Shown one piece after another: positions 1 through 64,000 of a stretch of DNA of 64,000 bases. The stretch is from the NCBI RefSeq assembly GCF_000403785.1, contig NZ_APHJ01000019.1:124001-188000 (forward strand), in the 5' to 3' direction. Each line of letters begins with the position of its first letter. Positions within the stretch are counted from its first letter, which is position 1. The notes below the pieces were generated by a model. That model was not told where the DNA came from and ran no database searches. It was given only the letters and a program-made list of their open reading frames with translations. This DNA is from Gillisia sp. CAL575 (GTDB lineage: Bacteria; Bacteroidota; Bacteroidia; Flavobacteriales; Flavobacteriaceae). Made by a program: the position numbers and the translations under genes.

Positions 1-1
1 T

Positions 2-325
2 TTAGAGCAATTGGACGCTTCTAAAAATTCAGAATTAAAAAAACTTCAAGAAAATATCATATTTTTTAGATCTGAAATAGAAAGACTTAATCTTCAGCAG
101 TACTTTATAAATAGCAATTCTGCGATACACTGTTGTATAGTTTCTGGGAATAATGAGGTTAAAAATATCGCGCATCAAATTCAAAATAAAGGTTTCAGTG
201 TTAAACCTATTTTAAGTCCCACAATTACAAAGGGTAAAGAAAGGCTTCGGTTTTGTTTGCATAGTTGTAATTCAAAAGAGGAGATAAAGGATGTTCTTGA
301 ACTATTGGCTACTTTTATAAAATGA
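2..325 (+). CDS. bioF: 8-amino-7-oxononanoate synthase, C-terminal part (5' end outside window)
   Basis: PLP-dependent alpha-oxoamine synthase that condenses pimeloyl-ACP/CoA with alanine in the second stage of biotin synthesis. Only the last ~107 codons are present and the frame is open from base 2, so the TTG at 11 is internal and not a start. The small C-terminal domain is recognisable from the pattern GNNEVKNIA, SVKPILSPTITKGKERLR and a final stretch with an EE(I)xDVLELL helix, as in BioF C-termini. The PLP lysine lies upstream of the window. The stop overlaps the next gene by 4 bp (ATGA), and bioD and bioA follow, so operon context supports the call. Confidence 0.85.
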   Translation, partial: LEQLDASKNSELKKLQENIIFFRSEIERLNLQQYFINSNSAIHCCIVSGNNEVKNIAHQIQNKGFSVKPILSPTITKGKERLRFCLHSCNSKEEIKDVLELLATFIK

Positions 326-738
326 AAGAAACCTTTTCTAAAATAGCGGTATTTCAATACTCTTCAGAAGCTCAAATAATCAAATCTAGATTAGAGGCTG
401 AAGGTATAGAGGTTTTTTTATACGACCAGTTTACGGTAGATACAGATCCTTTGGTGAGTAATGCAATTGGAGGAGTAAAACTAAAGGTTTGGCAAGAAGA
501 TGAAGATAAGGCCATGATAATCTTAAGATCTATCAGCGACTATTCTTTAGATAATAATGGGCATGAAATAGAATGTCCAGTTTGTGGTAGTCCAAAAGTG
601 GAACTTTTCACCAATGTTAGAGGATTAAAATCTATGTTCTTTTTTCTTTTCTCATTTTTAACGACTGCTTTACCAATCTACACACGCTACGAATACAGGT
701 GTGAAACCTGTAAACAAAAATTTAATTTAGATGAATAA
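322..738 (+). CDS. DUF2007-type signal-transducing protein with C-terminal zinc ribbon
   Basis: 138 residues. The N-terminal ~70 residues look like the DUF2007 fold, with an ...YSSEAQIIKSRLEAEGIEVFL motif followed by GGVKLKVWQEDEDKA. The C-terminal part carries two CxxC knuckles (CPVCGSPK near residue 85 and CETCKQKF near residue 129), which would bind one zinc. A hydrophobic phenylalanine-rich stretch lies between the knuckles and could be a short membrane or buried segment. It overlaps bioF by 4 bp and bioD by 8 bp, so it is translationally embedded in the biotin operon. No biotin function is known to me for this family; a sensor or regulatory role is only inference. Confidence 0.7.
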   Translation: MKETFSKIAVFQYSSEAQIIKSRLEAEGIEVFLYDQFTVDTDPLVSNAIGGVKLKVWQEDEDKAMIILRSISDYSLDNNGHEIECPVCGSPKVELFTNVRGLKSMFFFLFSFLTTALPIYTRYEYRCETCKQKFNLDE

Positions 739-1354
739 TACTTATTTTATAACTGGCATTGGGACAGATGTTGGTAAAACTATTACCGCTGCCATTATAA
801 CGGAATCTTTAAAGGCAGATTACTGGAAGCCAATTCAGGCTGGAGACTTGGAAAATAGTGATTCAAAAAAGGTTGAAAAGCTCATTTCTAATGATGAAAC
901 ATTTTTCTATCCTGAAGGAGTAAAATTAAATTCTCCTATGAGTCCTCATGCAGCAGCAGAAATAGATGGAATTAATTTAATAGGGAAGAAGTTAAAGCGT
1001 CCAAAAACATCTAAACATCTTGTTATTGAAGGTGCTGGAGGATTATTAGTTCCAATAAATTTAAAAGAAACCATTGCAGATATTATGCTGCCTACAGATA
1101 AGATTATTCTTGTATCCAGACATTACTTAGGAAGTATCAATCATACTTTGCTTACTATTGAAGTTTTAAAAAGTAAAGGATTGAGCATTGCAGGAATCAT
1201 TTTTAATGGAGATGAAAATGAGAGTACAGAAAAAGTAATTCTGGAAATGACAGGTATTAAATTTATTGGAAGAATTGATATCGAGCCTTATTTCGACCGA
1301 AATGTGATTAAGGAATATGCTAGTATTTTTCACGAAAATCTAAAGTCTCTTTAA
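731..1354 (+). CDS. bioD: dethiobiotin synthetase
   Basis: ATP-dependent carboxylase that closes the ureido ring of dethiobiotin from 7,8-diaminopelargonate and CO2. The N-terminus has the P-loop GIGTDVGKT at residues 9-17. Further family motifs are KPIQAG (around residue 33), SPHAAAE, EGAGGLLVP (around 100) and GIIFNGDEN. At 207 residues it is a normal length. The start is fixed by overlap with the preceding gene's stop; bioA follows after 27 bp. Confidence 0.95.
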   Translation: MNNTYFITGIGTDVGKTITAAIITESLKADYWKPIQAGDLENSDSKKVEKLISNDETFFYPEGVKLNSPMSPHAAAEIDGINLIGKKLKRPKTSKHLVIEGAGGLLVPINLKETIADIMLPTDKIILVSRHYLGSINHTLLTIEVLKSKGLSIAGIIFNGDENESTEKVILEMTGIKFIGRIDIEPYFDRNVIKEYASIFHENLKSL

Positions 1355-1381
1355 AAATATAATATCCCTAAGTATTAAGAA

Positions 1382-2647
1382 ATGACATTATCTGAAAGAG
1401 ACAAAAAGCACCTTTGGCACCCTTTAACTCAGCATAAAACTTCTCCAGATACTCTGGCGATCGTGAAGGCTAAAGGAGTGAAATTATGGGATGAGAACGG
1501 GAAAGTATACATAGACGGGATTTCCAGTTGGTATACTGCTATGTACGGGCATTGTAATCCTTTTATTACCAATAAAGTTGCCGCGCAAATGCAGAAATTA
1601 GATCAGGTTGTATTTAGCGGATTTACCCATGAACCAGCGATCCAGCTTTCTGAAGAGTTAATTAAGATCTTACCTCCAAATCAAGAAAAGTTATTTTTTA
1701 GCGACAATGGCTCTACTTCTACAGAAATTGGGATCAAGATGGCCTTGCAATATCACTTTAACCTTGGTAACGATAGAAAAGTGATGCTGGCTTTTGAAGA
1801 AGGATTCCATGGAGATACGTTTGGGGCAATGTCAGTTTCTGGACTTTCAGTTTATAACGGGGCTTTTGAAGATCATTTTTTGGAAGTTGTTCGTATTCCT
1901 ACTCCTAATGGTGAGAATAATAAAGAAGTTCTTCAGTTGTTAGACAATTTAATGAAAGTGAATGGCATTGCAGGATTTATATATGAACCACTTGTTCAAG
2001 GTGCCGCTGGAATGAAAATGCATGATGTAGAAGGATTAAATGATATCTTAAAAATTTGCCGAGAACATGAAATAATTACTGTTGCAGATGAAGTGATGAC
2101 AGGTTTTGGTAAAACCGGAAAGAATTTCGCTTCAGAATATATGGACGAGCAGCCAGATATAATTTGCATGTCTAAAGCACTTACTGCAGGTTTGCTTCCC
2201 ATGGCGATCACTTCTTGTTCTATGAATATCTATAAGGCTTTTTACGATAATGATATTGCAAAAGGTTTGTTTCATGGCCACACCTATACAGCAAATCCAC
2301 TGTCTTGTACTGCTGCCTTGGCGGGTATAGAATTATTGAATTCAGAAGAAATTCAACAAAACATACAGAAAGTAATTCAAGCGCATTCTTGCTTTTTAGA
2401 AAAAATCAAAGATCATCCAAAAGTTACAAATCCGCGTCAGTTGGGTGTTATTCTTGCTTTTGAATTAATTGTGGAAATGGAGCGCTACGGTAATTTAAGA
2501 AATAAACTCTTTCAGCATTTTATGGGCAATGGAGTTTTTCTAAGGCCACTTGGCAATACCATATATATCTTGGCGCCTTATGTGATCTCGCAAGAAGAAT
2601 TGCAAAAAGTGTATGATTCTATAATTTCTGCATTAGAGATATTTTAA
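1382..2647 (+). CDS. bioA: adenosylmethionine-8-amino-7-oxononanoate aminotransferase
   Basis: Class III PLP aminotransferase that converts KAPA to DAPA with S-adenosylmethionine as amino donor. The BioA signature HLWHPLTQH is at the N-terminus, the GISSWYTAMYGH substrate-site region is near residue 47, ITVADEVMTGFGKTG supplies the PLP-binding aspartate, and MSKALTAGLLPMA contains the Schiff-base lysine (about K265). Its 421 residues match the family. It is 27 bp downstream of bioD on the same strand, in the biotin operon. Confidence 0.95.
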   Translation: MTLSERDKKHLWHPLTQHKTSPDTLAIVKAKGVKLWDENGKVYIDGISSWYTAMYGHCNPFITNKVAAQMQKLDQVVFSGFTHEPAIQLSEELIKILPPNQEKLFFSDNGSTSTEIGIKMALQYHFNLGNDRKVMLAFEEGFHGDTFGAMSVSGLSVYNGAFEDHFLEVVRIPTPNGENNKEVLQLLDNLMKVNGIAGFIYEPLVQGAAGMKMHDVEGLNDILKICREHEIITVADEVMTGFGKTGKNFASEYMDEQPDIICMSKALTAGLLPMAITSCSMNIYKAFYDNDIAKGLFHGHTYTANPLSCTAALAGIELLNSEEIQQNIQKVIQAHSCFLEKIKDHPKVTNPRQLGVILAFELIVEMERYGNLRNKLFQHFMGNGVFLRPLGNTIYILAPYVISQEELQKVYDSIISALEIF

Positions 2648-2707
2648 CTAATTTTTGAAATATATAAGCGATAATTATAGCTAATTTCGGTTAGTTATAA
2701 TCGCTAT

Positions 2708-3301
2708 ATGATACATCCAGATACAGAAGTTAGATTTATTAGTGAAGAGATTGGTTACGGAATCGTAGCCACAAAGCTTATTCCTGAAGGCACGATCACG
2801 TGGGTTCAAGATGAGTTGGATCAAGTTTATACTCCGCTGCAGGTGGCAAAAATGCTGGCTTTTACTCAGGAGATGATAGATAAATTCAGCTTCAGGAATA
2901 ATAAAGGAAACTATGTGTTGTGCTGGGATACTGCAAAATATGTAAATCACAGTTTTAATTCAAACTGTATTTCCACAGCATACGATTTTGAAATTGCTAT
3001 TCGAGACATTCAACCTGGAGAAGAGTTAACAGATGATTATGGATATTTAAATGTGTCTGCTGCATTTAAAGCGAAGGATGAAGGAACTTACAGAACTACG
3101 GTATATCCAGATGACCTCTTGAATTTTCATAAAGATTGGGATGCTAAATTGGAACCTTCTTTTAAACGGATTACTCAAATTCCACAACCTTTAGAATCTT
3201 TATTGCCTCAAAGAGTTCAAATAATTATAAGGCAAATATTTAGAGGTGAAAAAAAGTTAGATTCTATATTGAAACTTTATTATTCTGAAAAAGTGAAGTA
3301 A
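2708..3301 (+). CDS. SET domain-containing protein (putative protein lysine methyltransferase)
   Basis: 197 residues. The SET core is visible as an N-terminal GYGIVATKLIPEGT strand, the KYVNHSFNSNC motif (NHS at about residues 80-82) and the C-terminal ELTDDYGYLN motif near residue 108. These SAM- and substrate-binding motifs are intact, so it is probably an active methyltransferase, but the substrate is unknown. The C-terminal ~80 residues lie beyond the SET core. It sits 60 bp after bioA and 88 bp before a ketoacyl synthase, in the same direction as the biotin genes, so it may be co-transcribed with them. Confidence 0.75.
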   Translation: MIHPDTEVRFISEEIGYGIVATKLIPEGTITWVQDELDQVYTPLQVAKMLAFTQEMIDKFSFRNNKGNYVLCWDTAKYVNHSFNSNCISTAYDFEIAIRDIQPGEELTDDYGYLNVSAAFKAKDEGTYRTTVYPDDLLNFHKDWDAKLEPSFKRITQIPQPLESLLPQRVQIIIRQIFRGEKKLDSILKLYYSEKVK

Positions 3302-3389
3302 AATTATGCGTAAGATTTTTCACCAATTTTAAGATAATAAACTAACAGAAATCTTTTCTAGGCCTTATTTTTGCTGAAAATTATATCAA

Positions 3390-4547
3390 TTGAAACATCC
3401 TGTTTATATAAATTCTATCTCTTCTATATCTCCTCTAGGAACTTCACGAGAAGAAATTTGGAATAATTATAAAACTAATCAGCATTTTATTGAAAAACAC
3501 GATTTTACTGGTAGGGAAGCTTTCGCAGCTAGGCTTTCATCAAAACAAACGGCAGAAATAGAGGATTTAAGAAATTCTGAATCCAGATTTAAAGGCCTAG
3601 ATAAATCTGTGTTATATTCCATTTTTTCGGCTAGAATGGCACTTAAAGAAGCAGGCTGGGACAAAGGTGATTCTATTGGGATAAATATTGGAAGCTCCCG
3701 AGGTGCAACTCAGCTTTTCGAGAAACATCACGCAGAATTTATAAAGAAAGGGAAAGTAGAAGTCTTGGCATCTCCAAGTACCACTTTAGGAAATGTTTCC
3801 TCTTGGGTGGCGCAAGATTTAAGGGTGTCTGGCCCAGATATTTCACATAGTGTAACTTGTTCTACAGGCTTACATGCTGTTTTAAACGGCGTGGTTTGGC
3901 TTCAATCTGGTTTTGCAAATAAGTTTATGGTTGGCGGGAGTGAAGCTGCCTTAACCCCTTTTACGATCGCACAGATGAAAGCGATGAAGATCTATGCTAC
4001 AAAAGATCTAAAATATCCTTGCCAGGCTTTAAATATGGAAAAAGATCACAATTCTATGGTACTGGGCGAGGCGGCAGGAGTGGCTTGTATTTCCAATAAT
4101 GCTGAGAAAAGTATTGCCAAGATTACGGGGATTGGATATGCTACAGAAGAATTGAAACATTCGGTATCTATTTCAGCAAATGGAAAATGTTTTCAAAAGT
4201 CTATGAAAATGGCAATTGGAGATTTAGCAATGAGCGAGATTGATGCTGTGGTAATGCATGCGCCAGGAACTATTAAAGGCGATGAAGCAGAAATAAATGC
4301 AATAAAAGCAATTTTCGGAAATGAGCTTCCGGCCTTAACTTCTAATAAATGGAAGATAGGCCATACTTTTGGAGCCTCAGGGATATTGAGTATGGAGTTG
4401 GCTATTTTAATGCTTCAGCAGAATGAGTTTATACCGGTTCCATTTTCAGCAATAAGTAAAGCACCAAAAAAGTTAGAAAATATACTGGTAAATGCTGTCG
4501 GTTTTGGTGGGAATGCTGTTTCTATATTATTATCGAAAATTAAATAG
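3390..4547 (+). CDS. beta-ketoacyl synthase (FabF/KAS-like), biotin-cluster associated
   Basis: Thiolase-fold condensing enzyme of 385 residues. A complete Cys-His-His set is visible: C157 in SVTCSTGLH, H290 in VVMHAPGTIKGDEAE, and H325 in KWKIGHTFGASG. Length and motifs are those of KAS enzymes, although the active-site context (CSTG) differs from the usual ACSS of FabF. The start is a TTG at 3390 (no ATG nearby; the N-terminus KHPVYINSISSISPLG fits a KAS first strand). Its position between bioA and bioB suggests a role in supplying or extending the pimeloyl chain, but this is inference; a secondary fatty-acid function is possible. Confidence 0.8.
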   Translation: MKHPVYINSISSISPLGTSREEIWNNYKTNQHFIEKHDFTGREAFAARLSSKQTAEIEDLRNSESRFKGLDKSVLYSIFSARMALKEAGWDKGDSIGINIGSSRGATQLFEKHHAEFIKKGKVEVLASPSTTLGNVSSWVAQDLRVSGPDISHSVTCSTGLHAVLNGVVWLQSGFANKFMVGGSEAALTPFTIAQMKAMKIYATKDLKYPCQALNMEKDHNSMVLGEAAGVACISNNAEKSIAKITGIGYATEELKHSVSISANGKCFQKSMKMAIGDLAMSEIDAVVMHAPGTIKGDEAEINAIKAIFGNELPALTSNKWKIGHTFGASGILSMELAILMLQQNEFIPVPFSAISKAPKKLENILVNAVGFGGNAVSILLSKIK

Positions 4548-4580
4548 CGATCAATAGAAAAAATTTAATTTTTAGAAGGG

Positions 4581-4646
4581 TGTCAGGTTGAGCGGAATCG
4601 AAACCTCCTTTTTAAACTAAGAGTTCTCGACTACGCTCGAACAGAC
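4581..4646. repeat. degenerate palindromic intergenic repeat (GAGCG...GTCGA family)
   Basis: The 281-bp gap between the ketoacyl synthase and bioB holds an imperfect inverted repeat: TTGAGCGGAATCGA on one side and TCGACTACGCTCGA on the other, flanked by GTCAG and CAGAC. Related palindromes occur at 40195-40245, 54376-54450, 56465-56510 and 58751-58794. The remainder of the gap is AT-rich and shows no gene. Confidence 0.6.
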
Positions 4647-4803
4647 AAGACCAGATGTTTTAACAACCGAAAATTAAATAGAATAAACAATAAACGTAAT
4701 GAGTATTTATCTACTCACCTTTAAAAATTAATATATTCTGGCTTCTGGCTGGTTTCAACATAAAACTTTTATAAGTAAATATCCAAGAAAGCTTAGTTTT
4801 AGC

Positions 4804-4811
4804 TATTTTTG
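4804..4811 (+). promoter_or_regulatory. possible -7 promoter element upstream of bioB
   Basis: TATTTTTG matches the Bacteroidota -7 consensus TAnnTTTG 17 bp before the bioB start. No clear TTG -33 element lies at the expected distance, so this is weak. If real, bioB and the cupin genes could be transcribed separately from the upstream bio genes. Confidence 0.3.
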
Positions 4812-4828
4812 AATTCAAATACAATTTC

Positions 4829-5920
4829 ATGACAATCAAACACGACTGGACCAAGGAAGAAATTCTTGAAATATATAACAAACCCTTTATGGATCTTCTT
4901 TACGAAGCAGCTTCTATACATAGAGAAAATCATGATCCAAATGTAGTTCAGGTTTCTACATTACTTTCCATTAAGACAGGAGGATGTCCAGAAGATTGTG
5001 GCTATTGCCCACAAGCTGCAAGATATCATACAGATATTGAAGGAAACGATCTTATGAGTGTGAATCAAGTGAAAGCACAAGCATTAAGAGCAAAAGCATC
5101 AGGAAGTTCTAGAGTTTGTATGGGTGCAGCATGGAGAAATGTAAAGGACGGAGAAGAATTTGATTCGGTTTTAGAAATGGTGAGAACCATTAATAAACTG
5201 GATATGGAAGTGTGTTGTACTTTAGGTATGATCACCGAAAATCAGGCACAGCGTTTAGCTGAAGCTGGTTTATATGCATATAATCATAATTTAGATTCTT
5301 CAGAAGAATATTATAAAGAAGTGATTTCTACTAGAGGTTATCAAGATAGACTGGATACTATTGGAAACGTTAGAAAAACCAATGTTACGGTTTGTAGTGG
5401 TGGAATTATTGGAATGGGTGAGTCTAATGACGATCGTGCCGGGATGTTAGTTGCTTTGTCAACCTTAAGCCCGCAGCCCGAATCTGTGCCAATAAATGCA
5501 CTTGTGCCGGTTGAAGGAACTCCATTGGAAGAACAAGCGCCGGTTTCTATTTGGGATATGGTAAGAATGGTTGCTACAACTAGAATTGTAATGCCAGAAA
5601 CTCAAGTAAGACTTTCTGCTGGAAGGACTCAAATGAGTAGAGAAGGACAAGCAATGTGCTTCTTTGCGGGTGCTAATTCCATTTTTGCAGGAGATAAATT
5701 ATTAACTACTCCAAACCCAGATGTTGGTGAGGATATGGAGATGTTTAAAGCTTTAGGTCTTCTACCGCAAAAGCCATTCGTTAAAAAATCACAACCAGAA
5801 AGTGTGGCAGCTACCGAGTCTAAATACCAAAATCTAGGAGAAAAGCCTAAATGGTCTAGACCGGGTCATAAAATTGAAAGAAACCTCGAAGCTCAGGGTA
5901 AATCTAAAACCAGTTTATAA
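4829..5920 (+). CDS. bioB: biotin synthase
   Basis: Radical-SAM enzyme that inserts sulfur into dethiobiotin. The CxxxCxxC cluster motif is C53-PED-C57-GY-C60 within the typical KTGGCPEDCGYCPQ context. Also visible are ASGSSRVCMGAAWR, the YNHNLDSS motif, and VRLSAGRTQMSREGQAMCFFAGANSIF, which contributes the auxiliary [2Fe-2S] arginine and surroundings. It is 363 residues, slightly long because of a lysine/proline-rich C-terminal tail. A repeat-containing gap separates it from the upstream cluster. Confidence 0.97.
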   Translation: MTIKHDWTKEEILEIYNKPFMDLLYEAASIHRENHDPNVVQVSTLLSIKTGGCPEDCGYCPQAARYHTDIEGNDLMSVNQVKAQALRAKASGSSRVCMGAAWRNVKDGEEFDSVLEMVRTINKLDMEVCCTLGMITENQAQRLAEAGLYAYNHNLDSSEEYYKEVISTRGYQDRLDTIGNVRKTNVTVCSGGIIGMGESNDDRAGMLVALSTLSPQPESVPINALVPVEGTPLEEQAPVSIWDMVRMVATTRIVMPETQVRLSAGRTQMSREGQAMCFFAGANSIFAGDKLLTTPNPDVGEDMEMFKALGLLPQKPFVKKSQPESVAATESKYQNLGEKPKWSRPGHKIERNLEAQGKSKTSL

Positions 5921-5942
5921 TATCGTTTAATTTCTTTAGAAT

Positions 5943-6809
5943 GTGCATCTCAACTTAAAACCCATACCACGCATTAAAGTAATAGATAAAGAAACTTTTT
6001 TAAAGGAGTATTTTATTCCGCAGCAACCTGTGGTAATGGAGAATTTAAGTGAAGATTGGCCTGCTTCAAAGAAATGGGATTTTGAATATTTCCGAAGAAA
6101 AGCTGGAGAGATTGTTGTATCACTTTATGACGGAACTCCGGCTAAAGGAAACGAAAAAAGTCATAAGCCTGCTAAGAAAATCAAGATGTCCGAATATATT
6201 GACATTTTAGAGGCTGGCCCAACAGATCTTAGGATGTTCTTTTTTAATTTGCTTCAGAATTGTCCAGAGCTATTAAAAGATTTTAAGTATCCAGAAATCG
6301 GAGTGAAGTTCTTTAAAAAACTACCTGTTTTATTTGTTGGAGGGGAGGGTGCAAAGGTTTTAATGCATTATGATATGGATCTTGCTAACAATTTTCATTT
6401 CAATTTTGCCGGAACTAAGAAGTTTATACTTTATCCGCCTTCAGAAACAAAATATCTTTACAAAGTTCCTTATTCTATTGTGAGCATGGAATCTATAGAT
6501 ATGGATAATCCAGATTTTGAAAAGTATCCTGCTTTGGCAAAAGCGAAAGGATTTGAAGTAGTTTTAAAACATGGAGACACCTTATTTATTCCAAGTAAGT
6601 GGTGGCATTTTGTAAAATATGAAACCCCTTGCTTATCTTTAACGCTTAGATCTTTACCATCGAGTCCTAAAAAAATATTAGAAGTTCTTTCTAATGTGAT
6701 TTTAATTAGAAATTACGACAACTTAATGCGTAAGCTTAAAGGACAAAGTTGGATTGATTATAAAAATAGAAAAGCAATTGTGAATACCCAAAATAATGCA
6801 GGAATTTGA
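5943..6809 (+). CDS. JmjC/cupin_8-type Fe(II)/2-oxoglutarate oxygenase-like protein (paralogue 1)
   Basis: 288 residues starting at GTG 5943; the overlapping ATG at 5941 leads straight to a stop. The cupin_8 iron triad is intact: H142 and D144 in LMHYDMD, and H222 in KWWHF. The N-terminal IPRIKVIDKETFLKEY and QQPVVMENLSEDWPA segments are typical of cupin_8 (JmjC-related) hydroxylases. It begins 22 bp after bioB and is followed by a close paralogue. The substrate is unknown; family members often hydroxylate protein side chains, which is only a possibility here. Confidence 0.75.
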   Translation: MHLNLKPIPRIKVIDKETFLKEYFIPQQPVVMENLSEDWPASKKWDFEYFRRKAGEIVVSLYDGTPAKGNEKSHKPAKKIKMSEYIDILEAGPTDLRMFFFNLLQNCPELLKDFKYPEIGVKFFKKLPVLFVGGEGAKVLMHYDMDLANNFHFNFAGTKKFILYPPSETKYLYKVPYSIVSMESIDMDNPDFEKYPALAKAKGFEVVLKHGDTLFIPSKWWHFVKYETPCLSLTLRSLPSSPKKILEVLSNVILIRNYDNLMRKLKGQSWIDYKNRKAIVNTQNNAGI

Positions 6810-6819
6810 CGATGAAAGG

Positions 6820-7698
6820 ATGAAAGAAAGATTGCAATTAGCTGAAATCCCTAGGGTAGAGAATATTTCTAAGGCAGATTTTGTAGAGCAGTATGTAAAA
6901 CCGCAAAAACCTGTGGTGATCGAGCATTTAATCGAAGATTGGCCAGCTTATAAAAAATGGTCGTTGGAATATATAGATGAAGTTGCTGGAGATAAAATAG
7001 TGCCGTTATATGATGATAGGCCAATTAGCTCTGAGTATAAATTCAATGAACCACATCTAACGATGAAAATGAGCGAGTATATCGCTTTGTTAAAATCTAA
7101 GCCTACAACGTATAGGATCTTTCTTTATCATTTAATGAAAGAAGTTCCTGTTTTACAGAACGATTTTAAATTTCCAGACATGGGACTTCGATTTTTGAAG
7201 CAACTACCTATGTTGTTTTTTGGAGGTGAAAACTCGAAGGTATTTATGCATTATGACATAGATTTTGCTAACATTCTCCATTTTCATTTCCACGGTAAAA
7301 AGCAATGCATCCTGTACCCTCCTTCACAGAGCAAGTATCTTTATAAAGTACCGCACGCTTTGATCTCTAGAGAGGATATAGATTATACAGATCCCGATTT
7401 TCAAAAGTTTCCTGCTTTAAAGGAAGCCCAGGGATATATTACCAACCTTAAGCATGGTGAAACTTTGTACATGCCAGAAGGCTATTGGCACCAAATGACC
7501 TATTTAACTCCTGGCTTCTCGATGAGTTTGAGAGCGACTTCAAGAAATATAACTAATTTTTCTAAGGCCGTTTATAACCTTGCATTTATGCGCTATTTTG
7601 ACAATTATATGCGCAAATTACGAGGACAAAAGTGGATAGATTATAAAAACGAGCAGGCCATGATTAAAACTCATAAAAAGAATAATATTAAAACTTAA
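6820..7698 (+). CDS. JmjC/cupin_8-type Fe(II)/2-oxoglutarate oxygenase-like protein (paralogue 2)
   Basis: Tandem paralogue of the preceding gene, alike across its whole length. I prefer the ATG at 6820, because its iron ligands H144, D146 and H224 then align almost residue for residue with H142, D144 and H222 of the neighbour; an upstream in-frame ATG at 6796 would overlap that gene by 14 bp. The triad lies in FMHYDID and GYWHQM. The C-terminal DNYMRKLRGQKWIDYKN matches DNLMRKLKGQSWIDYKN of paralogue 1, so both come from one duplication. It ends 11 bp inside the convergent recX. The substrate is unknown. Confidence 0.75.
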   Translation: MKERLQLAEIPRVENISKADFVEQYVKPQKPVVIEHLIEDWPAYKKWSLEYIDEVAGDKIVPLYDDRPISSEYKFNEPHLTMKMSEYIALLKSKPTTYRIFLYHLMKEVPVLQNDFKFPDMGLRFLKQLPMLFFGGENSKVFMHYDIDFANILHFHFHGKKQCILYPPSQSKYLYKVPHALISREDIDYTDPDFQKFPALKEAQGYITNLKHGETLYMPEGYWHQMTYLTPGFSMSLRATSRNITNFSKAVYNLAFMRYFDNYMRKLRGQKWIDYKNEQAMIKTHKKNNIKT

Positions 7699-8170
7699 AC
7701 TCTTCCAGAACCTCTATTATAATAGGAAATTCGTAGCCCTTTTGATGTAAAAAAGAAATCAATTTTTGTTTCTTTTTAAAGGAATTTGATTCTATTATAA
7801 GTGGAAATTTCTTCTCTGCTAGTTCTTTTAATGTCGAATAGTAATCTGAAGGATCTATCTCTGTAAATGCGATTTTTATAAGCGGTGCAGAGATCTCACG
7901 CTGTTTTAATTCTTGTTTTATTTTAATTCTTCCCCATTTTTTAATTCTGAATTTTCCACGCACAAAACTACAGGCAAAGCGTTCTTCGTTTAAAAAATTT
8001 TCCCGCATTAACTGGATCGTGATCTGTTCACAAGCTTCAGGGATCATCCTCATTTCCCTTAATTTTTCTTCAACTTCCTTTTGAGATCGATCACGGTAAG
8101 CACAAAACTGCATTAGCTTTATGGTAGCTTCTTTTATGGTATAGGATTTTTCGGAGGCGTTTGGCTTCAT
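7688..8170 (-). CDS. recX: regulatory protein RecX
   Basis: 160 residues, RecX family: a small helical-repeat protein that modulates RecA filaments. Recognised from CAYRDRSQKEVEEKLREM (first helical repeat), LMRENFLNEERFACSFVRGKFRIKKWG, and KIKQELKQREIS. The three-repeat length is normal. It is convergent with the cupin gene and overlaps it by 11 bp. No recA is nearby, so it is probably expressed on its own. Confidence 0.85.
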   Translation of the reverse strand: MKPNASEKSYTIKEATIKLMQFCAYRDRSQKEVEEKLREMRMIPEACEQITIQLMRENFLNEERFACSFVRGKFRIKKWGRIKIKQELKQREISAPLIKIAFTEIDPSDYYSTLKELAEKKFPLIIESNSFKKKQKLISFLHQKGYEFPIIIEVLEEFKF

Positions 8171-8307
8171 AGGAAGTAAAGGTAGAAATTCCTTTAAAAA
8201 ATATTGGATTTTAATATTAGAAGTTAACTTAATAAGACTGTTGAAGAAGTAAAATCTTAAATATTACTATTTACTACAAAAGGATATTTAATACTTTATA
8301 TTTGAAA

Positions 8308-10185
8308 ATGATTCGGTTATTATTTCTCATTTTATTCATGCTATTTGCAAAGCCTTCTTTCTCGCAATTAGGATTTTGTGAAGGCAGTAAAGGCGATCCT
8401 ATATTTCAAGAGAATTTTGGGAGTGGAACGGGTTACGGCTCCCCTTTGCCATTGGGAATTACCAGTTATAATTTTGTAACTCAAGATCCTCAGGATGGGG
8501 AATATACAGTTTCTACCGTTGTTGGTCGCCAGATTACCTCTTGGCATTCTTATTTCCCAAGTACAACACTTTCTGGCGGAAGAGCCTTAATTGTTAATGC
8601 TGGCTTTACTTCTGGACAATTTTATAAGACTAATATTTCAGGTCTTTGCGAAAATACTACCTATGAGTTTTCGGCTTATCTTATGAATATTTATAATTCT
8701 ACAAGTGGTGCTTGTCCTAATGGTGATATTCCAGTTAATGTAAAATTTCAAATTTGGGATGAAACCGACACTGAACTTTTAAAAGAAGGAAGTACCGCTG
8801 CCATTACTGCATCTTCAAATCCTAAATGGGAACAATTTGCTTTGACTTTTAAAAGTGAAGCAGGACAAAATAAAGTTATTTTAAAGATTTTTAATAATGG
8901 AGAAGGTGGCTGCGGAAATGATCTTGCCATAGATGATATTATATTTAGGTCTTGTGGAGACCTAACTCGTATCAACACAAACGGAGCAACAAATGCTGGT
9001 CTAATAATTTGTGAGGAAGATTCTCCTATCACTAAAACCTTAGTTGCTACTCCAGATAATTCTGTATATCAAACCCACGCATATCAATGGCAAAAAAGTG
9101 TAAATGAGGAAGATTGGGTGAATATTCCTGGTGCAACTCAAAGTGAATACACAGTTGCAATGCTTTATAGCTCTAATTATTATAGAATTAAAGTGGCAGA
9201 AGATGTTGTTAATTTAAACAATAATCTTTGTAGTTCTTTTTCTGAATCCTTTTTTATTGAGATCATACAAAAGCCAGATGCCCCTATAAGTCAAGGGGAT
9301 AAAACTATCTGTGCTGGAAGTGTGATTCCAATTTTAGAAGTTATAAGCATAGAAAATGTGAGTATCAATTGGTATAATGAGTCTGTTAATGGAAATTTAT
9401 TACTCGAGAATTCTTTTAAATATCAACCTGAAACTGCAGGTGTTTTTTATGCTGAAGCAATAAATTCAGAATATGATTGCGAGCCGAGTACAAGAACACC
9501 AATTAGACTTATTATTAATGAGATTCCACTACTGGAAGACGAAGAGCTTCAACTTTGTCCAGATTCTGCCTTAGTATTAGATGCAAAAGTTGAAGGTTAT
9601 ACATATAGTTGGTCTACCGGAGAAAGCACCCAATCAATAAACATTGTTCAATCTGGTACTTATTCTGTAGAGGTAATCACAGATCAATCGTGTTCTTCAA
9701 CTAAAACCTTTACAGTTGTCCCTGTAGATAATGCTGAAATATTAAGTGTTCAATCTGATGAAAATTCTATTTTAATTACTCCAACCAATACTGGTGCTTT
9801 CGAATACTCTCTTGATGGTATCAACTTTCAGACTTCAAATATGTTTTTAAATGTTAGAAGTGGAATATATACTGCTTTTATGCGTGATCTTAGCAGGTGT
9901 AAAACTGTTTCGATAGAATTCCCTCACATTGTTGTCTCCAAAATGATTTCACCCAACGGGGACGGTTATAATGATTCATTTAGTCTGAAAGGATTGGAAT
10001 TTTTTCCTTCTTCAGAAATAATGATTTTTGATAGATATGGGAAGTTAATGATATCTGGTGATGGAGTTGATTTTTCATGGAACGGTACTCAAGGCGGTGT
10101 TAGTTTACCAGCTTCAGATTATTGGTATCATATAAAAATTAAAGGCTATGCAACTCTTACAGGTCATTTTTCATTGATGAGATGA
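8308..10185 (+). CDS. secreted multidomain protein with type B T9SS sorting domain (gliding-motility-associated C-terminal domain)
   Basis: About 625 residues. The ATG at 8308 gives a good signal peptide (MIRLLFLILFMLFAKPSFSQ); an in-frame TTG two codons upstream is less likely. The N-terminal ~200 residues form a secreted beta-rich domain with conserved cysteines (GFCEGSKGDP, SGLCENTTYEFSAY, GGCGNDLAIDDI). Ig-like/PKD-like segments follow. The C-terminal ~85 residues, starting at SKMISPNGDGYNDSFSL and containing IMIFDRYGKLM, SWNG and LPASDYWYHI, are a type B sorting domain for type IX secretion. It is probably cell-surface or released. No SprF/PorP partner gene is adjacent. Confidence 0.8.
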   Translation: MIRLLFLILFMLFAKPSFSQLGFCEGSKGDPIFQENFGSGTGYGSPLPLGITSYNFVTQDPQDGEYTVSTVVGRQITSWHSYFPSTTLSGGRALIVNAGFTSGQFYKTNISGLCENTTYEFSAYLMNIYNSTSGACPNGDIPVNVKFQIWDETDTELLKEGSTAAITASSNPKWEQFALTFKSEAGQNKVILKIFNNGEGGCGNDLAIDDIIFRSCGDLTRINTNGATNAGLIICEEDSPITKTLVATPDNSVYQTHAYQWQKSVNEEDWVNIPGATQSEYTVAMLYSSNYYRIKVAEDVVNLNNNLCSSFSESFFIEIIQKPDAPISQGDKTICAGSVIPILEVISIENVSINWYNESVNGNLLLENSFKYQPETAGVFYAEAINSEYDCEPSTRTPIRLIINEIPLLEDEELQLCPDSALVLDAKVEGYTYSWSTGESTQSINIVQSGTYSVEVITDQSCSSTKTFTVVPVDNAEILSVQSDENSILITPTNTGAFEYSLDGINFQTSNMFLNVRSGIYTAFMRDLSRCKTVSIEFPHIVVSKMISPNGDGYNDSFSLKGLEFFPSSEIMIFDRYGKLMISGDGVDFSWNGTQGGVSLPASDYWYHIKIKGYATLTGHFSLMR

Positions 10186-10211
10186 TAAGTTCTTTAAATT
10201 TTAGACATAAA

Positions 10212-10245
10212 AAAACCGCCTATCAAATAAATGATAGACGGTTTT
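10212..10245. terminator. bidirectional Rho-independent terminator
   Basis: Arms AAAACCGCCTATCA and TGATAGACGGTTTT with one mismatch and a 6-nt loop lie between two convergent genes (T9SS cargo protein and rng), so it can serve both. Confidence 0.85.
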
Positions 10246-10252
10246 CAAAATT

Positions 10253-11791
10253 TTAGTCTAAAACTTCCCCGTTTTTGTCGTGAAAGTGATATTCCATGTA
10301 CGTGTAAGCGTCTCTTGGTAAAATTTTTACCCAGCGCTTATGGTCAAAAAACCATTGGGAGCGGGGTGATGGAAAGCCTCTTGTTAAAAAGGCTGCAATA
10401 AATGGATGCGCACTTAAGGTGATCTTTTTATGATTCTTCTTGATCAGCCTTTCTAAGTCGGTTTTAATTTTATCAATAACTATAATAGGAGCCTCAATCT
10501 CTCCTACTCCGTTCGGGTTTTCTTCACGGGTCTTGATGTTAGTTTCCGGCCTAACGCGTTGTCTTGTAATTTGTATTAACCCAAATTTACTTGGGGGTAA
10601 TATTTTGTGTTTAGCACGATCATCGCTCATTTCTTCGCGTAAATGATCAAATAGTGCTTTTCTGTTTTCGGCCTTATTCATGTCTATAAAGTCAACCACA
10701 ATAATTCCACCCATATCACGCAAACGTAATTGTCGGGCTATTTCTGTGGCGCTTATAAGGTTCACTTCTAAGGCGGTCTCTTCCTGGTTTTTAGCTTTAT
10801 TGGAACGATTTCCACTATTCACATCTATAACGTGCATAGCTTCTGTATGTTCAATAATCAGGTAAGCTCCTTTGCTCATCGATACGGTGCGACCAAAGGA
10901 AGTTTTTATTTGTCTTTCGATACCGAATTTTTCAAAAATTGGAACATTGGACTGATACAGCTTAACTATAGATTCTTTATTTGTAGCAATTTCTGCCACA
11001 TAATCTTTTAGTTGGCTATAAAGCTCTTCGTCATCTACCATAATAGAGGTAAAAGAATCGTTAAAGATATCTCTCAAAATGGAGGATGCCCTATTTAATT
11101 CTCCCAATACTTTGGAGGGGTGCGGTGCTTTATATAGCTTTTTACACATAGCTGTCCAGCGACTCATTAAATTTTGGAGATCTCTGTCTAGCTCTGCTAC
11201 TTTTTTGCCTTCTGCTACGGTTCTAACAATTACACCAAAGCCTTTCGGCTTAATGCTTTTTACCAATCTTTTAAGGCGGTCTTTTTCTTCTTTGCTTTCA
11301 ATTTTTTGAGAAACTGAAACTCTATTAGAAAAAGGCACCAACACAATATAACGTCCCGGTAAAGAAAGCTCTGAGCTTATTCTGGGACCTTTTGTGGAGA
11401 TTGGTTCTTTCATTACTTGAACCAGTAACGACTGATTTGATTTTAAGACTTCAGCTACACTGCCGTCTTTATCAATATCATTTTCAAAAGTTAAATTCTG
11501 TAAAGAATAATCTTTTAATTTACCTGTGCTTACACGTTTTACGAATTTCAACAAAGTGAGGACTTGAGGTCCAAGATCATGATAGTGTAAAAAACCATCC
11601 TTTGTATAGCCAACATTTACAAATGCGGCATTTAATCCTGGAACAGCTTTCCTGATTTTGGCAATAAAAATATCACCTACAGCAAAGTTGCTATCGTCTT
11701 CTTCTTTGTTTAATTCGACTAGTTTTCCATCTTTAATTAAGGCAAAATCTATAGCAGAGGAACCTGATCTAATAATCAACTCTTTGTCCAC
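10253..11791 (-). CDS. rng: ribonuclease E/G family endoribonuclease
   Basis: 512 residues, RNase G type without the long scaffold tail of RNase E. It shows the S1-like entry region (GDIFIAKIRKAVPGLNAAFVNVG, FLHYHDLG), the DNase-I-like catalytic region with YLIIEHTEAMHVIDVNSG and GGIIVVDFIDM (metal-binding aspartates), and a C-terminal segment ending in HDKNGEVLD. The usual CxxC zinc link is not evident in the segment I checked. The conserved neighbourhood rng, small ribosomal protein, HU, mutY is typical of Flavobacteriaceae. The gene acts in RNA processing and decay. Confidence 0.9.
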   Translation of the reverse strand: MDKELIIRSGSSAIDFALIKDGKLVELNKEEDDSNFAVGDIFIAKIRKAVPGLNAAFVNVGYTKDGFLHYHDLGPQVLTLLKFVKRVSTGKLKDYSLQNLTFENDIDKDGSVAEVLKSNQSLLVQVMKEPISTKGPRISSELSLPGRYIVLVPFSNRVSVSQKIESKEEKDRLKRLVKSIKPKGFGVIVRTVAEGKKVAELDRDLQNLMSRWTAMCKKLYKAPHPSKVLGELNRASSILRDIFNDSFTSIMVDDEELYSQLKDYVAEIATNKESIVKLYQSNVPIFEKFGIERQIKTSFGRTVSMSKGAYLIIEHTEAMHVIDVNSGNRSNKAKNQEETALEVNLISATEIARQLRLRDMGGIIVVDFIDMNKAENRKALFDHLREEMSDDRAKHKILPPSKFGLIQITRQRVRPETNIKTREENPNGVGEIEAPIIVIDKIKTDLERLIKKNHKKITLSAHPFIAAFLTRGFPSPRSQWFFDHKRWVKILPRDAYTYMEYHFHDKNGEVLD

Positions 11792-11940
11792 TCTTTTAGA
11801 TTTTTATCCCGGAAATCGGGATGGATTAAACAATAAATTTTCACAGGGTTTTTAAGCCTGAAGAAACCAGAATTTAAAGGGTATTCAAATTCGGTTTCAA
11901 TTTCAAAGAACGTCTTTTACTAAAAAAAGTAGTGAGAACA

Positions 11941-12030
11941 CTACTTTTTCTTATGGCGGTTAGCTCTACTTCTCTTTTTACGCTTGTGAGTAGCTACCTT
12001 ATGTCTTTTTCTTTTTTTACCACTTGGCAT
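11941..12030 (-). CDS. 29-residue very basic ribosomal-type protein (AURKAIP1/Cox24, mS38/bS22-like)
   Basis: A tiny ORF from ATG 12030 to TAG 11941. The product starts MPSGKKRKRHKVATHKRKK and ends in RANRHKKK, with about two-thirds of residues Lys, Arg or His. This matches short proteins annotated in Bacteroidota as AURKAIP1/COX24-domain proteins, which resemble mitochondrial small-subunit protein mS38 and actinobacterial bS22. A role at the decoding region of the ribosome is inferred from those families. It lies between rng and the HU gene on the same strand, with 55 bp to HU. Confidence 0.75.
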   Translation of the reverse strand: MPSGKKRKRHKVATHKRKKRSRANRHKKK

Positions 12031-12085
12031 AGTGTACTTTTTTTAAATTAATAATTATATACTTTCAAACTCCCTATTACAGGAA

Positions 12086-12379
12086 TTATTCCTTTACTTC
12101 AACATTAGTCTTAACACCATCTACAAAAATACGAGCAGGTTTAAATGCTGGGATATTGTGTGCAGGGATTTTAATTGTAGTATTCTTAGAGATGTTTCTT
12201 CCAGTTTTTTCAGCTCTTGTCTTAATAACAAAACTTCCAAATCCTCTTAAGTAAACATTGTCTCCACTTTCTAAAGAAGTCTTTACTTCTTCCATAAATG
12301 TTTCAACAGTAGCTTGTACATCACCTTTTTCCATTCCTAACTTTTCGGAAATCTTCGCTACGATATCTGCTTTCGTCAT
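12086..12379 (-). CDS. hup: HU/IHF-family histone-like DNA-binding protein
   Basis: 97 residues, normal length. It begins MTKADIVAKISEKLG, and has the GFGSF turn (LRGFGSFVIKTR) and the DNA-bending arm with NPxx replaced by IPAHNIPAFKPARIF. In the HU family the proline at the arm tip intercalates in the minor groove. A promoter is visible upstream on the minus strand; mutY starts 132 bp away in the opposite direction. Confidence 0.92.
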   Translation of the reverse strand: MTKADIVAKISEKLGMEKGDVQATVETFMEEVKTSLESGDNVYLRGFGSFVIKTRAEKTGRNISKNTTIKIPAHNIPAFKPARIFVDGVKTNVEVKE

Positions 12380-12427
12380 TTTCGTACTATTTAAAATTAT
12401 AATTGGGGTTCTTAATTTTCAAGGGGG

Positions 12428-12459
12428 CAAATATAAGAATTAAATCTCCAATATTTCAA
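12428..12459 (-). promoter_or_regulatory. Bacteroidota-type promoter for the HU gene
   Basis: On the minus strand TATATTTG (complement of 12428-12435) matches the TAnnTTTG -7 box and a TTG (complement of 12457-12459) lies 21 bp upstream as -33 element. The predicted transcript would have a leader of ~40 nt before the HU ATG. Confidence 0.5.
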
Positions 12460-12511
12460 TCCTAATTCATTAAATAGTAACCAAATAAAGAATTATTATT
12501 GCAGCCAAACA

Positions 12512-13570
12512 ATGACATTAATGATTTTTCATAAAATACTGATTAATTGGTACTTAGGCAATAAAAGAGATTTGCCATGGAGGAATACTAATGATCCTTA
12601 TCGTATTTGGTTAAGCGAAATCATGCTACAGCAAACAAGAATTGAGCAAGGTTTACCATATTATATGAGCTTTACAAGCTCGTTTCCAACAGTTTTTGAT
12701 CTTGCAAACGCCTCTCAAGACGAGGTTCTTAAGCTCTGGCAAGGTCTGGGGTATTATTCCAGAGCTAGAAATTTACATGAAACTGCAAAATTTGTGGCCT
12801 ATGAACTAGAAGGTGTATTTCCAAAGAACTACAAGGATCTTTTGAAATTAAAGGGAATTGGAGATTATACGGCAAGTGCAATTTCTTCTATTTGTTATAA
12901 TGAAGTTGCTCCTGTGGTAGATGGTAATGTATACCGGGTTTTGGCTAGATATTTTGATATTGATACTCCTATTAATAGTTCTGCTGGTATCAAAGAGTTT
13001 AAAGCCTTGGCTGCCGAGCTTATAGATGAAAAGAATCCTGCTACTTACAATCAGGCGATCATGGATTTTGGTGCTTTGCAATGTAAACCTCAGAATCCTC
13101 TTTGTGAAACTTGTCCGCTTTCTGATAGTTGTTTGGCTTTGAAAAACAATAAAATAGCGCTACTTCCTGTAAAGCTGAAGAAAGCAAAGGTTAAAAAGCG
13201 ATACTTTAATTATATGGTTTTCCTTTCCGATGAAAATAAAACTCTTTTAGAGCAAAGGATAGGGAAAGGAATCTGGGAGGGATTGTATCAGTTTCCTTTA
13301 TTGGAATCTACATCTTTAATAGATGCTGAAGCATTACTGGCAGAATCTAGCGTTTTCCTTGAAGGAGAAGGATTTGATCCGAAAATAACTTTATATAATG
13401 ACACTCCTATAATTCATAAACTATCTCATCAGCATATTTATACACGATTTTGGATCGTAGAGAATACTAAATTAGGTGACATTGGAATTCCGTTGACCAA
13501 AATTAAAGAATATCCTGTTCCAGTTTTAATCGCCAATTTTATTAATGAGTTTGAGCTAAGTGAATATTAA
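12512..13570 (+). CDS. mutY: A/G-specific adenine glycosylase
   Basis: 352 residues. MutY removes adenine mispaired with 8-oxoguanine. Visible are WRNTNDPYRIWLSEIMLQQTR (catalytic Glu region), the helix-hairpin-helix LKGIGDYTASAI, the PVVDGNVYRVLARYF catalytic Asp region, and the FeS loop C-x6-C-x2-C-x5-C from QCKPQNPLCETCPLSDSC. A NUDIX-like C-terminal 8-oxoG-recognition domain follows, ending in SHQHIYTRFW. It is divergent from the HU gene and followed by ssb. Confidence 0.95.
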   Translation: MTLMIFHKILINWYLGNKRDLPWRNTNDPYRIWLSEIMLQQTRIEQGLPYYMSFTSSFPTVFDLANASQDEVLKLWQGLGYYSRARNLHETAKFVAYELEGVFPKNYKDLLKLKGIGDYTASAISSICYNEVAPVVDGNVYRVLARYFDIDTPINSSAGIKEFKALAAELIDEKNPATYNQAIMDFGALQCKPQNPLCETCPLSDSCLALKNNKIALLPVKLKKAKVKKRYFNYMVFLSDENKTLLEQRIGKGIWEGLYQFPLLESTSLIDAEALLAESSVFLEGEGFDPKITLYNDTPIIHKLSHQHIYTRFWIVENTKLGDIGIPLTKIKEYPVPVLIANFINEFELSEY

Positions 13571-13680
13571 ATTCGGTTTTAATCATACTTGTTGGGAATA
13601 TTGAAATTAATAAGAGGTAATACTGAATAAATTTCTTTATTTTTAAATTATATATTTTGCTAAATTTTAAATAAAACATA

Positions 13681-14139
13681 ATGACGGGTACACTTAATAA
13701 AGTAATGTTAATTGGGCATACAGGGGACGATGTAAAAATGCATTATTTTGAAGGAGGAGGAGCAATTGGACGTTTTCCGTTAGCTACTAATGAGGTTTAC
13801 ACGAACAAATCTACCGGACAGAGAGTAGAGAATACCGAATGGCACAATATAGTTGTGAGAAATAAGGCAGCAGAAATCTGCGAGAAATACCTTAAAAAAG
13901 GAGATAAAGTTTATGTGGAAGGTAGATTGAAAAGCAGAAAATGGACAGATGATAAGGGAATTGAGCGTTATTCAGTTGAAATTCAATGTACAGATTTTAC
14001 ATTTTTGACTCCTAAAAACGAAACTACTCCAAATACGGCACAAAATTCCGCTTCAGCAAAACCAGTTTCCAATACTAAAAATGATACTTTTGCCAATCAA
14101 AATCAGGGCAATGAGGAAGAAGATGATTTACCTTTCTAA
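13681..14139 (+). CDS. ssb: single-stranded DNA-binding protein
   Basis: 152 residues. The OB fold is at residues 1-~110 (MTGTLNKVMLIGHTGDDVKM, TEWHNIVV, YVEGRLKSRKW), followed by a flexible Asn/Thr-rich linker and the acidic protein-recruiting tip EEEDDLPF. The tip binds repair and replication partners in the SSB family. Gene order mutY, ssb, gldE, gldD is conserved in gliding Flavobacteriaceae. A 110-bp gap precedes it. Confidence 0.95.
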   Translation: MTGTLNKVMLIGHTGDDVKMHYFEGGGAIGRFPLATNEVYTNKSTGQRVENTEWHNIVVRNKAAEICEKYLKKGDKVYVEGRLKSRKWTDDKGIERYSVEIQCTDFTFLTPKNETTPNTAQNSASAKPVSNTKNDTFANQNQGNEEEDDLPF

Positions 14140-14160
14140 GTCTAACTAAAACATAAGCAT

Positions 14161-15498
14161 TTGGATCCAGATCCTCCCAGTTTAATTTTATCATTTATCT
14201 CACTAGAATTTTCACAAGTACTAAGTCTTATTTTACTTGTTGTATTATTAATTTGCTCTGCACTTATATCTGGTGCAGAAGTGGCTTTTTTCTCTCTTAC
14301 ACCTTCAGATTTTCTAGGAGATAATGGCAAGAGAACTAATGCCCAAAAAATTGTAACTCGACTATTAGAAAAGCCGAAGAAATTGTTGGCAACCATCTTA
14401 GTCGCAAATAACACCATTAATATTGCCATCGTGCTGCTCTTTGATACAGTTACCGATGAGTTCTTTGGAAATATGAATGCTGTTTTCTTAGGCATAAATT
14501 TCAAATTCCTTATAGAGGTTGGAATTGTAACCTTCTTAATTTTGCTTTTTGGGGAGATCTTGCCAAAGGTATACGCTAGCAGAAATAATGTGAAATTCAG
14601 TAATTTAATGGCTTATCCATTAAATGTTCTGGACTTTCTAATTTCTCCACTTAGTACTCCTATGAGGGCTGTCACAATTTACATTCACGATAAACTAGGA
14701 AAGCAAAAAGGGTTTTTGAGTGTAGATCATCTTTCTCAGGCACTAGAAATGACCAGAGATGAAGATACTACGCATGAAGAACAGAAGATTTTAAGAGGTA
14801 TTGTTTCTTTTGGAAATACAGACACTAAGCAGGTAATGAGGCCAAGAATGGATATTTTTGCCTTAAAGGAAACTCAAACTTATAAGGAAATAATTCCCGA
14901 AATTGTTGAAAATGGGTTTTCTCGAATCCCTGTTTATAAGGAAAACATAGACCAAGTAAGTGGGATTTTATATGTTAAAGATCTATTGCCTTTTTTAGAT
15001 AAAAAAGACTTTGAATGGACTTCTCTTTTAAGAGAGCCATATTTTATACCTGAAAACAAAAAATTAGATGATCTCTTAAATGAGTTTAAGGATAAAAAGA
15101 TTCATTTGGCAATTGTTGTAGATGAATATGGAGGAACTAGTGGTTTAGTTTCTTTAGAAGATATAATAGAAGAAATAGTTGGAGATATTAGCGATGAATT
15201 TGACGATGAAGACCTAGTATTTTCAAAGCTGGATGAAACAAATTTTATATTTGAAGGTAAGACTCCTCTAAAGGATTTTTATAAGATCATTAAATTGGAA
15301 GACTCTTCAAATTTTGAAGAAAATAAAGGGGAATCAGATACTCTTGCGGGATTTTTACTAGAAATTTCCGGAGGTTTTCCAAAGAGGAATGAAAAGATTT
15401 CTTTTCAGAATTATCACTTTACCATAGAGGTGATAGATGATAAGAGAATAAAGCAGATCAAATTAAGTATTGAGTCTGAGTTATCTTCAGAAGAATAG
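14161..15498 (+). CDS. gldE: gliding motility-associated CBS-domain membrane protein GldE
   Basis: 445 residues from a TTG at 14161; the resulting N-terminus MDPDPPS agrees with GldE proteins. It has a DUF21 region with four hydrophobic helices (roughly residues 15-40, 75-95, 105-130 and 150-170), a CBS pair around residues 215-340 (VMRPRMDIFAL and VVDEYGGTSGLVSLEDIIEEIVGDI), and a C-terminal CorC/HlyC domain. In Flavobacterium johnsoniae gldE lies next to gldD and supports gliding. It starts 22 bp after ssb. Confidence 0.9.
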   Translation: MDPDPPSLILSFISLEFSQVLSLILLVVLLICSALISGAEVAFFSLTPSDFLGDNGKRTNAQKIVTRLLEKPKKLLATILVANNTINIAIVLLFDTVTDEFFGNMNAVFLGINFKFLIEVGIVTFLILLFGEILPKVYASRNNVKFSNLMAYPLNVLDFLISPLSTPMRAVTIYIHDKLGKQKGFLSVDHLSQALEMTRDEDTTHEEQKILRGIVSFGNTDTKQVMRPRMDIFALKETQTYKEIIPEIVENGFSRIPVYKENIDQVSGILYVKDLLPFLDKKDFEWTSLLREPYFIPENKKLDDLLNEFKDKKIHLAIVVDEYGGTSGLVSLEDIIEEIVGDISDEFDDEDLVFSKLDETNFIFEGKTPLKDFYKIIKLEDSSNFEENKGESDTLAGFLLEISGGFPKRNEKISFQNYHFTIEVIDDKRIKQIKLSIESELSSEE

Positions 15499-15520
15499 TC
15501 TAGAACTTTAAGTTTTCAAG

Positions 15521-16081
15521 ATGATAAGAATAAGTATCCTGTTATTAATTCTCGTTGCTTTTGTATCGTGTAAAGACGAGGTGCTACCAAAGCCAAAAGC
15601 CTTTTTGAGTCTAGAATTTCCTCCTGCGGATTATGTGGAGACTAATTTAGACTGTCCATATAGCTTTGATTATAATTCAATAGCCAATATAATTAGTCCT
15701 AAAAGTTCTAAGCCTTGTTGGATTAATCTAAATTATCCTAAATTGAATGCCTCAATTTTTATTACCTATCAGGAGGTGAATAATAATTTAGATTCTCTTT
15801 TAATGGACTCCCAAAAATTACCTTTACAACATACTATTAAGGCAGATTATATAGAGGGAGATGTTTATATAAATCCAGAACATAAAGCTTACGGAATGTT
15901 TTATTCTATAGATGGTGATGCGGCTTCTCAAGCGCAGTTTTATGTTACAGACAGTATTCAGCATTTCATGACAGGTTCCCTTTATTTTAATCAGAAGCCT
16001 AATTTTGATTCCATTATGCCAGCCGCGTCCTATATTAAAGCTGATATCAAAAGACTTATGGAATCTATAAAATGGCAATAA
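15521..16081 (+). CDS. gldD: gliding motility lipoprotein GldD
   Basis: 186 residues with a type II signal peptide; the lipobox is FVSC and the anchoring Cys is about residue 17. The downstream PKPKAFLSLEFPPADY motif and the YFNQKPNFDSIMPAASYIKADIKRLMESIKW C-terminus are characteristic of GldD (motif quoted in parts; positions ~150-186). It is 22 bp after gldE, in the conserved gldE-gldD order. GldD is needed for gliding and chitin use in F. johnsoniae. Confidence 0.9.
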   Translation: MIRISILLLILVAFVSCKDEVLPKPKAFLSLEFPPADYVETNLDCPYSFDYNSIANIISPKSSKPCWINLNYPKLNASIFITYQEVNNNLDSLLMDSQKLPLQHTIKADYIEGDVYINPEHKAYGMFYSIDGDAASQAQFYVTDSIQHFMTGSLYFNQKPNFDSIMPAASYIKADIKRLMESIKWQ

Positions 16082-16213
16082 TTCTTATTTAAATATGATA
16101 AATCGTTAAGCTATTAACGTTTAAATAATAATTATGAAACAATAGTTGGCTTTTAGTTGAAGTCTTTGGTTTTTTTACCTAATTTGGTGAAAGCTAATTA
16201 AAAAACCACGATT

Positions 16214-19210
16214 ATGAGGCACATCCAACTAACTAGTATTAAACTGATGCTTTTACTTTTTATATTTCCTGCGGCGATATTCGCCCAAGAAACTCTAACG
16301 GGTAAAACAATTAATTCTTCTACTAAAGAAGCAGTTCCTTTTGTAAATGTTATTCAAAAAGGAACTTCCAACGGAACAACTAGTGATTTAGACGGAAATT
16401 TTTCTATTTCTGTTAAATCCTTACCAGCAACCTTAGTTTTCTCATACTTAGGTTTCGAAACTCAAGAACGGGTAATTACGGAAAATTCACCAATTAATGT
16501 GAGTTTTATTGAAGCTGCAGCCGCGTTAGATGAGGTTGTAGTAACAGGACTTGCCACCTCCATTAAAAGGTCTAATTCTGCAAATGCTGTGGCCTCAATA
16601 TCTGCAGAAGAATTAATAGGTACAACCACGCCTCCTACACTAGATGGCGCCTTGTACGGTAAATTTCCAGGAGCAATTGTAAGTGCTAATTCTGGTGCGC
16701 CGGGAGGAGGGCTTTCTGTTAAGTTAAGAGGAGCAACCTCTATTCAAGGAAACACGCAACCTTTATATATTATAGATGGTGTTTATGTAGATAACTCATC
16801 TATTGCTGCAGGACTAAATGCGGTTTCAGCTGCCTCAGCCGGAGGAAGTGCTTCTAATCAAGACAACCCTTCTAACAGAATTGCAGATATAAATCCAGAA
16901 GATATTGCCAATATCGAGATCTTAAAAGGTGCTTCTGCCGCTGCTATATATGGTAGTCGAGCAGCAGCAGGAGTGGTAATAATTACAACCAAAAGAGGTG
17001 TAGCTGGAGAAACTTCTTATAGGTTTTCTCAATCCTTAGGTTGGACAGAAGTTATTAATCTTCAAGGAGTAAGAGATTATAATGAAGAGCGAGTGAGAGA
17101 ATCTTTTGGTGAAGCAGCAGTTCAGGATTTTGTAGACGCAAGAGATGAAAACAGGTTGGTAGATTATGAAGAAGAGTTGTTTGGAAACAAAGGATTACTT
17201 TCAATAACAAATTTCAGTACTAGCGGAGGTGGTGAAAAAACCAAATTCTTTGCTGGAGTAACTCATAATAGCGAAGATGGAATTGTAAATAATACTGGTT
17301 ATGAGAAAATATCTTTTAGACTTAATTTAGATCACCGGGCTAACGATTTTATAAAGCTGGCATTAAGTACGAACTATATAAATTCTTCTTCAGATAGAGG
17401 ATATTTTAATAATGATAATACAGGAACATCTGTAGGAGTTGCCTTAACAGGTACGGTGCCATGGTTACAGTTATTTCCAGATGAAAACGGAAATTATCCA
17501 GACAATCCTCTTGGATCGTCAAACATTTTGCAAACCCGAGATTTAGTCACTAATAATGAAAAAATTAATAGACTTATAATGGGAGGTTCTGCTAATATAG
17601 ATTTATATAAGAACGACAAGTCTAATTTAGAATTGATTCTACGAGGAGGACTTGATTTTTACAATTTCAATACTATTGCATTTTTTCCTAAAGAGCTTCA
17701 ATTTGAAAAACCTTCTAATGGTGGACAAAATGGAGTATCTGTACAAGGAAGTACACAAAATAAAAACTACAACCTTTCAGCATTTTTAGTACATAATTTC
17801 TTTACTGAAAGCAATATCAATTTTAGAACGCAAGCTGGTTTAACAAGGGAATACTTTGACAGAAATGGATATTTAATTACTGCCACAGATTTAGTAGCTT
17901 CCGAAACGAACGTAGATCAAGCAACTAATACAGGAGTAGATCAAAATAGGCTCAAACAAGAAGACGCAGGTTTCTTTGTGCAAGAAGAGGTTAATTTACA
18001 GGATAAAGTAATTGCAACTTTAGGTGTAAGAGGAGATAAATCTTCTAATAATGGAGATGCCAATAAATTAAATTACTATCCTAAAGCATCTGTAGCAATC
18101 AATTTTAATGAATTTGATTTTTGGAATACTAACTCAATATTGAATCAATTAAAATTAAGAGCAGCATATGGAGAAGCAGGTAACTTCCCTCCAATTGGAG
18201 CATTATTTACTTCTTATAACAGTTTTACAAATGTAGGGCTTGGAGGAGTAACACTTAAAGGAATTAGCTTAATAGGTACAAGGGGAAATCCAGATCTTCA
18301 GTCTGAAAGACAAAAAGAATTTGAAACAGGAATAGATTTTGGACTTTTTAATAGTAGGTTAACAGGATCTGTAACTTATTATATAAAAACTGTTGACGAT
18401 CTTATCCTGAATGCCTCTAAAGAACCTTCTTCTGGTTTTACCACTGAATTTATTAATGCTGGTAGTCTTGAGAATAAAGGGGTGGAAATCGCTTTAAATG
18501 CTGCCATTTTTAGAGGAGAGGAATTTAATTGGGATTTTGGAATGAATTTCTTTAAAAATAAATCTGAAATTACAAAATTAGACGTGCCAGCCTTTAATGT
18601 TGGTGGTTTTGGAGCGACTTTAGGTACTTTTAGAATAGAAGAAGGAAGAAGTGCTACACAAATTGTGGGAATTGGGCCTAATCCAGGTTCCAATGGATTG
18701 CAAAAATTTGGAGATTCTGAACCAGATTTTCAGATGAGTTTCAACAATTCCCTTAGTTATAAAGGTTTTGATTTTAACTTTTTATGGCAATGGAAAAAAG
18801 GTGGGGATAATATTAACTTAACGGCACTTCTTACAGATTTGAGTGGAACAAGTCATGACTTCGATACAGTAGATCTTGATCCTGAAGGTTTAGTTGGTAA
18901 CGGGCCTTATAGGGTTGGTCAGTTAGGTTCGTCAGCGGCGGTTTTTATTGAAGATGCAGGTTACCTAAGATTGAGAGAGGTTGGATTGTATTATACATTA
19001 CCAGCGGAATTGACCGATACTTTTCTCAATGGAACTTTTGAGAGAATTAAATTAGGTCTTTCGGGTAATAATTTAATCAATATTTTCGATTATAACAGCT
19101 ACGATCCAGAAGTTTCCAATTTTGGAGGCGGTGGTATTTTTAATGCCGTTGAGGTAACACCTTTTCCTTCCTCTAAGAGATATATGTTTAACGTAGCCTT
19201 TAACTTTTAA
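16214..19210 (+). CDS. SusC/RagA-family TonB-linked outer membrane protein
   Basis: 998 residues. Signal peptide, then a carboxypeptidase-D-like plug extension (TLTGKTINSSTKEAVPFVNV), then a TonB-box-like segment (ALDEVVVTGLA), then the plug domain with GVYVDNSS and GASAAAIYGSRAAAGVVIITTK, then a 22-strand barrel ending in a terminal Phe (MFNVAFNF), the outer membrane insertion signature. It is paired with a SusD homologue 12 bp downstream, so together they import a large substrate, likely an oligosaccharide or peptide. No glycosidase, peptidase or regulator is adjacent to identify the ligand. Confidence 0.92.
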   Translation: MRHIQLTSIKLMLLLFIFPAAIFAQETLTGKTINSSTKEAVPFVNVIQKGTSNGTTSDLDGNFSISVKSLPATLVFSYLGFETQERVITENSPINVSFIEAAAALDEVVVTGLATSIKRSNSANAVASISAEELIGTTTPPTLDGALYGKFPGAIVSANSGAPGGGLSVKLRGATSIQGNTQPLYIIDGVYVDNSSIAAGLNAVSAASAGGSASNQDNPSNRIADINPEDIANIEILKGASAAAIYGSRAAAGVVIITTKRGVAGETSYRFSQSLGWTEVINLQGVRDYNEERVRESFGEAAVQDFVDARDENRLVDYEEELFGNKGLLSITNFSTSGGGEKTKFFAGVTHNSEDGIVNNTGYEKISFRLNLDHRANDFIKLALSTNYINSSSDRGYFNNDNTGTSVGVALTGTVPWLQLFPDENGNYPDNPLGSSNILQTRDLVTNNEKINRLIMGGSANIDLYKNDKSNLELILRGGLDFYNFNTIAFFPKELQFEKPSNGGQNGVSVQGSTQNKNYNLSAFLVHNFFTESNINFRTQAGLTREYFDRNGYLITATDLVASETNVDQATNTGVDQNRLKQEDAGFFVQEEVNLQDKVIATLGVRGDKSSNNGDANKLNYYPKASVAINFNEFDFWNTNSILNQLKLRAAYGEAGNFPPIGALFTSYNSFTNVGLGGVTLKGISLIGTRGNPDLQSERQKEFETGIDFGLFNSRLTGSVTYYIKTVDDLILNASKEPSSGFTTEFINAGSLENKGVEIALNAAIFRGEEFNWDFGMNFFKNKSEITKLDVPAFNVGGFGATLGTFRIEEGRSATQIVGIGPNPGSNGLQKFGDSEPDFQMSFNNSLSYKGFDFNFLWQWKKGGDNINLTALLTDLSGTSHDFDTVDLDPEGLVGNGPYRVGQLGSSAAVFIEDAGYLRLREVGLYYTLPAELTDTFLNGTFERIKLGLSGNNLINIFDYNSYDPEVSNFGGGGIFNAVEVTPFPSSKRYMFNVAFNF

Positions 19211-19222
19211 AAAAATATTTAT

Positions 19223-20539
19223 ATGAAAATTTTAAATAAAATATCAATTTTATTAGTTGCAGGAATACTTACTACTTCTTGCACTGTTAAGGAATTTTCA
19301 GATCTAAATGGTCCGGAAGTTGGCTCCTTGGTTGAAGATCTTTCTCGTGGTGATCTACAAGATCTTGTGGGAGGAGTTTTTTATAGTATGCGGCTTGGAC
19401 TAGGAAATTATTATGACGATACAGGAGTTATTGGACGTGAGTTCTATAGATTCTCAAGTTCTGATCCTAGATTAACTGCCGATCTTTTAGGTCGTGAAAA
19501 TGCAATTTTAGATAATAATACTTTTTATATTACCACTCCATGGGCAGCGAGATATAGAACAGTCAAAAATGTGAATATAATATTAGAGGCATTAGATAAT
19601 TCTACAGCCGATTTTTCTGAAGGTGAATTAAATGCAACTAAAGGCTTTTTGAAAACAATAAAAGCCCACGAGTTGTTGATGAATTTAAATCTTACCGATC
19701 AAAATGGGATTAGAATAGATGTTAGTGATCCTGAAAATTTAGGACCTGTAGTTTCTAAATCTGAGGCCTTAACAGCAATAAGATCTCTCTTGGAAGATGG
19801 TGCATCAAATTTAGCGGCAGGAGGAGATTCATTTCCATTTAGCATGACTGGGGGTTTCGATGGATTTGACTCTCCAACAAGTTTTCTTGAGGTGAATAAA
19901 GGTTTATCTGCAAGAGTTGCAGCTTATCAAGAAGATTTTCCTGCGGTATTGAGCTTCTTGGAAGATTCCTTTTTAGATTTTAATGGAGATTTATACGAAG
20001 GAATTTACTATGTTTTTTCTGAAGATCAGAATGACTTAGTAAATCCAGTTTTTTTTCCAGAGAATGCCTCGGCAGCAGGCGTTAGAATTGTTCAGCCTGG
20101 CTTTATTGCAGATGCGGAAGCTGGTGATGATAGGGTTGAATCAAAAACTAGCTTAAGAGAGGAGACTATTACTTTTGATGGACTTACAGGTGATTATGAT
20201 TTCTTGGTTTATAAATCAAGAACCGAGAGCATTCCAATTATTAGAAACGCAGAGCTTATATTGTTATATGCGGAAGCCAATATTTACTCTAATCCAGATG
20301 AGGCTGTAAAGGCCTTAAATATAATTAGGAATTCAGCTTCCCTTTCAGATTATACCGGAGCAAATACAGAAGCAGCACTAATTGAAGAAATGTTAATGCA
20401 AAGAAGGTATGAATTGTATGGTGAAGGCCATAGATGGATTGATGCCCGACGTTATGATATTTTAAATACCTTACCTATAGACAGGACTGGAGATGATGTG
20501 TTTACACAATTTCCTATTCCGCTTACAGAAAATCAGTAG
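19223..20539 (+). CDS. SusD/RagB-family nutrient-binding outer membrane lipoprotein
   Basis: 438 residues. Signal peptide with lipobox TTSC (Cys ~19). The SusD helical scaffold is indicated by NILEALDN, the C-terminal IIRNAELILLYAEA, and MLMQRRYELYGEGHRWIDARR, which is a hallmark of the family. The protein ends in QFPIPLTENQ. It caps the SusC barrel on the cell surface. The translational coupling with SusC and the terminator downstream indicate a two-gene transcription unit. Confidence 0.92.
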   Translation: MKILNKISILLVAGILTTSCTVKEFSDLNGPEVGSLVEDLSRGDLQDLVGGVFYSMRLGLGNYYDDTGVIGREFYRFSSSDPRLTADLLGRENAILDNNTFYITTPWAARYRTVKNVNIILEALDNSTADFSEGELNATKGFLKTIKAHELLMNLNLTDQNGIRIDVSDPENLGPVVSKSEALTAIRSLLEDGASNLAAGGDSFPFSMTGGFDGFDSPTSFLEVNKGLSARVAAYQEDFPAVLSFLEDSFLDFNGDLYEGIYYVFSEDQNDLVNPVFFPENASAAGVRIVQPGFIADAEAGDDRVESKTSLREETITFDGLTGDYDFLVYKSRTESIPIIRNAELILLYAEANIYSNPDEAVKALNIIRNSASLSDYTGANTEAALIEEMLMQRRYELYGEGHRWIDARRYDILNTLPIDRTGDDVFTQFPIPLTENQ

Positions 20540-20559
20540 ACTATAAATAATAGAATTTT

Positions 20560-20600
20560 AAAAGGTCTGAATAATGAAGTTCTCATAATTCAGGCCTTTT
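20560..20600. terminator. Rho-independent terminator after susCD
   Basis: Arms AAAAGGTCTGAAT and ATTCAGGCCTTTT with one G-T wobble and a 15-nt loop, followed by a T-rich stretch. Confidence 0.8.
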
Positions 20601-20673
20601 CTTATTTTCCTATTAACCTGGATGGATTTTATATTACTTTCGCGGGCTATTAGTATATTTTATATCCTACAAT

Positions 20674-21582
20674 ATGCCCCTAAAAAATCTTAAATGGATC
20701 TATTTGTTTTTACTATCCTTAGTATGGGGGAGTTCCTTTATACTAATTAAAAAAGGCTTGATTGGCCTTAGTGCTTTACAATTGGGTTCCTTCAGGATAA
20801 TTTTCGCTGCCTTGTTCTTGGTTCTAGTAGGCTTTAAAAGTATAAGCAGGCTTACTATTGTACAATGGAAATGGATTTCCATTTCAGCATTTATAGGTTC
20901 CTTCTTCCCGGTTTATCTTTTTGCTTTCGCAGAAACGGAGATTGATAGTGCAGTGGCTTCTATTTTAAATGGAACAACACCCTTAATGACCTTGATCTTC
21001 GGAGTGTTATTCTTTAAGATGGCTTTTACTCAAAATAAGGTGTTAGGAGTTGTCATTGGTTTAATTGGGACCTTAGGATTGATCTTTAGCGGGGCGCAAG
21101 TGAATCCAGACCAAAACTATCTCTACTCAGGTTTGGTGGTAATAGCAGCGGCTTGCTATGCATTTAATGTGAACATTATTAAGAGGTATATGCACGGTAT
21201 TTCTGCATTAGGAATTACTGCTGGGAATTTCTTAGTCTTACTAATCCCTTCTTTTATTGTACTATTTCTAACAGGCTTTTCTTTTGAAAATATTCTGAAT
21301 GATGAAGTTATATCTACCTCCATTATATACGTGCTTATTTTAGGGGTTATAGGGACTGGAATTGCGATGATTATTTTTAATAGACTGATACAGATCTCCG
21401 ATCCTGTCTTTTCGACCTCTGTTACTTATACAATTCCATTAGTCGCGTTGGGATGGGGTTTTTTGGACGGAGAAGTTTTTAGTGTGTTTCAACTAATTTC
21501 TATGCTAATTATTTTATTGGGTGTTTTTCTAGTAAACAGATCGAAAAACTTATATACTAAAAACAAAAAAGCCGACCAATAA
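20674..21582 (+). CDS. EamA/DMT-family permease
   Basis: 302 residues with ten hydrophobic helices in two EamA repeats. The first repeat has LSLVWGSSFILIKKGL and the substrate-region FAETEIDSAVASILNGTTPLMT; the second contains SGLVVIAAACYAFNVNIIKRY and SVTYTIPLVALGWGFLDGE. These are typical of drug/metabolite exporters of the inner membrane. The substrate cannot be told from sequence. It is convergent with the M16 protease genes. Confidence 0.85.
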   Translation: MPLKNLKWIYLFLLSLVWGSSFILIKKGLIGLSALQLGSFRIIFAALFLVLVGFKSISRLTIVQWKWISISAFIGSFFPVYLFAFAETEIDSAVASILNGTTPLMTLIFGVLFFKMAFTQNKVLGVVIGLIGTLGLIFSGAQVNPDQNYLYSGLVVIAAACYAFNVNIIKRYMHGISALGITAGNFLVLLIPSFIVLFLTGFSFENILNDEVISTSIIYVLILGVIGTGIAMIIFNRLIQISDPVFSTSVTYTIPLVALGWGFLDGEVFSVFQLISMLIILLGVFLVNRSKNLYTKNKKADQ

Positions 21583-21591
21583 TGGCCGGCT
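21570..21591. terminator. terminator between EamA and M16 protease genes
   Basis: Arms AGCCGACC and GGCCGGCT with one mismatch and a 6-nt loop. The A-run on its left makes it strongest for the minus-strand protease transcript. Confidence 0.65.
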
Positions 21592-21612
21592 CTTTCAACA
21601 TTAATAAAAAGA

Positions 21613-23679
21613 TTATTCCATAAAATCTTCATCAGATACTCCTTCATTTACCTTTAAGGTTTGCACCTTAAAATCGAATGTTTGAGGTCCCATTGATTGA
21701 GAAATTGTAAATGGAAATTTAATTCCGCTTACTTCCTGGTAATCACTATACATAACAGGAACTTCCATTGTTTGATCTCCTTGAGATACTTTGCTTATAG
21801 ACTTAACTTTTAATCCGCTTTCAACATCATAGTAAGCAGTTTTGTCTTCACTTAATGCTACAGCATAAGCATCTTTACCATCTACTGGTTCAATACCCAT
21901 GATTTTTGCGTCTTTAGTGTTCAATTCTGGAAATGGATTAGCATCTGCTTTCGCTGCTATTAATTGCTTTTCTGTAAAAGGTATTTTTTGACCTTGAGCA
22001 ACTGTAAATCCAGTTTCACCATTGTAAACTTGCTTACTTAGCACATTGCCGCTCATAGCGATTTTTTGAGACGACTTACCATTTGCAGTCTTTACTTCAA
22101 GATCTAATTTTTGACCTTGAATTTCTGCTTGAGCCACCATCATTACACTTTCTGCTTTAGAAACTGCTTCTTTTCCACCAATCGCTTTAATATAATTTGT
22201 AAAAATACTTTCAGCATTTACAGATGCGTCTACAGTTTTATTGAATTCTGGCTTATCAACTTTATTTCCTTCTTTATCAAAATAAACAACTGGAATTTTC
22301 TTTCCGTTATACTTTATTTTTTCTAAGTTTTCTACAACATCGCTTCCTTTACCAACAACTACAATTCTAGAGTTATCTGCAAGGAAATATTTCTTAGCAA
22401 CTCGTTGTACATCTTCTGCGGTTACTGCATTAATGTTTTTCAAATAATCTTCGTAAAAGTCATCATCTAGATCTTCAGTTTCAACATCCAAAGCTAATCT
22501 TGCAATAGTAGCAGGCTGCTCTAAAGACAACACGAAATCTCCTGTATACTTGGCTTTTGCATTAGCTAGCTCACTATCAGAAACTTTTTCATTTCTTATT
22601 CTATAAACTTCATCTAAAAATGCAACTACAGAACTATCTGTTACAGCATTTCTAACACTTGCGCTTGCAACAAAAGTAGCAGCACTATATTTGTCATTTC
22701 CAGTTCTAGAATATGCTCCGTATGTATACCCCTTATCTTCTCTTAAATTAAGGAACAAACGAGCTTCTCCACCGCCTCCAAGAATTTTGTTAGCTACTAA
22801 AACAGCGAAATAATCTTTGTCTTTTTGTTTTAGATTAATAGTATTTACTAGAGCAATTTCACTTTGAACTGCATTCGCCATATCTACAAACTGAATTTCA
22901 GTTTGTTCTAAATTAGCAACTGTTGGCATCTTATATTCTGGTAGATCTTTCTTTTTCCAGCTGGAAAAGTTTTCTTTTACCATTTTCTTTATTTCATCCT
23001 CATCTACATCACCAACTATTACCAAATACGCATTTTGAGGAACAAAATAAGTGTTGTAAAAAGTTTGTGCATCTGCTAAAGTTAATTTCTCTACAGTAGA
23101 TTGGGTAGCAAATTCTCCATAAGGATGATTTTTCCCATAAGCTAGGGCAGATCTTACTCTTCCTGCATTATACGCTACATTTTTCTCATTAGACTTTAAA
23201 CCTTCAATCTCACGATCCTTTACTTTAGAGAATTCCTCTTCAGTGAATTTAGGGTTTATAGCTCCATCTGCCATAAGTCTTAATACTTCAGGGAAATATT
23301 TAGATAGAGTATTGGCATTTGCGCCACTAGAATAAAAATTAAGACTAGCTCCTAAAAAATCTACACGTTCATTAAAATCGTCCTTGGACATTTTTTGAGT
23401 TCCAGTTCCAAGTAATTGACCGGATAAGCTAGAAACTCCTGCTTTTCCATCTTCAAATATTGGCGGATTATCTAATCTTAAAGACATTGAAACCCTAGGT
23501 AATTTGTGGTTTTCAACCACCATTACTTTAAGGCCATTGTCTAAGGTAAAGCCTTCAGGTTCTTCTATGTTTATTTTTGGGGCTGGCCCTGCTTTTGGTT
23601 GCTTACTTCTGTCTATCTGTGCATTCGCACTAAAGGAAAGAAACAATAAGGCTGCAAAAGCTATTATATTATTTTTCAT
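21613..23679 (-). CDS. M16-family peptidase, inactive-type/second subunit, secreted
   Basis: 688 residues from ATG 23679, where the signal peptide MKNNIIAFAALLFLSFSANAQ begins; a longer in-frame reading from 23742 overlaps the preceding gene and has no signal-like start, so I rejected it. Two M16 domains follow (FTLDNGLKVMVVENHKLPRV, then SRIVVVGKG), with a C-terminal beta-rich extension. The zinc motif HxxEH of M16 is absent from the position where the neighbour has it, so it is probably the non-catalytic partner. It sits directly downstream of the active paralogue. Confidence 0.8.
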   Translation of the reverse strand: MKNNIIAFAALLFLSFSANAQIDRSKQPKAGPAPKINIEEPEGFTLDNGLKVMVVENHKLPRVSMSLRLDNPPIFEDGKAGVSSLSGQLLGTGTQKMSKDDFNERVDFLGASLNFYSSGANANTLSKYFPEVLRLMADGAINPKFTEEEFSKVKDREIEGLKSNEKNVAYNAGRVRSALAYGKNHPYGEFATQSTVEKLTLADAQTFYNTYFVPQNAYLVIVGDVDEDEIKKMVKENFSSWKKKDLPEYKMPTVANLEQTEIQFVDMANAVQSEIALVNTINLKQKDKDYFAVLVANKILGGGGEARLFLNLREDKGYTYGAYSRTGNDKYSAATFVASASVRNAVTDSSVVAFLDEVYRIRNEKVSDSELANAKAKYTGDFVLSLEQPATIARLALDVETEDLDDDFYEDYLKNINAVTAEDVQRVAKKYFLADNSRIVVVGKGSDVVENLEKIKYNGKKIPVVYFDKEGNKVDKPEFNKTVDASVNAESIFTNYIKAIGGKEAVSKAESVMMVAQAEIQGQKLDLEVKTANGKSSQKIAMSGNVLSKQVYNGETGFTVAQGQKIPFTEKQLIAAKADANPFPELNTKDAKIMGIEPVDGKDAYAVALSEDKTAYYDVESGLKVKSISKVSQGDQTMEVPVMYSDYQEVSGIKFPFTISQSMGPQTFDFKVQTLKVNEGVSDEDFME

Positions 23680-23698
23680 ATTAATCGTTTTATAAATT

Positions 23699-25024
23699 TT
23701 ATTGTTTTGCTTCTTCAGCTTTAGGTAGGTATTCAACAACAACTCGCTGATTAGGATTTAAATATTCGCTAGCCACTCTTTTAATATCTTCTCTGGTAAT
23801 ATTTCTATAAATATTAATTTCTTCGTTTATTAAATTGGTATCACCATATAATAAATAGCTAGAAGCTAAAGAATTTGCTATTCCAGCTACGCTAGAATTT
23901 GAATTTACATATCCATTCTCAGCTTTATTCTGAAGTTTTTGAAAATCTTTTTCTGAAATTAAATCAGTTCTAATTTTTGCAATTTCTTCTTCCATTTCAG
24001 TATTTAATGTCTCCAGAGAAGTTTCACCTTGTGGGATTGCAAATACTAAATACATTCCATAATCTTCTTGTTCTAAATTGAAGGCTTGAACCGCAAGTGC
24101 TTGTTTCTGCTCATCTACTAACTTTTTATAAAGTTTAGAACTATTACCATCACTTAAGTAATCTGAGATCATATTTAAAACATATGAATCCTTTTCAGTA
24201 AAAGCAGGTGTTCTATATCCTAGAACGGTAGCTGGCAATTGAATGTTTGCATCATAAGCCGTTGCATTAATTTGTTTCTTAATAGGCTCTTCTTTTGCAT
24301 AATCTCTAGTTACAGCCTCACCTTTAGGAATTGGACCAAAATAATCTTCGATCATTTTCTTTGTTTTGGAAACATCTATATCTCCAGCAACTACTAAAAC
24401 AGCATTGTTTGGAACATAGTATTTATCAAAGTATTGCTTAAACTCCTCTAGAGTAGAAGCGTCTAAATCTTTCATGTAGCCAATATTTGGATCTTTATAT
24501 GGGTGATTCACAAACATATTTGATGAAACTGCCTGTAGTAAGTTTCCATAAGGTGAATTATCTACACGTAACCTTCTTTCTTCTTTTACAACTTCATTTT
24601 GAGTGTCTACTCCTTTTTGCTTAATAATAGGATGCATCATTCTTTCAGACTCCATCCAAAGTCCTAATTCCAGGTTGTTTGATGGGAAAACTTCATAATA
24701 ATAAGTTCTATCATTAGAGGTGTTAGCATTATTACTTCCTCCGTTACTACTTACAATTTCAAACCATTTTCCATTTGGAATATTCTCTGTACCTTCAAAT
24801 AATAAGTGCTCAAAGAAATGGGCGAAACCTGTTTTTCCGTTTTGTTGGTCTTTTCCACCAACGTGATACATTACTGAGGTTGTAACCACTGGTGCGGTAT
24901 TGTCTTGATGCAAGACAACGTGAAGTCCGTTATCCAGATCATATTCTGTAAACTCAACTTCTTGTGCAAATCCGGTCGCTCCCAGAAGCAGCGCACAGGC
25001 TGATAATTTAATTTTGTTAATCAT
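23699..25024 (-). CDS. M16-family zinc metallopeptidase, secreted, catalytic
   Basis: 441 residues. Signal peptide (MINKIKLSACALLLGATGFAQ) followed by the peptidase M16 N-terminal domain. The inverted zinc motif is present as HFFEHLLFEG (HxxEH near residue 70), with the downstream glutamate in NEVVKEERR. An inactive-type paralogue follows after 19 bp, suggesting a two-subunit pitrilysin-like enzyme, as is common in bacterial M16B pairs. Likely a periplasmic or outer-membrane peptidase. Confidence 0.88.
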   Translation of the reverse strand: MINKIKLSACALLLGATGFAQEVEFTEYDLDNGLHVVLHQDNTAPVVTTSVMYHVGGKDQQNGKTGFAHFFEHLLFEGTENIPNGKWFEIVSSNGGSNNANTSNDRTYYYEVFPSNNLELGLWMESERMMHPIIKQKGVDTQNEVVKEERRLRVDNSPYGNLLQAVSSNMFVNHPYKDPNIGYMKDLDASTLEEFKQYFDKYYVPNNAVLVVAGDIDVSKTKKMIEDYFGPIPKGEAVTRDYAKEEPIKKQINATAYDANIQLPATVLGYRTPAFTEKDSYVLNMISDYLSDGNSSKLYKKLVDEQKQALAVQAFNLEQEDYGMYLVFAIPQGETSLETLNTEMEEEIAKIRTDLISEKDFQKLQNKAENGYVNSNSSVAGIANSLASSYLLYGDTNLINEEINIYRNITREDIKRVASEYLNPNQRVVVEYLPKAEEAKQ

Positions 25025-25215
25025 TTTTTAATGGTTTTATTAATGTGTGCTATAAGTATAACAAAATGCAATTTTGTTACGTTTAAAACTATAAATTAAG
25101 TTGTCTTATATTAATTTTAATAAAAAAACCTAAGTAATTGTTAAAATTAACAGGCTTTTAGAGAGAATGCTGCTTATTTTTCTCGAACTTTACTTTTATT
25201 GTAAAAGAACCGAAT

Positions 25216-25686
25216 ATGAAAAAGTTTAAAATTCCTATTAAATACGGGGTTGCAATTGCAGTAGGATTAATTGCCTACTTTTTAGTGCTATCTCTATTTG
25301 GTGCGCATAAAAATCCGTTTTTCAGTTTATTTAATGGGGTGATTATGGCTTTTGGAATGTATGAAGCTATTAAAAACTATAGGTTGGAAAAAGGTTCTAA
25401 ATTTAAATATCAAAAAGGATTTATGACGGGCCTATTTACAGGTTTTAATGCAACCATAATCTTTACTATTTTCTTCGGAATTTATTCTACGGAAATAAAT
25501 CCGGATTTCTTTAATGAGCTACTTACTATGTGGCGAAGCGATTACGATACAAGTGTGGGAATTATCTTATTTTTTGTTGCGGTAATGGGTTTTGCTACAA
25601 CCTTTGTTCTTACTCTAGCATTTATGCAACTTTTTAAAGACTCTTGGAATACCATAGAGGCTAAAAAACACACTTTAGGAAATTAA
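25216..25686 (+). CDS. DUF4199 membrane protein
   Basis: 156 residues with four hydrophobic segments (about residues 10-27, 35-48, 73-93 and 115-140). The pattern of FFSLFNGVIMAFGMYEAI, KYQKGFMTGLFTGFNATIIFTIFF and a short C-terminal cytoplasmic tail fits the DUF4199 family, found widely in Bacteroidota. Function unknown. It is preceded by a 191-bp gap facing the divergent M16 operon and is followed by the rplU promoter. Confidence 0.75.
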   Translation: MKKFKIPIKYGVAIAVGLIAYFLVLSLFGAHKNPFFSLFNGVIMAFGMYEAIKNYRLEKGSKFKYQKGFMTGLFTGFNATIIFTIFFGIYSTEINPDFFNELLTMWRSDYDTSVGIILFFVAVMGFATTFVLTLAFMQLFKDSWNTIEAKKHTLGN

Positions 25687-25694
25687 CCAAAGAC

Positions 25695-25725
25695 TTTGTG
25701 AATTAATTATTTAGAAGTATATTTG
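25695..25725 (+). promoter_or_regulatory. Bacteroidota-type promoter for rplU-rpmA
   Basis: TTTG at 25695-25698 is followed after exactly 19 bp by TATATTTG at 25718-25725, matching the -33 and -7 consensus. It gives a ~55-nt leader before rplU. Confidence 0.7.
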
Positions 25726-25786
25726 CACCCGCTTGTGGAAATTTCACAGGTGATTTATTTTAAAATAATTAATTAATAAATACGCT

Positions 25787-26260
25787 ATGTACGCAATTGT
25801 AGAGATAGCAGGGCAGCAATTTAAAGTTGCAAAAGACCAAAAAGTATTTGTAAACCGTTTAGCGGGAGAAGAAGGAGACAAAGTTTCTTTTGATAAAGTT
25901 CTTCTTTCAGGCGATGGTGACAATATTACTTTAGGCGCCCCAGCTATAAACGGAGCTTTGGTAGATGCTAAAATCACCAGACACGTTAAAGGAGACAAAG
26001 TTATTGTCTTTAAAAAGAAAAGAAGAAAAGGATACCGTGTAAAAAATGGTCACCGTCAATCCTTGACTGAAATTTCTATTGTTGGAATCACACTTCCAGG
26101 TGGAAAGAAATCTTCTTCTGAGAAATCAGAAACTAAAAAAGAAGATTCTAGTGATTTAAACAATAATACTGTAGCTGAATTGAGAGAAATGGCTAAGGAA
26201 AAAGGTGTTGAAGGGTATTCTTCAATGAAAAAAGCGGAATTGATCGCTGCCTTAAGTTAA
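25787..26260 (+). CDS. rplU: 50S ribosomal protein L21 with C-terminal SAP/Rho-N-like extension
   Basis: 157 residues. The L21 domain is residues 1-~105 (MYAIVEIAGQQFKV, KKRRKGYRVKNGHRQ). A Ser/Lys/Glu-rich linker and a ~35-residue module follow (TVAELREMAKEKGVEGYSSM, then KKAELIAAL), which resembles the SAP/Rho N-terminal helix-extended-helix nucleic-acid-binding motif. Standard L21 is about 103 residues, so the extension adds half its length. rpmA follows after 24 bp. Confidence 0.95.
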   Translation: MYAIVEIAGQQFKVAKDQKVFVNRLAGEEGDKVSFDKVLLSGDGDNITLGAPAINGALVDAKITRHVKGDKVIVFKKKRRKGYRVKNGHRQSLTEISIVGITLPGGKKSSSEKSETKKEDSSDLNNNTVAELREMAKEKGVEGYSSMKKAELIAALS

Positions 26261-26284
26261 TTAATAGATTAAAAACGAAATAAG

Positions 26285-26545
26285 ATGGCTCACAAAAAAG
26301 GTGTCGGTAGTTCTAAGAATGGTAGAGAATCAGAATCAAAACGCTTAGGTGTTAAGATTTTTGGTGGTCAAGCTGCCATTGCAGGAAATATCATCGTTAG
26401 ACAAAGAGGTTATACACACAATCCAGGAGATAATGTGTATGGAGGGAAAGATCATACTTTACATGCTAGAGTTGATGGTCTTGTAAAATTCACAAAAAAG
26501 AGAAATAACAAATCTTACGTTTCTATAGAACCGTTTGAAGTATAG
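26285..26545 (+). CDS. rpmA: 50S ribosomal protein L27
   Basis: 86 residues, starting [23 protein letters not shown] (quoted in part), with [10 protein letters not shown]-like region [13 protein letters not shown] and the GGKDHTLHA motif. The N-terminus reaches toward the peptidyl transferase centre in the L27 family. No Firmicutes-type cleavable leader is present. Terminator directly after. Confidence 0.97.
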
Positions 26546-26565
26546 TTGATCTTTTGAATTTATAT

Positions 26566-26602
26566 AAAAAGCCCTTTCTGGAAACAGAAAGGGCTTTTTT
26601 TT
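26566..26602 (+). terminator. Rho-independent terminator after rpmA
   Basis: Perfect arms AAAAGCCCTTTCTG and CAGAAAGGGCTTTT with a GAAA tetraloop and a run of T. Confidence 0.95.
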
Positions 26603-26628
26603 GTACTTTTAAATGTAAATGGATCCTT

Positions 26629-26847
26629 ATGAATTTTATCACCATATTAAATACGCCTAATAATTTCCAGATAGCCATTGTGAAGAATTTGTTTGATCAG
26701 GAGAAAATTCAATACAGAATCCCTGATGAATTTGTAAATAGTGCGGCTGGAATTGGTGCTCTTGGAATTACTGGAATGAGAGTACAAGTAATAGAAGAAG
26801 ATTTAATGAGAGCTAAAAAAATATTAGAAGGAGTAAGCATCCTTTAG
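26629..26847 (+). CDS. DUF2007 domain protein
   Basis: 72 residues. I chose the ATG at 26629 because an earlier in-frame ATG would read through the rpmA terminator. The NFITILNTPNNFQIAIVKNL and GMRVQVIEEDLMRAKKIL patterns match DUF2007, here without a zinc ribbon. A second family member lies at 322-738 in the biotin operon. Function unknown; sometimes described as putative signal-transducing. Confidence 0.7.
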   Translation: MNFITILNTPNNFQIAIVKNLFDQEKIQYRIPDEFVNSAAGIGALGITGMRVQVIEEDLMRAKKILEGVSIL

Positions 26848-26876
26848 CAATAGAATTGCCTTATAAAAGAAAAATA

Positions 26877-26911
26877 AAAGACCCCTTTCTATTTCTAGAA
26901 AGGGGTCTTTT
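26877..26911. terminator. bidirectional terminator between DUF2007 gene and ahcY
   Basis: Arms AAAGACCCCTTTCT and AGAAAGGGGTCTTT with a 6-nt loop and A- and T-runs on each side; the flanking genes are convergent. Confidence 0.9.
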
Positions 26912-26929
26912 AATTATATGCCAATGGCA

Positions 26930-28246
26930 TTAGTATCTGTAATACTCAGGTTTAAATGGACCTTCTACAGTTACGCCAATATACTCTGCCTGTTCTGTTG
27001 ATAATTCTGTTAGCTCTACACCAATTTTTTCTAAATGAAGTTTAGCAACTTTCTCATCTAAATGCTTAGGAAGCATATAAACTTCATTTTCGTAGTTACC
27101 AGCATTTTTCCAAAGCTCTATCTGTGCCAAAGTCTGGTTTGTAAATGAGTTACTCATTACAAAACTAGGGTGACCTGTTGCACAACCAAGATTTACCAAT
27201 CTACCTTCAGCTAGTAAAATTATATCTTTTCCGTCGATGGTATATTTATCTACCTGTGGCTTAATAGTATCTTTAGTATCTCCGAAGTTATCATTTAACC
27301 AAGTAACTGCAATTTCATTATCAAAGTGGCCAATATTACAAACGATAGTTTTGTCTTTCATCATTTTAAAATGTTCACCTCTTACAATGTCTTTATTCCC
27401 TGTAGTGGTAATAACGATATCTGCTGTTGGAAGAATAGTTTCCAGTTTTTTAACTTCAAAACCGTCCATAGCAGCTTGTAAAGCACAAATAGGATCTATT
27501 TCTGTAACAGTTACAATAGAACCAGCTCCTTTAAAGGAAGCTGCAGTACCTTTTCCAACATCACCATACCCACAAACTACAACTCTTTTACCAGCTAGCA
27601 TGATATCTGTAGCTCTACGTATAGCATCTACAGCGCTTTCTCTACATCCGTATTTGTTGTCGAATTTAGATTTTGTAACCGAATCGTTAATGTTAATAGC
27701 AGGCATTGGAAGCGTTCCATTCTTTACTCTCTCATATAATCTATGCACACCAGTAGTGGTTTCTTCTGAAAGACCTCTAACTCCATCTGCTAATTCAGGA
27801 TATTTATCTAATACCATATTGGTAAGATCTCCACCATCATCCAAGATCATGTTAAGTGGTTTACGATCTTCTCCAAAAAATAAAGTTTGCTCTATACACC
27901 AGTTAAATTCTTCCTCATTCATGCCTTTCCAAGCATATACTGGAACTCCGGTAGCTGCAATAGCTGCTGCCGCCTGATCTTGAGTGGAAAAGATATTACA
28001 AGAACTCCAAGTAACTTCAGCTCCTAGAGCCTTAAGAGTTTCTATTAAAACTGCCGTTTGGATAGTCATGTGTAAACATCCAGCGATGCGCGCGCCTTTT
28101 AAGGGTTGTTCTGATCCAAATTCTTCACGAAGAGACATTAAACCTGGCATTTCAGCTTCAGCTAATTCTATTTCTTTTCTTCCCCAATCTGCAAGGGAAA
28201 TATCTTTAACTTTATAGGCCGTATAAGGCACTGTTTTAGTCGACAT
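26930..28246 (-). CDS. ahcY: S-adenosylhomocysteine hydrolase
   Basis: 438 residues from ATG 28246 ([21 protein letters not shown]); a slightly longer reading upstream is less likely. NAD-dependent enzyme that splits SAH to adenosine and homocysteine, keeping methylation going. Visible are the NAD-binding [17 protein letters not shown], the [13 protein letters not shown] region, [10 protein letters not shown], and the C-terminal PFKPEYYRY, which carries the K/Y pair closing the NAD site. The 39-residue bacterial insert seen in some classes is present near residues 150-190 ([14 protein letters not shown] region). No SAH riboswitch upstream. Confidence 0.97.
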
Positions 28247-28310
28247 ATTATTATATTTGATTTTTAGCAATTTTTCAGTCGCAAAAGTACGTAATATCTA
28301 ACAAAATTTC

Positions 28311-28958
28311 ATGGCACTTTACAAAACAATAACAGTTGACGAAGGCACTAAAGTCCTCATTTGGAAGATCGAAGAATCTTTGGATTGGCTTAGGAAGGAT
28401 GTAGAATTAACTGAAAATTGCCAATCTCGTGTGGAAGGTATGAAATCTGAAATCCATAAACGTGGATTCATGAGTATAAGACATTTGTTTGCTGAAATGG
28501 GCTATACAGATCATGATCTATATTATGACGAGAATGGAAAACCTCATTTAAAAGATGGGAAATGCATCTCTATTACACACTCTTTTAATTTTACGGCTAT
28601 CATTATTTCTGAAAATGAAGTAGGGATAGATATTGAAAAACAAAGGAACAAAATATTAAAAATCGCTGAAAAATTCACTCCTTTAAAGGAGTATCATACG
28701 CTTGCAAATGAAGATGCCCTTATTAGAAAACTTACCATAGTTTGGGGAGGCAAAGAATCTATTTATAAATTATATTCTCAACCAGGCCTCGGGTTTTTAC
28801 AACACATCAATATAGCCGATTTTGATTTCGATGATAAAAAAACTACTGGGAAAGTTTATTTTAAAGGGAAGGATTCTAATTATAATTTAGAATTTTTAGA
28901 ATTTGAAGGATTTACCTGTGTTTATGCAAAGCTTTCTAAAGCTGCAGAAAAAAAATAA
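28311..28958 (+). CDS. 4'-phosphopantetheinyl transferase family protein
   Basis: 215 residues, Sfp-like length (larger than AcpS). The Mg2+ and CoA motifs are VGIDIEKQ (about residue 103) and WGGKESIYKLY (about 145), with ISITHSF before them. It transfers phosphopantetheine from CoA to carrier proteins. It starts 65 bp from the divergent ahcY and is 2 bp from the next gene, so it probably shares a transcript with the prenyltransferase. Confidence 0.88.
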   Translation: MALYKTITVDEGTKVLIWKIEESLDWLRKDVELTENCQSRVEGMKSEIHKRGFMSIRHLFAEMGYTDHDLYYDENGKPHLKDGKCISITHSFNFTAIIISENEVGIDIEKQRNKILKIAEKFTPLKEYHTLANEDALIRKLTIVWGGKESIYKLYSQPGLGFLQHINIADFDFDDKKTTGKVYFKGKDSNYNLEFLEFEGFTCVYAKLSKAAEKK

Positions 28959-28960
28959 GT

Positions 28961-29671
28961 ATGTACACAGCTACTATTTATGAAAATCTATCTCTTCTAA
29001 AAGATCTCGATCAAAAACAACTTACAGTTCTCATAGATCCCGACAAATTTGACGATTTTAAAGCAGACAAGTTCTTTAATGATCTTCCAAATGAGATCAC
29101 TCATATCTTTGTTGGAGGTAGTACAGTTGAAGTAAATAAAACAGACAGAACAGTGTCTGCAATTAAAAAGTTTTCAGATTTACCTCTCATTATTTTTCCT
29201 GGAGACCATACTCAGATTACAGAAAAAGCCGATGGAATTCTTTTCTTATGCTTGTTGTCTGGCAGAAATCCGGAGTATTTAATAGAACAACAAATAAAAT
29301 CTATAAGCAAACTAAAAAAATCCAATCTAGAGATTATTCCAACAGGCTATATTTTAATAGATGGAGGAAAGGAATGTGCGGTCCAAAGAATAAGCAAGAC
29401 GAAGCCAATGCCCCAAAATAATGTGAAAGCTATTGTAAATACAGCCTTGGCAGGTCAATATTCTGGGAAGAAATTAATTTATTTGGAAGCAGGAAGTGGA
29501 GCAATTAATCATGTTTCCATAGAAATCATTAGGGAAGTGAAAATGGCAATTTCCATTCCTTTGATCGTGGGTGGCGGAATTAAGAACTCACATCAACTCA
29601 ATGTTATTTATAATGCCGGTGCAGATATGGCAGTTATTGGTACTGCCTTTGAAAACGGGAATTTCTATTAA
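28961..29671 (+). CDS. geranylgeranylglyceryl/heptaprenylglyceryl phosphate synthase family protein
   Basis: 236 residues, TIM-barrel PcrB/GGGPS family: transfers a polyprenyl group to sn-glycerol-1-phosphate to make an ether bond. Conserved features are LTVLIDPDKF at the N-terminus, FVGGSTVE, IFPGDHTQITEKADGILF, YLEAGSGA, and VGGGIKNSHQLN at the phosphate end. The family makes archaeal lipid precursors; bacterial members in Bacteroidota are known but their product role is unclear. It overlaps nothing and follows the PPTase by 2 bp. Confidence 0.85.
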   Translation: MYTATIYENLSLLKDLDQKQLTVLIDPDKFDDFKADKFFNDLPNEITHIFVGGSTVEVNKTDRTVSAIKKFSDLPLIIFPGDHTQITEKADGILFLCLLSGRNPEYLIEQQIKSISKLKKSNLEIIPTGYILIDGGKECAVQRISKTKPMPQNNVKAIVNTALAGQYSGKKLIYLEAGSGAINHVSIEIIREVKMAISIPLIVGGGIKNSHQLNVIYNAGADMAVIGTAFENGNFY

Positions 29672-29675
29672 CATG

Positions 29676-29713
29676 AAAACACATGTTATAAACCAATACT
29701 TTTAATGTGTTTT
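29676..29713 (+). terminator. possible weak terminator after GGGP synthase gene
   Basis: AAAACACAT and ATGTGTTTT form a 9-bp stem with a long ~20-nt loop, ending in T. AT-rich and so only moderately convincing. Confidence 0.4.
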
Positions 29714-29822
29714 TCATTCAATATTATGTCTTTATAGATCTAAATAAAATTATAAGCATGGTAATGCTCCCGATGCTCATTAAAATATATTTAAATTTGA
29801 ATATCATAAAAAAATATATTTC

Positions 29823-30083
29823 ATGAAAATTTCCGTAGAACTTACTTTAACTCCTTTGCAGGACATTTATGAACCTGCAATCATAGATTTCATCAAGCAA
29901 CTAAGAGCTTCTGGATTAACCGTTTTGGAAAATCCATTAAGTACTCAGGTGTATGGAGAATATGACAAGGTAATGGGAGTTTTAAATAAAGAAATGAAGA
30001 CTGCATTAGAATCTGTAGAACGTGGCCTGCTTTATATTAAAATCGTAAAATCTGACAGAAGCGACTATGCAGCCGATTTTTGA
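29823..30083 (+). CDS. thiamine-binding protein (DUF77/YkoF-like)
   Basis: 86 residues. The family signature is MKISVELTLTPLQD, a central TVLENPLSTQVYGEYD, and a C-terminal GLLYIKIVKSDRS. Such MTH1187/YkoF-type proteins bind thiamine-type ligands; here ligand assignment rests on the family. It overlaps the permease gene by 17 bp, a strong sign of co-translation. Confidence 0.7.
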   Translation: MKISVELTLTPLQDIYEPAIIDFIKQLRASGLTVLENPLSTQVYGEYDKVMGVLNKEMKTALESVERGLLYIKIVKSDRSDYAADF

Positions 30084-30705
30084 TTTCTTTTTTGGGCAGT
30101 ACTATGAGTATCCAACCTTATTTATATATCTAGAAGTTATAGCGGTAATTTTTGGGTTTCTATCTGTTTGGTATTCAAAGCAGGAAAATATCTTGGTATA
30201 TCCAACAGGGATTATAAGTACCCTTATTTTTGTATATCTCTTGTGGCAATGGGAGTTGTTGGGGGATATGATGATAAATGCTTACTATTTTACAATGAGT
30301 ATTTACGGTTGGTATATTTGGACCAGAAAAGTGGATGCTACACATTTTACTCCGGTCACAAAAATGACTAAAAAGGAACATTTGTGGTCTGTTTTAATAT
30401 TTATTGCCACTTTATTATTTGTTTTTGGAGTGTATGAGTATTTTGAAAAATGGAATAATTGGACTGCCTATATAGATGCTATTACCACCGCTGTGTTTTT
30501 TGTTGGAATGTGGTTAATGGCAAAAAAGAAAATAGAGAATTGGATTTTTTGGATCATTGGTGATATCATTTCAGTACCACTTTATTTTTATAAAGGCTTA
30601 ACTTTAACCAGTTTTCAATATTTATTATTTACAATTATAGCCATTTTTGGTTATTACGCATGGAAGAAAAGCTTAAACAAAAACCTTCAGACTGTTTTAA
30701 AGTAG
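30067..30705 (+). CDS. PnuC-family vitamin permease (nicotinamide riboside or thiamine; PnuT-like)
   Basis: 212 residues with about seven hydrophobic helices. Features are a FGFLSVWYSKQENILVYPTG motif, repeated Trp residues (LWQWELLGDMMINAYYF, YGWYIW), and WIIGDIISVPLYFYKG near the C-terminus, which are PnuC-family hallmarks. PnuC imports nicotinamide riboside by facilitated diffusion, while relatives (PnuT) import thiamine. The upstream thiamine-binding protein points to thiamine, the downstream NadR-like kinase to NR; the choice is unresolved. It overlaps both neighbours (17 and 46 bp). Confidence 0.85.
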   Translation: MQPIFDFFFGQYYEYPTLFIYLEVIAVIFGFLSVWYSKQENILVYPTGIISTLIFVYLLWQWELLGDMMINAYYFTMSIYGWYIWTRKVDATHFTPVTKMTKKEHLWSVLIFIATLLFVFGVYEYFEKWNNWTAYIDAITTAVFFVGMWLMAKKKIENWIFWIIGDIISVPLYFYKGLTLTSFQYLLFTIIAIFGYYAWKKSLNKNLQTVLK

Positions 30706-31229
30706 TATTGTTTGGACCGGAATCCACCGGGAAAACTACTATGGCAAAAAAACTTGCAACCCATTTTGAAACTGAGTGGGTTGCGGAATACATGAGAGAA
30801 TATCTCCAGAAAAAATGGGATTCTACAAAAGAAGTCTGTGTCCCAGAAGATCTTGTGTCTATTGCTGAAGGCCAAATAGAAGGAGAGAATAAAAAAGCTA
30901 GAACAGCAAATAAAGTATTGTTTTGTGATACAGATCTTTTAGAATTAACCGTCTATTCCAAAGCTTATTATAATGAGTTTTGTAATCCTTCTATTCTTAA
31001 ACATGCGTTAAACAATTGGTACGACCTTTACTTTTTAACTAATATTGATGTTCCTTGGATTCCCGACGATCTAAGAGACAAACCCTATGATAGGGAAGGA
31101 ATGTTTAATAAATTTAAAAGCTCCCTACGCTTTCATAACAGACCTTTTGTTGAATTAAAAGGAAATGAGACCGAACGGTTTGAAACTGCGGTTTCAGCAA
31201 TTAATGAATTATTAAAGTCAAAAAATTGA
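30660..31229 (+). CDS. NadR-like AAA-type P-loop kinase
   Basis: 189 residues with Walker A FGPESTGKTTMAKKL at ~18-28, followed by WVAEYMREYL, FCDTDLLELTVYSKAYY, and a lid-like DKPYDREGMF. It resembles the ribosylnicotinamide kinase domain of NadR without the adenylyltransferase part. In a permease-kinase pair it would trap the imported vitamin by phosphorylation. It overlaps the permease by 46 bp and ends in a 4-bp TTGA overlap with the DUF4301 gene. Confidence 0.75.
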   Translation: MEEKLKQKPSDCFKVVLFGPESTGKTTMAKKLATHFETEWVAEYMREYLQKKWDSTKEVCVPEDLVSIAEGQIEGENKKARTANKVLFCDTDLLELTVYSKAYYNEFCNPSILKHALNNWYDLYFLTNIDVPWIPDDLRDKPYDREGMFNKFKSSLRFHNRPFVELKGNETERFETAVSAINELLKSKN

Positions 31230-32779
31230 AATTTAGCCAGAAAGATATTGCCCAGATCCAAGATAAAGGACTTAGTTTAAAAGAGATAGAAGACCAAATC
31301 GCTATTTTTAAGCGAGGCAATAAACCTGTAAAGATATTATCTGCTGCAACCTTGGGACATGGTATAAGTGAGATAGATACCAAACAAGCTGATAAGTTCA
31401 TTTGTATATTTGAAGATCTTAAACATAATCTTAAACTCCTAAATTTTATACCTGCATCTGGTGCTGCTACTAGAATGTTTAAAGAATTATATGTTTTTGT
31501 TGAAAATTTTGATCCTGAGAATGATTCTTTGCAAGAATATTTCAGAAGAAATGAAAGCGAAAATCTGGAGCAGTTTTTAAGTAATCTTCATAAGTTACCT
31601 TTCTATGAAGAAACTCTTTCTTCAGCAATTAAAAATTATCCGGATTTTGAGAATAGTTCCGAAGGCATTAAAAACTATTACCTAGTTAGATCAATGTTAT
31701 TTGAGCCAGGACTGGAGCTCGGGAACTTTCCTAAAGGGCTGGTTCCATTTCATAAATATAAAGAGTTTACTGCTACAGCTTTCGAAGAGCATCTTTATGA
31801 AACTGTCACTTATGCTGAAAAAAATAATAAAGCCACGCTTCATTTTACCGTTTCCAAAGAACATCTAGATAAATTCAAAAATGAATATGATAAGATTAGG
31901 ACTAGGGTAGAGGAACAAACGGGAGCTGCTTTTCAAATTGGATTTTCTTTCCAAGATCAAAATACAGATACTATTGCTGTAGATTCTTCTAATGAAATTT
32001 TTAGGACTTCCACTCAAGAAATGTTTTTTAGACCAGGAGGTCATGGAGCTTTAATAGAAAACCTTAATAATTTAGATGCCGATATTGTTTTTATCAAGAA
32101 TATAGACAACCTAGTAATTGAGTCTAATAGAAAAGATGTAGCTTTTTACAAAAAAATGCTAGCAGGAAATTTATTAAAGATCCAGCAAGAATGTTTTTAT
32201 TATCTGGAGATTTTAGATGCTCAGAATTTCACTGAGGTCAGCCTTAAGCAAATTATTGATTTTTCAAAGAATCAATTATCATTAAATTTTTTAAGTGGAG
32301 TTGAATCACTTTCTGAAGAAGAACAGATACATAAATTAAAGGAGCTAATAAATAGGCCTTTACGTGTATGTGGAATGGTTAAAAATGAAGGAGAACCTGG
32401 TGGCGGGCCATTTTTGGTGGAATTCGAAAATGGAGATTCTTCCCTTCAAATTATCGAAGGAGCACAGATTGATTCTAAGGATCCACAACAAAAAGAGATA
32501 GCACAAAATGCCACTCATTTTAATCCTGTAGATCTGGTTTGTGGATTAAAAAATTATAAAGGAGAGAAATTTGATCTTAACAATTTTGTAGATCCAGAGA
32601 TGAGTTTTATTACCTCTAAAACAAAGGATGGAAAAGTCTTAAAAGCTTTGGAACTTCCGGGCTTATGGAATGGCGCTATGGCAAAATGGAATACTGTTTT
32701 TGTAGAGGTCCCTGTTTCCACCTTCAATCCTGTAAAAACAGTTGCAGATCTTTTAAAACCGACCCATCAGCCTAAATAA
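31226..32779 (+). CDS. DUF4301 protein
   Basis: 517 residues starting at TTG 31226, which overlaps the previous stop by 4 bp. Conserved-looking parts are FIPASGAATRMFKEL near residue 75, LVPFHKY, FRPGGHGALIENLNNLDADIVFIKN, and a C-terminal CGMVKNEGEPGGGPFLVEF. The GAATRMFKEL and GGHGALIENL motifs suggest a nucleotidyltransferase-like sugar/nucleotide binding fold, but I do not assign a reaction. Fused translationally to the vitamin-uptake operon. Confidence 0.7.
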   Translation: MKFSQKDIAQIQDKGLSLKEIEDQIAIFKRGNKPVKILSAATLGHGISEIDTKQADKFICIFEDLKHNLKLLNFIPASGAATRMFKELYVFVENFDPENDSLQEYFRRNESENLEQFLSNLHKLPFYEETLSSAIKNYPDFENSSEGIKNYYLVRSMLFEPGLELGNFPKGLVPFHKYKEFTATAFEEHLYETVTYAEKNNKATLHFTVSKEHLDKFKNEYDKIRTRVEEQTGAAFQIGFSFQDQNTDTIAVDSSNEIFRTSTQEMFFRPGGHGALIENLNNLDADIVFIKNIDNLVIESNRKDVAFYKKMLAGNLLKIQQECFYYLEILDAQNFTEVSLKQIIDFSKNQLSLNFLSGVESLSEEEQIHKLKELINRPLRVCGMVKNEGEPGGGPFLVEFENGDSSLQIIEGAQIDSKDPQQKEIAQNATHFNPVDLVCGLKNYKGEKFDLNNFVDPEMSFITSKTKDGKVLKALELPGLWNGAMAKWNTVFVEVPVSTFNPVKTVADLLKPTHQPK

Positions 32780-32782
32780 ACT

Positions 32783-33187
32783 ATGCCTGATATTGAGATA
32801 CTATTTAATGAGGTTTCATTTAAAGCTGTTCGTAGTTCTGGCGCTGGGGGACAACATGTAAATAAAACATCATCTAAGGTGATTCTAACTTTTAATGTAG
32901 AACAATCTTTGGGTCTTTCAGAAGAGGAAAAGGCATTGTTAAGCAAAAAACTCCAAAACAGATTAACGCTGAACAATGAATTAATTCTAAATTGTAGTGA
33001 AACAAGAAGTCAGCATAAAAATAAAGAGCTGGTTCTTGAAAGGTTTAAGGAGATTATCGTGAGCGGACTTACAAAGCCTAAAAAGAGGAAGAAGACAAAA
33101 CCAAGTAGAGCTTCGAAGTTTAAACGATTACGCAAAAAGAAAATGCATTCTGAAAAGAAAGGCAATAGACGAAAACCAGATCATTGA
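32783..33187 (+). CDS. arfB: peptide chain release factor-like alternative ribosome-rescue factor
   Basis: 134 residues: a stand-alone release factor domain 3 with the GGQ motif in SSGAGGQHVNKTSSKV, no codon-recognition domain, and a long basic C-terminal tail (KPKKRKKTKPSR, RLRKKKMHSEKKG). The tail inserts into the empty mRNA channel in ArfB/YaeJ proteins, which rescue stalled ribosomes by hydrolysing peptidyl-tRNA. It starts 3 bp after the DUF4301 stop. Confidence 0.9.
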   Translation: MPDIEILFNEVSFKAVRSSGAGGQHVNKTSSKVILTFNVEQSLGLSEEEKALLSKKLQNRLTLNNELILNCSETRSQHKNKELVLERFKEIIVSGLTKPKKRKKTKPSRASKFKRLRKKKMHSEKKGNRRKPDH

Positions 33188-33380
33188 GATTCTCAACTAA
33201 ACTGTGGAAAATATCCCCAACACAGTATTTGATATCTACACTTATCCCAATTTGGTATTTAACAGAAACATCCATAAAGTCAACATTAAAAGCCAATTAC
33301 GTTAATTTTTACTAAAATGGTATAATTATTCGTTAAGGTTAAGCAGTAAAGTATTGTATTAACTTTAAATGATGATGATT

Positions 33381-33719
33381 ATGAAAAAGTTAGGATTAAC
33401 ATTGGCAGCAATAGGATTATTTTTTACTACAGCACAAGCTCAGGTTGAAGGTGAAGTAGAAGCTGAGGGAGAGATAGAGGTAGTAGTTGCAGAAGATGAA
33501 TTTGAGAAAATAGAAGTTTCGGCTTTACCAGAAGCCATTACAGCATCTATTCTAACTCAATTTCCAAATGCTATTACTACTGAAGCATATATGAAAAATG
33601 ATGGTGAAGAGGTGATCTATAAAGTAGAACTGGATATTAATGGACAAATGAAAAAGGTCTATTTGGATACAGAAGGTAACTTGATAAAGCAAGAAGATAA
33701 GAAAGAGGAGTCTAACTAA
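33381..33719 (+). CDS. small secreted acidic PepSY-like protein
   Basis: 112 residues from the ATG at 33381; several ATG codons upstream (from 33369) are less likely because the signal peptide MKKLGLTLAAIGLFFTTAQAQ begins here. After cleavage comes an acidic run with alternating VEGEVEAEGEIEV, then a compact domain (SILTQFPNAITTEAYMKND, VYKVELDINGQMKKVYLDTEG) that resembles a PepSY/BLIP-like fold. Function unknown. Followed by a terminator, so a single-gene unit. Confidence 0.6.
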   Translation: MKKLGLTLAAIGLFFTTAQAQVEGEVEAEGEIEVVVAEDEFEKIEVSALPEAITASILTQFPNAITTEAYMKNDGEEVIYKVELDINGQMKKVYLDTEGNLIKQEDKKEESN

Positions 33720-33738
33720 CCAACCAATCTTTCTTAAT

Positions 33739-33773
33739 AAAAAGAGCTGACATTGTGGTCAGCTCTTTTTTTT
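33739..33773 (+). terminator. Rho-independent terminator after the PepSY-like gene
   Basis: Arms AAAGAGCTGAC and GTCAGCTCTTT, 6-nt loop, followed by eight T. Confidence 0.92.
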
Positions 33774-33843
33774 GTTTTAGTATGTAGGTATTTAAAAGAA
33801 CCATAATTCGTAAATTTGCGAAATATTAAATTACAGTCCAATT

Positions 33844-35205
33844 ATGGTATCCATTCTTATAGTAGAAGACGATGTGGCATTTGCAACAATGTTAAAAACC
33901 TTTTTTGAAAAAAGAGGTTATAAGGTGGACACTTCTTTTTCTGCCGCAGAAGCTTTTAAAAAAATGAAGTCAAGCCCATTTGAAGTGATACTTACAGATG
34001 TGAGATTACCTGATAGTGATGGTTTAGAAGTGCTTTTTGAGGTTAAATCTAATTATCCTACAGCTCAGGTTATTGTGATGACCAACTATGCTGAAATAAA
34101 TATGGCTGTAAAAGCCATGAAAAATGGAGCTTTTGATTATGTTTCAAAACCATTTAGACCAGAAGCTATATTACAAACTATTGAAAATGCTTTAAACCAG
34201 AAGAATTTAAATGGAACTATGAGTTCGCCGGAAGAGGTTCTTCCTAAGAAAAAGCGAAAAATAAAAGTTGCCGAATCTTCTTCAGAATTTGTGAAAGGAG
34301 TAAGTGATGCAGCAATCAAACTCAATGATTATATAGAACTCGTAGCGCCAACCAGCATGTCTGTATTGATTATGGGGGAAAGTGGAACTGGAAAGGAGCA
34401 GGTTGCGAAAAGCATACATGACAAAAGTAAAAGGAAAGGTGCCCCATTTATTGCAGTAGATTGTGGTGCTATTCCTAAAGAAATCGCCTCCAGTGAATTC
34501 TTTGGGCATGTAAAAGGATCTTTCACGGGTGCTATTCAGGATAAAACAGGACACTTTGAGGCCGCTAATGGTGGAACTTTATTTTTAGATGAAATTGGTA
34601 ATTTAAGCTATGGATTACAAGTTCAATTATTACGCGCTTTGCAGGAACGAAAAATTAAACCTGTTGGGAGTAACCATGAAATAAAAGTGGATATTAGAGT
34701 TGTAACCGCTACAAATGAAGATTTAACCAAAGCTGTTAAAGAAGGAAATTTTAGAGAGGATCTTTACCACAGATTAAATGAATTTTCGATTAAAGTGCCT
34801 GCATTGCGTGAAAGACGAGAAGACCTTATGCTCTTTGCAGATTATTTTCTAGATCAAGCTAATGAAGATCTTGAGAAAGAAGTAGTTGGATTTAGTGATG
34901 AAGCTACCGAAGCTTTTAAAAATTACGGCTGGCCAGGAAATTTAAGGGAGCTTAAAAATATGGTGAAAAGAGCTGTGTTACTTACCCAAGCCAATATAAT
35001 TCCTCTAAAAGTATTACCTCACGAAATCTCTGTTGCTAAAAGCAGCGATGAATCTTACGGTTTATTCAAGAATAAGAATGAAGAATCTTTGATCTTAGAC
35101 GCATTGGAGAAAGCACAGGGGAATAAAAGTAAAGCCGCAAGACTTTTAGATATAGACAGAAAAACACTTTACAATAAACTAAAGCAGTACGATATTAAAC
35201 TATAA
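33844..35205 (+). CDS. sigma-54-dependent response regulator (NtrC family)
   Basis: 453 residues. REC domain (residues 1-~120) with phospho-acceptor D52 in LTDVRLPDSDG; AAA+ domain with Walker A GESGTGKEQ and Walker B GGTLFLDEIG; the sigma-54 loop reads GSFTGA rather than the usual GAFTGA; C-terminal Fis-type helix-turn-helix with GNKSKAARLLDIDRKTLYNKL. It should activate RpoN promoters on phosphorylation. It converges with, and overlaps by 11 bp, the hybrid kinase gene, which is the likely partner. A TAAATTTG box lies 26 bp before the start. Confidence 0.93.
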   Translation: MVSILIVEDDVAFATMLKTFFEKRGYKVDTSFSAAEAFKKMKSSPFEVILTDVRLPDSDGLEVLFEVKSNYPTAQVIVMTNYAEINMAVKAMKNGAFDYVSKPFRPEAILQTIENALNQKNLNGTMSSPEEVLPKKKRKIKVAESSSEFVKGVSDAAIKLNDYIELVAPTSMSVLIMGESGTGKEQVAKSIHDKSKRKGAPFIAVDCGAIPKEIASSEFFGHVKGSFTGAIQDKTGHFEAANGGTLFLDEIGNLSYGLQVQLLRALQERKIKPVGSNHEIKVDIRVVTATNEDLTKAVKEGNFREDLYHRLNEFSIKVPALRERREDLMLFADYFLDQANEDLEKEVVGFSDEATEAFKNYGWPGNLRELKNMVKRAVLLTQANIIPLKVLPHEISVAKSSDESYGLFKNKNEESLILDALEKAQGNKSKAARLLDIDRKTLYNKLKQYDIKL

Positions 35206-37615
35206 TTTCTCTCTCTAGTTTGGTTAAAAGCGCTTCAATTTCTGTAATCAATCCTTGAATTTTTTGAGCTTCAAAATATTCTGGCACTTCTTTTTCTAAT
35301 TGCTCTAATTGAAAAACTATATTTCGAGTATTCAGCTGCTTATACATTGGTAACATTTTGTGGGCAATTGAGGTGATTTTGCTTTTGTTGTTATTTAATA
35401 TCGCTTTGTTTATGTCTAAAAGATTTTTTCTACTAGCATCTACAAATACCTTCAAAATAGTATTTAAAGCATCTTTATCGTCTCCTGCAAACAATAAGAT
35501 TTCCTTTAATGAAAATTCTTCTGAACTTTCCTCATTTTGACTTTTGATTCCGGAATTTGTCTCTAACTCTAAATTTAAAATATCTCCAATTTTTTGCAAT
35601 AACTCTTGTGGTTTGTATGGTTTCAATAAACTTCCAGAGAAACCGGCATCTAGATAATCGTCACTGTTAAGAGTAGTTCTCCCTGAGGCTGCAATTACAG
35701 GTATGTGTTTTAATTTCTTTTTAGATTGAATGGCATTAAGTAATTCAAAACCATCCATACTTGGCATTTGAATATCTGTAAGAACTAGATCGTATTTTTT
35801 CTTTCCTAATTTTTCTAAAGCCTCTTTCCCATCTTGAGCTGTATCACAATTCATCCCAATAGACTTTATTAGCTCTCTGGAAAGCGCCAGTTGAGAAGAT
35901 TCATCATCTACAGCGAGAATATTCTTTCCATACAAATGAGTATTGGAAACTGGTGATTCAGCAATGATCTTGAGGGAGTCTTTAAGTTTTATAACCGGGA
36001 TTTTTACTGTAAACTCACTTCCTGTTCCTGGATCACTTTCTAAGGAAAGTTCCCCATTTAATAAATTAGTTATTCTTTTAGAAATAGCTAAACCAAGCCC
36101 AGTTCCACCGTATTTTTTTTCAATTTGGCGATGTTCTTGAGAAAACTCTTCGAAAATTTCTTGTTGTTTGTCTTTTGAAATCCCTAGACCAGTATCCTTA
36201 ATTTTATAGGTTAAAATATAACTATCTTCAATTTGCTTTTCTAAACTTACAGAAACGGTCAAGCTTCCAGCTTCAGTAAACTTATAAGAGTTGTTAATTA
36301 GGTTAGAAAGTATTTGTTTGATTCTAAATGGATCACTTAAAACATTTACATCAGCGCTTTTTTCAGCATTAACAATTAATTCAAGATTTTTAGGGTCGTC
36401 TTCTGGGATAATATTGTAGAAAGTTTCTTCAAGTAAATTCTTAGCATTAAAAGGAAGTTTTTCTATCTGCATTTTCCCAGCATCTAGTTTAGAGAGATCT
36501 AAAAGGTCATTAACCAAATGGAGAATAAATTCTGAACTTTTCCGGAGGTGCCCTAAATAATGTTCCTGCTTATTGTTAAGAGGGGTTTTGCCAATTAATT
36601 CAGTATAACCTAGCACGGTATTAAGAGGAGATCTTAAGTCGTGTGTGATAGTAGCCATAAATTGCTCACGACGTAGCATTAAGGACTCTGTAAATGCTTT
36701 AGCATCTTCTAATTGAATTCTGTATCGCTGACTTCTGGAGACATCTCTAATAATAAGAAATAGAAAGAATAATACAATAAGCACACTCGTGCCACCCACA
36801 ATTAAAAGTATTTGAGAAACTTCACTCAGCATCTCTTGTGACCTCCTTGCTCTATTAAATGTTGTAGCCCTTTCCTCTTGTTCTACAGATGCCAATAAAT
36901 TTCTTAATTGGTCATTAAGGATAATATCATTGTCTAATAATTCATTTTCTTTATTGTTGATTATAGCTCTAAATTTCTGATTTTCACGCTCCAATTCATT
37001 TAGTACTTTTTTTACTGAAGCAACTAACGAGTCTGCACTTATGCTAGAAAGTTGTTCTTGATTTTCATCTTTGGAGAATTCTAATAACCTAATTAATACT
37101 CTTCGTTGATGAGGTTCTAAATTAGAGAATCGCTTATCGTAATTGTTATCTTTAAAAGAATCATCTACTTTTCCTAATTCCTGAATTACTTCTGTATAAA
37201 AACTCGTGTTCCTATCTCTGGATCGCAATTTTAATAATTCTTCTAAGTTCTGACTCTTTCGGGATAATAAGTTGGAAATACTATCCAATTCAATTTTCAT
37301 AAGTGAATCTGCGTAGGTAGTCTTAAGGACATTGATACTTTCCTGAATGCCATCTATTTGCCCGGTATACCTATTAAGATCTGTAGTGTCTCCTGTTTGA
37401 ATGAATTGCCGTCCCGTACTTTCAGTTTCATAAAGAGCAGTGGCTATCTCACTTACCAGCACTAATTGCTGATTATTTAGATCGTTGGATTGATTTATAG
37501 AAGAAAATTTAACCACTTGCGCATAGGTAAACCATACAGCAATAGCAGCAACCGCAGCTACCATTAGATACCCAATAATTACCTTAAAAGTGATGGAGCG
37601 CTTTGTGTTTTGCAT
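35195..37615 (-). CDS. hybrid sensor histidine kinase with receiver and HPt domains
   Basis: 806 residues. TM helix at ~13-33, periplasmic four-helix-type sensor (~34-260), TM at ~268-290, HisKA with H325 in ATITHDLRSPLN, HATPase_c with NNSYKF and GTGLGLAISKR, a receiver domain with ILAVDDESSQ and VLTDIQMPSMDG, and a C-terminal HPt domain with ITSIAHKMLPMYKQL. All phosphorelay modules sit in one chain, so the HPt can pass phosphate to a separate regulator, most plausibly the convergent sigma-54 activator. The signal is unknown. Confidence 0.92.
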   Translation of the reverse strand: MQNTKRSITFKVIIGYLMVAAVAAIAVWFTYAQVVKFSSINQSNDLNNQQLVLVSEIATALYETESTGRQFIQTGDTTDLNRYTGQIDGIQESINVLKTTYADSLMKIELDSISNLLSRKSQNLEELLKLRSRDRNTSFYTEVIQELGKVDDSFKDNNYDKRFSNLEPHQRRVLIRLLEFSKDENQEQLSSISADSLVASVKKVLNELERENQKFRAIINNKENELLDNDIILNDQLRNLLASVEQEERATTFNRARRSQEMLSEVSQILLIVGGTSVLIVLFFLFLIIRDVSRSQRYRIQLEDAKAFTESLMLRREQFMATITHDLRSPLNTVLGYTELIGKTPLNNKQEHYLGHLRKSSEFILHLVNDLLDLSKLDAGKMQIEKLPFNAKNLLEETFYNIIPEDDPKNLELIVNAEKSADVNVLSDPFRIKQILSNLINNSYKFTEAGSLTVSVSLEKQIEDSYILTYKIKDTGLGISKDKQQEIFEEFSQEHRQIEKKYGGTGLGLAISKRITNLLNGELSLESDPGTGSEFTVKIPVIKLKDSLKIIAESPVSNTHLYGKNILAVDDESSQLALSRELIKSIGMNCDTAQDGKEALEKLGKKKYDLVLTDIQMPSMDGFELLNAIQSKKKLKHIPVIAASGRTTLNSDDYLDAGFSGSLLKPYKPQELLQKIGDILNLELETNSGIKSQNEESSEEFSLKEILLFAGDDKDALNTILKVFVDASRKNLLDINKAILNNNKSKITSIAHKMLPMYKQLNTRNIVFQLEQLEKEVPEYFEAQKIQGLITEIEALLTKLEREIIV

Positions 37616-37689
37616 TAGGAAATTATTGCTAAAATTACGCCAATTCTTTTAAATTTTGGTATTGATGTAGGAAATCAAAAAAACCTTAT

Positions 37690-37697
37690 TACATTTG
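37690..37697 (+). promoter_or_regulatory. -7 promoter element for the riboswitch-controlled TonB receptor
   Basis: TACATTTG fits TAnnTTTG and would place transcription initiation near 37703, just before the riboswitch. A -33 TTG at the ideal distance is not clear. Confidence 0.45.
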
Positions 37698-37709
37698 TCG
37701 CACATCTCA

Positions 37710-37796
37710 AAGGGGTGCTGTTTTAAGATTTATTTCTGAAGGATAGCTGAGATTATACCCAACGAACCTGGGCAGGTAATGCTGCCAAGGGAACCG
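37710..37796 (+). promoter_or_regulatory. TPP (THI-box) riboswitch
   Basis: The conserved thiamine pyrophosphate aptamer elements occur in order: GGGGTGCT, then GCTGAGATTATACCC, then GAACCTGGGCAGGTAATGCTG, then CCAAGGGAA (long motif split; positions 37711-37792). An extra stem separates the first two blocks. It lies ~150 bp before a TonB receptor and is followed by a terminator-like hairpin, so TPP binding is expected to cut off expression. The 330-bp gap before the receptor is fully accounted for by this element, its promoter and the terminator. Confidence 0.93.
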
Positions 37797-37824
37797 ATAC
37801 TCGAAAGAGCATCAAAATTGTATA

Positions 37825-37868
37825 GACCCCCTTTATAGATCTTCAAGATAGATTTATTAAGGGTTTTT
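37825..37868 (+). terminator. attenuator hairpin of the TPP riboswitch
   Basis: CCCTTTATA and TATTAAGGG pair with one mismatch around a ~20-nt loop, followed by seven T. Located between aptamer and gene, so it is the probable expression platform. Confidence 0.7.
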
Positions 37869-37945
37869 TTATACGCGAATTTTCGCACTAATTTTAAATC
37901 AAGAATAATTGCCCCTTTTATTCGTAACACTATTTAATGTAACGA

Positions 37946-40126
37946 ATGAAAAATTTATTTTTATTACCTACAGTTCTTTTAATAACCGCTTTGGGTTATT
38001 CTCAACAAAACACTGACACGCTAAGAAAACCTGTGGAAACACTAGATGAGGTCTTAGTACAATCCATTAGGGTAGATGCAGATTCTCCCGTAACCCATTC
38101 CAATCTATCTAAGCAAGAGCTTGAAACTCGCAATTTAGGGCAGGATATTCCTTACCTACTAAATTATTTACCTTCTGTTGTTACCACATCAGATGCTGGT
38201 GCTGGTGTGGGTTATACCTATATTAGAGTGCGTGGGAGCGATGCTTCTCGAGTAAATGTTACCCTTAATGGAATTCCATTTAACGATTCTGAAAGTCAAG
38301 GCTCATTCTGGGTGAATTTGCCAGATTTTGCGTCTTCAGTTGAAAACCTACAATTGCAAAGAGGAGTAGGAACTTCTACAAATGGGTCTGGAGCTTTTGG
38401 AGCCAGCTTAAATTTACTATCTGATGCAGTTTCAGAAGAAGCTTATGCTGAGATCTCAAATTCTGTTGGTTCTTTTGGAACCAGAAAGCACAATGTGAAA
38501 TTAAGCACTGGATTGATCAACGATCATATAGAGATGTCTGGAAGGTTGTCTAAAATAGTTTCAGATGGATATATAGATCGTGCCTCATCTGACCTTAAAT
38601 CGTACTTTTTGCAAGCAGCATATGTAGATGATAATACCTTGATAAAAGCAATCAGCTTTGGTGGGCATGAAAAAACATATCAATCTTGGTTTGGGATCGA
38701 TGGGGAAACTTTGGAGAATGACAGAACGTTCAATCCTGCGGGAATGTATACAGATGGCCAGGGAGATACTCAATTTTATGATAATGAAGTTGATGATTAT
38801 AGGCAGGATCATTACCAACTCCATTGGAATCAACGTTTTAATAATAGTTGGTCTACTAATCTTGGTTTAAACTATACCAACGGAAGAGGATATTTCGAGC
38901 AATATAAGGAAGAAGAGGATTTTGAAGATTATAAATTTGCTCCTGTAGATATTGGTGGAGAAAGTATTAATACTACAGATCTTATTAGACGCAGATGGTT
39001 GGATAACGATTATTATGTAATAAATGCAAATGCTACTTACAAGAATTCTAAGTTGGAAGTCACTTCTGGAGCATTTTATAGCTTATATAAAGGAGACCAT
39101 TATGGAGAAGTGATCTGGGCTAGATTTGCCAGTGATTCTGAAATTAGAGATAAGTATTATTTAAGTGATGCTACTAAAAATGAATTCACCGTATTCTCTA
39201 AAGCTACTTACAGACTGAATAATAAATGGCAATTTTTTATTGATCTTCAAGGGAGGTTTATAGATTATACTACAGGTGGGGTAACTTCTGACCTTGTAGA
39301 TATAGATGTAGATAAAAACTTTGAATTCTTCAACCCAAAAGCAGGAATCACATATCAATTAAATCCAAGCAATCAGTTTTATGGGTACTACGGAAGAGCA
39401 AATAGAGAACCTACTAGAAACGATTTCGAAGAAGGAATTAGCACTGCGGAGAAATTAAATGACTTCGAATTAGGCTGGAGATATGATAAATCTAGTTTTA
39501 AACTGAATTCAAATCTTTATTTTATGGATTATAAAGATCAACTAGTTCTTTCTGGAGCTTTAAATGATGTTGGAGCTCCATTGAGAACTACAAGTGGGAA
39601 TAGTTATAGACTAGGGATAGAAATTGATGCCGATTGGCGATTGTCTAGTAAATGGAGATTGATGCCGAACCTTGCTTTGAGCACTAACAAAAATAAAGAT
39701 TTTGTTGCGTCGATAGATGGAGCTTTAGTAGATCTTGGAAATACCAGTATTTCATTTTCACCAGAAATTGTAGCTTCAAATATGTTTGTTTATTCGCATA
39801 AGGAGAATTTGCAAATAGGTTTGCTGTCTAAATTTGTAGGTGAACAGTATATGGGAAATATAGACAGTGAAGCTTCTATGTTAGATAGTTTCTTTGTGAA
39901 TGATATTAATGTGGTATATGAACTAACAAATATTCCGATTTTTAAATCGATCGTATTTAATGCCTTAATAAACAATGTTTTAGATGTGAAATATGTATCT
40001 AACGGATATTTCTTTACCTATGATGACGATTTTTCTACACCTGGCGAAATTACTACCGTAGAGGGTGCGGGTTATTATCCGCAATCTGGGATTAATTTCT
40101 TGGCTGGAGCAACCTTAAAGTTTTAG
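37946..40126 (+). CDS. TonB-dependent outer membrane receptor, TPP-riboswitch controlled (putative thiamine receptor)
   Basis: 726 residues. Signal peptide (MKNLFLLPTVLLITALGYSQ), a TonB-box region (ETLDEVLVQSIRV), plug domain with SGVGYTYIRVRGSDASRVNVTLNGIP-type motif (YIRVRGSDASRVNVTLNG, positions ~90-107) and GVGTSTNGSGAFGASLN, then a barrel with C-terminal Phe (FLAGATLKF). The TPP riboswitch upstream predicts uptake of thiamine or a phosphorylated or precursor form, as for OMR1-type receptors described in Bacteroidota. A SusD partner is absent. Ligand assignment rests on the riboswitch. Confidence 0.88.
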   Translation: MKNLFLLPTVLLITALGYSQQNTDTLRKPVETLDEVLVQSIRVDADSPVTHSNLSKQELETRNLGQDIPYLLNYLPSVVTTSDAGAGVGYTYIRVRGSDASRVNVTLNGIPFNDSESQGSFWVNLPDFASSVENLQLQRGVGTSTNGSGAFGASLNLLSDAVSEEAYAEISNSVGSFGTRKHNVKLSTGLINDHIEMSGRLSKIVSDGYIDRASSDLKSYFLQAAYVDDNTLIKAISFGGHEKTYQSWFGIDGETLENDRTFNPAGMYTDGQGDTQFYDNEVDDYRQDHYQLHWNQRFNNSWSTNLGLNYTNGRGYFEQYKEEEDFEDYKFAPVDIGGESINTTDLIRRRWLDNDYYVINANATYKNSKLEVTSGAFYSLYKGDHYGEVIWARFASDSEIRDKYYLSDATKNEFTVFSKATYRLNNKWQFFIDLQGRFIDYTTGGVTSDLVDIDVDKNFEFFNPKAGITYQLNPSNQFYGYYGRANREPTRNDFEEGISTAEKLNDFELGWRYDKSSFKLNSNLYFMDYKDQLVLSGALNDVGAPLRTTSGNSYRLGIEIDADWRLSSKWRLMPNLALSTNKNKDFVASIDGALVDLGNTSISFSPEIVASNMFVYSHKENLQIGLLSKFVGEQYMGNIDSEASMLDSFFVNDINVVYELTNIPIFKSIVFNALINNVLDVKYVSNGYFFTYDDDFSTPGEITTVEGAGYYPQSGINFLAGATLKF

Positions 40127-40194
40127 AAATTGAAAATTGATTACCCATTTTATGTCAATAGCAACAAAATTTAAATAGTTTGATTTTTTGTCCC

Positions 40195-40245
40195 CCTGAG
40201 CGAAGTCGAAGACTTAAATACATCTCGACTTCGCTTGATGTGACT
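40195..40245. repeat. palindromic intergenic repeat
   Basis: Arms GAGCGAAGTCGA and TCGACTTCGCTT, separated by ~14 bp, in the 261-bp gap after the TonB receptor. Same family as the repeats at 4581, 54376, 56465 and 58751. The rest of the gap holds a terminator and no gene. Confidence 0.65.
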
Positions 40246-40335
40246 TTAAAAAATACTGCTCGAATTAAAGTGGATATAAAATAATAAAAATAGTTTAGTG
40301 AGGTAGGTTTTAATATTTAAAAGTGAAGCACAAAA

Positions 40336-40370
40336 AAAGTCGCCATTCTAATTGTAAGAATGGCGACTTT
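40336..40370. terminator. bidirectional terminator between TonB receptor and lipoprotein gene
   Basis: Perfect 14-bp arms AAAGTCGCCATTCT and AGAATGGCGACTTT with a 7-nt loop, A-rich before and T-rich after, between convergent genes. Confidence 0.93.
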
Positions 40371-40387
40371 TATTTATTTGAAAATGC

Positions 40388-40822
40388 TTAATTAAATATT
40401 TCTAAAGTATTTCCATTTTTGCTTATTCTATAGGGTTTCATAGTGTACTGGCTACTTCCGTTGGTAAGCTCCCCCGTTAGAATATTATAACTGTTGCCAT
40501 CATTACAATCACATTTAGCAATAACTCCCTGTACACGTAAAGTTGAACAATCGCTTAAAGGGTGGTTTGGATCGCTTAATTCAAAAGCAGTGAACTGAGT
40601 GTTATTAATATTATAAACAACTACCCCATTAATTCCCGTATTATAAGTAGAGTAACTGTTTCCAGGAAAATTTAGACCATTGTATTCCGGTAAGTCTAGA
40701 TCTATGTTTAATCTAAAACTGAGATCAATTAAATTGGGATTATTTATTCTATCTTCACTGTTAGTACTACATGAATTAAAGACTAGAAGTAACATTAATA
40801 AACTACAAATTTTTCGAATCAT
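40388..40822 (-). CDS. lipoprotein with a degenerate Rieske-like domain
   Basis: 144 residues. Lipobox VFNSC with Cys at ~18. The C-terminal ~70 residues follow the Rieske order (CSTLRVQGVIAKCDCNDG, then NILTGELTNG, then MKPYRISKNG), but the paired CxH..CxxH ligands are not complete: the histidines are missing. It is therefore probably a structural derivative that cannot hold a 2Fe-2S cluster. Convergent with the TonB receptor; greA follows divergently. Function unknown. Confidence 0.6.
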   Translation of the reverse strand: MIRKICSLLMLLLVFNSCSTNSEDRINNPNLIDLSFRLNIDLDLPEYNGLNFPGNSYSTYNTGINGVVVYNINNTQFTAFELSDPNHPLSDCSTLRVQGVIAKCDCNDGNSYNILTGELTNGSSQYTMKPYRISKNGNTLEIFN

Positions 40823-40852
40823 TTTAGTTGAATTTTAGGCGTAAGAAATATA

Positions 40853-40883
40853 TTGGTTTCAAAATTTAAATTTATTATATTTG
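40853..40883 (+). promoter_or_regulatory. Bacteroidota-type promoter upstream of greA
   Basis: TTG at 40853-40855, 20 bp, then TATATTTG at 40876-40883. Predicted start ~40888-40890, about 200 bp before greA and immediately before a terminator-like hairpin. Confidence 0.6.
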
Positions 40884-40890
40884 TGTAGAT

Positions 40891-40916
40891 AAATCCCGTC
40901 TTATGTGGGATTTTTT
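40891..40916 (+). terminator. hairpin with T-run right at the predicted transcription start (leader attenuator?)
   Basis: AAATCCC and GGGATTT form a short stem with a ~9-nt loop and six T, only a few bases after the predicted transcription start. It could abort transcription and be read through conditionally. No gene fits between it and greA. Confidence 0.55.
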
Positions 40917-41086
40917 GTATTTATTAGCAAGATTTTGAAATTTAAACACATATAAAACAGGCCTGAATTAGGTTCTCCAAACCCTGTCACTTTTGGAGTT
41001 TGGAATTTATAAAAATCACGATATAGTTATAGGTAATGGGAATGTGAGGTTAATTCCTGTAACGACTATTGTTAAATGAGAAAATT

Positions 41087-41563
41087 ATGAGCAACGTATC
41101 TTATTATACACTTGAAGGCTTAAAAAAGTTGAAAGATGAACTTAATCAATTAAGGGATATCGAACGTCCAAAAGCATCTCAAGCAATTGCTGAAGCTCGC
41201 GATAAGGGAGACTTAAGTGAGAATGCTGAATATGATGCTGCAAAAGAAGCGCAAGGATTATTAGAAATGAGAATTTCTAAAATGGAAGAAGTGGTTTCTA
41301 ATGCACGAGTTATAGACGAATCTCAGTTGGATACTTCTAAGGCTTTGGTTCACTCTTTAGTTAAAATTAAAAATAAAACGAATGGGGCAGAAATGACCTA
41401 TAAGTTGGTGGCTCAAAGTGAAGCAGATATTAAAACAGGTAAAATTTCTGTTGAATCGCCAATAGGAAAGGGTCTGTTAGGAAAACAAGTGGGTGATACT
41501 GCCGAGATTAGTGTTCCTAATGGCACAATGGAATTTGAAGTGCTTGAGATCTGGAGAGAATGA
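41087..41563 (+). CDS. greA: transcription elongation factor GreA
   Basis: 158 residues from ATG 41087 (SNVSYYTLEGLKKLKDELNQL); an earlier in-frame ATG adds six unlikely residues. Coiled-coil N-terminal finger (RDIERPKASQAIAEARDKGDLSENAEYDAAKEAQ in part, with the acidic DLSENAEYDAAKE tip) and FKBP-like C-terminal domain (SPIGKGLLGKQVGD). GreA stimulates cleavage of backtracked RNA by RNA polymerase. It precedes the HIT-protein gene across a terminator. Confidence 0.95.
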   Translation: MSNVSYYTLEGLKKLKDELNQLRDIERPKASQAIAEARDKGDLSENAEYDAAKEAQGLLEMRISKMEEVVSNARVIDESQLDTSKALVHSLVKIKNKTNGAEMTYKLVAQSEADIKTGKISVESPIGKGLLGKQVGDTAEISVPNGTMEFEVLEIWRE

Positions 41564-41590
41564 TTCTAAAATTTAAATAACAAACATTTT

Positions 41591-41635
41591 AACCTTTTCT
41601 GTGGCTTGTAAGAAACGCCATGAAAAGGTTTTTTT
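41591..41635 (+). terminator. Rho-independent terminator after greA
   Basis: Arms AACCTTTTCTGTGGC and GCCATGAAAAGGTT with a small mismatch, ~11-nt loop and a T-run. Confidence 0.85.
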
Positions 41636-41660
41636 AAATATAATAAACACTACAATAATT

Positions 41661-42050
41661 ATGTCTTCAATTTTTTCTAAAATCATCAGCGGGGAGCTTC
41701 CCTCTTACAAGATAGCTGAAACTGACAAGTTTCTTGCTTTCTTAGATATTAATCCTAATGCAAAAGGACACACTTTATGTGTTCCGAAGGAAGAGGTGGA
41801 TAAATTATTTGAATTAGATGACGAAACCTATGCAGGTTTAATGAAATTCTCTAAAAAAGTTGCAATGGCTTTAGAAGAGGCTGTCCCATGTAAACGAGTG
41901 GGAATGGCGGTAATTGGATTAGAAGTGCCTCATGTACATGTTCATTTAATTCCGCTTAATAAAATGAAAGATATGGACTTTGGCAACAAGTTGAATTTTA
42001 CACATGAACAATTATCAAGATTGGCTGAAGAGATCAAAGAGAATTTATAA
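41661..42050 (+). CDS. HIT-family nucleotide-binding protein
   Basis: 129 residues from ATG 41661 (SSIFSKIISGELPSYKI); a longer reading from 41601 overlaps the greA terminator and was rejected. The histidine triad HVHVHLIPL is near residue 98, with NPNAKGHTLCVPK before it, typical of the Hint/HINT hydrolase branch that removes AMP from lysine-type adducts. Stop and start of the next gene overlap by 1 bp (TAATG). Confidence 0.9.
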   Translation: MSSIFSKIISGELPSYKIAETDKFLAFLDINPNAKGHTLCVPKEEVDKLFELDDETYAGLMKFSKKVAMALEEAVPCKRVGMAVIGLEVPHVHVHLIPLNKMKDMDFGNKLNFTHEQLSRLAEEIKENL

Positions 42051-42460
42051 TGGATTACTCAGATTATAAACTTAGTATAGACTTAAGAATAGACTGGAGT
42101 GATCTGGACATGTATAAGCATGTTAATAATCTTACGTTTATAAGGTTTATGCAAACCGGGAGGGCACTGTTCTGGGAAGCAACAGGTCTTACTAAAATTT
42201 ATGAAGCTACACATAGAGGACCAATGGTGGTTTCTACTCATTGCGATTTCAAAAAATCCCTGTATTATCCAGGAACTGCTATTGTAAAAACAAAATTAGC
42301 ATTTATTAAAAATAGCAGTTTTGGTCTTGAACATATTATTTTGAATGAAGATATGGAAATTTGTGCTGAGGGTCGTGATGTGGCGGTTTGCTTTGATTTT
42401 AATCTGAATAAAACTTATAGCATTCCAGATGATCTTAGGGAAATTATGAACGACTATTAA
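42050..42460 (+). CDS. acyl-CoA thioesterase (4HBT hot-dog fold)
   Basis: 136 residues; the hot-dog motif is RIDWSDLDMYKHVNNLTFIRFM, with the catalytic Asp in DLDMYKHVNN, and the VVSTHCDFKKSLYYPG strand. 4-hydroxybenzoyl-CoA-thioesterase-like proteins hydrolyse acyl-CoA; substrate unknown. Starts at the HIT gene's stop, so probably co-translated. Tail-to-tail overlap of 4 bp with the kinase gene. Confidence 0.82.
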   Translation: MDYSDYKLSIDLRIDWSDLDMYKHVNNLTFIRFMQTGRALFWEATGLTKIYEATHRGPMVVSTHCDFKKSLYYPGTAIVKTKLAFIKNSSFGLEHIILNEDMEICAEGRDVAVCFDFNLNKTYSIPDDLREIMNDY

Positions 42461-43605
42461 ACTTTTTTAAGAGCTATTTGGAAAGTGGAACCCTTATTAA
42501 TTTCACTTTCATATACTTTAATCTTTCCGTTATGATATTCTTCCACAATCCGTTTTGAAAGGGAAAGCCCAAGACCCCATCCTCTCTTTTTAGTAGTAAA
42601 TCCAGGATTAAAAATAGTTTGATACTTACTTTTAGGAATTCCCTTCCCGCTATCTTTTATATAAATATAGACCCAATGTAGATCTTGCTTTATTTCTATA
42701 TCCAGATTTCCTTTTCCCTTCATTGCATCAATAGCATTCCTAACCAAATTCTCTATAGTCCAACTAAATAGAGATTCATTTAAATTTACATAAATAGCGC
42801 TGTGTGGGGTAGAAAGTTTAAAGTTTATGAGTCTGGAACTTCTGGTAAATAAATAGTTGTAACTCTCTTTAACGGCAATAACTATATCTGTTTCAGAAAG
42901 TATAGGAGTAGAACCAATCTTAGAGAACCTATCAGTTATTGTTCTCAATCTTTCTATATCTTTTTCAATTTCAGAAATATAGGACTTATTAACATTTTCT
43001 TCTTTTAGAATCTCTGTCCATCCAATTAAAGATGACAATGGTGTGCCTATTTGGTGTGCGGTTTCTTTTGCCATTCCAGCCCATAATTTATTTTGCTCAC
43101 TAGATTTTGTAGTGGTGTAAAAGAAGTAAACTACCCCTATAAAAAGAAATATAATTAGCAACAAGCCAATAGGATAATATTTGATCTTTGTAAGCAGTGG
43201 CGAATCTCCATAGTAAATTTTATGAATCTGATTTTTCCCAAGTACCATTTCTATCGGTTCATTTTCCGACTGTAAGTCGCTTAAATAATTATCTAGTTTC
43301 TTTTGGTTTCCCCTGGTTTCTATTGGAATATTAAGCCCATCTACAATTTCCCCCTTTTCATTTATCCATATGGTTGGAATAGTTGTATTCGTATTAAGAA
43401 TTCTTAAAGTAAGATCAATATCTGTATCCCCGCTAGCTTTATCCAAAAATGCCTGAGCAGCGGTCCATAATTCCATTTTATCTCGCTCATCTTGTTTTAA
43501 ACGTTCAAAAAATATGGAGGTGTTCCATAATATAAGCGCTACAATGAGTAGGGAAGAGATTATAATGAACCAACGTGAAAAGTTTCGTTCGTTTGTAAAA
43601 TTCAT
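42457..43605 (-). CDS. two-TM sensor histidine kinase
   Basis: 382 residues with TM helices at ~11-31 and ~145-168, an extracytoplasmic sensor between them, HisKA with H ~203 in AKETAHQIGTPLSSL, and HATPase_c with NLVRNAIDAMKGKG and GWGLGLSLSKRI. No receiver domain and no adjacent response regulator; an orphan kinase. The opposite strand overlaps the thioesterase's end. Confidence 0.88.
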   Translation of the reverse strand: MNFTNERNFSRWFIIISSLLIVALILWNTSIFFERLKQDERDKMELWTAAQAFLDKASGDTDIDLTLRILNTNTTIPTIWINEKGEIVDGLNIPIETRGNQKKLDNYLSDLQSENEPIEMVLGKNQIHKIYYGDSPLLTKIKYYPIGLLLIIFLFIGVVYFFYTTTKSSEQNKLWAGMAKETAHQIGTPLSSLIGWTEILKEENVNKSYISEIEKDIERLRTITDRFSKIGSTPILSETDIVIAVKESYNYLFTRSSRLINFKLSTPHSAIYVNLNESLFSWTIENLVRNAIDAMKGKGNLDIEIKQDLHWVYIYIKDSGKGIPKSKYQTIFNPGFTTKKRGWGLGLSLSKRIVEEYHNGKIKVYESEINKGSTFQIALKKV

Positions 43606-43714
43606 GAAGCCTTATTTAGAAGGATTTAAATATAACCGTTTTCTGTTAATATTATTGTTGAAATACGGTTTTTCATTCCTAAGTCGATTCGTTACCTTTG
43701 TGAAAAATCACTGA

Positions 43715-44593
43715 ATGCTATCTATAGATCCTAAGGAAATTAGTACGGGAAAAAGACATCAATATTTACTGGGTGCAGTTGGGCCAAGACCCATTGCATT
43801 TGCAAGTACATTAGATGAAAATGGCAGGCCAAATTTGTCTCCATTTAGTTTTTTTAATGTCTTTAGTGCTAACCCTCCAATCTTGATCTTTTCTCCTGCG
43901 CGAAGAGGTAGAGATAATACTGTGAAGCATACTTATTTGAATGCAAAAGCAACTCAGGAAGTGGTGATAAACGTTGTAGATTATAAGATCGTACAACAAA
44001 TGTCACTTTCCAGCACAGAGTATCCAGAAGGGGTTAATGAATTTGAAAAGGCTGGCTTTACTATGTTGAAATCTGACGTAGTAAAACCTTTTAGAGTTGC
44101 AGAATCTCCTGTGCATTTTGAATGTAAGATCTTGGAAGTTCGAGAACTTGGAGAAGAAGGCGGAGCAGGGAATTTGGTGATCTGTGAAGTAGTGAAAATG
44201 CATTTTGATGAAGCTATTTTAGATGATGAAGGTTTTGTAGATCAGCACAAAATAGATCAGGTAGCGAGAATGGGTGGTAACTGGTATACAAGAGCGAATA
44301 TGGGACTTTTTGAAGTGCCTAAACCCTTATCATCTCTTGGAATAGGAGTAGATCAAATTCCGCAGGAAATTAGAAATAGTAAATTTTTAACTGGGAATGA
44401 CCTAGGTAAATTAGGGAATGTAGAGGTTTTACCTTCCGCAGAAGAAATAAGAGAATTTATAAATGAGGATAGCAATGCCTCGAGCTTGGTTAAATCTGGA
44501 GATCTTAAAAAGATCCAATTGCAAGCACAAGAATATTTAGAGAAAGAAGATCCGGCAAAAGCTTGGAAAATATTATTAGCAAAATTAAATTAA
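43715..44593 (+). CDS. flavin reductase family protein
   Basis: 292 residues. FMN-binding split-barrel with RPIAFASTLDENGRPNLSPFSFFNVFSANPP at residues ~25-55 (in part: SPFSFFNVFSANPP), HYLN-type region, and VHFECKILEVRELG. These proteins bind FMN and use NAD(P)H; the long C-terminal helical region is unusual for short family members. Starts 109 bp after the divergent kinase and is 1 bp from DUF3127. Confidence 0.8.
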   Translation: MLSIDPKEISTGKRHQYLLGAVGPRPIAFASTLDENGRPNLSPFSFFNVFSANPPILIFSPARRGRDNTVKHTYLNAKATQEVVINVVDYKIVQQMSLSSTEYPEGVNEFEKAGFTMLKSDVVKPFRVAESPVHFECKILEVRELGEEGGAGNLVICEVVKMHFDEAILDDEGFVDQHKIDQVARMGGNWYTRANMGLFEVPKPLSSLGIGVDQIPQEIRNSKFLTGNDLGKLGNVEVLPSAEEIREFINEDSNASSLVKSGDLKKIQLQAQEYLEKEDPAKAWKILLAKLN

Positions 44594-44594
44594 A

Positions 44595-44969
44595 ATGGAA
44601 GTAGAAGGAAAAATAAAAATGATTGGTGAGACCCAAACATTTGGAAGTAACGGATTTAGAAAAAGAGAAGTTGTTGTGACAACAGAAGAGCAGTATCCAC
44701 AGCATATCATGGTGGAGTTTGTACAAGATAAAACAGATCTTTTAAATAACTACCAAGTTGGGCAACCAGTAAAAATTGGAATCAATTTAAGAGGTCGTGA
44801 ATGGGTGAATCCTCAGGGAGAAACTAAATATTTTAATTCTATTCAAGGTTGGAGAATAGAGAATTTGCAAGCTGCTAGTTCTGCTCCAGGGCAAACTCCT
44901 CCACCTACAGATCAATTTGAGCCTGCTCAAGATCTTAAAGATGAAGATTACGACGATTTACCTTTCTAA
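44595..44969 (+). CDS. DUF3127 protein with SSB-like acidic C-terminal tip
   Basis: 124 residues. DUF3127 part at 1-~90 (VEGKIKMIGETQTFGSNGFRKREVVVTTEEQ, in part; FRKREVVVTTEEQYPQHIMVEF), OB-fold-like, then a Ser/Pro-rich linker and the end DEDYDDLPF. SSB at 13681-14139 ends in EEEDDLPF, so the two proteins share the protein-interaction tip. Starts 1 bp after flavin reductase; followed by a terminator. Confidence 0.78.
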   Translation: MEVEGKIKMIGETQTFGSNGFRKREVVVTTEEQYPQHIMVEFVQDKTDLLNNYQVGQPVKIGINLRGREWVNPQGETKYFNSIQGWRIENLQAASSAPGQTPPPTDQFEPAQDLKDEDYDDLPF

Positions 44970-44999
44970 GGTCTAAGACCTCAGGAAAATCATATATTT

Positions 45000-45035
45000 A
45001 AAGCTTAGCCTCTTAATTTAAGATGCTAAGCTTTT
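45000..45035 (+). terminator. Rho-independent terminator after DUF3127
   Basis: AAAGCTTAGC and GCTAAGCTTT form the stem; ~15-nt loop; T-rich tail. Confidence 0.85.
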
Positions 45036-45084
45036 CTTTTTATTTGCTGAATTGAAATCATCCATTAATTAGTATTCTAAAATT

Positions 45085-45723
45085 TTGAATTCTACTAAAA
45101 TATATCAAAAATTTCCATCCGTGGAATTTGCGAACCCAGATGGGCTTTTGGCAATGGGAGGTGATCTTTCTGTGGAAAGGCTTTTAGATGCATATAATCA
45201 CGGCATTTTTCCTTGGTATGATGCTTCAGAACCTATTCTTTGGTGGAGTCCAGATCCTAGAATGGTCTTGTTTCCCGAGAATTTAAAAGTCTCTAAGAGT
45301 ATGAGGCAACTATTTAAAAAGGAATCTTTTCAGGTAACCTATAATCAAGATTTTAATGGCGTAATTGAAAATTGTGCTGTAATTAAACGTGCTGGGCAGA
45401 ATGGCACGTGGATTACTCAAGAGATCAAAGACGCCTATTTAAAACTACATCATTTAGGAATAGTCCAATCTGTTGAAGTTTGGCAAAATAGTGAATTAGT
45501 GGGCGGACTTTATGGTATCTATTTGAAAGAGAAAAAAATATTTTGTGGCGAAAGTATGTTTGCCAAAGTGAGCAATGCTTCAAAATATGGGTTTATTACC
45601 TATGTAAATAAACTGAAGGAAGAAGGAGTTTCCCTAATAGATTGCCAAATTTATACCGAACATTTAAATAGTTTGGGAGCCTCTGAAATCCCTAGGAAAG
45701 AGTTTTTGAGTTTTTTGAAATAA
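45085..45723 (+). CDS. aat: leucyl/phenylalanyl-tRNA-protein transferase
   Basis: 212 residues from TTG 45085; an in-frame stop lies five codons upstream and no ATG is available near it. Aat adds Leu or Phe to proteins with N-terminal Arg or Lys (N-end rule). Family motifs are FPSVEFANPDGLLAMGGDLS, GIFPWYDASEPILWWSPDPRMV (split: GIFPWYD and WWSPDPRMV), and FCGESMFAKVSNASKYG. Single gene bounded by a terminator. Confidence 0.92.
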   Translation: MNSTKIYQKFPSVEFANPDGLLAMGGDLSVERLLDAYNHGIFPWYDASEPILWWSPDPRMVLFPENLKVSKSMRQLFKKESFQVTYNQDFNGVIENCAVIKRAGQNGTWITQEIKDAYLKLHHLGIVQSVEVWQNSELVGGLYGIYLKEKKIFCGESMFAKVSNASKYGFITYVNKLKEEGVSLIDCQIYTEHLNSLGASEIPRKEFLSFLK

Positions 45724-45737
45724 GATCTTTAATAAAT

Positions 45738-45754
45738 TTAAAACCCTCAATGAG
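45738..45754. repeat. short palindrome shared with 62774-62787
   Basis: AACCCTCAATGAGGGATT, a CCCTCA-TGAGGG palindrome; the reverse complement of this element recurs at 62773-62789 with nearly the same sequence. Probably small dispersed repeats; each lies just after a gene. Confidence 0.4.
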
Positions 45755-45757
45755 GGA

Positions 45758-46699
45758 TTAAATTCCAATCTCAATATAAATAGGTAGATGATCTGATCCG
45801 ATGTTTTTCCCTGTTTCTCTTTCTAAAACGTAAAGTTCTCCTCCAATTAAACAATGATCTAAGGTAGTCCTTAATGGGTAAAAATCGGCTGGCCAAGTGG
45901 TTGCTATTCCGAATCCATTTCTAGAGTCAACTAAATTCGCATTAGCAAGTAGATCTTTAAAATGTGATGAAAAAGAAGAAGTGTTCAAATCTCCGATCAA
46001 AATAAAATTTCCTGAAAAATCGGCTCTTTTTTTAGCAATATCTTGTAATTGTTTATTTCTTGAATTAAACATTTCTGAACCAATAGGCGGCACCGGATGA
46101 GTAGCTAAAATGCTTAGTGGTCTATCGCCAAGTATCAAATCTGCTTTTATAGATGGCTTCGGGCTATTTTCAAAATAGACGATGGAAGAACTCATTTCGA
46201 TTTTGCTAAATAAAGCAATTCCAAAATTGTCACTTCTCGGTTCTGCTTTGTAGAATGGATATGATTGAAAAACGCCATTTAATTTTCTTTCCCAATGAGG
46301 TGTCAATTCCATTAAAACCAAAACATCTGGGTCTTTCTCTTTAATTAACGCTAAAACTTTAGTGGTATCGGTATTTGAGGATAAAAGATTGATGGAAAGA
46401 ATTTTCAATTCGTATTCAGAGTTTTCAGAAACATTCTCTGGAGAAATATATAAAGGTAGTATGTAAACTGCATTCCAAATGAAAAGAAAAATCAGAATTA
46501 TTACAGGAACTACAACTCTCCGAAACCCAATCAAAATAAATAATATCAAAACAAATATTAATACAACTAAGTACTGAACCCTAAAATGGGACATTAGATC
46601 TATCCACCAGATATTAGGGAAAAGAGTTGGAAGTATTGTGAAGATCGAGATGCAGAAGGATAGGAAGAAAAGTAAATTACGTACGAATTTGGTTTTCAT
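45758..46699 (-). CDS. membrane-anchored endonuclease/exonuclease/phosphatase-family protein
   Basis: 313 residues. Three N-terminal hydrophobic helices (about 8-28, 40-58 and 62-80) followed by an extracytoplasmic EEP domain. EEP motifs are the N-terminal SINLLSSNT, VLVLMELTPHW, GDLNTSSF, and C-terminal DHCLIGGE and GSDHLPIYI. EEP enzymes hydrolyse phosphodiesters. The substrate (lipid or nucleic acid) cannot be told. Confidence 0.82.
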   Translation of the reverse strand: MKTKFVRNLLFFLSFCISIFTILPTLFPNIWWIDLMSHFRVQYLVVLIFVLILFILIGFRRVVVPVIILIFLFIWNAVYILPLYISPENVSENSEYELKILSINLLSSNTDTTKVLALIKEKDPDVLVLMELTPHWERKLNGVFQSYPFYKAEPRSDNFGIALFSKIEMSSSIVYFENSPKPSIKADLILGDRPLSILATHPVPPIGSEMFNSRNKQLQDIAKKRADFSGNFILIGDLNTSSFSSHFKDLLANANLVDSRNGFGIATTWPADFYPLRTTLDHCLIGGELYVLERETGKNIGSDHLPIYIEIGI

Positions 46700-46720
46700 C
46701 TAGAATTCTCTGTTTATTAT

Positions 46721-47287
46721 TTAAACTTCCTTATACCTAAAGCAATCCACTTCATGATCGTTTATCATACCTGTAGCTTGCATATGTGCATAAACAACTG
46801 TGGAACCAACGAATTTGAATCCGCGTTTTTTAAGATCTTTACTTAATGCGTCACTTATATGCGTTGTGGGCGGCGCTTTTTTATAATCTATCACACTATT
46901 TTTGACAGGCTTTCCATTTACAAATCCCCAAATATACTTACTGAAGCTTCCAAACTCTTGTTGAATTTCCATAAATAACTGCGCATTGGTCACAGTACTT
47001 CTAACTTTCAATTTATTCCGGATAATCCCAGCATTTTGTAACAACTCCTGAATTTTTTCTTCAGAATAATTGGCGATTATTGTATAATTGAAATTATCAA
47101 ATGCTTTTCTAAAATTCTCTCTTTTCCGAAGAATCGTGATCCAGCTTAAACCCGCTTGAAAAGTTTCTAAAACCAAGAATTCAAAAATAGTTGCATCATC
47201 GTAAACTGGAACTCCCCATTCTTCGTCATGATACGCCTCATATAATGGATCACCCACACACCAACCACAACGTTTCTTATCGCTCAT
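46721..47287 (-). CDS. tag: DNA-3-methyladenine glycosylase I
   Basis: 188 residues. Tag family: starts KKRCGWCVGDPLYEAYHDEEWGVP, with EFLVLETFQAGLSWITILRKRE and a catalytic/zinc region; the HxC-type zinc site at the C-terminus is EVDCFRY. Removes 3-methyladenine from DNA. Tail part of a minus-strand run with the TonB-like gene 5 bp upstream. Confidence 0.92.
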   Translation of the reverse strand: MSDKKRCGWCVGDPLYEAYHDEEWGVPVYDDATIFEFLVLETFQAGLSWITILRKRENFRKAFDNFNYTIIANYSEEKIQELLQNAGIIRNKLKVRSTVTNAQLFMEIQQEFGSFSKYIWGFVNGKPVKNSVIDYKKAPPTTHISDALSKDLKKRGFKFVGSTVVYAHMQATGMINDHEVDCFRYKEV

Positions 47288-47292
47288 AGTGC

Positions 47293-48009
47293 TTAAGGCT
47301 TAAAATTATAAGTAATTGTGCCAGGTTGGGAAGAACGACCAGGTAACGCAGTAAAATAAGCCTGATTGGCGTATTCTTCAGCTTGATCTGTTAGGCACTC
47401 ATTATTTGTGGTAGAACTACTTTTATTTACGCTAGTAGAAATTACCCTTCCGTCCTCGTTAACAGTGATATTAATTACCACTTTTCCAGATCTATCGCAG
47501 GTGTAAATAGGATTTGGAATCTCAATTGCTGTGCGACCTTTTAGAGAATATGAAATAGAACTATTGTCTATTCCACCTTTCTGAACAGATTTTATTTCTG
47601 AAGAATTATTCCCGTCAGATTGCTTTTTGGGTTCTTTTTTCTTTGCTGAAGCGAGACTGTAACTACCAACAGTATTAGAAGCATTTTCATCTGAAGATTC
47701 TAATTCGGCAGCACTATTTTTCTGAAAGATCTCATTTAATTGTTCGTTAAAATTAGCATCTCTTGATTCTTGATTTTGATTGAAGGCTTGATGAGTTTCT
47801 ACATTCTCCCGAGCTTTCGCGGGCACAAGTTCTTCCGGTTCCTTTTCTTCTTCTGGAGCTTCTTCGACTTTAAAACTATCGAGATCCACCAATAGCTCTC
47901 GTTCTTTCTGAATATTATTGGAGAGACTTAAATTATATAAACTCAATAATAATACGGCAAAAAACAACAGCGTGATGATCAGGGCTTTATGTCTGTCAAA
48001 AAAATCCAT
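47293..48009 (-). CDS. TonB-like energy-transducer protein
   Basis: 238 residues from ATG 48009 (MDFFDRHKALIITLLFFAVLLLSL). One N-terminal TM helix (about 10-28), a long acidic/Glu-Pro-rich spacer (EEAPEEEKEPEEL) and a TonB-type C-terminal fold (PNPIYTCDRSGKVVINITVNEDGRVI, in part). It would transmit proton-motive force to outer-membrane receptors, with ExbBD partners elsewhere. A longer reading starting at 48075 runs into truB and was rejected. Confidence 0.75.
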   Translation of the reverse strand: MDFFDRHKALIITLLFFAVLLLSLYNLSLSNNIQKERELLVDLDSFKVEEAPEEEKEPEELVPAKARENVETHQAFNQNQESRDANFNEQLNEIFQKNSAAELESSDENASNTVGSYSLASAKKKEPKKQSDGNNSSEIKSVQKGGIDNSSISYSLKGRTAIEIPNPIYTCDRSGKVVINITVNEDGRVISTSVNKSSSTTNNECLTDQAEEYANQAYFTALPGRSSQPGTITYNFKP

Positions 48010-48046
48010 AGAATTAAAACTTCGAAAAGGTGTAATTATTCTGCGA

Positions 48047-48748
48047 TCAAGGTAGCAATTTTTCAAAAGATTCAAGATCTAAAGAATCCTCTACATTAAA
48101 AGTGCCAATTTTAGTTCTCCTTAAGGCTGAAAGATGCGCTCCAGAATTTAATGCTTTTCCAAAATCGAATGCAAGGCTTCTAATATAGGTTCCTTTACTA
48201 CAAGCTATTCTAAAATCGACTTTAGGCATTTCAAAGTTTGTGATCTCGAATGCGGATACACTTACTTTTCTGGATGGAATTTCCACATCTTCACCATTTC
48301 TGGCATATTCATAAAGACGTTTCCCATCCTTCTTCAATGCTGAAAATACTGGTGGAACTTGTGAAATTTCCCCAAGGAAATTTTTAGTTGCCTCTTGAAT
48401 ATTTTCTTCAGAAATATGATCGATAGGAAAAGTTTGATCAATTTTTGTTTCGAGGTCATAAGAGGGTGTTGTACCTCCCAAAGTAAAAGTGCCGGTATAT
48501 TCTTTTTCCTGTCCTTGTAATTCTTCTATTCGTTTGGTGAATTTCCCAGTGCAAATAATTAAAAGTCCAGATGCTAACGGATCTAATGTTCCTGCATGGC
48601 CGACTTTAATCTTTTTTATTTTGCAGCTTTGGCGAATAAGCCAACGCACCTTGTTTACCAATTGAAAAGAAGTCCATCCCAGTGGTTTGTCAAATAATAG
48701 TATTTGCCCTTCTTTAAATTCTTCCGGAGTGAAGATTTTAGTTTGCAT
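48047..48748 (-). CDS. truB: tRNA pseudouridine-55 synthase
   Basis: 233 residues from ATG 48748; an upstream TTG at 48754 is possible. TruB modifies U55 in the T-loop of tRNA. Visible: EGQILLFDKPLGWTSFQLVN, KVGHAGTLDPLASGLL with the catalytic Asp in GTLDPLA, and SCSKGTYIRSLAFDFG-type CSKGTYIRSLAFDFG. Overlaps uppP by 11 bp in the ftsX-DUF3098-uppP-truB series. Confidence 0.95.
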   Translation of the reverse strand: MQTKIFTPEEFKEGQILLFDKPLGWTSFQLVNKVRWLIRQSCKIKKIKVGHAGTLDPLASGLLIICTGKFTKRIEELQGQEKEYTGTFTLGGTTPSYDLETKIDQTFPIDHISEENIQEATKNFLGEISQVPPVFSALKKDGKRLYEYARNGEDVEIPSRKVSVSAFEITNFEMPKVDFRIACSKGTYIRSLAFDFGKALNSGAHLSALRRTKIGTFNVEDSLDLESFEKLLP

Positions 48749-49532
48749 ATCCAAATCCTATTGCAATTATTCCAACGATCAAGCAATAAATTGCGAAATA
48801 AGATAATTTACTGTTCTTAACTAATTTTATCATCCAAGTACATGCAACAAGTCCCGCTAAGAATGCAGCTACAAAGCCAATTATTAAAATTGAGGAATCT
48901 GTAGTGCTTTCTGAAAGATCACCACTAAGGATGTCTTTAGCGATTTTCCCTAAGATCAATGGCACAACCATTAAAAAAGAAAATCTTGCAGCTTTTGCTT
49001 TATCATTTCCTAGTAAGACCGAAGTAGAGATCGTTGCCCCAGATCTCGAAATCCCTGGTAGAATTGCAATTGCCTGAGATATTCCTATTACAAAAGCATT
49101 GCGATAGCTTACAGGTTTTTCAGTGTTTTTGGCTTTATCTGCTAACCACAATAATAGTGCAGTTATAATCAGCATAAATCCAACCAACAGTAAATTCCCT
49201 CCAAATAATACTTCTAGTTCATCTTCAAATAGAATTCCCACCAATGCAGCTGGGATCATAGAGAGAATGATCTTTAAGGAAAACTGAGTTTCCTCGTTCC
49301 ATTTAAATTGAAAAAGACCTTTAAAGATTTCTAAAATATCTTTCCTAAAAACTACAATGGTACTAAGTGCTGTTGCAAAATGCAATACTACTGTGAAGAG
49401 TAGAGATTCGCTAGGAATACTGTTATCTCCGAGGATGGCTTTTCCAAGTTCTAAATGCCCACTAGAAGAAACAGGTAGAAATTCGGTAAGTCCTTGAATG
49501 ATCCCAAGGATTACTGCGTCAAATTCGTTCAA
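48738..49532 (-). CDS. uppP: undecaprenyl-diphosphatase
   Basis: 264 residues, eight-helix BacA/UppP: dephosphorylates undecaprenyl pyrophosphate to recycle the cell-wall lipid carrier. Motifs are GIIQGLTEFLPVSSSGHLELG (catalytic Glu and His) and the second half's AILPGISRSGATIS. Neighbours are DUF3098, ftsX and truB, a conserved Bacteroidota envelope cluster. Confidence 0.95.
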   Translation of the reverse strand: MNEFDAVILGIIQGLTEFLPVSSSGHLELGKAILGDNSIPSESLLFTVVLHFATALSTIVVFRKDILEIFKGLFQFKWNEETQFSLKIILSMIPAALVGILFEDELEVLFGGNLLLVGFMLIITALLLWLADKAKNTEKPVSYRNAFVIGISQAIAILPGISRSGATISTSVLLGNDKAKAARFSFLMVVPLILGKIAKDILSGDLSESTTDSSILIIGFVAAFLAGLVACTWMIKLVKNSKLSYFAIYCLIVGIIAIGFGYAN

Positions 49533-49538
49533 AGTAAA

Positions 49539-49799
49539 TTATTTTTTGTTGGGATTCAATAATATGGCGTAAACTTCTATTCCAAAACCAATCAGTACCA
49601 AAGCAGGTGCTAATCTAATTCTTCGGAAATTATAAATATCTGGATTAAATACATTAGGATCGGTGCTACCACCTCCAGACATTAAGATAAAACCAAGGGC
49701 AATTACCGCTAATCCTACAAACATAAAGGTGTAATTCTTTTTTCCGAAAACAAAGTTCAGATCTTGTTTATGATATGGTTTTTTGTTTTTGTTCATCAA
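49539..49799 (-). CDS. DUF3098 membrane protein
   Basis: 86 residues with two hydrophobic helices (about 25-42 and 65-80) separated by the SGGGSTDPNVFNPDIYNFRR loop. DUF3098 is found between ftsX and uppP in Bacteroidota. Function unknown; a cell-division or cell-wall-linked role is suggested by context. It is 6 bp upstream of uppP, and ftsX lies beyond the GxxExxY insertion. Confidence 0.85.
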   Translation of the reverse strand: MMNKNKKPYHKQDLNFVFGKKNYTFMFVGLAVIALGFILMSGGGSTDPNVFNPDIYNFRRIRLAPALVLIGFGIEVYAILLNPNKK

Positions 49800-49826
49800 T
49801 AATTTTTTAAAATTAACTCAACTTAG

Positions 49827-50281
49827 CCACGAATGCACGAATATCCTCTATAATAAAATTCGTTGATGCATTAGTTTATCTGCCTCAAAATTAGCTAAAA
49901 TTGCCAGTTTATTTCCAGAGATCTTCAAATAGTTTAAACATTGGGCAGTATGCCTATCGTTTAAATTGGTTATGGATTTTATTTCTAGAATTATTTTATC
50001 ATAAACAACAAAATCTGCAAAATAGTGATGTGGGAGAATAATATCTTTATAACTTATCTTATATTGTCTTTCTCTTTCAAAAGGAATACTTTTCAATTTC
50101 AATTCATACTGAATAGCATCTGAATAAACTGCTTCTAAAAATCCTCCTCCTAATTCATTATGGACATCAAATAAAACACCTAATAACTGATAGCTTTCTT
50201 CTTTGTACAGAATGTTTACCATTTTGAAGTTTTTAGTTGATTTTATTTGTAATCAGCAAAAAATTATTCGTGAATTCGTGG
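49827..50281. mobile_element. GxxExxY nuclease-like cassette bounded by 16-bp inverted repeats
   Basis: CCACGAATGCACGAAT at 49827-49842 and ATTCGTGAATTCGTGG at 50266-50281 are inverted copies with one difference. They bracket the GxxExxY gene and interrupt the ftsX-DUF3098 linkage with ~490 bp. No direct repeat or transposase is obvious. Confidence 0.6.
49848..50222 (-). CDS. GxxExxY protein (putative PDDEXK-type nuclease)
   Basis: 124 residues. The name motif is GFLEAVYSDAI; the nuclease-like core is HYFADFVVYDKIILEIKS (D...ExK). The family is widespread but poorly characterised, with DNA-recombination-related associations in some taxa. Located in a compact housekeeping cluster between inverted repeats. 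Whether it is functional is not known, but the frame is intact. Confidence 0.8.
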   Translation of the reverse strand: MVNILYKEESYQLLGVLFDVHNELGGGFLEAVYSDAIQYELKLKSIPFERERQYKISYKDIILPHHYFADFVVYDKIILEIKSITNLNDRHTAQCLNYLKISGNKLAILANFEADKLMHQRILL

Positions 50282-50293
50282 CAATTATATATT

Positions 50294-51172
50294 TTAATAA
50301 TATAATTCATCTGTTTTGAGATTCAGGAATCTAGAGGTTGCGAAAAAGGTGCTTAACCAAGTAATGAGTGCTCCCATTAAAAATATTCCTACAAATAAAG
50401 CGGTTAATAATTTTTTATCGCTCAGTAACTCTAATTCAGGAAAGCTATTATTCAAATAATAAAGTACTCCAGCCATTCCAATTAGGGCTAATACCGCTCC
50501 AATAATTCCCAATTTTACACTTTGCCAGATAAATGGCCTACGAATAAAACTTTTAGTAGCTCCAACCATTTGCATGGTTTTAATAATGAACCTCTTAGAA
50601 TATACTGCGAGTCTTATGGAGCTGTTTATTAATAGAACAGCGATAAAAGTGAAAATTCCACTTATAACTAAAATCCAGAAACTTATTTTTTTTACGTTGT
50701 CATTTAAAAGCGAGATCAAAGGTTTATCATAAACCACCTCATCTACATATCCCTTCGAGGTAAGATCTTCAGCAATTTTATCTATTTGTTCTGAAGACAC
50801 ATAATCTGCTTTCATATGGATATCTATAGAATTTTGTAGAGGGTTATAACCCAAGAATTCCATAAAATTTTCTCCTATTTCCTTGCTATGTTCTTCTGCC
50901 GCTTCTTCTTTAGAAACAAACACGCTGGACTTGGTATATTCTGCTAATGCCAAGCTCTTTTTTAACTGTTCTATCTCTACATCTTTCGCTGTATCTTTAA
51001 GATATACCGTAAGAGCGATCTGTTCTTTAAAATGATCGGCTACTTTCTTAGTGTTTAGTACCAAGAGACCTAAAAGACCTAATAAAAACAGCACTAGCGA
51101 AATACTTATAACTACAGAAAAATAAGACGAGATCAAACGGCGTTTTTGATACCTTTCAAAAGATGTACTCAT
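50294..51172 (-). CDS. ftsX: cell division protein FtsX-like permease
   Basis: 292 residues. Four TM helices (about 22-42, 168-190, 215-235 and 262-282), a large periplasmic loop between TM1 and TM2 (IDIHMKADYVSSEQIDKIAEDLTSKGYVDEV, in part), and the MacB/FtsX-type C-terminus. FtsX with FtsE couples cell-wall hydrolysis to division; FtsE is not in the window. At the head of the minus-strand run continuing to uppP and truB. Confidence 0.88.
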   Translation of the reverse strand: MSTSFERYQKRRLISSYFSVVISISLVLFLLGLLGLLVLNTKKVADHFKEQIALTVYLKDTAKDVEIEQLKKSLALAEYTKSSVFVSKEEAAEEHSKEIGENFMEFLGYNPLQNSIDIHMKADYVSSEQIDKIAEDLTSKGYVDEVVYDKPLISLLNDNVKKISFWILVISGIFTFIAVLLINSSIRLAVYSKRFIIKTMQMVGATKSFIRRPFIWQSVKLGIIGAVLALIGMAGVLYYLNNSFPELELLSDKKLLTALFVGIFLMGALITWLSTFFATSRFLNLKTDELYY

Positions 51173-51286
51173 ATAGTAATTATAGATTTTGGTGTAAAAA
51201 TAAGAAAGTTAATCATTCACTTTCTTTAAAACGTTCAAACTTTCCAAATTATTCTTATTAGATTAAATTAGACGAAAATTACAACT

Positions 51287-52225
51287 ATGAGAATATTGAT
51301 ATATGGTGCAGGTGGAATTGGTGGGTATTTTGGGGGTAGATTAGCTCAATCAGGTAATTCGGTTAGTATTATTGCCCGTGGAAAACATTTGGAAGCAATT
51401 AAAAAGAATGGTTTAGAGGTAGAAAGCATCAATGGGGATTTTACAATCACCCCAAGCTTGGCCACAGATAATGTAAAAGAAGTGGAAACTCCCGAATTGA
51501 TAATTTTAGGAGTGAAATCATGGCAAATCCCGGATGCAGCCAACGAGTTAAAATCTATCATCAATGAAAATTCGATGGTACTTCCGCTTCAAAATGGAGC
51601 GAGCAATGTTGAGAATTTGATGAAAGTTTTACCTGAAACTAATATTCTTGGAGGCCTATGTCATATTGTGAGTTTTATGTCGGCTCCAGGATTAATAAAA
51701 CATGCTGGTATTGAGCCTAAAATCACTTTTGGAGAACTAGATAACTCGAAGTCCGCAAGAGTTCTGGAATTAGAAAAAGTCTTTTCCGAAGCAGAGATTA
51801 CTAATATAATCCCAGAAGACATAACCTTGGAAGTTTGGAAGAAATTTTTATTTATAACCACCATAAGTGCTTTAGGCGGACTTACGCGAGTTAGTCTTGG
51901 AGAAATGAGAGAGAGTTCTTATTTGATGGATCTTATGAGGAAGACTGCCGAAGAAATTAAAATGATAGCAAATGCCAAAGGAATTGCTTTAAATGAAGAA
52001 CACCTAAAAGCTACTTTTGAGGTAATAAATAAGCTAGATTCAAAAACAACTGCCTCTACACAACGTGATATTATGGAAGGGAAACCATCAGAATTGGAAA
52101 ATTTTAATGGATATATCGTGAAGCAAGGAAATCGACTTGGCATTCCAACTCCAGTGAATCAATATATCTACGAATGTTTGCTACCAATGGAAAAGCAAGC
52201 AAGAATGCTGGCAGAATCTAGATAA
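51287..52225 (+). CDS. panE: 2-dehydropantoate 2-reductase (ketopantoate reductase)
   Basis: 312 residues. NADPH-binding GAGGIGGYFGGRLAQSG at the N-terminus, then LPLQNGASN, VWKKFLFITTISALGG (active-site Lys in KKF) and the C-terminal IPTPVNQYIYECL. PanE converts ketopantoate to pantoate for CoA. Divergent from ftsX with a 114-bp gap. ApbA/PanE-family paralogues with other substrates exist. Confidence 0.85.
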   Translation: MRILIYGAGGIGGYFGGRLAQSGNSVSIIARGKHLEAIKKNGLEVESINGDFTITPSLATDNVKEVETPELIILGVKSWQIPDAANELKSIINENSMVLPLQNGASNVENLMKVLPETNILGGLCHIVSFMSAPGLIKHAGIEPKITFGELDNSKSARVLELEKVFSEAEITNIIPEDITLEVWKKFLFITTISALGGLTRVSLGEMRESSYLMDLMRKTAEEIKMIANAKGIALNEEHLKATFEVINKLDSKTTASTQRDIMEGKPSELENFNGYIVKQGNRLGIPTPVNQYIYECLLPMEKQARMLAESR

Positions 52226-52308
52226 AATAGGACTTATAAAGAAGTTTAAAATTGTAAATTTGCGCGCATTACAGTTAAATATTATTGCCTAATAAGAAAA
52301 TATAGAGG

Positions 52309-55300
52309 ATGAGTTACCATTTTAATGAAATTGAAGCCAAGTGGCAAAAATATTGGGCAGAGAACCAAACTTTTAAAGCGAAGAATAAAAGTGATCTGCC
52401 AAAATTCTATGTGTTGGATATGTTTCCTTATCCGTCTGGAGCAGGATTACACGTTGGTCATCCTCTAGGATATATAGCTAGCGATATTTATGCAAGATTC
52501 AAACGCCATAAAGGTTTTAACGTATTGCATCCTCAGGGATATGATAGTTTTGGATTGCCTGCAGAGCAATATGCCATTCAAACCGGTCAGCATCCTGCGA
52601 TCACTACGGAAGATAATATTAAAAGGTACCGCCAACAATTGGATCAAATTGGGTTTTCATTCGATTGGAGTAGAGAAGTGCGCACCAGTGAATCAGATTA
52701 TTATCGCTGGACACAATGGATCTTCATTCAGCTTTTTGATTCTTGGTACGATAAGGAAAATGATAAAGCTCAGCCAATCTCTATTTTGGAGACTATCTTT
52801 TTTGCTGAAGGGAATACAAATGTAAACGCTGTTTGTGATGAGGATGTGGAAGCTTTTTCTGCGGACGAATGGAATGCCTTTTCTTCTGAAGAAAAACAAA
52901 AGATCCTTTTAAAATATAGACTTACTTATTTAGCTGAAACCGAAGTGAACTGGTGCCCGGAATTGGGAACTGTGTTGGCTAATGATGAAATTGTGAATGG
53001 AGTTTCTGAACGTGGAGGATTTCCAGTAGTTCGAAAAAAGATGACACAGTGGAGTATGCGTATTTCAGCTTATGCTCAACGATTATTAGATGATTCTGAA
53101 GCTTTAGATTGGCCACAACCTCTTAAAGATTCTCAAACCAACTGGATTGGAAGATCTAAAGGGGCGCTTGTAAAGTTCCAGATCTTAAACTCATCCCATC
53201 CCCAACCCTTCCCAGAGGGAAGGGAGCCAAGATACCTTACAGGTGACCCTCAGATTTCCGGAGAACTTTTACATCGTGCTAAAGAAATGCGTAAAAAACC
53301 AACAGAAGGAGAAGCTATTTTATGGCAAAAATTAAAAGCAAAAAAACTGGATTCTAAATTTAGAAGACAACATCCAATTGATAGTTATATAGTTGATTTT
53401 GCGTGTCTTTCTAAAAAATTAATAATTGAAGTGGATGGAGAAATTCATCTTCAACAAAAAGAGAAAGATGGAGAGCGTGAACTTCAGCTAAATCAAAAGC
53501 TTGGATATAGAGTTTTAAGATTTACGAATCAGGAAGTGCTTGAAGATATTAATGAAGTAATAAATAAAATAGAGAATACGCTAAACTCCCTCTCTATTGG
53601 AGAGGGCTGGGGAGAGAATGAGACCAAAACTGACAATAAAAAACATATCTCCGTATTCACCACTCGCCCAGACACTATTTTTGGAGTTAGCTTTATGACG
53701 CTTGCTCCGGAACATGAATTGGTGCAGGAAATAACAACATCAGAACAAAAAGAAGCGGTAAACGCTTACATCGCAAAATCGGCTAAACGCAGCGAACGTG
53801 AGCGTATGGCAGATGTAAAGACCATAAGTGGTGAATTTACAGGTGCATACGCTATTCATCCACTAAGCGGGGAGAAAATTCCAGTTTGGATTGGAGATTA
53901 TGTATTGGCAGGTTATGGAACAGGGGCAGTAATGTCGGTGCCATGTGGAGATCAGCGGGATTACGATTTCGCTAAGCATTTTGGATTGCCTATCCCTAAT
54001 ATCTTTGAGGGAATAGATATTTCTGAAGAGGCTTATGCTGAAAAAGATGGAACTAAGATCGCGAACAGTGATTTCTTAACTGGACTAGCTTATAAAGAAG
54101 CAACGCAAAAAGCAATTGAAGCCTTAGAAGCAGTGAATGCTGGAAAAGGAAAGATCAATTATAGATTGCGCGATGCCGTGTTTTCCAGACAGCGTTATTG
54201 GGGAGAGCCATTTCCTGTGTATTATGTTAATGGTTTACCGCAAATGATCGCAGAGGAACATTTGCCATTAAAATTACCAGAAGTGGAAAAATACCTGCCA
54301 ACTGAAGAAGGGGAGCCGCCATTAGGTCGCGCTACAACTTGGGCATGGGATTCAAATAAAAATAAAATTGTATCTAACGAGATGCTGAAACAAGTTCAGC
54401 ATGACGGAACTCAAAATGATGTCACCCCGAGCGGAGTCGAGGGGTCTTCAGGCAAAGGGATTTATCCTTTAGAACTAAACACAATGCCAGGTTGGGCTGG
54501 AAGTTCGTGGTATTTCTTTAGATATATGGATGCCGATAACGAGGAGATATTTGTTTCAGAAGAAGCTCAGAAATACTGGGAAAATGTAGATCTATATATT
54601 GGTGGGAGCGAGCATGCTACGGGACATTTACTATATTCCAGATTTTGGACGAAATTCTTATATGACCGCGGAATGGTTTCAGTTAAAGAACCTTTTAAAA
54701 AACTCATCAATCAAGGGATGATCCTTGGAATGAGTGCAATGGTTTATAGAATAGAAGGAGAAAACACCTTTATTTCTAAAGGATTAATAGAAGGTAAATC
54801 TGTTCAACCTATCCATGCAGATGTTTCTTTTATAAATTCATCTGACGAATTAGATGTGGAAGCCTTTAAAAGCTGGAGACCGGAATTTGCAGATGCTAAA
54901 TTCATTCTAGAGAACGGAAAGTATGTAGTTGGAAGAGAAGTCGAAAAAATGTCTAAGTCCAAATACAATGTGGTAAGTCCAGACGAGATCTGTTCTCAAT
55001 ATGGTGCAGATACTTTGCGTATGTACGAAATGTTCTTGGGTCCATTAGAGCAAGCAAAACCTTGGAATACAGCCGGGATAACTGGAGTTCATAATTTCTT
55101 AAAGAAAATGTGGAAGCTTTATCATAACGATGAGGTGTTTGCTGTTTCAGAGGAAAAAGCTTCAGCCGATTCTATGAAGACTTTGCATAAGACCATTAAA
55201 AAGGTCACGGAAGATATAGAAGAGTTCAGTTTTAATACTTCGGTATCTACATTTATGATCTGTGTAAATGAGTTAACAGCTCAAAAATGCAATCAGCGTG

Positions 55301-55626
55301 AGCTCTTAGAGCCGTTAGCTATATTAATTGCCCCTTATGCGCCACATATTGCAGAAGAACTTTGGAGTAAATTAGGTCACGACTCTTCTATTACAACCGC
55401 AGAATACCCTGTTTACAAGGAAAGCTATTTAGTAGAAAGCAGCAAGGATTATCCCATTTCCTTTAATGGAAAAATGAGGTTTACTATGGAGTTGCCTTTA
55501 GAAATGGGTAGAGATGAAATTGAAAAAGCTGTGATGGCAGATGAGCGTACCCAAAAGCAATTGGATGGTAGAGCTCCTAAAAAGGTGATCGTTGTTCCAG
55601 GTAAGATCGTGAATATTGTGGGCTAG
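52309..55626 (+). CDS. leuS: leucyl-tRNA synthetase with in-frame DUF559 nuclease insertion and a repeat insertion
   Basis: 1105 residues, well above the ~930-960 expected for Bacteroidota LeuRS. The class I core is intact: HIGH-type HVGH in YPSGAGLHVGHPLGY, the KMSKS motif at ~K880 (EKMSKSKYN), the FTTRPDTIFG editing-domain motif at ~450, and a C-terminal anticodon domain. Two in-frame insertions add ~168 residues: residues ~295-437 (a DUF559 nuclease domain) and ~690-714 (a palindromic repeat). The first lies at the start of the CP1 editing domain between KFQI and HISVFTTR; the second lies before GIYPLELNTMPGWAGSSW in the catalytic half. The frame is open throughout. Whether the insert is spliced, cleaved or tolerated is unknown. 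Confidence 0.92.
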   Translation: MSYHFNEIEAKWQKYWAENQTFKAKNKSDLPKFYVLDMFPYPSGAGLHVGHPLGYIASDIYARFKRHKGFNVLHPQGYDSFGLPAEQYAIQTGQHPAITTEDNIKRYRQQLDQIGFSFDWSREVRTSESDYYRWTQWIFIQLFDSWYDKENDKAQPISILETIFFAEGNTNVNAVCDEDVEAFSADEWNAFSSEEKQKILLKYRLTYLAETEVNWCPELGTVLANDEIVNGVSERGGFPVVRKKMTQWSMRISAYAQRLLDDSEALDWPQPLKDSQTNWIGRSKGALVKFQILNSSHPQPFPEGREPRYLTGDPQISGELLHRAKEMRKKPTEGEAILWQKLKAKKLDSKFRRQHPIDSYIVDFACLSKKLIIEVDGEIHLQQKEKDGERELQLNQKLGYRVLRFTNQEVLEDINEVINKIENTLNSLSIGEGWGENETKTDNKKHISVFTTRPDTIFGVSFMTLAPEHELVQEITTSEQKEAVNAYIAKSAKRSERERMADVKTISGEFTGAYAIHPLSGEKIPVWIGDYVLAGYGTGAVMSVPCGDQRDYDFAKHFGLPIPNIFEGIDISEEAYAEKDGTKIANSDFLTGLAYKEATQKAIEALEAVNAGKGKINYRLRDAVFSRQRYWGEPFPVYYVNGLPQMIAEEHLPLKLPEVEKYLPTEEGEPPLGRATTWAWDSNKNKIVSNEMLKQVQHDGTQNDVTPSGVEGSSGKGIYPLELNTMPGWAGSSWYFFRYMDADNEEIFVSEEAQKYWENVDLYIGGSEHATGHLLYSRFWTKFLYDRGMVSVKEPFKKLINQGMILGMSAMVYRIEGENTFISKGLIEGKSVQPIHADVSFINSSDELDVEAFKSWRPEFADAKFILENGKYVVGREVEKMSKSKYNVVSPDEICSQYGADTLRMYEMFLGPLEQAKPWNTAGITGVHNFLKKMWKLYHNDEVFAVSEEKASADSMKTLHKTIKKVTEDIEEFSFNTSVSTFMICVNELTAQKCNQRELLEPLAILIAPYAPHIAEELWSKLGHDSSITTAEYPVYKESYLVESSKDYPISFNGKMRFTMELPLEMGRDEIEKAVMADERTQKQLDGRAPKKVIVVPGKIVNIVG
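53188..53619 (+). mobile_element. DUF559 (Vsr-like PDDEXK) nuclease cassette in-frame within leuS, bounded by inverted repeats
   Basis: The cassette encodes residues ~295-437 of the LeuS chain. Left repeat 53196-53225 (CATCCCCAACCCTTCCCAGA...) and right repeat 53586-53616 (CTCCCTCTCTATTGGAGAGG...) are imperfect inverted copies, each also palindromic. Between them a complete DUF559 domain is read: RAKEMRKKPTEGEAILWQKL, KFRRQHPI, D363 in YIVDFAC, and E374/D376 in IIEVDGEIH, then RVLRFTNQEVLEDI. Free-standing DUF559 proteins have the same order. No start codon is needed, since it is translated as part of LeuS. Confidence 0.8.
54376..54450 (+). repeat. palindromic repeat inserted in-frame in leuS
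   Basis: ATGCTGAA-acaag-TTCAGCAT is a perfect 8-bp-arm hairpin, followed by TCACCCCGAGCGGAGTCGAG, which carries the GAGCGGAGTCGAG core seen at 58751-58794 and in other intergenic copies. It encodes about 25 residues (NEMLKQVQHDGTQNDVTPSG...) absent from ordinary LeuS at this place. Confidence 0.7.
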
Positions 55627-55644
55627 GTTTTAGCTTTTTAGCAG

Positions 55645-55675
55645 TTGTATTAATAAATGCCTTTAGTTATATTTG
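55645..55675 (+). promoter_or_regulatory. promoter directly abutting the DUF4230 start codon
   Basis: TTG at 55645-55647, 20 bp, then TATATTTG at 55668-55675. The ATG is at 55680, where transcription should begin, so the mRNA may be leaderless. Confidence 0.55.
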
Positions 55676-55679
55676 ATAT

Positions 55680-56294
55680 ATGGAGTATCTTTTTATAGGA
55701 CTTGCCGCAGGAGCCATTTTGGCCTATTTTTTATTTTCAAAACTAAATAGCCAAAAAAGTAAATCTAGAGCAGATGAACAGTCTATTATTTTGATGGATA
55801 AGATCAAAAGTGTGTGCAAGTTTATCTCTGTTGAAGGAGATTTTTCTGAGATCTACCATTACGAGAATCTTAAAGAGAAATATGTAAGCTTACTCTTAGG
55901 AAAGAAAAAAGCAATCATTCTTATCACCGCAAAAGCACATGTAGGTTTCGATCTTAGTAAAGTGAGGATGGATAGCGATATTGAGAATAAGAAAATCATC
56001 CTAACCAATTTCCCTAAGCCTGAGCTACTCACTGTAGAAACCGATTTTAAATATTACGATAAGCGTGAAGGTTGGGCTAATCCTTTTACTACTTCAGATC
56101 TTACCGATATTAGCAGAGATTCAAAAAAACATATTGTAGATAAGATCCCGCAAAGCGGATTGCTTGAAAAAGCAGAAAAAGAAGCTTTGGGAACTATTCT
56201 TTTGATGGAGAAAATCGTGGAAACCATAGGTTGGAAATTAGATTACACCGCCTTGGAAATGGCTTCTGAAGAGCCAGCGAAGATTTCGAAGTAG
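55680..56294 (+). CDS. DUF4230 protein with N-terminal membrane anchor
   Basis: 204 residues. One hydrophobic helix at residues ~2-20 (FIGLAAGAILAYFLFSKL) followed by a cytoplasmic or periplasmic DUF4230 domain with KFISVEGDFSEIYHYE, KKAIILITAKAHVGFDLSKV and a C-terminal helix (LGTILLMEKIVETIGW). Function unknown. Follows leuS by 53 bp. Confidence 0.75.
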   Translation: MEYLFIGLAAGAILAYFLFSKLNSQKSKSRADEQSIILMDKIKSVCKFISVEGDFSEIYHYENLKEKYVSLLLGKKKAIILITAKAHVGFDLSKVRMDSDIENKKIILTNFPKPELLTVETDFKYYDKREGWANPFTTSDLTDISRDSKKHIVDKIPQSGLLEKAEKEALGTILLMEKIVETIGWKLDYTALEMASEEPAKISK

Positions 56295-56551
56295 GTTTGC
56301 CGAACTATCCCGATAGTATAGAGATACCGAAGTATGCGGTTTAGTTAAAAAAGACTTCGACAAGCTCAGACCGACTTTTGTTAAAGGGAATATATTGATG
56401 GTATGTCAAATTGAGCCTGTAAAAGTTTGATTCTTATCAAAGTTTTTTCAATAAGCTCAACTGAAAAATGTTTAAAAACATCATTTCGAGCGGGATCGAG
56501 AAATCTCAGAATTTCTACATACCCTAAAAGAGCGAAATAATCTTAGAAATT
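56295..56551. repeat. gap made of several palindromic repeat remnants
   Basis: About 257 bp with no gene. Contains ATCCCGATAGTAT (56306-56318), a TTCGACAAGCTCAGACCGAC element (56353-56372), a related TCAATAAGCTCAACTGA (56448-56464), and TTTCGAGCGGGATCGAGAAA (56484-56503), all resembling the GAGCG/GTCGA repeat family. Likely a repeated-insertion hotspot. Confidence 0.55.
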
Positions 56552-56911
56552 ATGGACATTGAAACATATAGAGATTATTGTCTGTCTAAAAAAGGAGTAA
56601 CTGAGAGTTTACCCTTTGGGCCGGATAGTCTTGTGATTAAGATAATGGGAAAGATCTTTACAATTGCTTCTTTAGATGAGGTTCCTTTGCGAGTAAATCT
56701 AAAATGTGATCCAGAGAGGGCTATTAATCTTCGCGAGAAATATCCAGATAATATTTTGTCAGGATATCATATGAATAAAAAACACTGGAATACTTTGGTC
56801 TTGGATGGGAGTCTTCAAAAAACACTTATCTTCGAGCTCGTAGATCACTCCTATAATTTGGTCCATCAAGGTTTAACCAGAAAACTAAAAGAGGAGCTGG
56901 ATTTACTATAA
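56552..56911 (+). CDS. MmcQ/YjbR family DNA-binding-like protein
   Basis: 119 residues. Compact YjbR fold: DIETYRDYCLSKKGVTESLPFG, VLRVNLKCDPERAINLREKYP-type LRVNLKCDPERA, GYHMNKKHWNTL, LVDHSYNLVHQGLTRKLK. Family members bind DNA with a double-wing fold; no function assigned here. 18 bp upstream of the MutS-like gene. Confidence 0.82.
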   Translation: MDIETYRDYCLSKKGVTESLPFGPDSLVIKIMGKIFTIASLDEVPLRVNLKCDPERAINLREKYPDNILSGYHMNKKHWNTLVLDGSLQKTLIFELVDHSYNLVHQGLTRKLKEELDLL

Positions 56912-56929
56912 TTATAGCTTTTAAATTTC

Positions 56930-58699
56930 ATGACAGCATTCGATTTTTATACGCAAGAAAAGACAACCCAGAATAAGCATTTAAAAGAGGCCAACAAGCA
57001 ATTGAATTTGTCTAGCATGTTGCGCCTAATCTTATTTCTAGGTACCGCTTTTGGTATCTATTACTTCTATCCAGATTGGAAGATTGCCGCTTTAATTGGA
57101 GTGGTAGGTTTTGGGATCTTTTTATTTCTGGTTTCGCGTCATTCAGATCTTAAGTACAAGCGCAATAAAATTGATGAACTTGTAAAACTCAATGAAACCG
57201 AATTGGAAGTTCTAAACAGAAATTTTTCTCATTTAGCAACCGGAAAAGAATTCGAAGATCATGATCATCCTTTTAGTCAAGATATAGATTTATTTGGAAA
57301 AGGATCTTTCTTCCAATATTTAAACAGAACTTCCTTAAAAGATGGAAAGAAAAAGTTAGCAGCTATTTTTACTGAAAACTCCATAGAAAATATTGAACAA
57401 AAGCAAGAAGCTATAAAGGAATTGGCTGAAAAAGCAACTTGGAGGCAGGAATTTTCTGCGGTTGCTAAGTTGGTTAAAACCGAAACTAATTCTTCTAATG
57501 TGCTAGCTTGGTTAGCCACTTACAAAACATTTGTTCCTAAATTTATGTTTTATCTAAGCTGGGTCTTTACGGCAATTTCGATATTACTAATAGCTGGGTA
57601 TTATACCCAAATGGTTAATGGGTGGTTTGTCTTTGCCTGGTTTTTAGTAGGCTGGGGAATCACGGGGATCTATGTGAAGAAGATAAATGTGATGGCAAAT
57701 AATGTGGGGAAAGTACAGGATACTTTTCATCAGTATTATCAGTTGTTAGGAATGATCGAGTCTGTTACTTTTAAATCGGAGATCTTAAAAGAGCAACAAT
57801 TAGCTGTAAAAGCGGAAGCGACAAAAGCGTCTAAATTATTGAAATCGTTTTCCAAAGCCATCGATGCTTTAGATCAGCGAAATAACGCCATTTTCATCGC
57901 TATAGGCAACGGGTTTCTTTTGTGGGATCTAAGACAATCGGTACGACTTGAGAAATGGATCCTTGCTCATCATAAGAATGTAAAGAGCTGGTTCGAGGTG
58001 ATCGAATTTATAGATGCTTATAACAGTCTTGGAAATTTCGCATTTAATCATGCATACTATAGTTTCCCTGAGATTCAAAAAGACCAGGCTATTATAAAGG
58101 CTGAAAAATTGGGACATCCATTATTAAATCCAGAAAAGAGAGTCGATAATGATATGCTTTTAGAGAATGAACATTTTATGATCATTACTGGAGCTAATAT
58201 GGCAGGGAAAAGTACCTTTCTAAGAACCGTTTCACTTCACATAGTAATGGCAAATATTGGACTTCCTGTTTGTGCTGAAAAAAGTGAGTATACTCCAATC
58301 AAGTTAATCACAAGTATGAGAACCACAGATTCGCTGAGTGATGATGAGTCTTATTTCTTTTCAGAATTAAAGCGTTTACAGTATATCGTAAATGAAATTC
58401 AGGAAGATAAATACTTTATCATTTTAGATGAAATACTGAAGGGAACAAATAGCACAGATAAAGCGATTGGTTCCAGAAAATTTATTCAAAAATTGGTAAA
58501 ATCTAAGTCCACAGGAATTATCGCTACCCATGATCTAAGTTTATGTGAGGTTGCAGATGAACTGAATCAAGTAGAAAATCACTATTTTGATGCAGAGATC
58601 GTAAATGACGAGTTGTTTTTCGATTATAAGTTTAAAGAGGGAGTTTGCCAGAATATGAATGCTTCTTTCCTTTTGAAGAAAATGAACATCGTAGACTAG
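56930..58699 (+). CDS. membrane-anchored MutS-family ATPase
   Basis: 589 residues. Two pairs of hydrophobic helices: about 30-47 and 52-67, and about 203-220 and 232-250. The MutS core and ATPase follow: Walker A GANMAGKSTFLRTVS at ~420-434, IKLITSMRTTDSLSDDESYFFSELKRL (split), Walker B FIILDEILKGTNSTDKA, and ATHDLSLCEVA. The mismatch-binding domain I is missing, so it is not a canonical MutS and the ATPase may act at the membrane. Close to MmcQ/YjbR upstream. Function not known. Confidence 0.8.
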   Translation: MTAFDFYTQEKTTQNKHLKEANKQLNLSSMLRLILFLGTAFGIYYFYPDWKIAALIGVVGFGIFLFLVSRHSDLKYKRNKIDELVKLNETELEVLNRNFSHLATGKEFEDHDHPFSQDIDLFGKGSFFQYLNRTSLKDGKKKLAAIFTENSIENIEQKQEAIKELAEKATWRQEFSAVAKLVKTETNSSNVLAWLATYKTFVPKFMFYLSWVFTAISILLIAGYYTQMVNGWFVFAWFLVGWGITGIYVKKINVMANNVGKVQDTFHQYYQLLGMIESVTFKSEILKEQQLAVKAEATKASKLLKSFSKAIDALDQRNNAIFIAIGNGFLLWDLRQSVRLEKWILAHHKNVKSWFEVIEFIDAYNSLGNFAFNHAYYSFPEIQKDQAIIKAEKLGHPLLNPEKRVDNDMLLENEHFMIITGANMAGKSTFLRTVSLHIVMANIGLPVCAEKSEYTPIKLITSMRTTDSLSDDESYFFSELKRLQYIVNEIQEDKYFIILDEILKGTNSTDKAIGSRKFIQKLVKSKSTGIIATHDLSLCEVADELNQVENHYFDAEIVNDELFFDYKFKEGVCQNMNASFLLKKMNIVD

Positions 58700-58750
58700 G
58701 TCGCACTGCGGCTTTTTTAATTTTTAGTTTATGATGTTTTGGACTGACAT

Positions 58751-58794
58751 ATCGAGCGGAGTCGAGATATCGAAGCATCTCGACTCCGCTCGAT
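58751..58794. repeat. perfect 18-bp inverted repeat (palindromic repeat family, best copy)
   Basis: ATCGAGCGGAGTCGAGAT and ATCTCGACTCCGCTCGAT are exact inverse complements around the loop ATCGAAGC. Located in the MutS-like to glycosyltransferase gap; the upstream ORF start near 58731 would have read through it and was rejected. Confidence 0.9.
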
Positions 58795-58826
58795 GTGACC
58801 ACGAAAACTTAATCACTTATTCCTCT

Positions 58827-60206
58827 ATGAAGCACTTTTTCCAGCAACATAAAATGTCGCTTTTGCTTATTGCAACTACTGCGGTATTTTATTTTTCTCT
58901 TGCGTACCACTTGGAACGGTCTGATTTTATAAAACTTATCGGACTTTATTCGGGAGCATTTTATTTAAGTTGGAAGCTTTATACTATTGAAAAGGTAAAC
59001 TTTTGGTTTCTTGCCGGTGCAATGCTGTTGTTTAGGTTGGTATTTATGGGTGCAATTCCTAACCTTTCTCAAGATTTCTATAGATTTATTTGGGATGGTA
59101 GAATGACAGCCGCAGGATTCAATCCATATTTATATTTGCCAGAAAATTTAATAGAATTGGGAACGGCTCCAATTGCTCAGGCCAAAGAATTGTTTGATGG
59201 AATGGGATCGCTTAATGCAAGTCATTATACTAATTACCCACCCTTAAATCAGTTATTATTTGCATTAGCAGGACTTGTTGCTGGGAAGAGCATACTAGGT
59301 TCTGTCATAGTTTTGAGGACGTTAATAATTGCCGCTGATATTGGGGTGTTGTACTTCGGAAGAAAACTACTGGTAAATCTTAAATTTCCGGAATCCAGAA
59401 TATTTCTATATCTGCTGAATCCTTTTATAATTATAGAACTCACCGGAAATCTTCATTTTGAAGGGGTAATGGTTTTCTTTCTAGTTTGGAGTTTGTATTT
59501 ACTTCAGCAAAAAAAATGGATAGGAAGTGCGGTTATTTTTGCTTGTTCTGTACTTCTGAAATTGGTTCCATTACTTTTCTTGCCAATTTTCTTTGGTTAT
59601 TTTATTTATAAAAAAGAGAATATTCCAAACGCTGAGAACGGTGAAAAACTTGGGCTTACTAAATTATTTGGGTTTTATTCAATTATCGGGATTACAGTAA
59701 TACTGGGGTTTTTACCCATTTTATCTTCGGAATTCATAGAAAATTTTCTGGCTACGATCGGCCTCTGGTTTCAGAAATTCGAATTTAATGCTAGCTTCTA
59801 CTATATCGTACGATGGGTAGGATTTCAAGTTAAGGGTTATAATATTATAGAAACCGCAGGAAAAGCGCTCCCGTTGGTTACAATTGCGATATTGGTAGGC
59901 CTGTCGCTCATTAGAAAAAACAATTCACTTGAAAAGTTGATAACTGCGATGCTTTTTGGCTTTACAGCTTATTTATTTTTTTCTACTACGGTTCATCCGT
60001 GGTATCTGGCAATTCCTTTAATGCTTTCCATTTTCACAAACTATAAATATCTATATGTTTGGAGCTTTCTGGTGATCTTAAGTTATAGCGCATATACTGT
60101 AAACGGATTTCAAGAAAACCTCTGGCTGGTAGCTGTGGAATATTTAATTGTATTTGGGGTGTTAGGTTGGGAACTTTTCAGCAGAAAAAAATTAGAAAAG
60201 ATTTAA
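58827..60206 (+). CDS. polytopic GT-C-type glycosyltransferase
   Basis: 459 residues from ATG 58827 (MKHFFQQHKMSLLLIATTAV); an earlier start at 58731 would encode the palindromic repeat. About 11 hydrophobic helices; the first extracytoplasmic loop has PNLSQDFYRFIWDGRMTAAGFNPYLY (split: SQDFYRFIWDGR), with the acidic residue expected of GT-C enzymes, and PFIIIELTGNLHFEGV. A mannosyltransferase-like polyprenol-dependent enzyme is likely, substrate unknown. Overlaps LAB_N gene by 4 bp tail-to-tail. Confidence 0.78.
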   Translation: MKHFFQQHKMSLLLIATTAVFYFSLAYHLERSDFIKLIGLYSGAFYLSWKLYTIEKVNFWFLAGAMLLFRLVFMGAIPNLSQDFYRFIWDGRMTAAGFNPYLYLPENLIELGTAPIAQAKELFDGMGSLNASHYTNYPPLNQLLFALAGLVAGKSILGSVIVLRTLIIAADIGVLYFGRKLLVNLKFPESRIFLYLLNPFIIIELTGNLHFEGVMVFFLVWSLYLLQQKKWIGSAVIFACSVLLKLVPLLFLPIFFGYFIYKKENIPNAENGEKLGLTKLFGFYSIIGITVILGFLPILSSEFIENFLATIGLWFQKFEFNASFYYIVRWVGFQVKGYNIIETAGKALPLVTIAILVGLSLIRKNNSLEKLITAMLFGFTAYLFFSTTVHPWYLAIPLMLSIFTNYKYLYVWSFLVILSYSAYTVNGFQENLWLVAVEYLIVFGVLGWELFSRKKLEKI

Positions 60207-60829
60207 TTGTTGTTCTTTTTAATCAAGAATAAATTTCTAATATAAACCATAGATCCAAAAAAGTGGGCAGCTAATAAAACGGGATCTTTTCTGAAAATAG
60301 CATAAGTGAAAATAAGCGCAGAGCCACTAAGACTTAAGATCCAAAAGCCTTTAGGTAAGCTGGATTTATTGTGTTTTTCAGAATAGATCCATTGGTAAAT
60401 AAATCGGCCGGTGTACACCAATTGCCCAATAATTCCCAAGATAATTAGCCAAAGAGCTATATTTTCATTCTGCAAAAAATCACTCCATTGTTTTTGACTA
60501 TATAAAAGCAAATAGCCAGCAATTAGAACAGGAGCGAGAAATACCGTGATCTTGAAGATCAATCTGGAACTTTTCCATTCCTCTTGAAGCTTTAAGTTCC
60601 TGAAATAAACACCATAGATTAATATCTGGCCAATCATAATTGGTAGATCTTCTCTAAGATATCCATAAATAAAGAGTAGGATAGCGGCTAGCAGACTCAA
60701 TTTCCAATAAAGAGTGGGAGTTTTTATTTTTTTAGCTTTTTCAGAAAGTAGCCATTGGGTGATCAATCTTGTAGAAAATAGCATTTGCGCAAAGAATCCT
60801 ATCCCGTAAATAATCCAATCATTCCTCAT
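60203..60829 (-). CDS. lipid A biosynthesis N-terminal (LAB_N) domain protein
   Basis: 208 residues with two tandem LAB_N repeats: GFFAQMLFSTRLITQWLLSEKA (residues ~11-32) and IGQLVYTGRFIYQWIYSEKH (~135-154), each with three hydrophobic helices. The domain is otherwise fused to LpxB; stand-alone proteins occur in many bacteria, function unclear. It follows a terminator after the deoxyhypusine-synthase gene. Confidence 0.85.
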   Translation of the reverse strand: MRNDWIIYGIGFFAQMLFSTRLITQWLLSEKAKKIKTPTLYWKLSLLAAILLFIYGYLREDLPIMIGQILIYGVYFRNLKLQEEWKSSRLIFKITVFLAPVLIAGYLLLYSQKQWSDFLQNENIALWLIILGIIGQLVYTGRFIYQWIYSEKHNKSSLPKGFWILSLSGSALIFTYAIFRKDPVLLAAHFFGSMVYIRNLFLIKKNNN

Positions 60830-60847
60830 TTAAAACTAATTAAATTT

Positions 60848-60883
60848 AAAAAGCTGCCAATCTATGAAGATTAGCAGCTTTTT
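60848..60883. terminator. Rho-independent terminator after the polyamine operon
   Basis: AAAAAGCTGCCAATCT and AGATTAGCAGCTTTTT with one mismatch and a 4-nt loop, A- and T-rich sides. Confidence 0.9.
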
Positions 60884-60902
60884 AAATATTTTTCATCAAG
60901 AT

Positions 60903-61874
60903 CTACATGTCTAATAAGTAGGCAAAAATAAGTGGAGCTACAATGGTAGCATCACTTTCTATGATAAATTTAGGAGTATTTATGTCTAATTTTCCCCAAG
61001 TGATCTTCTCATTAGGAACTGCTCCAGAATAAGAGCCATAACTAGTTGTAGAATCAGAGATCTGGCAGAAATAATTCCAGAAAGGAGTTTCTGTACGTTC
61101 CATATCTTGATATAACATTGGCACCACGCATATTGGGAAATCTCCCGCAATACCTCCACCAATCTGAAAGAAACCAATTCCTTCTTTAGAATTTTCTGTA
61201 TACCAGTCAGCAAGAAAGGTCATATACTCAATTCCAGATTTCATTGTACTTGCTTTTAATTCGCCTTTTAAAACGTAAGAAGCAAAAATGTTTCCCATAG
61301 TGCTATCTTCCCATCCTGGAACAACCATAGGAAGATTTGCTTTTGCAGCAGCATACATCCAAGAATCCTTAATATCTATTTCATAGTACTCTTCTAAAAC
61401 TCCAGAAAGTAAAAGCTTATACATGTATTCATGCGGGAAATAACGTTCTCCGGCAGCTTCAGCATCTTTCCAGATCTTCACGATATGTTCCTGGATTCTT
61501 CTGAATGCTTCCTCTTCTGGAATACAAGTATCTGTAACTCTATTCAAACCTTTTTCTAAAAGATCCCACTCATCTTGCGGGGTAAGATCTCTATAGTTAG
61601 GCACTCTTTTATAATGAGAATGCGCAACAAGATTCATTACATCTTCCTCTAAATTGGCCCCTGTGCAGGAAACTATTTGCAATTTTTCCTGACGGATCAT
61701 CTCTGCAAATATTTTCCCTATTTCGGCAGTACTCATTGCACCAGCAAGAGAAACCAACATTTTAGAACCTTGTGCTAATTGTTTTTCGTATGCTTCAGCA
61801 GCGTCTACAAGAGCAGCGGCATTAAAATGTAAATAGTACTTTTTAATAAATTCTGAAATCGCTCCTTTACTCAT
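60903..61874 (-). CDS. deoxyhypusine synthase-like protein
   Basis: 323 residues. NAD-dependent deoxyhypusine-synthase fold: MLVSLAGAMSTAEIGK, IGFFQIGGGIAGDFPICVVP, DSTTSYGSYSGAVPNEKITWGKL, in which the lysine of WGK corresponds to the catalytic Lys. Bacteria lack the eIF5A acceptor, so a homospermidine-type or other aminobutyl-transfer role is inferred. The gene overlaps speB by 8 bp and is part of the speA-speB polyamine series. Confidence 0.88.
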   Translation of the reverse strand: MSKGAISEFIKKYYLHFNAAALVDAAEAYEKQLAQGSKMLVSLAGAMSTAEIGKIFAEMIRQEKLQIVSCTGANLEEDVMNLVAHSHYKRVPNYRDLTPQDEWDLLEKGLNRVTDTCIPEEEAFRRIQEHIVKIWKDAEAAGERYFPHEYMYKLLLSGVLEEYYEIDIKDSWMYAAAKANLPMVVPGWEDSTMGNIFASYVLKGELKASTMKSGIEYMTFLADWYTENSKEGIGFFQIGGGIAGDFPICVVPMLYQDMERTETPFWNYFCQISDSTTSYGSYSGAVPNEKITWGKLDINTPKFIIESDATIVAPLIFAYLLDM

Positions 61875-62745
61875 CTTCGTCTTCGTCTGGGTTATGATTT
61901 AAATATTTGAACTTATAGCTCAACATTTTGTAATATAATTTTGCAGCAAGGAAATCTGAAGATTTATCCACATCGTTTGGACATAGCTCTACAATATCAA
62001 ATCCTACTACATTTTTCTTTTTAAATATCATTTTAAGGAACTCCAAAGTTTCATACCAAAGTAATCCTCCTGGTTCAGGTGTTCCTGTAGATGGCATGAT
62101 AGAAGGATCAAAAGCATCTAGATCTATCGTGATAAATACATTTGGCGTCATTTGTCCAATGGCATCCTCTGTCCAATTCTCGTAAAGATCATCACCAAAA
62201 TAAACTTGATTTTCATCCATATGATCTAGTTCTGAAACATCCATAGATCGAATTCCTACCTGAACAAGGTTTGTAGTTTTACTCGCTTCGTGAAGCGCAC
62301 AAGCATGATTGCATTTAGAACCTTCGTACTCTGGTCTTAGATCTGCATGAGCATCTAATTGCACAACGGTAAGATCTGGGAATGCTTCATTAAAGGCACG
62401 AATAGTACCGATACTTACAGAATGTTCTCCTCCAAAAATGGTTACAAATTTTTCTTGGTCGATATAATTTTTGGTAATTTTTTGAACTGCTTCAACCATT
62501 TTCTCTGGGGAAGAGTTTTCTGTTACCGGTGGAGCTAAGTAAATACCTTTTCTATAAACTTCTGAACGGGTTTCGATGTCGAAAAGTTCCATGTTCTCTG
62601 AAGCATCTAAAAAAGCATCTGGTCCTTTATCTGCGCCTTTTTGCCAGGAGCTTGTTCCATCATAAGGAACAGGGATTAATACCACTTGTGCATCATCTAA
62701 ACGTGCATATTTTTCTGGTATCCCGGCGTAATTCTTTTTGCTCAT
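61867..62745 (-). CDS. speB: agmatinase-family ureohydrolase
   Basis: 292 residues. Manganese ureohydrolase motifs GGEHSVSIGT, DAHADLRPEYEG and DLDAFDPSIMPSTGTPEPGG. Converts agmatine to putrescine plus urea after SpeA. Ends in an acidic DEDEDE tail. Overlaps the downstream DHS-like gene. Member of the arginine-decarboxylase to putrescine route. Confidence 0.92.
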   Translation of the reverse strand: MSKKNYAGIPEKYARLDDAQVVLIPVPYDGTSSWQKGADKGPDAFLDASENMELFDIETRSEVYRKGIYLAPPVTENSSPEKMVEAVQKITKNYIDQEKFVTIFGGEHSVSIGTIRAFNEAFPDLTVVQLDAHADLRPEYEGSKCNHACALHEASKTTNLVQVGIRSMDVSELDHMDENQVYFGDDLYENWTEDAIGQMTPNVFITIDLDAFDPSIMPSTGTPEPGGLLWYETLEFLKMIFKKKNVVGFDIVELCPNDVDKSSDFLAAKLYYKMLSYKFKYLNHNPDEDEDE

Positions 62746-62772
62746 TGCTTGTTTTTAAAAGTTTTAAGTTGA

Positions 62773-62789
62773 CTCCCTCATTGAGGGTT
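62773..62789. repeat. short palindrome shared with 45738-45754
   Basis: TCCCTCATTGAGGGTTT; reverse complement of the element near 45738. In the 169-bp gap between speB and speA, which also contains CCCAATAGCTATCGGGA at ~62831-62849. Confidence 0.4.
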
Positions 62790-62914
62790 TAATTTATTGA
62801 GGCTAGCCTCGAAATTTTAAAATTATTTCCATCCCAATAGCTATCGGGACAAACTTCATGGTCTTTCCCGAAGTTCTTGATTTATAATGGTTAAAGTTAT
62901 AAATTTTTTTATAT

Positions 62915-64000
62915 CTATTTATTTCTATCGTATCCTAATATATGTAATAGGTCTTCGGCATTCTGTTGTTCACTAAATACTTTAGTGGTTAAGGTGCCAT
63001 CTTTTTCCTTGTCTATTAGAATATGCTTTGGTTGCGGAATAAGGCAGTGTTGTAATCCACCAAAACCACCAATACTTTCTTGATATGCTCCTGTATTAAA
63101 GAAACCTATATAAAGCGGCTTTTCCTTTTTATACTTCGGAAGGTAGATCGCGTTGGTATTTTGTTCAGAATTATAATAATCGTCACTATCACAAGTAAGT
63201 CCACCTAGTAAAATTCGCTCATATTCGTCATTCCATCTGTTAAGAGGTAACATTACAAATTTCTTGCTAATAGCCCAAGTGTCTGGAAGGGTTGTGATGA
63301 AAGATGAGTTAATCATGTTCCACTTTTCACGGTCATTTTGTTGTTTTTGATAAAGGATCTCATAAATAGCTCCTCCACTTTCACCAACTGTGAAAGATCC
63401 AAATTCTGTAAAGATATTTGGCACTTCTACCTCATATTCCTCACAAGTAAGTTTGATCTGATGGATGATTTCTGATACCATGTATTGGTAGTCATATTCA
63501 AAAGCAAGAGAATTTTTTATAGGAAATCCACCGCCAATGTTCAGACTATCCAAACTTGGACATACCTTTTTTAGATCTATATATACTTTTAAACACTTAT
63601 TAAGCTCATTCCAGTAATAGGCTGTATCGCGAATTCCGGTGTTAATGAAAAAGTGAAGCATTTTAAGCTCTACCTGCGGGTTGTCTTTTATTTTCTTATT
63701 GAAAAAAGGAACAATGTTCTTGTATCCAATCCCTAATCTAGAAGTATAGAATTCGAATTTAGGTTCTTCTTCAGAGGCTATTCTAATTCCAATTTTGTAA
63801 GGATCATTTATTTTTTCTGATAAAAGATCAATTTCTTCGTAATTATCTATAATTGGAATACAATTCTTATGGCCTTCATTTAAAAGATCTGCAATATTGG
63901 TTATGTATTGGTCTCTTTTAAAGCCATTACATATAACATATGCATCTTTATGGAGTTTCCCTGACTTTTTTAATTTCTGAACTATATTTATATCAAACGC
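62915..64000 (-). CDS. speA: biosynthetic arginine decarboxylase, C-terminal part (5' end outside window)
   Basis: The reading frame stays open past 63661 to the window edge, so the codons visible (about 361) are the C-terminal part of a PLP-dependent alanine-racemase-fold decarboxylase. Recognisable: GGGFPIKN, ITEFGSFTVGESGGAIYE-type FTEFGSFTVGESGGA, and YIGFFNTGAYQESIGGFGG, typical of SpeA C-terminus. Arginine to agmatine, then SpeB. The first speB gap is 169 bp. Confidence 0.92.
   Translation of the reverse strand, partial: AFDINIVQKLKKSGKLHKDAYVICNGFKRDQYITNIADLLNEGHKNCIPIIDNYEEIDLLSEKINDPYKIGIRIASEEEPKFEFYTSRLGIGYKNIVPFFNKKIKDNPQVELKMLHFFINTGIRDTAYYWNELNKCLKVYIDLKKVCPSLDSLNIGGGFPIKNSLAFEYDYQYMVSEIIHQIKLTCEEYEVEVPNIFTEFGSFTVGESGGAIYEILYQKQQNDREKWNMINSSFITTLPDTWAISKKFVMLPLNRWNDEYERILLGGLTCDSDDYYNSEQNTNAIYLPKYKKEKPLYIGFFNTGAYQESIGGFGGLQHCLIPQPKHILIDKEKDGTLTTKVFSEQQNAEDLLHILGYDRNK

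Follow-up and report, generated by a model that had tools for sequence, protein, structure and literature searches.

How can the gene for a nuclease lie within the reading frame of an essential gene without inactivating it? Splicing is the usual explanation for homing elements: introns and inteins take them out again, and this lets them survive in essential genes. The question is raised by leuS of Gillisia sp. CAL575, which lies in a window of 64,000 nucleotides (contig NZ_APHJ01000019.1, positions 124,001 to 188,000; the window is this whole stretch of DNA). An initial annotation had proposed that a complete DUF559 nuclease is read in frame inside this gene and bracketed by inverted repeats, as a mobile gene that recalls inteins and homing endonucleases and shows no splicing motifs.

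The Host Gene and Its Insert

The leuS gene is a single open frame of 1105 codons (Table 1), and the Pfam model PF04480 (DUF559) matches its product with an E-value of 5.1e-34 when the whole protein is searched and of 1.6e-35 when positions 53188-53619 are searched alone. The host protein is a leucyl-tRNA synthetase (LeuRS), as judged from the match to TIGR00396 (leuS_bact, E 4e-271) and from Pfam matches to the catalytic, editing and anticodon-binding domains. All synthetase motifs are thus kept, the frame stays open throughout, and the nuclease domain has been inserted without breaking the gene, as the initial annotation had held. The domain is found in frame between the catalytic core and the editing domain. 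In an alignment with LeuRS of T. thermophilus (1h3n), the match ends at query residue 292 (target 236) and restarts at query residue 446 (target 242); consequently, the insert sits in a short turn leading into the editing domain. At this point the linker is 486 nt long in Gillisia sp. CAL575 but only 42 nt long in four relatives with an empty site, an excess of 444 nt or 148 codons, and comparison with close relatives thus finds the insert absent from some of them.

The inverted repeats framing the insert had been placed correctly to within a few bases. Their arms are 37 nt each, 70% complementary and spaced 359 nt apart, with a gapped score of 25, whereas 20 shuffles gave 14.2 on average and 19 at most. 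In the AlphaFold2 model of the whole LeuRS (mean pLDDT 75.1, pTM 0.64), a folded domain is predicted at approximately residues 317-427, flanked by linkers at 295-310 and 430-443 with pLDDT below 50. An assembly artefact was considered as the source of this arrangement and rejected as very unlikely, because the arrangement recurs across many other assemblies. Elsewhere in the window, 3 kb from the insert, there is a small gene of the nuclease superfamily (49848-50222, minus strand) that encodes a PDDEXK_3 protein of 124 aa (PF13366).

Table 1. Features of the leuS locus, in positions of the window.
Feature	Position	Strand	Basis
leuS, host gene, leucyl-tRNA synthetase with in-frame insert, 1105 aa	52309..55626	+	Open frame, Pfam, TIGR00396
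Linker of 486 nt that holds the whole insert	53167..53652	+	Coordinates derived from residue positions; 42 nt in four empty relatives
Left palindrome arm, REP-like hairpin with CCCCAACCC tail, translated as linker	53190..53226	+	Repeat search; low-confidence model segment 295-310
DUF559 (PF04480) nuclease domain, residues 321-425; catalytic D363, E374, D376	53269..53583	+	Pfam, alignments, model
Right palindrome arm, inverted relative of the left arm, translated as linker	53586..53622	+	Repeat search; low-confidence model segment 430-443
Second in-frame leuS insert, a different REP palindrome without nuclease, ~EMLKQVQHDGTQNDVTPSGVEGSS	54379..54450	+	Low-confidence model segment 695-713

The second site of leuS is also variable. 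Other Gillisia carry a different REP there or none, so that two kinds of REP are found across the genus, and in three loci from genomes of families f17/f22 (L156, L160, L164) the site is occupied by a DUF559 element, with the LeuRS host confirmed by Pfam/NCBIfam for one representative.

A Conserved Nuclease Related to Homing Endonucleases

The three residues that had been named as catalytic are invariant in an alignment of 39 LeuRS rows. Among 198 rows taken from HMM hits, in which some genomes are counted twice, the first aspartate is kept in 198, the glutamate in 197 and the second aspartate in 197. The dN/dS ratio lies between 0.03 and 0.26 in nine of 14 pairs, dS of the insert being saturated in the remaining five; the nuclease domain is thus under purifying selection. 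One strongly diverged in-frame insert (L016, in leuS of G017) has one catalytic aspartate changed to glutamate and is apparently a dead copy. In addition, a methionine in the N-terminal part of the domain (MR, within KEMR) keeps the same offset in 101 of the 109 leuS rows and is found in none of 11 stand-alone rows, by a crude count. Translation of a free nuclease could possibly start at this internal codon.

The resemblance to homing endonucleases extends to sequence and structure. When PDB chains were searched with a profile of the leuS inserts (hmmsearch), 3hrl (NGO0050) matched with an E-value of 1e-29 and 3r3p, the catalytic domain of I-Bth0305I, with 2.2e-6; no other PDB chain matched below 0.001. 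With Foldseek, 3hrl was again found at rank 1 (2.5e-6), I-Bth0305I at ranks 2 and 3 (1.4e-3 and 2.5e-3) and Vsr at rank 9 (0.10). The DUF559 domain and the catalytic domain of I-Bth0305I are thus homologous. When the domain is aligned to 3r3p, only one catalytic letter of three is common to both: the glutamate is kept, the aspartate of VDF-D stands opposite an alanine and the second aspartate opposite an asparagine.

No Intein or Intron Signal in leuS

Since an essential gene has been hit without loss, and since the palindromes at both ends could pair in RNA, an unrecognized form of RNA or protein splicing might excise the insert, which would then be a new type of intron or intein. No Hint or intein domain of Pfam is found in LeuS at an E-value of 0.01, and no group I or II intron of Rfam is found over 52300-55700 up to an E-value of 1, the single match being a chance one to a miRNA; the earlier statement that splicing motifs are absent agrees with both searches. 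Moreover, length and phase of the frame are preserved, also in a relative that retains only a scar of the insert (G007), and the occupied sites are linkers rather than conserved residues. We therefore regard excision by splicing as extremely improbable. Instead, this element, which carries a homing-type nuclease, seems to be maintained as an additional domain that the host tolerates and that no splicing removes.

The Palindromes Delimit a Mobile Unit

The borders of the unit are seen most clearly where copies can be compared. In two leuS genes of Dokdonia (L223 and L230), a common block of 423 nt with six mismatches begins at the left palindrome and stops at the right one, while the flanks differ at 36 of 276 and 35 of 276 positions. 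A single metH gene (G252) has two copies of 418 nt at unrelated sites. These are identical at 345 of 418 positions, their flanks are non-homologous, and their homology ends exactly at AGCCCCCC/GGGGGGCT, which form terminal inverted repeats at both copies as in a classical insertion sequence and are weaker elsewhere. No target-site duplication was seen by eye in the flanks of these two copies. Likewise, the palindromes can be aligned at both ends of two copies in another genome (G586), one in a GATase_5 protein and the other in a UvrD-type helicase. A palindrome-bounded unit is thus mobile among core genes, in agreement with the initial description of the insert as a mobile gene with palindromic borders; its transfer between species is described below.

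In other elements the ends are less sharply preserved. In 24 of 57 internal inserts, 53 of the best 80 named loci and 34 of 40 loci from the phylum, the terminal repeats score above every one of 20 shuffles; since many others do not, old copies have partly lost them. Nor are the ends unique to each element, since own left and right pairs are no better than mismatched ones for internal inserts, and the mean fraction of mismatched partners that fit as well is 0.46 for internal inserts, 0.35 for the best named loci and 0.15 for the phylum set. The repeats are a family of REP-like hairpins common to many elements, and hence the left end of one fits the right ends of others about equally well. In this respect the initial account of the repeats needs correction. 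In the genome of Gillisia sp. CAL575, exact copies of the palindrome head are found at five places, of which two are the ends of the insert, and copies with one mismatch at three more, compared to two occurrences of a reversed control pattern. Two intergenic hairpin pairs approximately 125 bp apart (L125 1425-1670, G000:C27) carry the palindrome of the insert and are possibly non-autonomous units.

The sites themselves are permissive. At the leuS insert site, one locus (L021) holds another REP without a nuclease, and a second metH site is found empty, with a short palindromic insert (L071), with a degenerate longer insert (L066), with a different insert (L103) or with the element (L065, L089). 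Consequently, the nuclease is not needed for insertion there, and the view of the leuS site as one occupied by a mobile nuclease, which is right about mobility, has to be corrected: the site is a permissive linker that also takes REPs without one. Because the sites are linkers used by different REPs, the inserts could be passive decoration, with REPs and the DNA between them dropping into permissive linkers, ordinary homologous recombination spreading them and the nuclease being irrelevant. This would leave the conserved catalysis, the fidelity of insert lineages to their sites and the sharp borders at the palindromes unaccounted for, and we consider it very improbable.

The same REP-only inserts at the leuS and metH sites, together with element ends that are REP-like hairpins with a tail, also fit a unit moved as REPs are, by a RAYT (Y1) transposase acting in trans, with DUF559 as a passenger or only a helper. 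REPs inside genes are described in passages of PMC3733652, and a Y1 transposase is present in 11 of the 14 element-bearing or scarred genomes searched. By contrast, there are no Y1 matches in Gillisia sp. CAL575 (G000), G004 and G014, all of which carry the leuS insert. The catalytic residues hardly vary, dN/dS is low, and lineages keep to one gene site, a pattern that free transposition would not give. Movement by RAYT is thus rather unlikely.

Presence, Replacement and Exchange of Inserts

The distribution of the insert is sporadic even within the genus. Among 15 same-genus genomes other than Gillisia sp. CAL575 itself, five have the leuS insert (G001, G002, G004, G006, G014), five have an empty linker (G003, G005, G009, G010, G015) and one has an in-frame scar that keeps a right palindrome and lacks the nuclease (G007); the other four are unscored (G008, G011, G012, G013). 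The inserts of the genus fall into two lineages and one chimera, that of G006, in which the first lineage accounts for the left palindrome and the second for the body. Gillisia sp. CAL575 and its sister in the leuS tree, Gillisia mitskevichiae (G014), carry different lineages, and Gillisia sp. CAL575 and G002 carry the same one. One insert lineage has thus been replaced by another at a single site. On a wider leuS tree of 43 rows (29 with insert and 14 empty, 11 of 54 loci having been dropped for missing anchors), presence and absence require 10 changes, a number that 58 of 500 shuffles equal or undercut, so the presence of the insert is nearly unclustered.

Trees and codons agree that the unit is exchanged between species. 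The insert data reject the topology of the leuS host (delta lnL 357, AU p 8e-79) in a test with 28 of 31 rows, L016 being left out for its long branch and L086 and L098 because their anchors were not found. The whole-leuS tree is also rejected at 0.05 by all seven host windows of 124 columns (delta lnL 51-110), and for every window the insert tree fits worse, by 178-397 log units; thus, the AU p-value alone is unspecific, and it is the size of the conflict that is specific. At synonymous codons, 44 of 5151 pairs from 102 leuS loci are more alike in the insert than in the host at p<0.001, and none is less alike; these pairs are not independent, some genomes are present twice, and part of the 44 are low-identity pairs of a single row (L098), in which codon bias may contribute. 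Among 88 pairs with host identity above 0.88, 21 have insert identity below 0.65. For Gillisia sp. CAL575 and G002, dS is 0.38 in the insert and 0.96 in the host. Co-conversion of the flanking exon is not claimed, as an upstream hint in this pair is offset by site-adjacent host windows that do not prefer the insert tree.

Conflict with the host tree is weak for inserts in metH (19 rows, AU p 0.031, delta lnL 29.8) and recG (11 rows, AU p 0.0042, delta lnL 29.9), and these inserts may therefore be inherited mostly vertically. This weak conflict, the purifying selection on the nuclease and the persistence, across at least five family groups (f1, f7, f31, f49, f60), of inserts at a single metH site would be expected of a domesticated domain that is useful to LeuRS, RecG, MetH and others, for instance in defence or quality control, the conflict in leuS then being due to ordinary recombination of that gene. 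Such a benefit is hard to reconcile with the absence or scarring of the insert in close relatives, with hosts that are unrelated, with a transferred block that stops at the palindromes and not within the gene, and with two copies in a single metH; domestication is accordingly improbable.

Host Genes across the Bacteroidota

PF04480 is found in at least 188 of 397 genomes of the family and in at least 222 of 395 of the phylum. From these, 60 and 40 loci, respectively, were examined; as they were picked mostly for long open frames, they are no measure of frequency. Besides LeuRS, the hosts confirmed by Pfam/NCBIfam, with one representative each, are MetH, RecG, IleRS, HemD, HisD, HsdR, HsdM, type ISP and Eco57I-type enzymes, UvrD-type helicases, a MeaB/methylmalonyl-CoA mutase fusion, HisF, HemF, RNase H, N-formylglutamate amidohydrolase, peptidase M23 and GATase_5; the remaining rows were assigned through flanking motifs. 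The best 80 named loci were selected by similarity to leuS inserts, and 79 of them lie at the insert site of leuS (68 by motif and 11 by eye), one of which (L205) has a frame that stops 26 codons past the DUF559 domain. The other (L231) lies in a helicase gene, as judged by its flanks. Many DUF559 domains are also found in restriction-modification proteins (L131-L170: HsdR, HsdM, type ISP and Eco57I-like), where palindrome-like linkers occur too. In the genome of Gillisia sp. CAL575, the sole other PF04480 match is a stand-alone gene with a frame of 146 codons (L002 1501-1809, G000:C20:356490-356798).

Insert lineages mostly stay with one host gene. Host-gene labels change 29 times on an insert tree of 118 rows, compared to a minimum of 27 and a mean of 80.7 after shuffling, and the metH inserts of families f31, f49 and f60 adjoin those of f1. 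A branch with support 96/97 separates 76 rows, with the inserts of leuS, metH, recG, ileS, hisD and helicase genes, from 42 rows comprising stand-alone genes, most restriction-modification hosts and N-terminal fusions.

A Proposed Model for Homing without Splicing

The element is best described as a mobile unit of approximately 420-440 nt whose sole cargo is a DUF559 nuclease, Vsr-like and related to the EDxHD enzymes, bounded by palindromes. Because a single open reading frame runs through its whole length, it can sit in a host gene and be translated as an extra domain, presumably carried on two floppy linkers that the palindromes encode. We infer that the nuclease drives the movement of the element: it would nick or cut alleles or palindromes that lack the element, and repair from the filled allele would copy the element in, in effect homing without an intron or an intein. 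A search for a target sequence of the nuclease gave no result. The host protein would tolerate this because insertion takes place in linkers or at domain borders, and new sites would be founded rarely, through palindrome-mediated jumps. Taken as one statement, a palindrome-bounded, translated, non-splicing and homing-endonuclease-like selfish element that spreads by nuclease-driven homing is the probable explanation. Whether it further constitutes a new class of mobile element, that is, a homing-nuclease passenger domain in core genes across Bacteroidota, translated, non-splicing and palindrome-bounded, with one lineage per gene site and nuclease-driven copying into empty or palindrome-only alleles, is evenly balanced in our judgment.

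If this is true, in-frame linkers solve the problem that inteins and introns solve through splicing. The origin of inteins and of domain insertions would become testable, and a route would be apparent by which a selfish gene adds a folded domain to LeuRS, MetH or RecG. Annotators would also gain a reason for the DUF559 domains they meet in core enzymes. LeuRS is a drug target, and the entrance of its editing domain carries a DUF559 domain in many Flavobacteriaceae.

Comparison with Known Systems

In the openly licensed literature, no report was found of a DUF559 element in leuS, metH or recG, or of a nuclease-bearing in-frame palindromic insert. In-frame palindromic inserts as such are already known from Rickettsia: according to passages of PMC10969869, the palindromic elements of this genus lie in frame in unrelated genes, at sites that are likely linkers. 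The DUF559 element likewise places a palindrome in frame in unrelated open frames. Nevertheless, Rickettsia palindromic elements are approximately 150 bp long and encode short peptides, whereas the DUF559 unit measures approximately 420-440 nt, encodes a conserved nuclease and forms gene-specific lineages. With REPIN/RAYT systems (REPtrons) it shares an inverted pair of REPs as the mobile unit and low-copy REPs elsewhere in the genome; it differs in carrying a PD-(D/E)XK-like nuclease rather than a Y1 transposase, which is absent from the genome of Gillisia sp. CAL575.

Inteins with a homing endonuclease domain also place a nuclease in frame within a core protein, with a sporadic distribution and exchange between species. 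By contrast, the DUF559 element has no Hint domain and occupies linkers, not conserved active-site motifs. Stand-alone DUF559 proteins, such as NGO0050 (3hrl) and that of Gillisia sp. CAL575, have the same domain and residues, although the 10 stand-alone rows fall in the opposite half of the tree from the internal inserts. Finally, a DUF559 gene is filed under EDxHD endonucleases in PMC9403480, and I-Bth0305I is described in passages of PMC3943268 as the protein of a mobile intron, equipped with an extended DNA-binding region. The leuS element and this EDxHD homing endonuclease (3r3p) have homologous catalytic domains, by profile and by fold, and a sporadic distribution with exchange of alleles. 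Unlike I-Bth0305I, the leuS element has neither an intron nor a separate DNA-binding domain, and its nuclease is translated inside the host protein.
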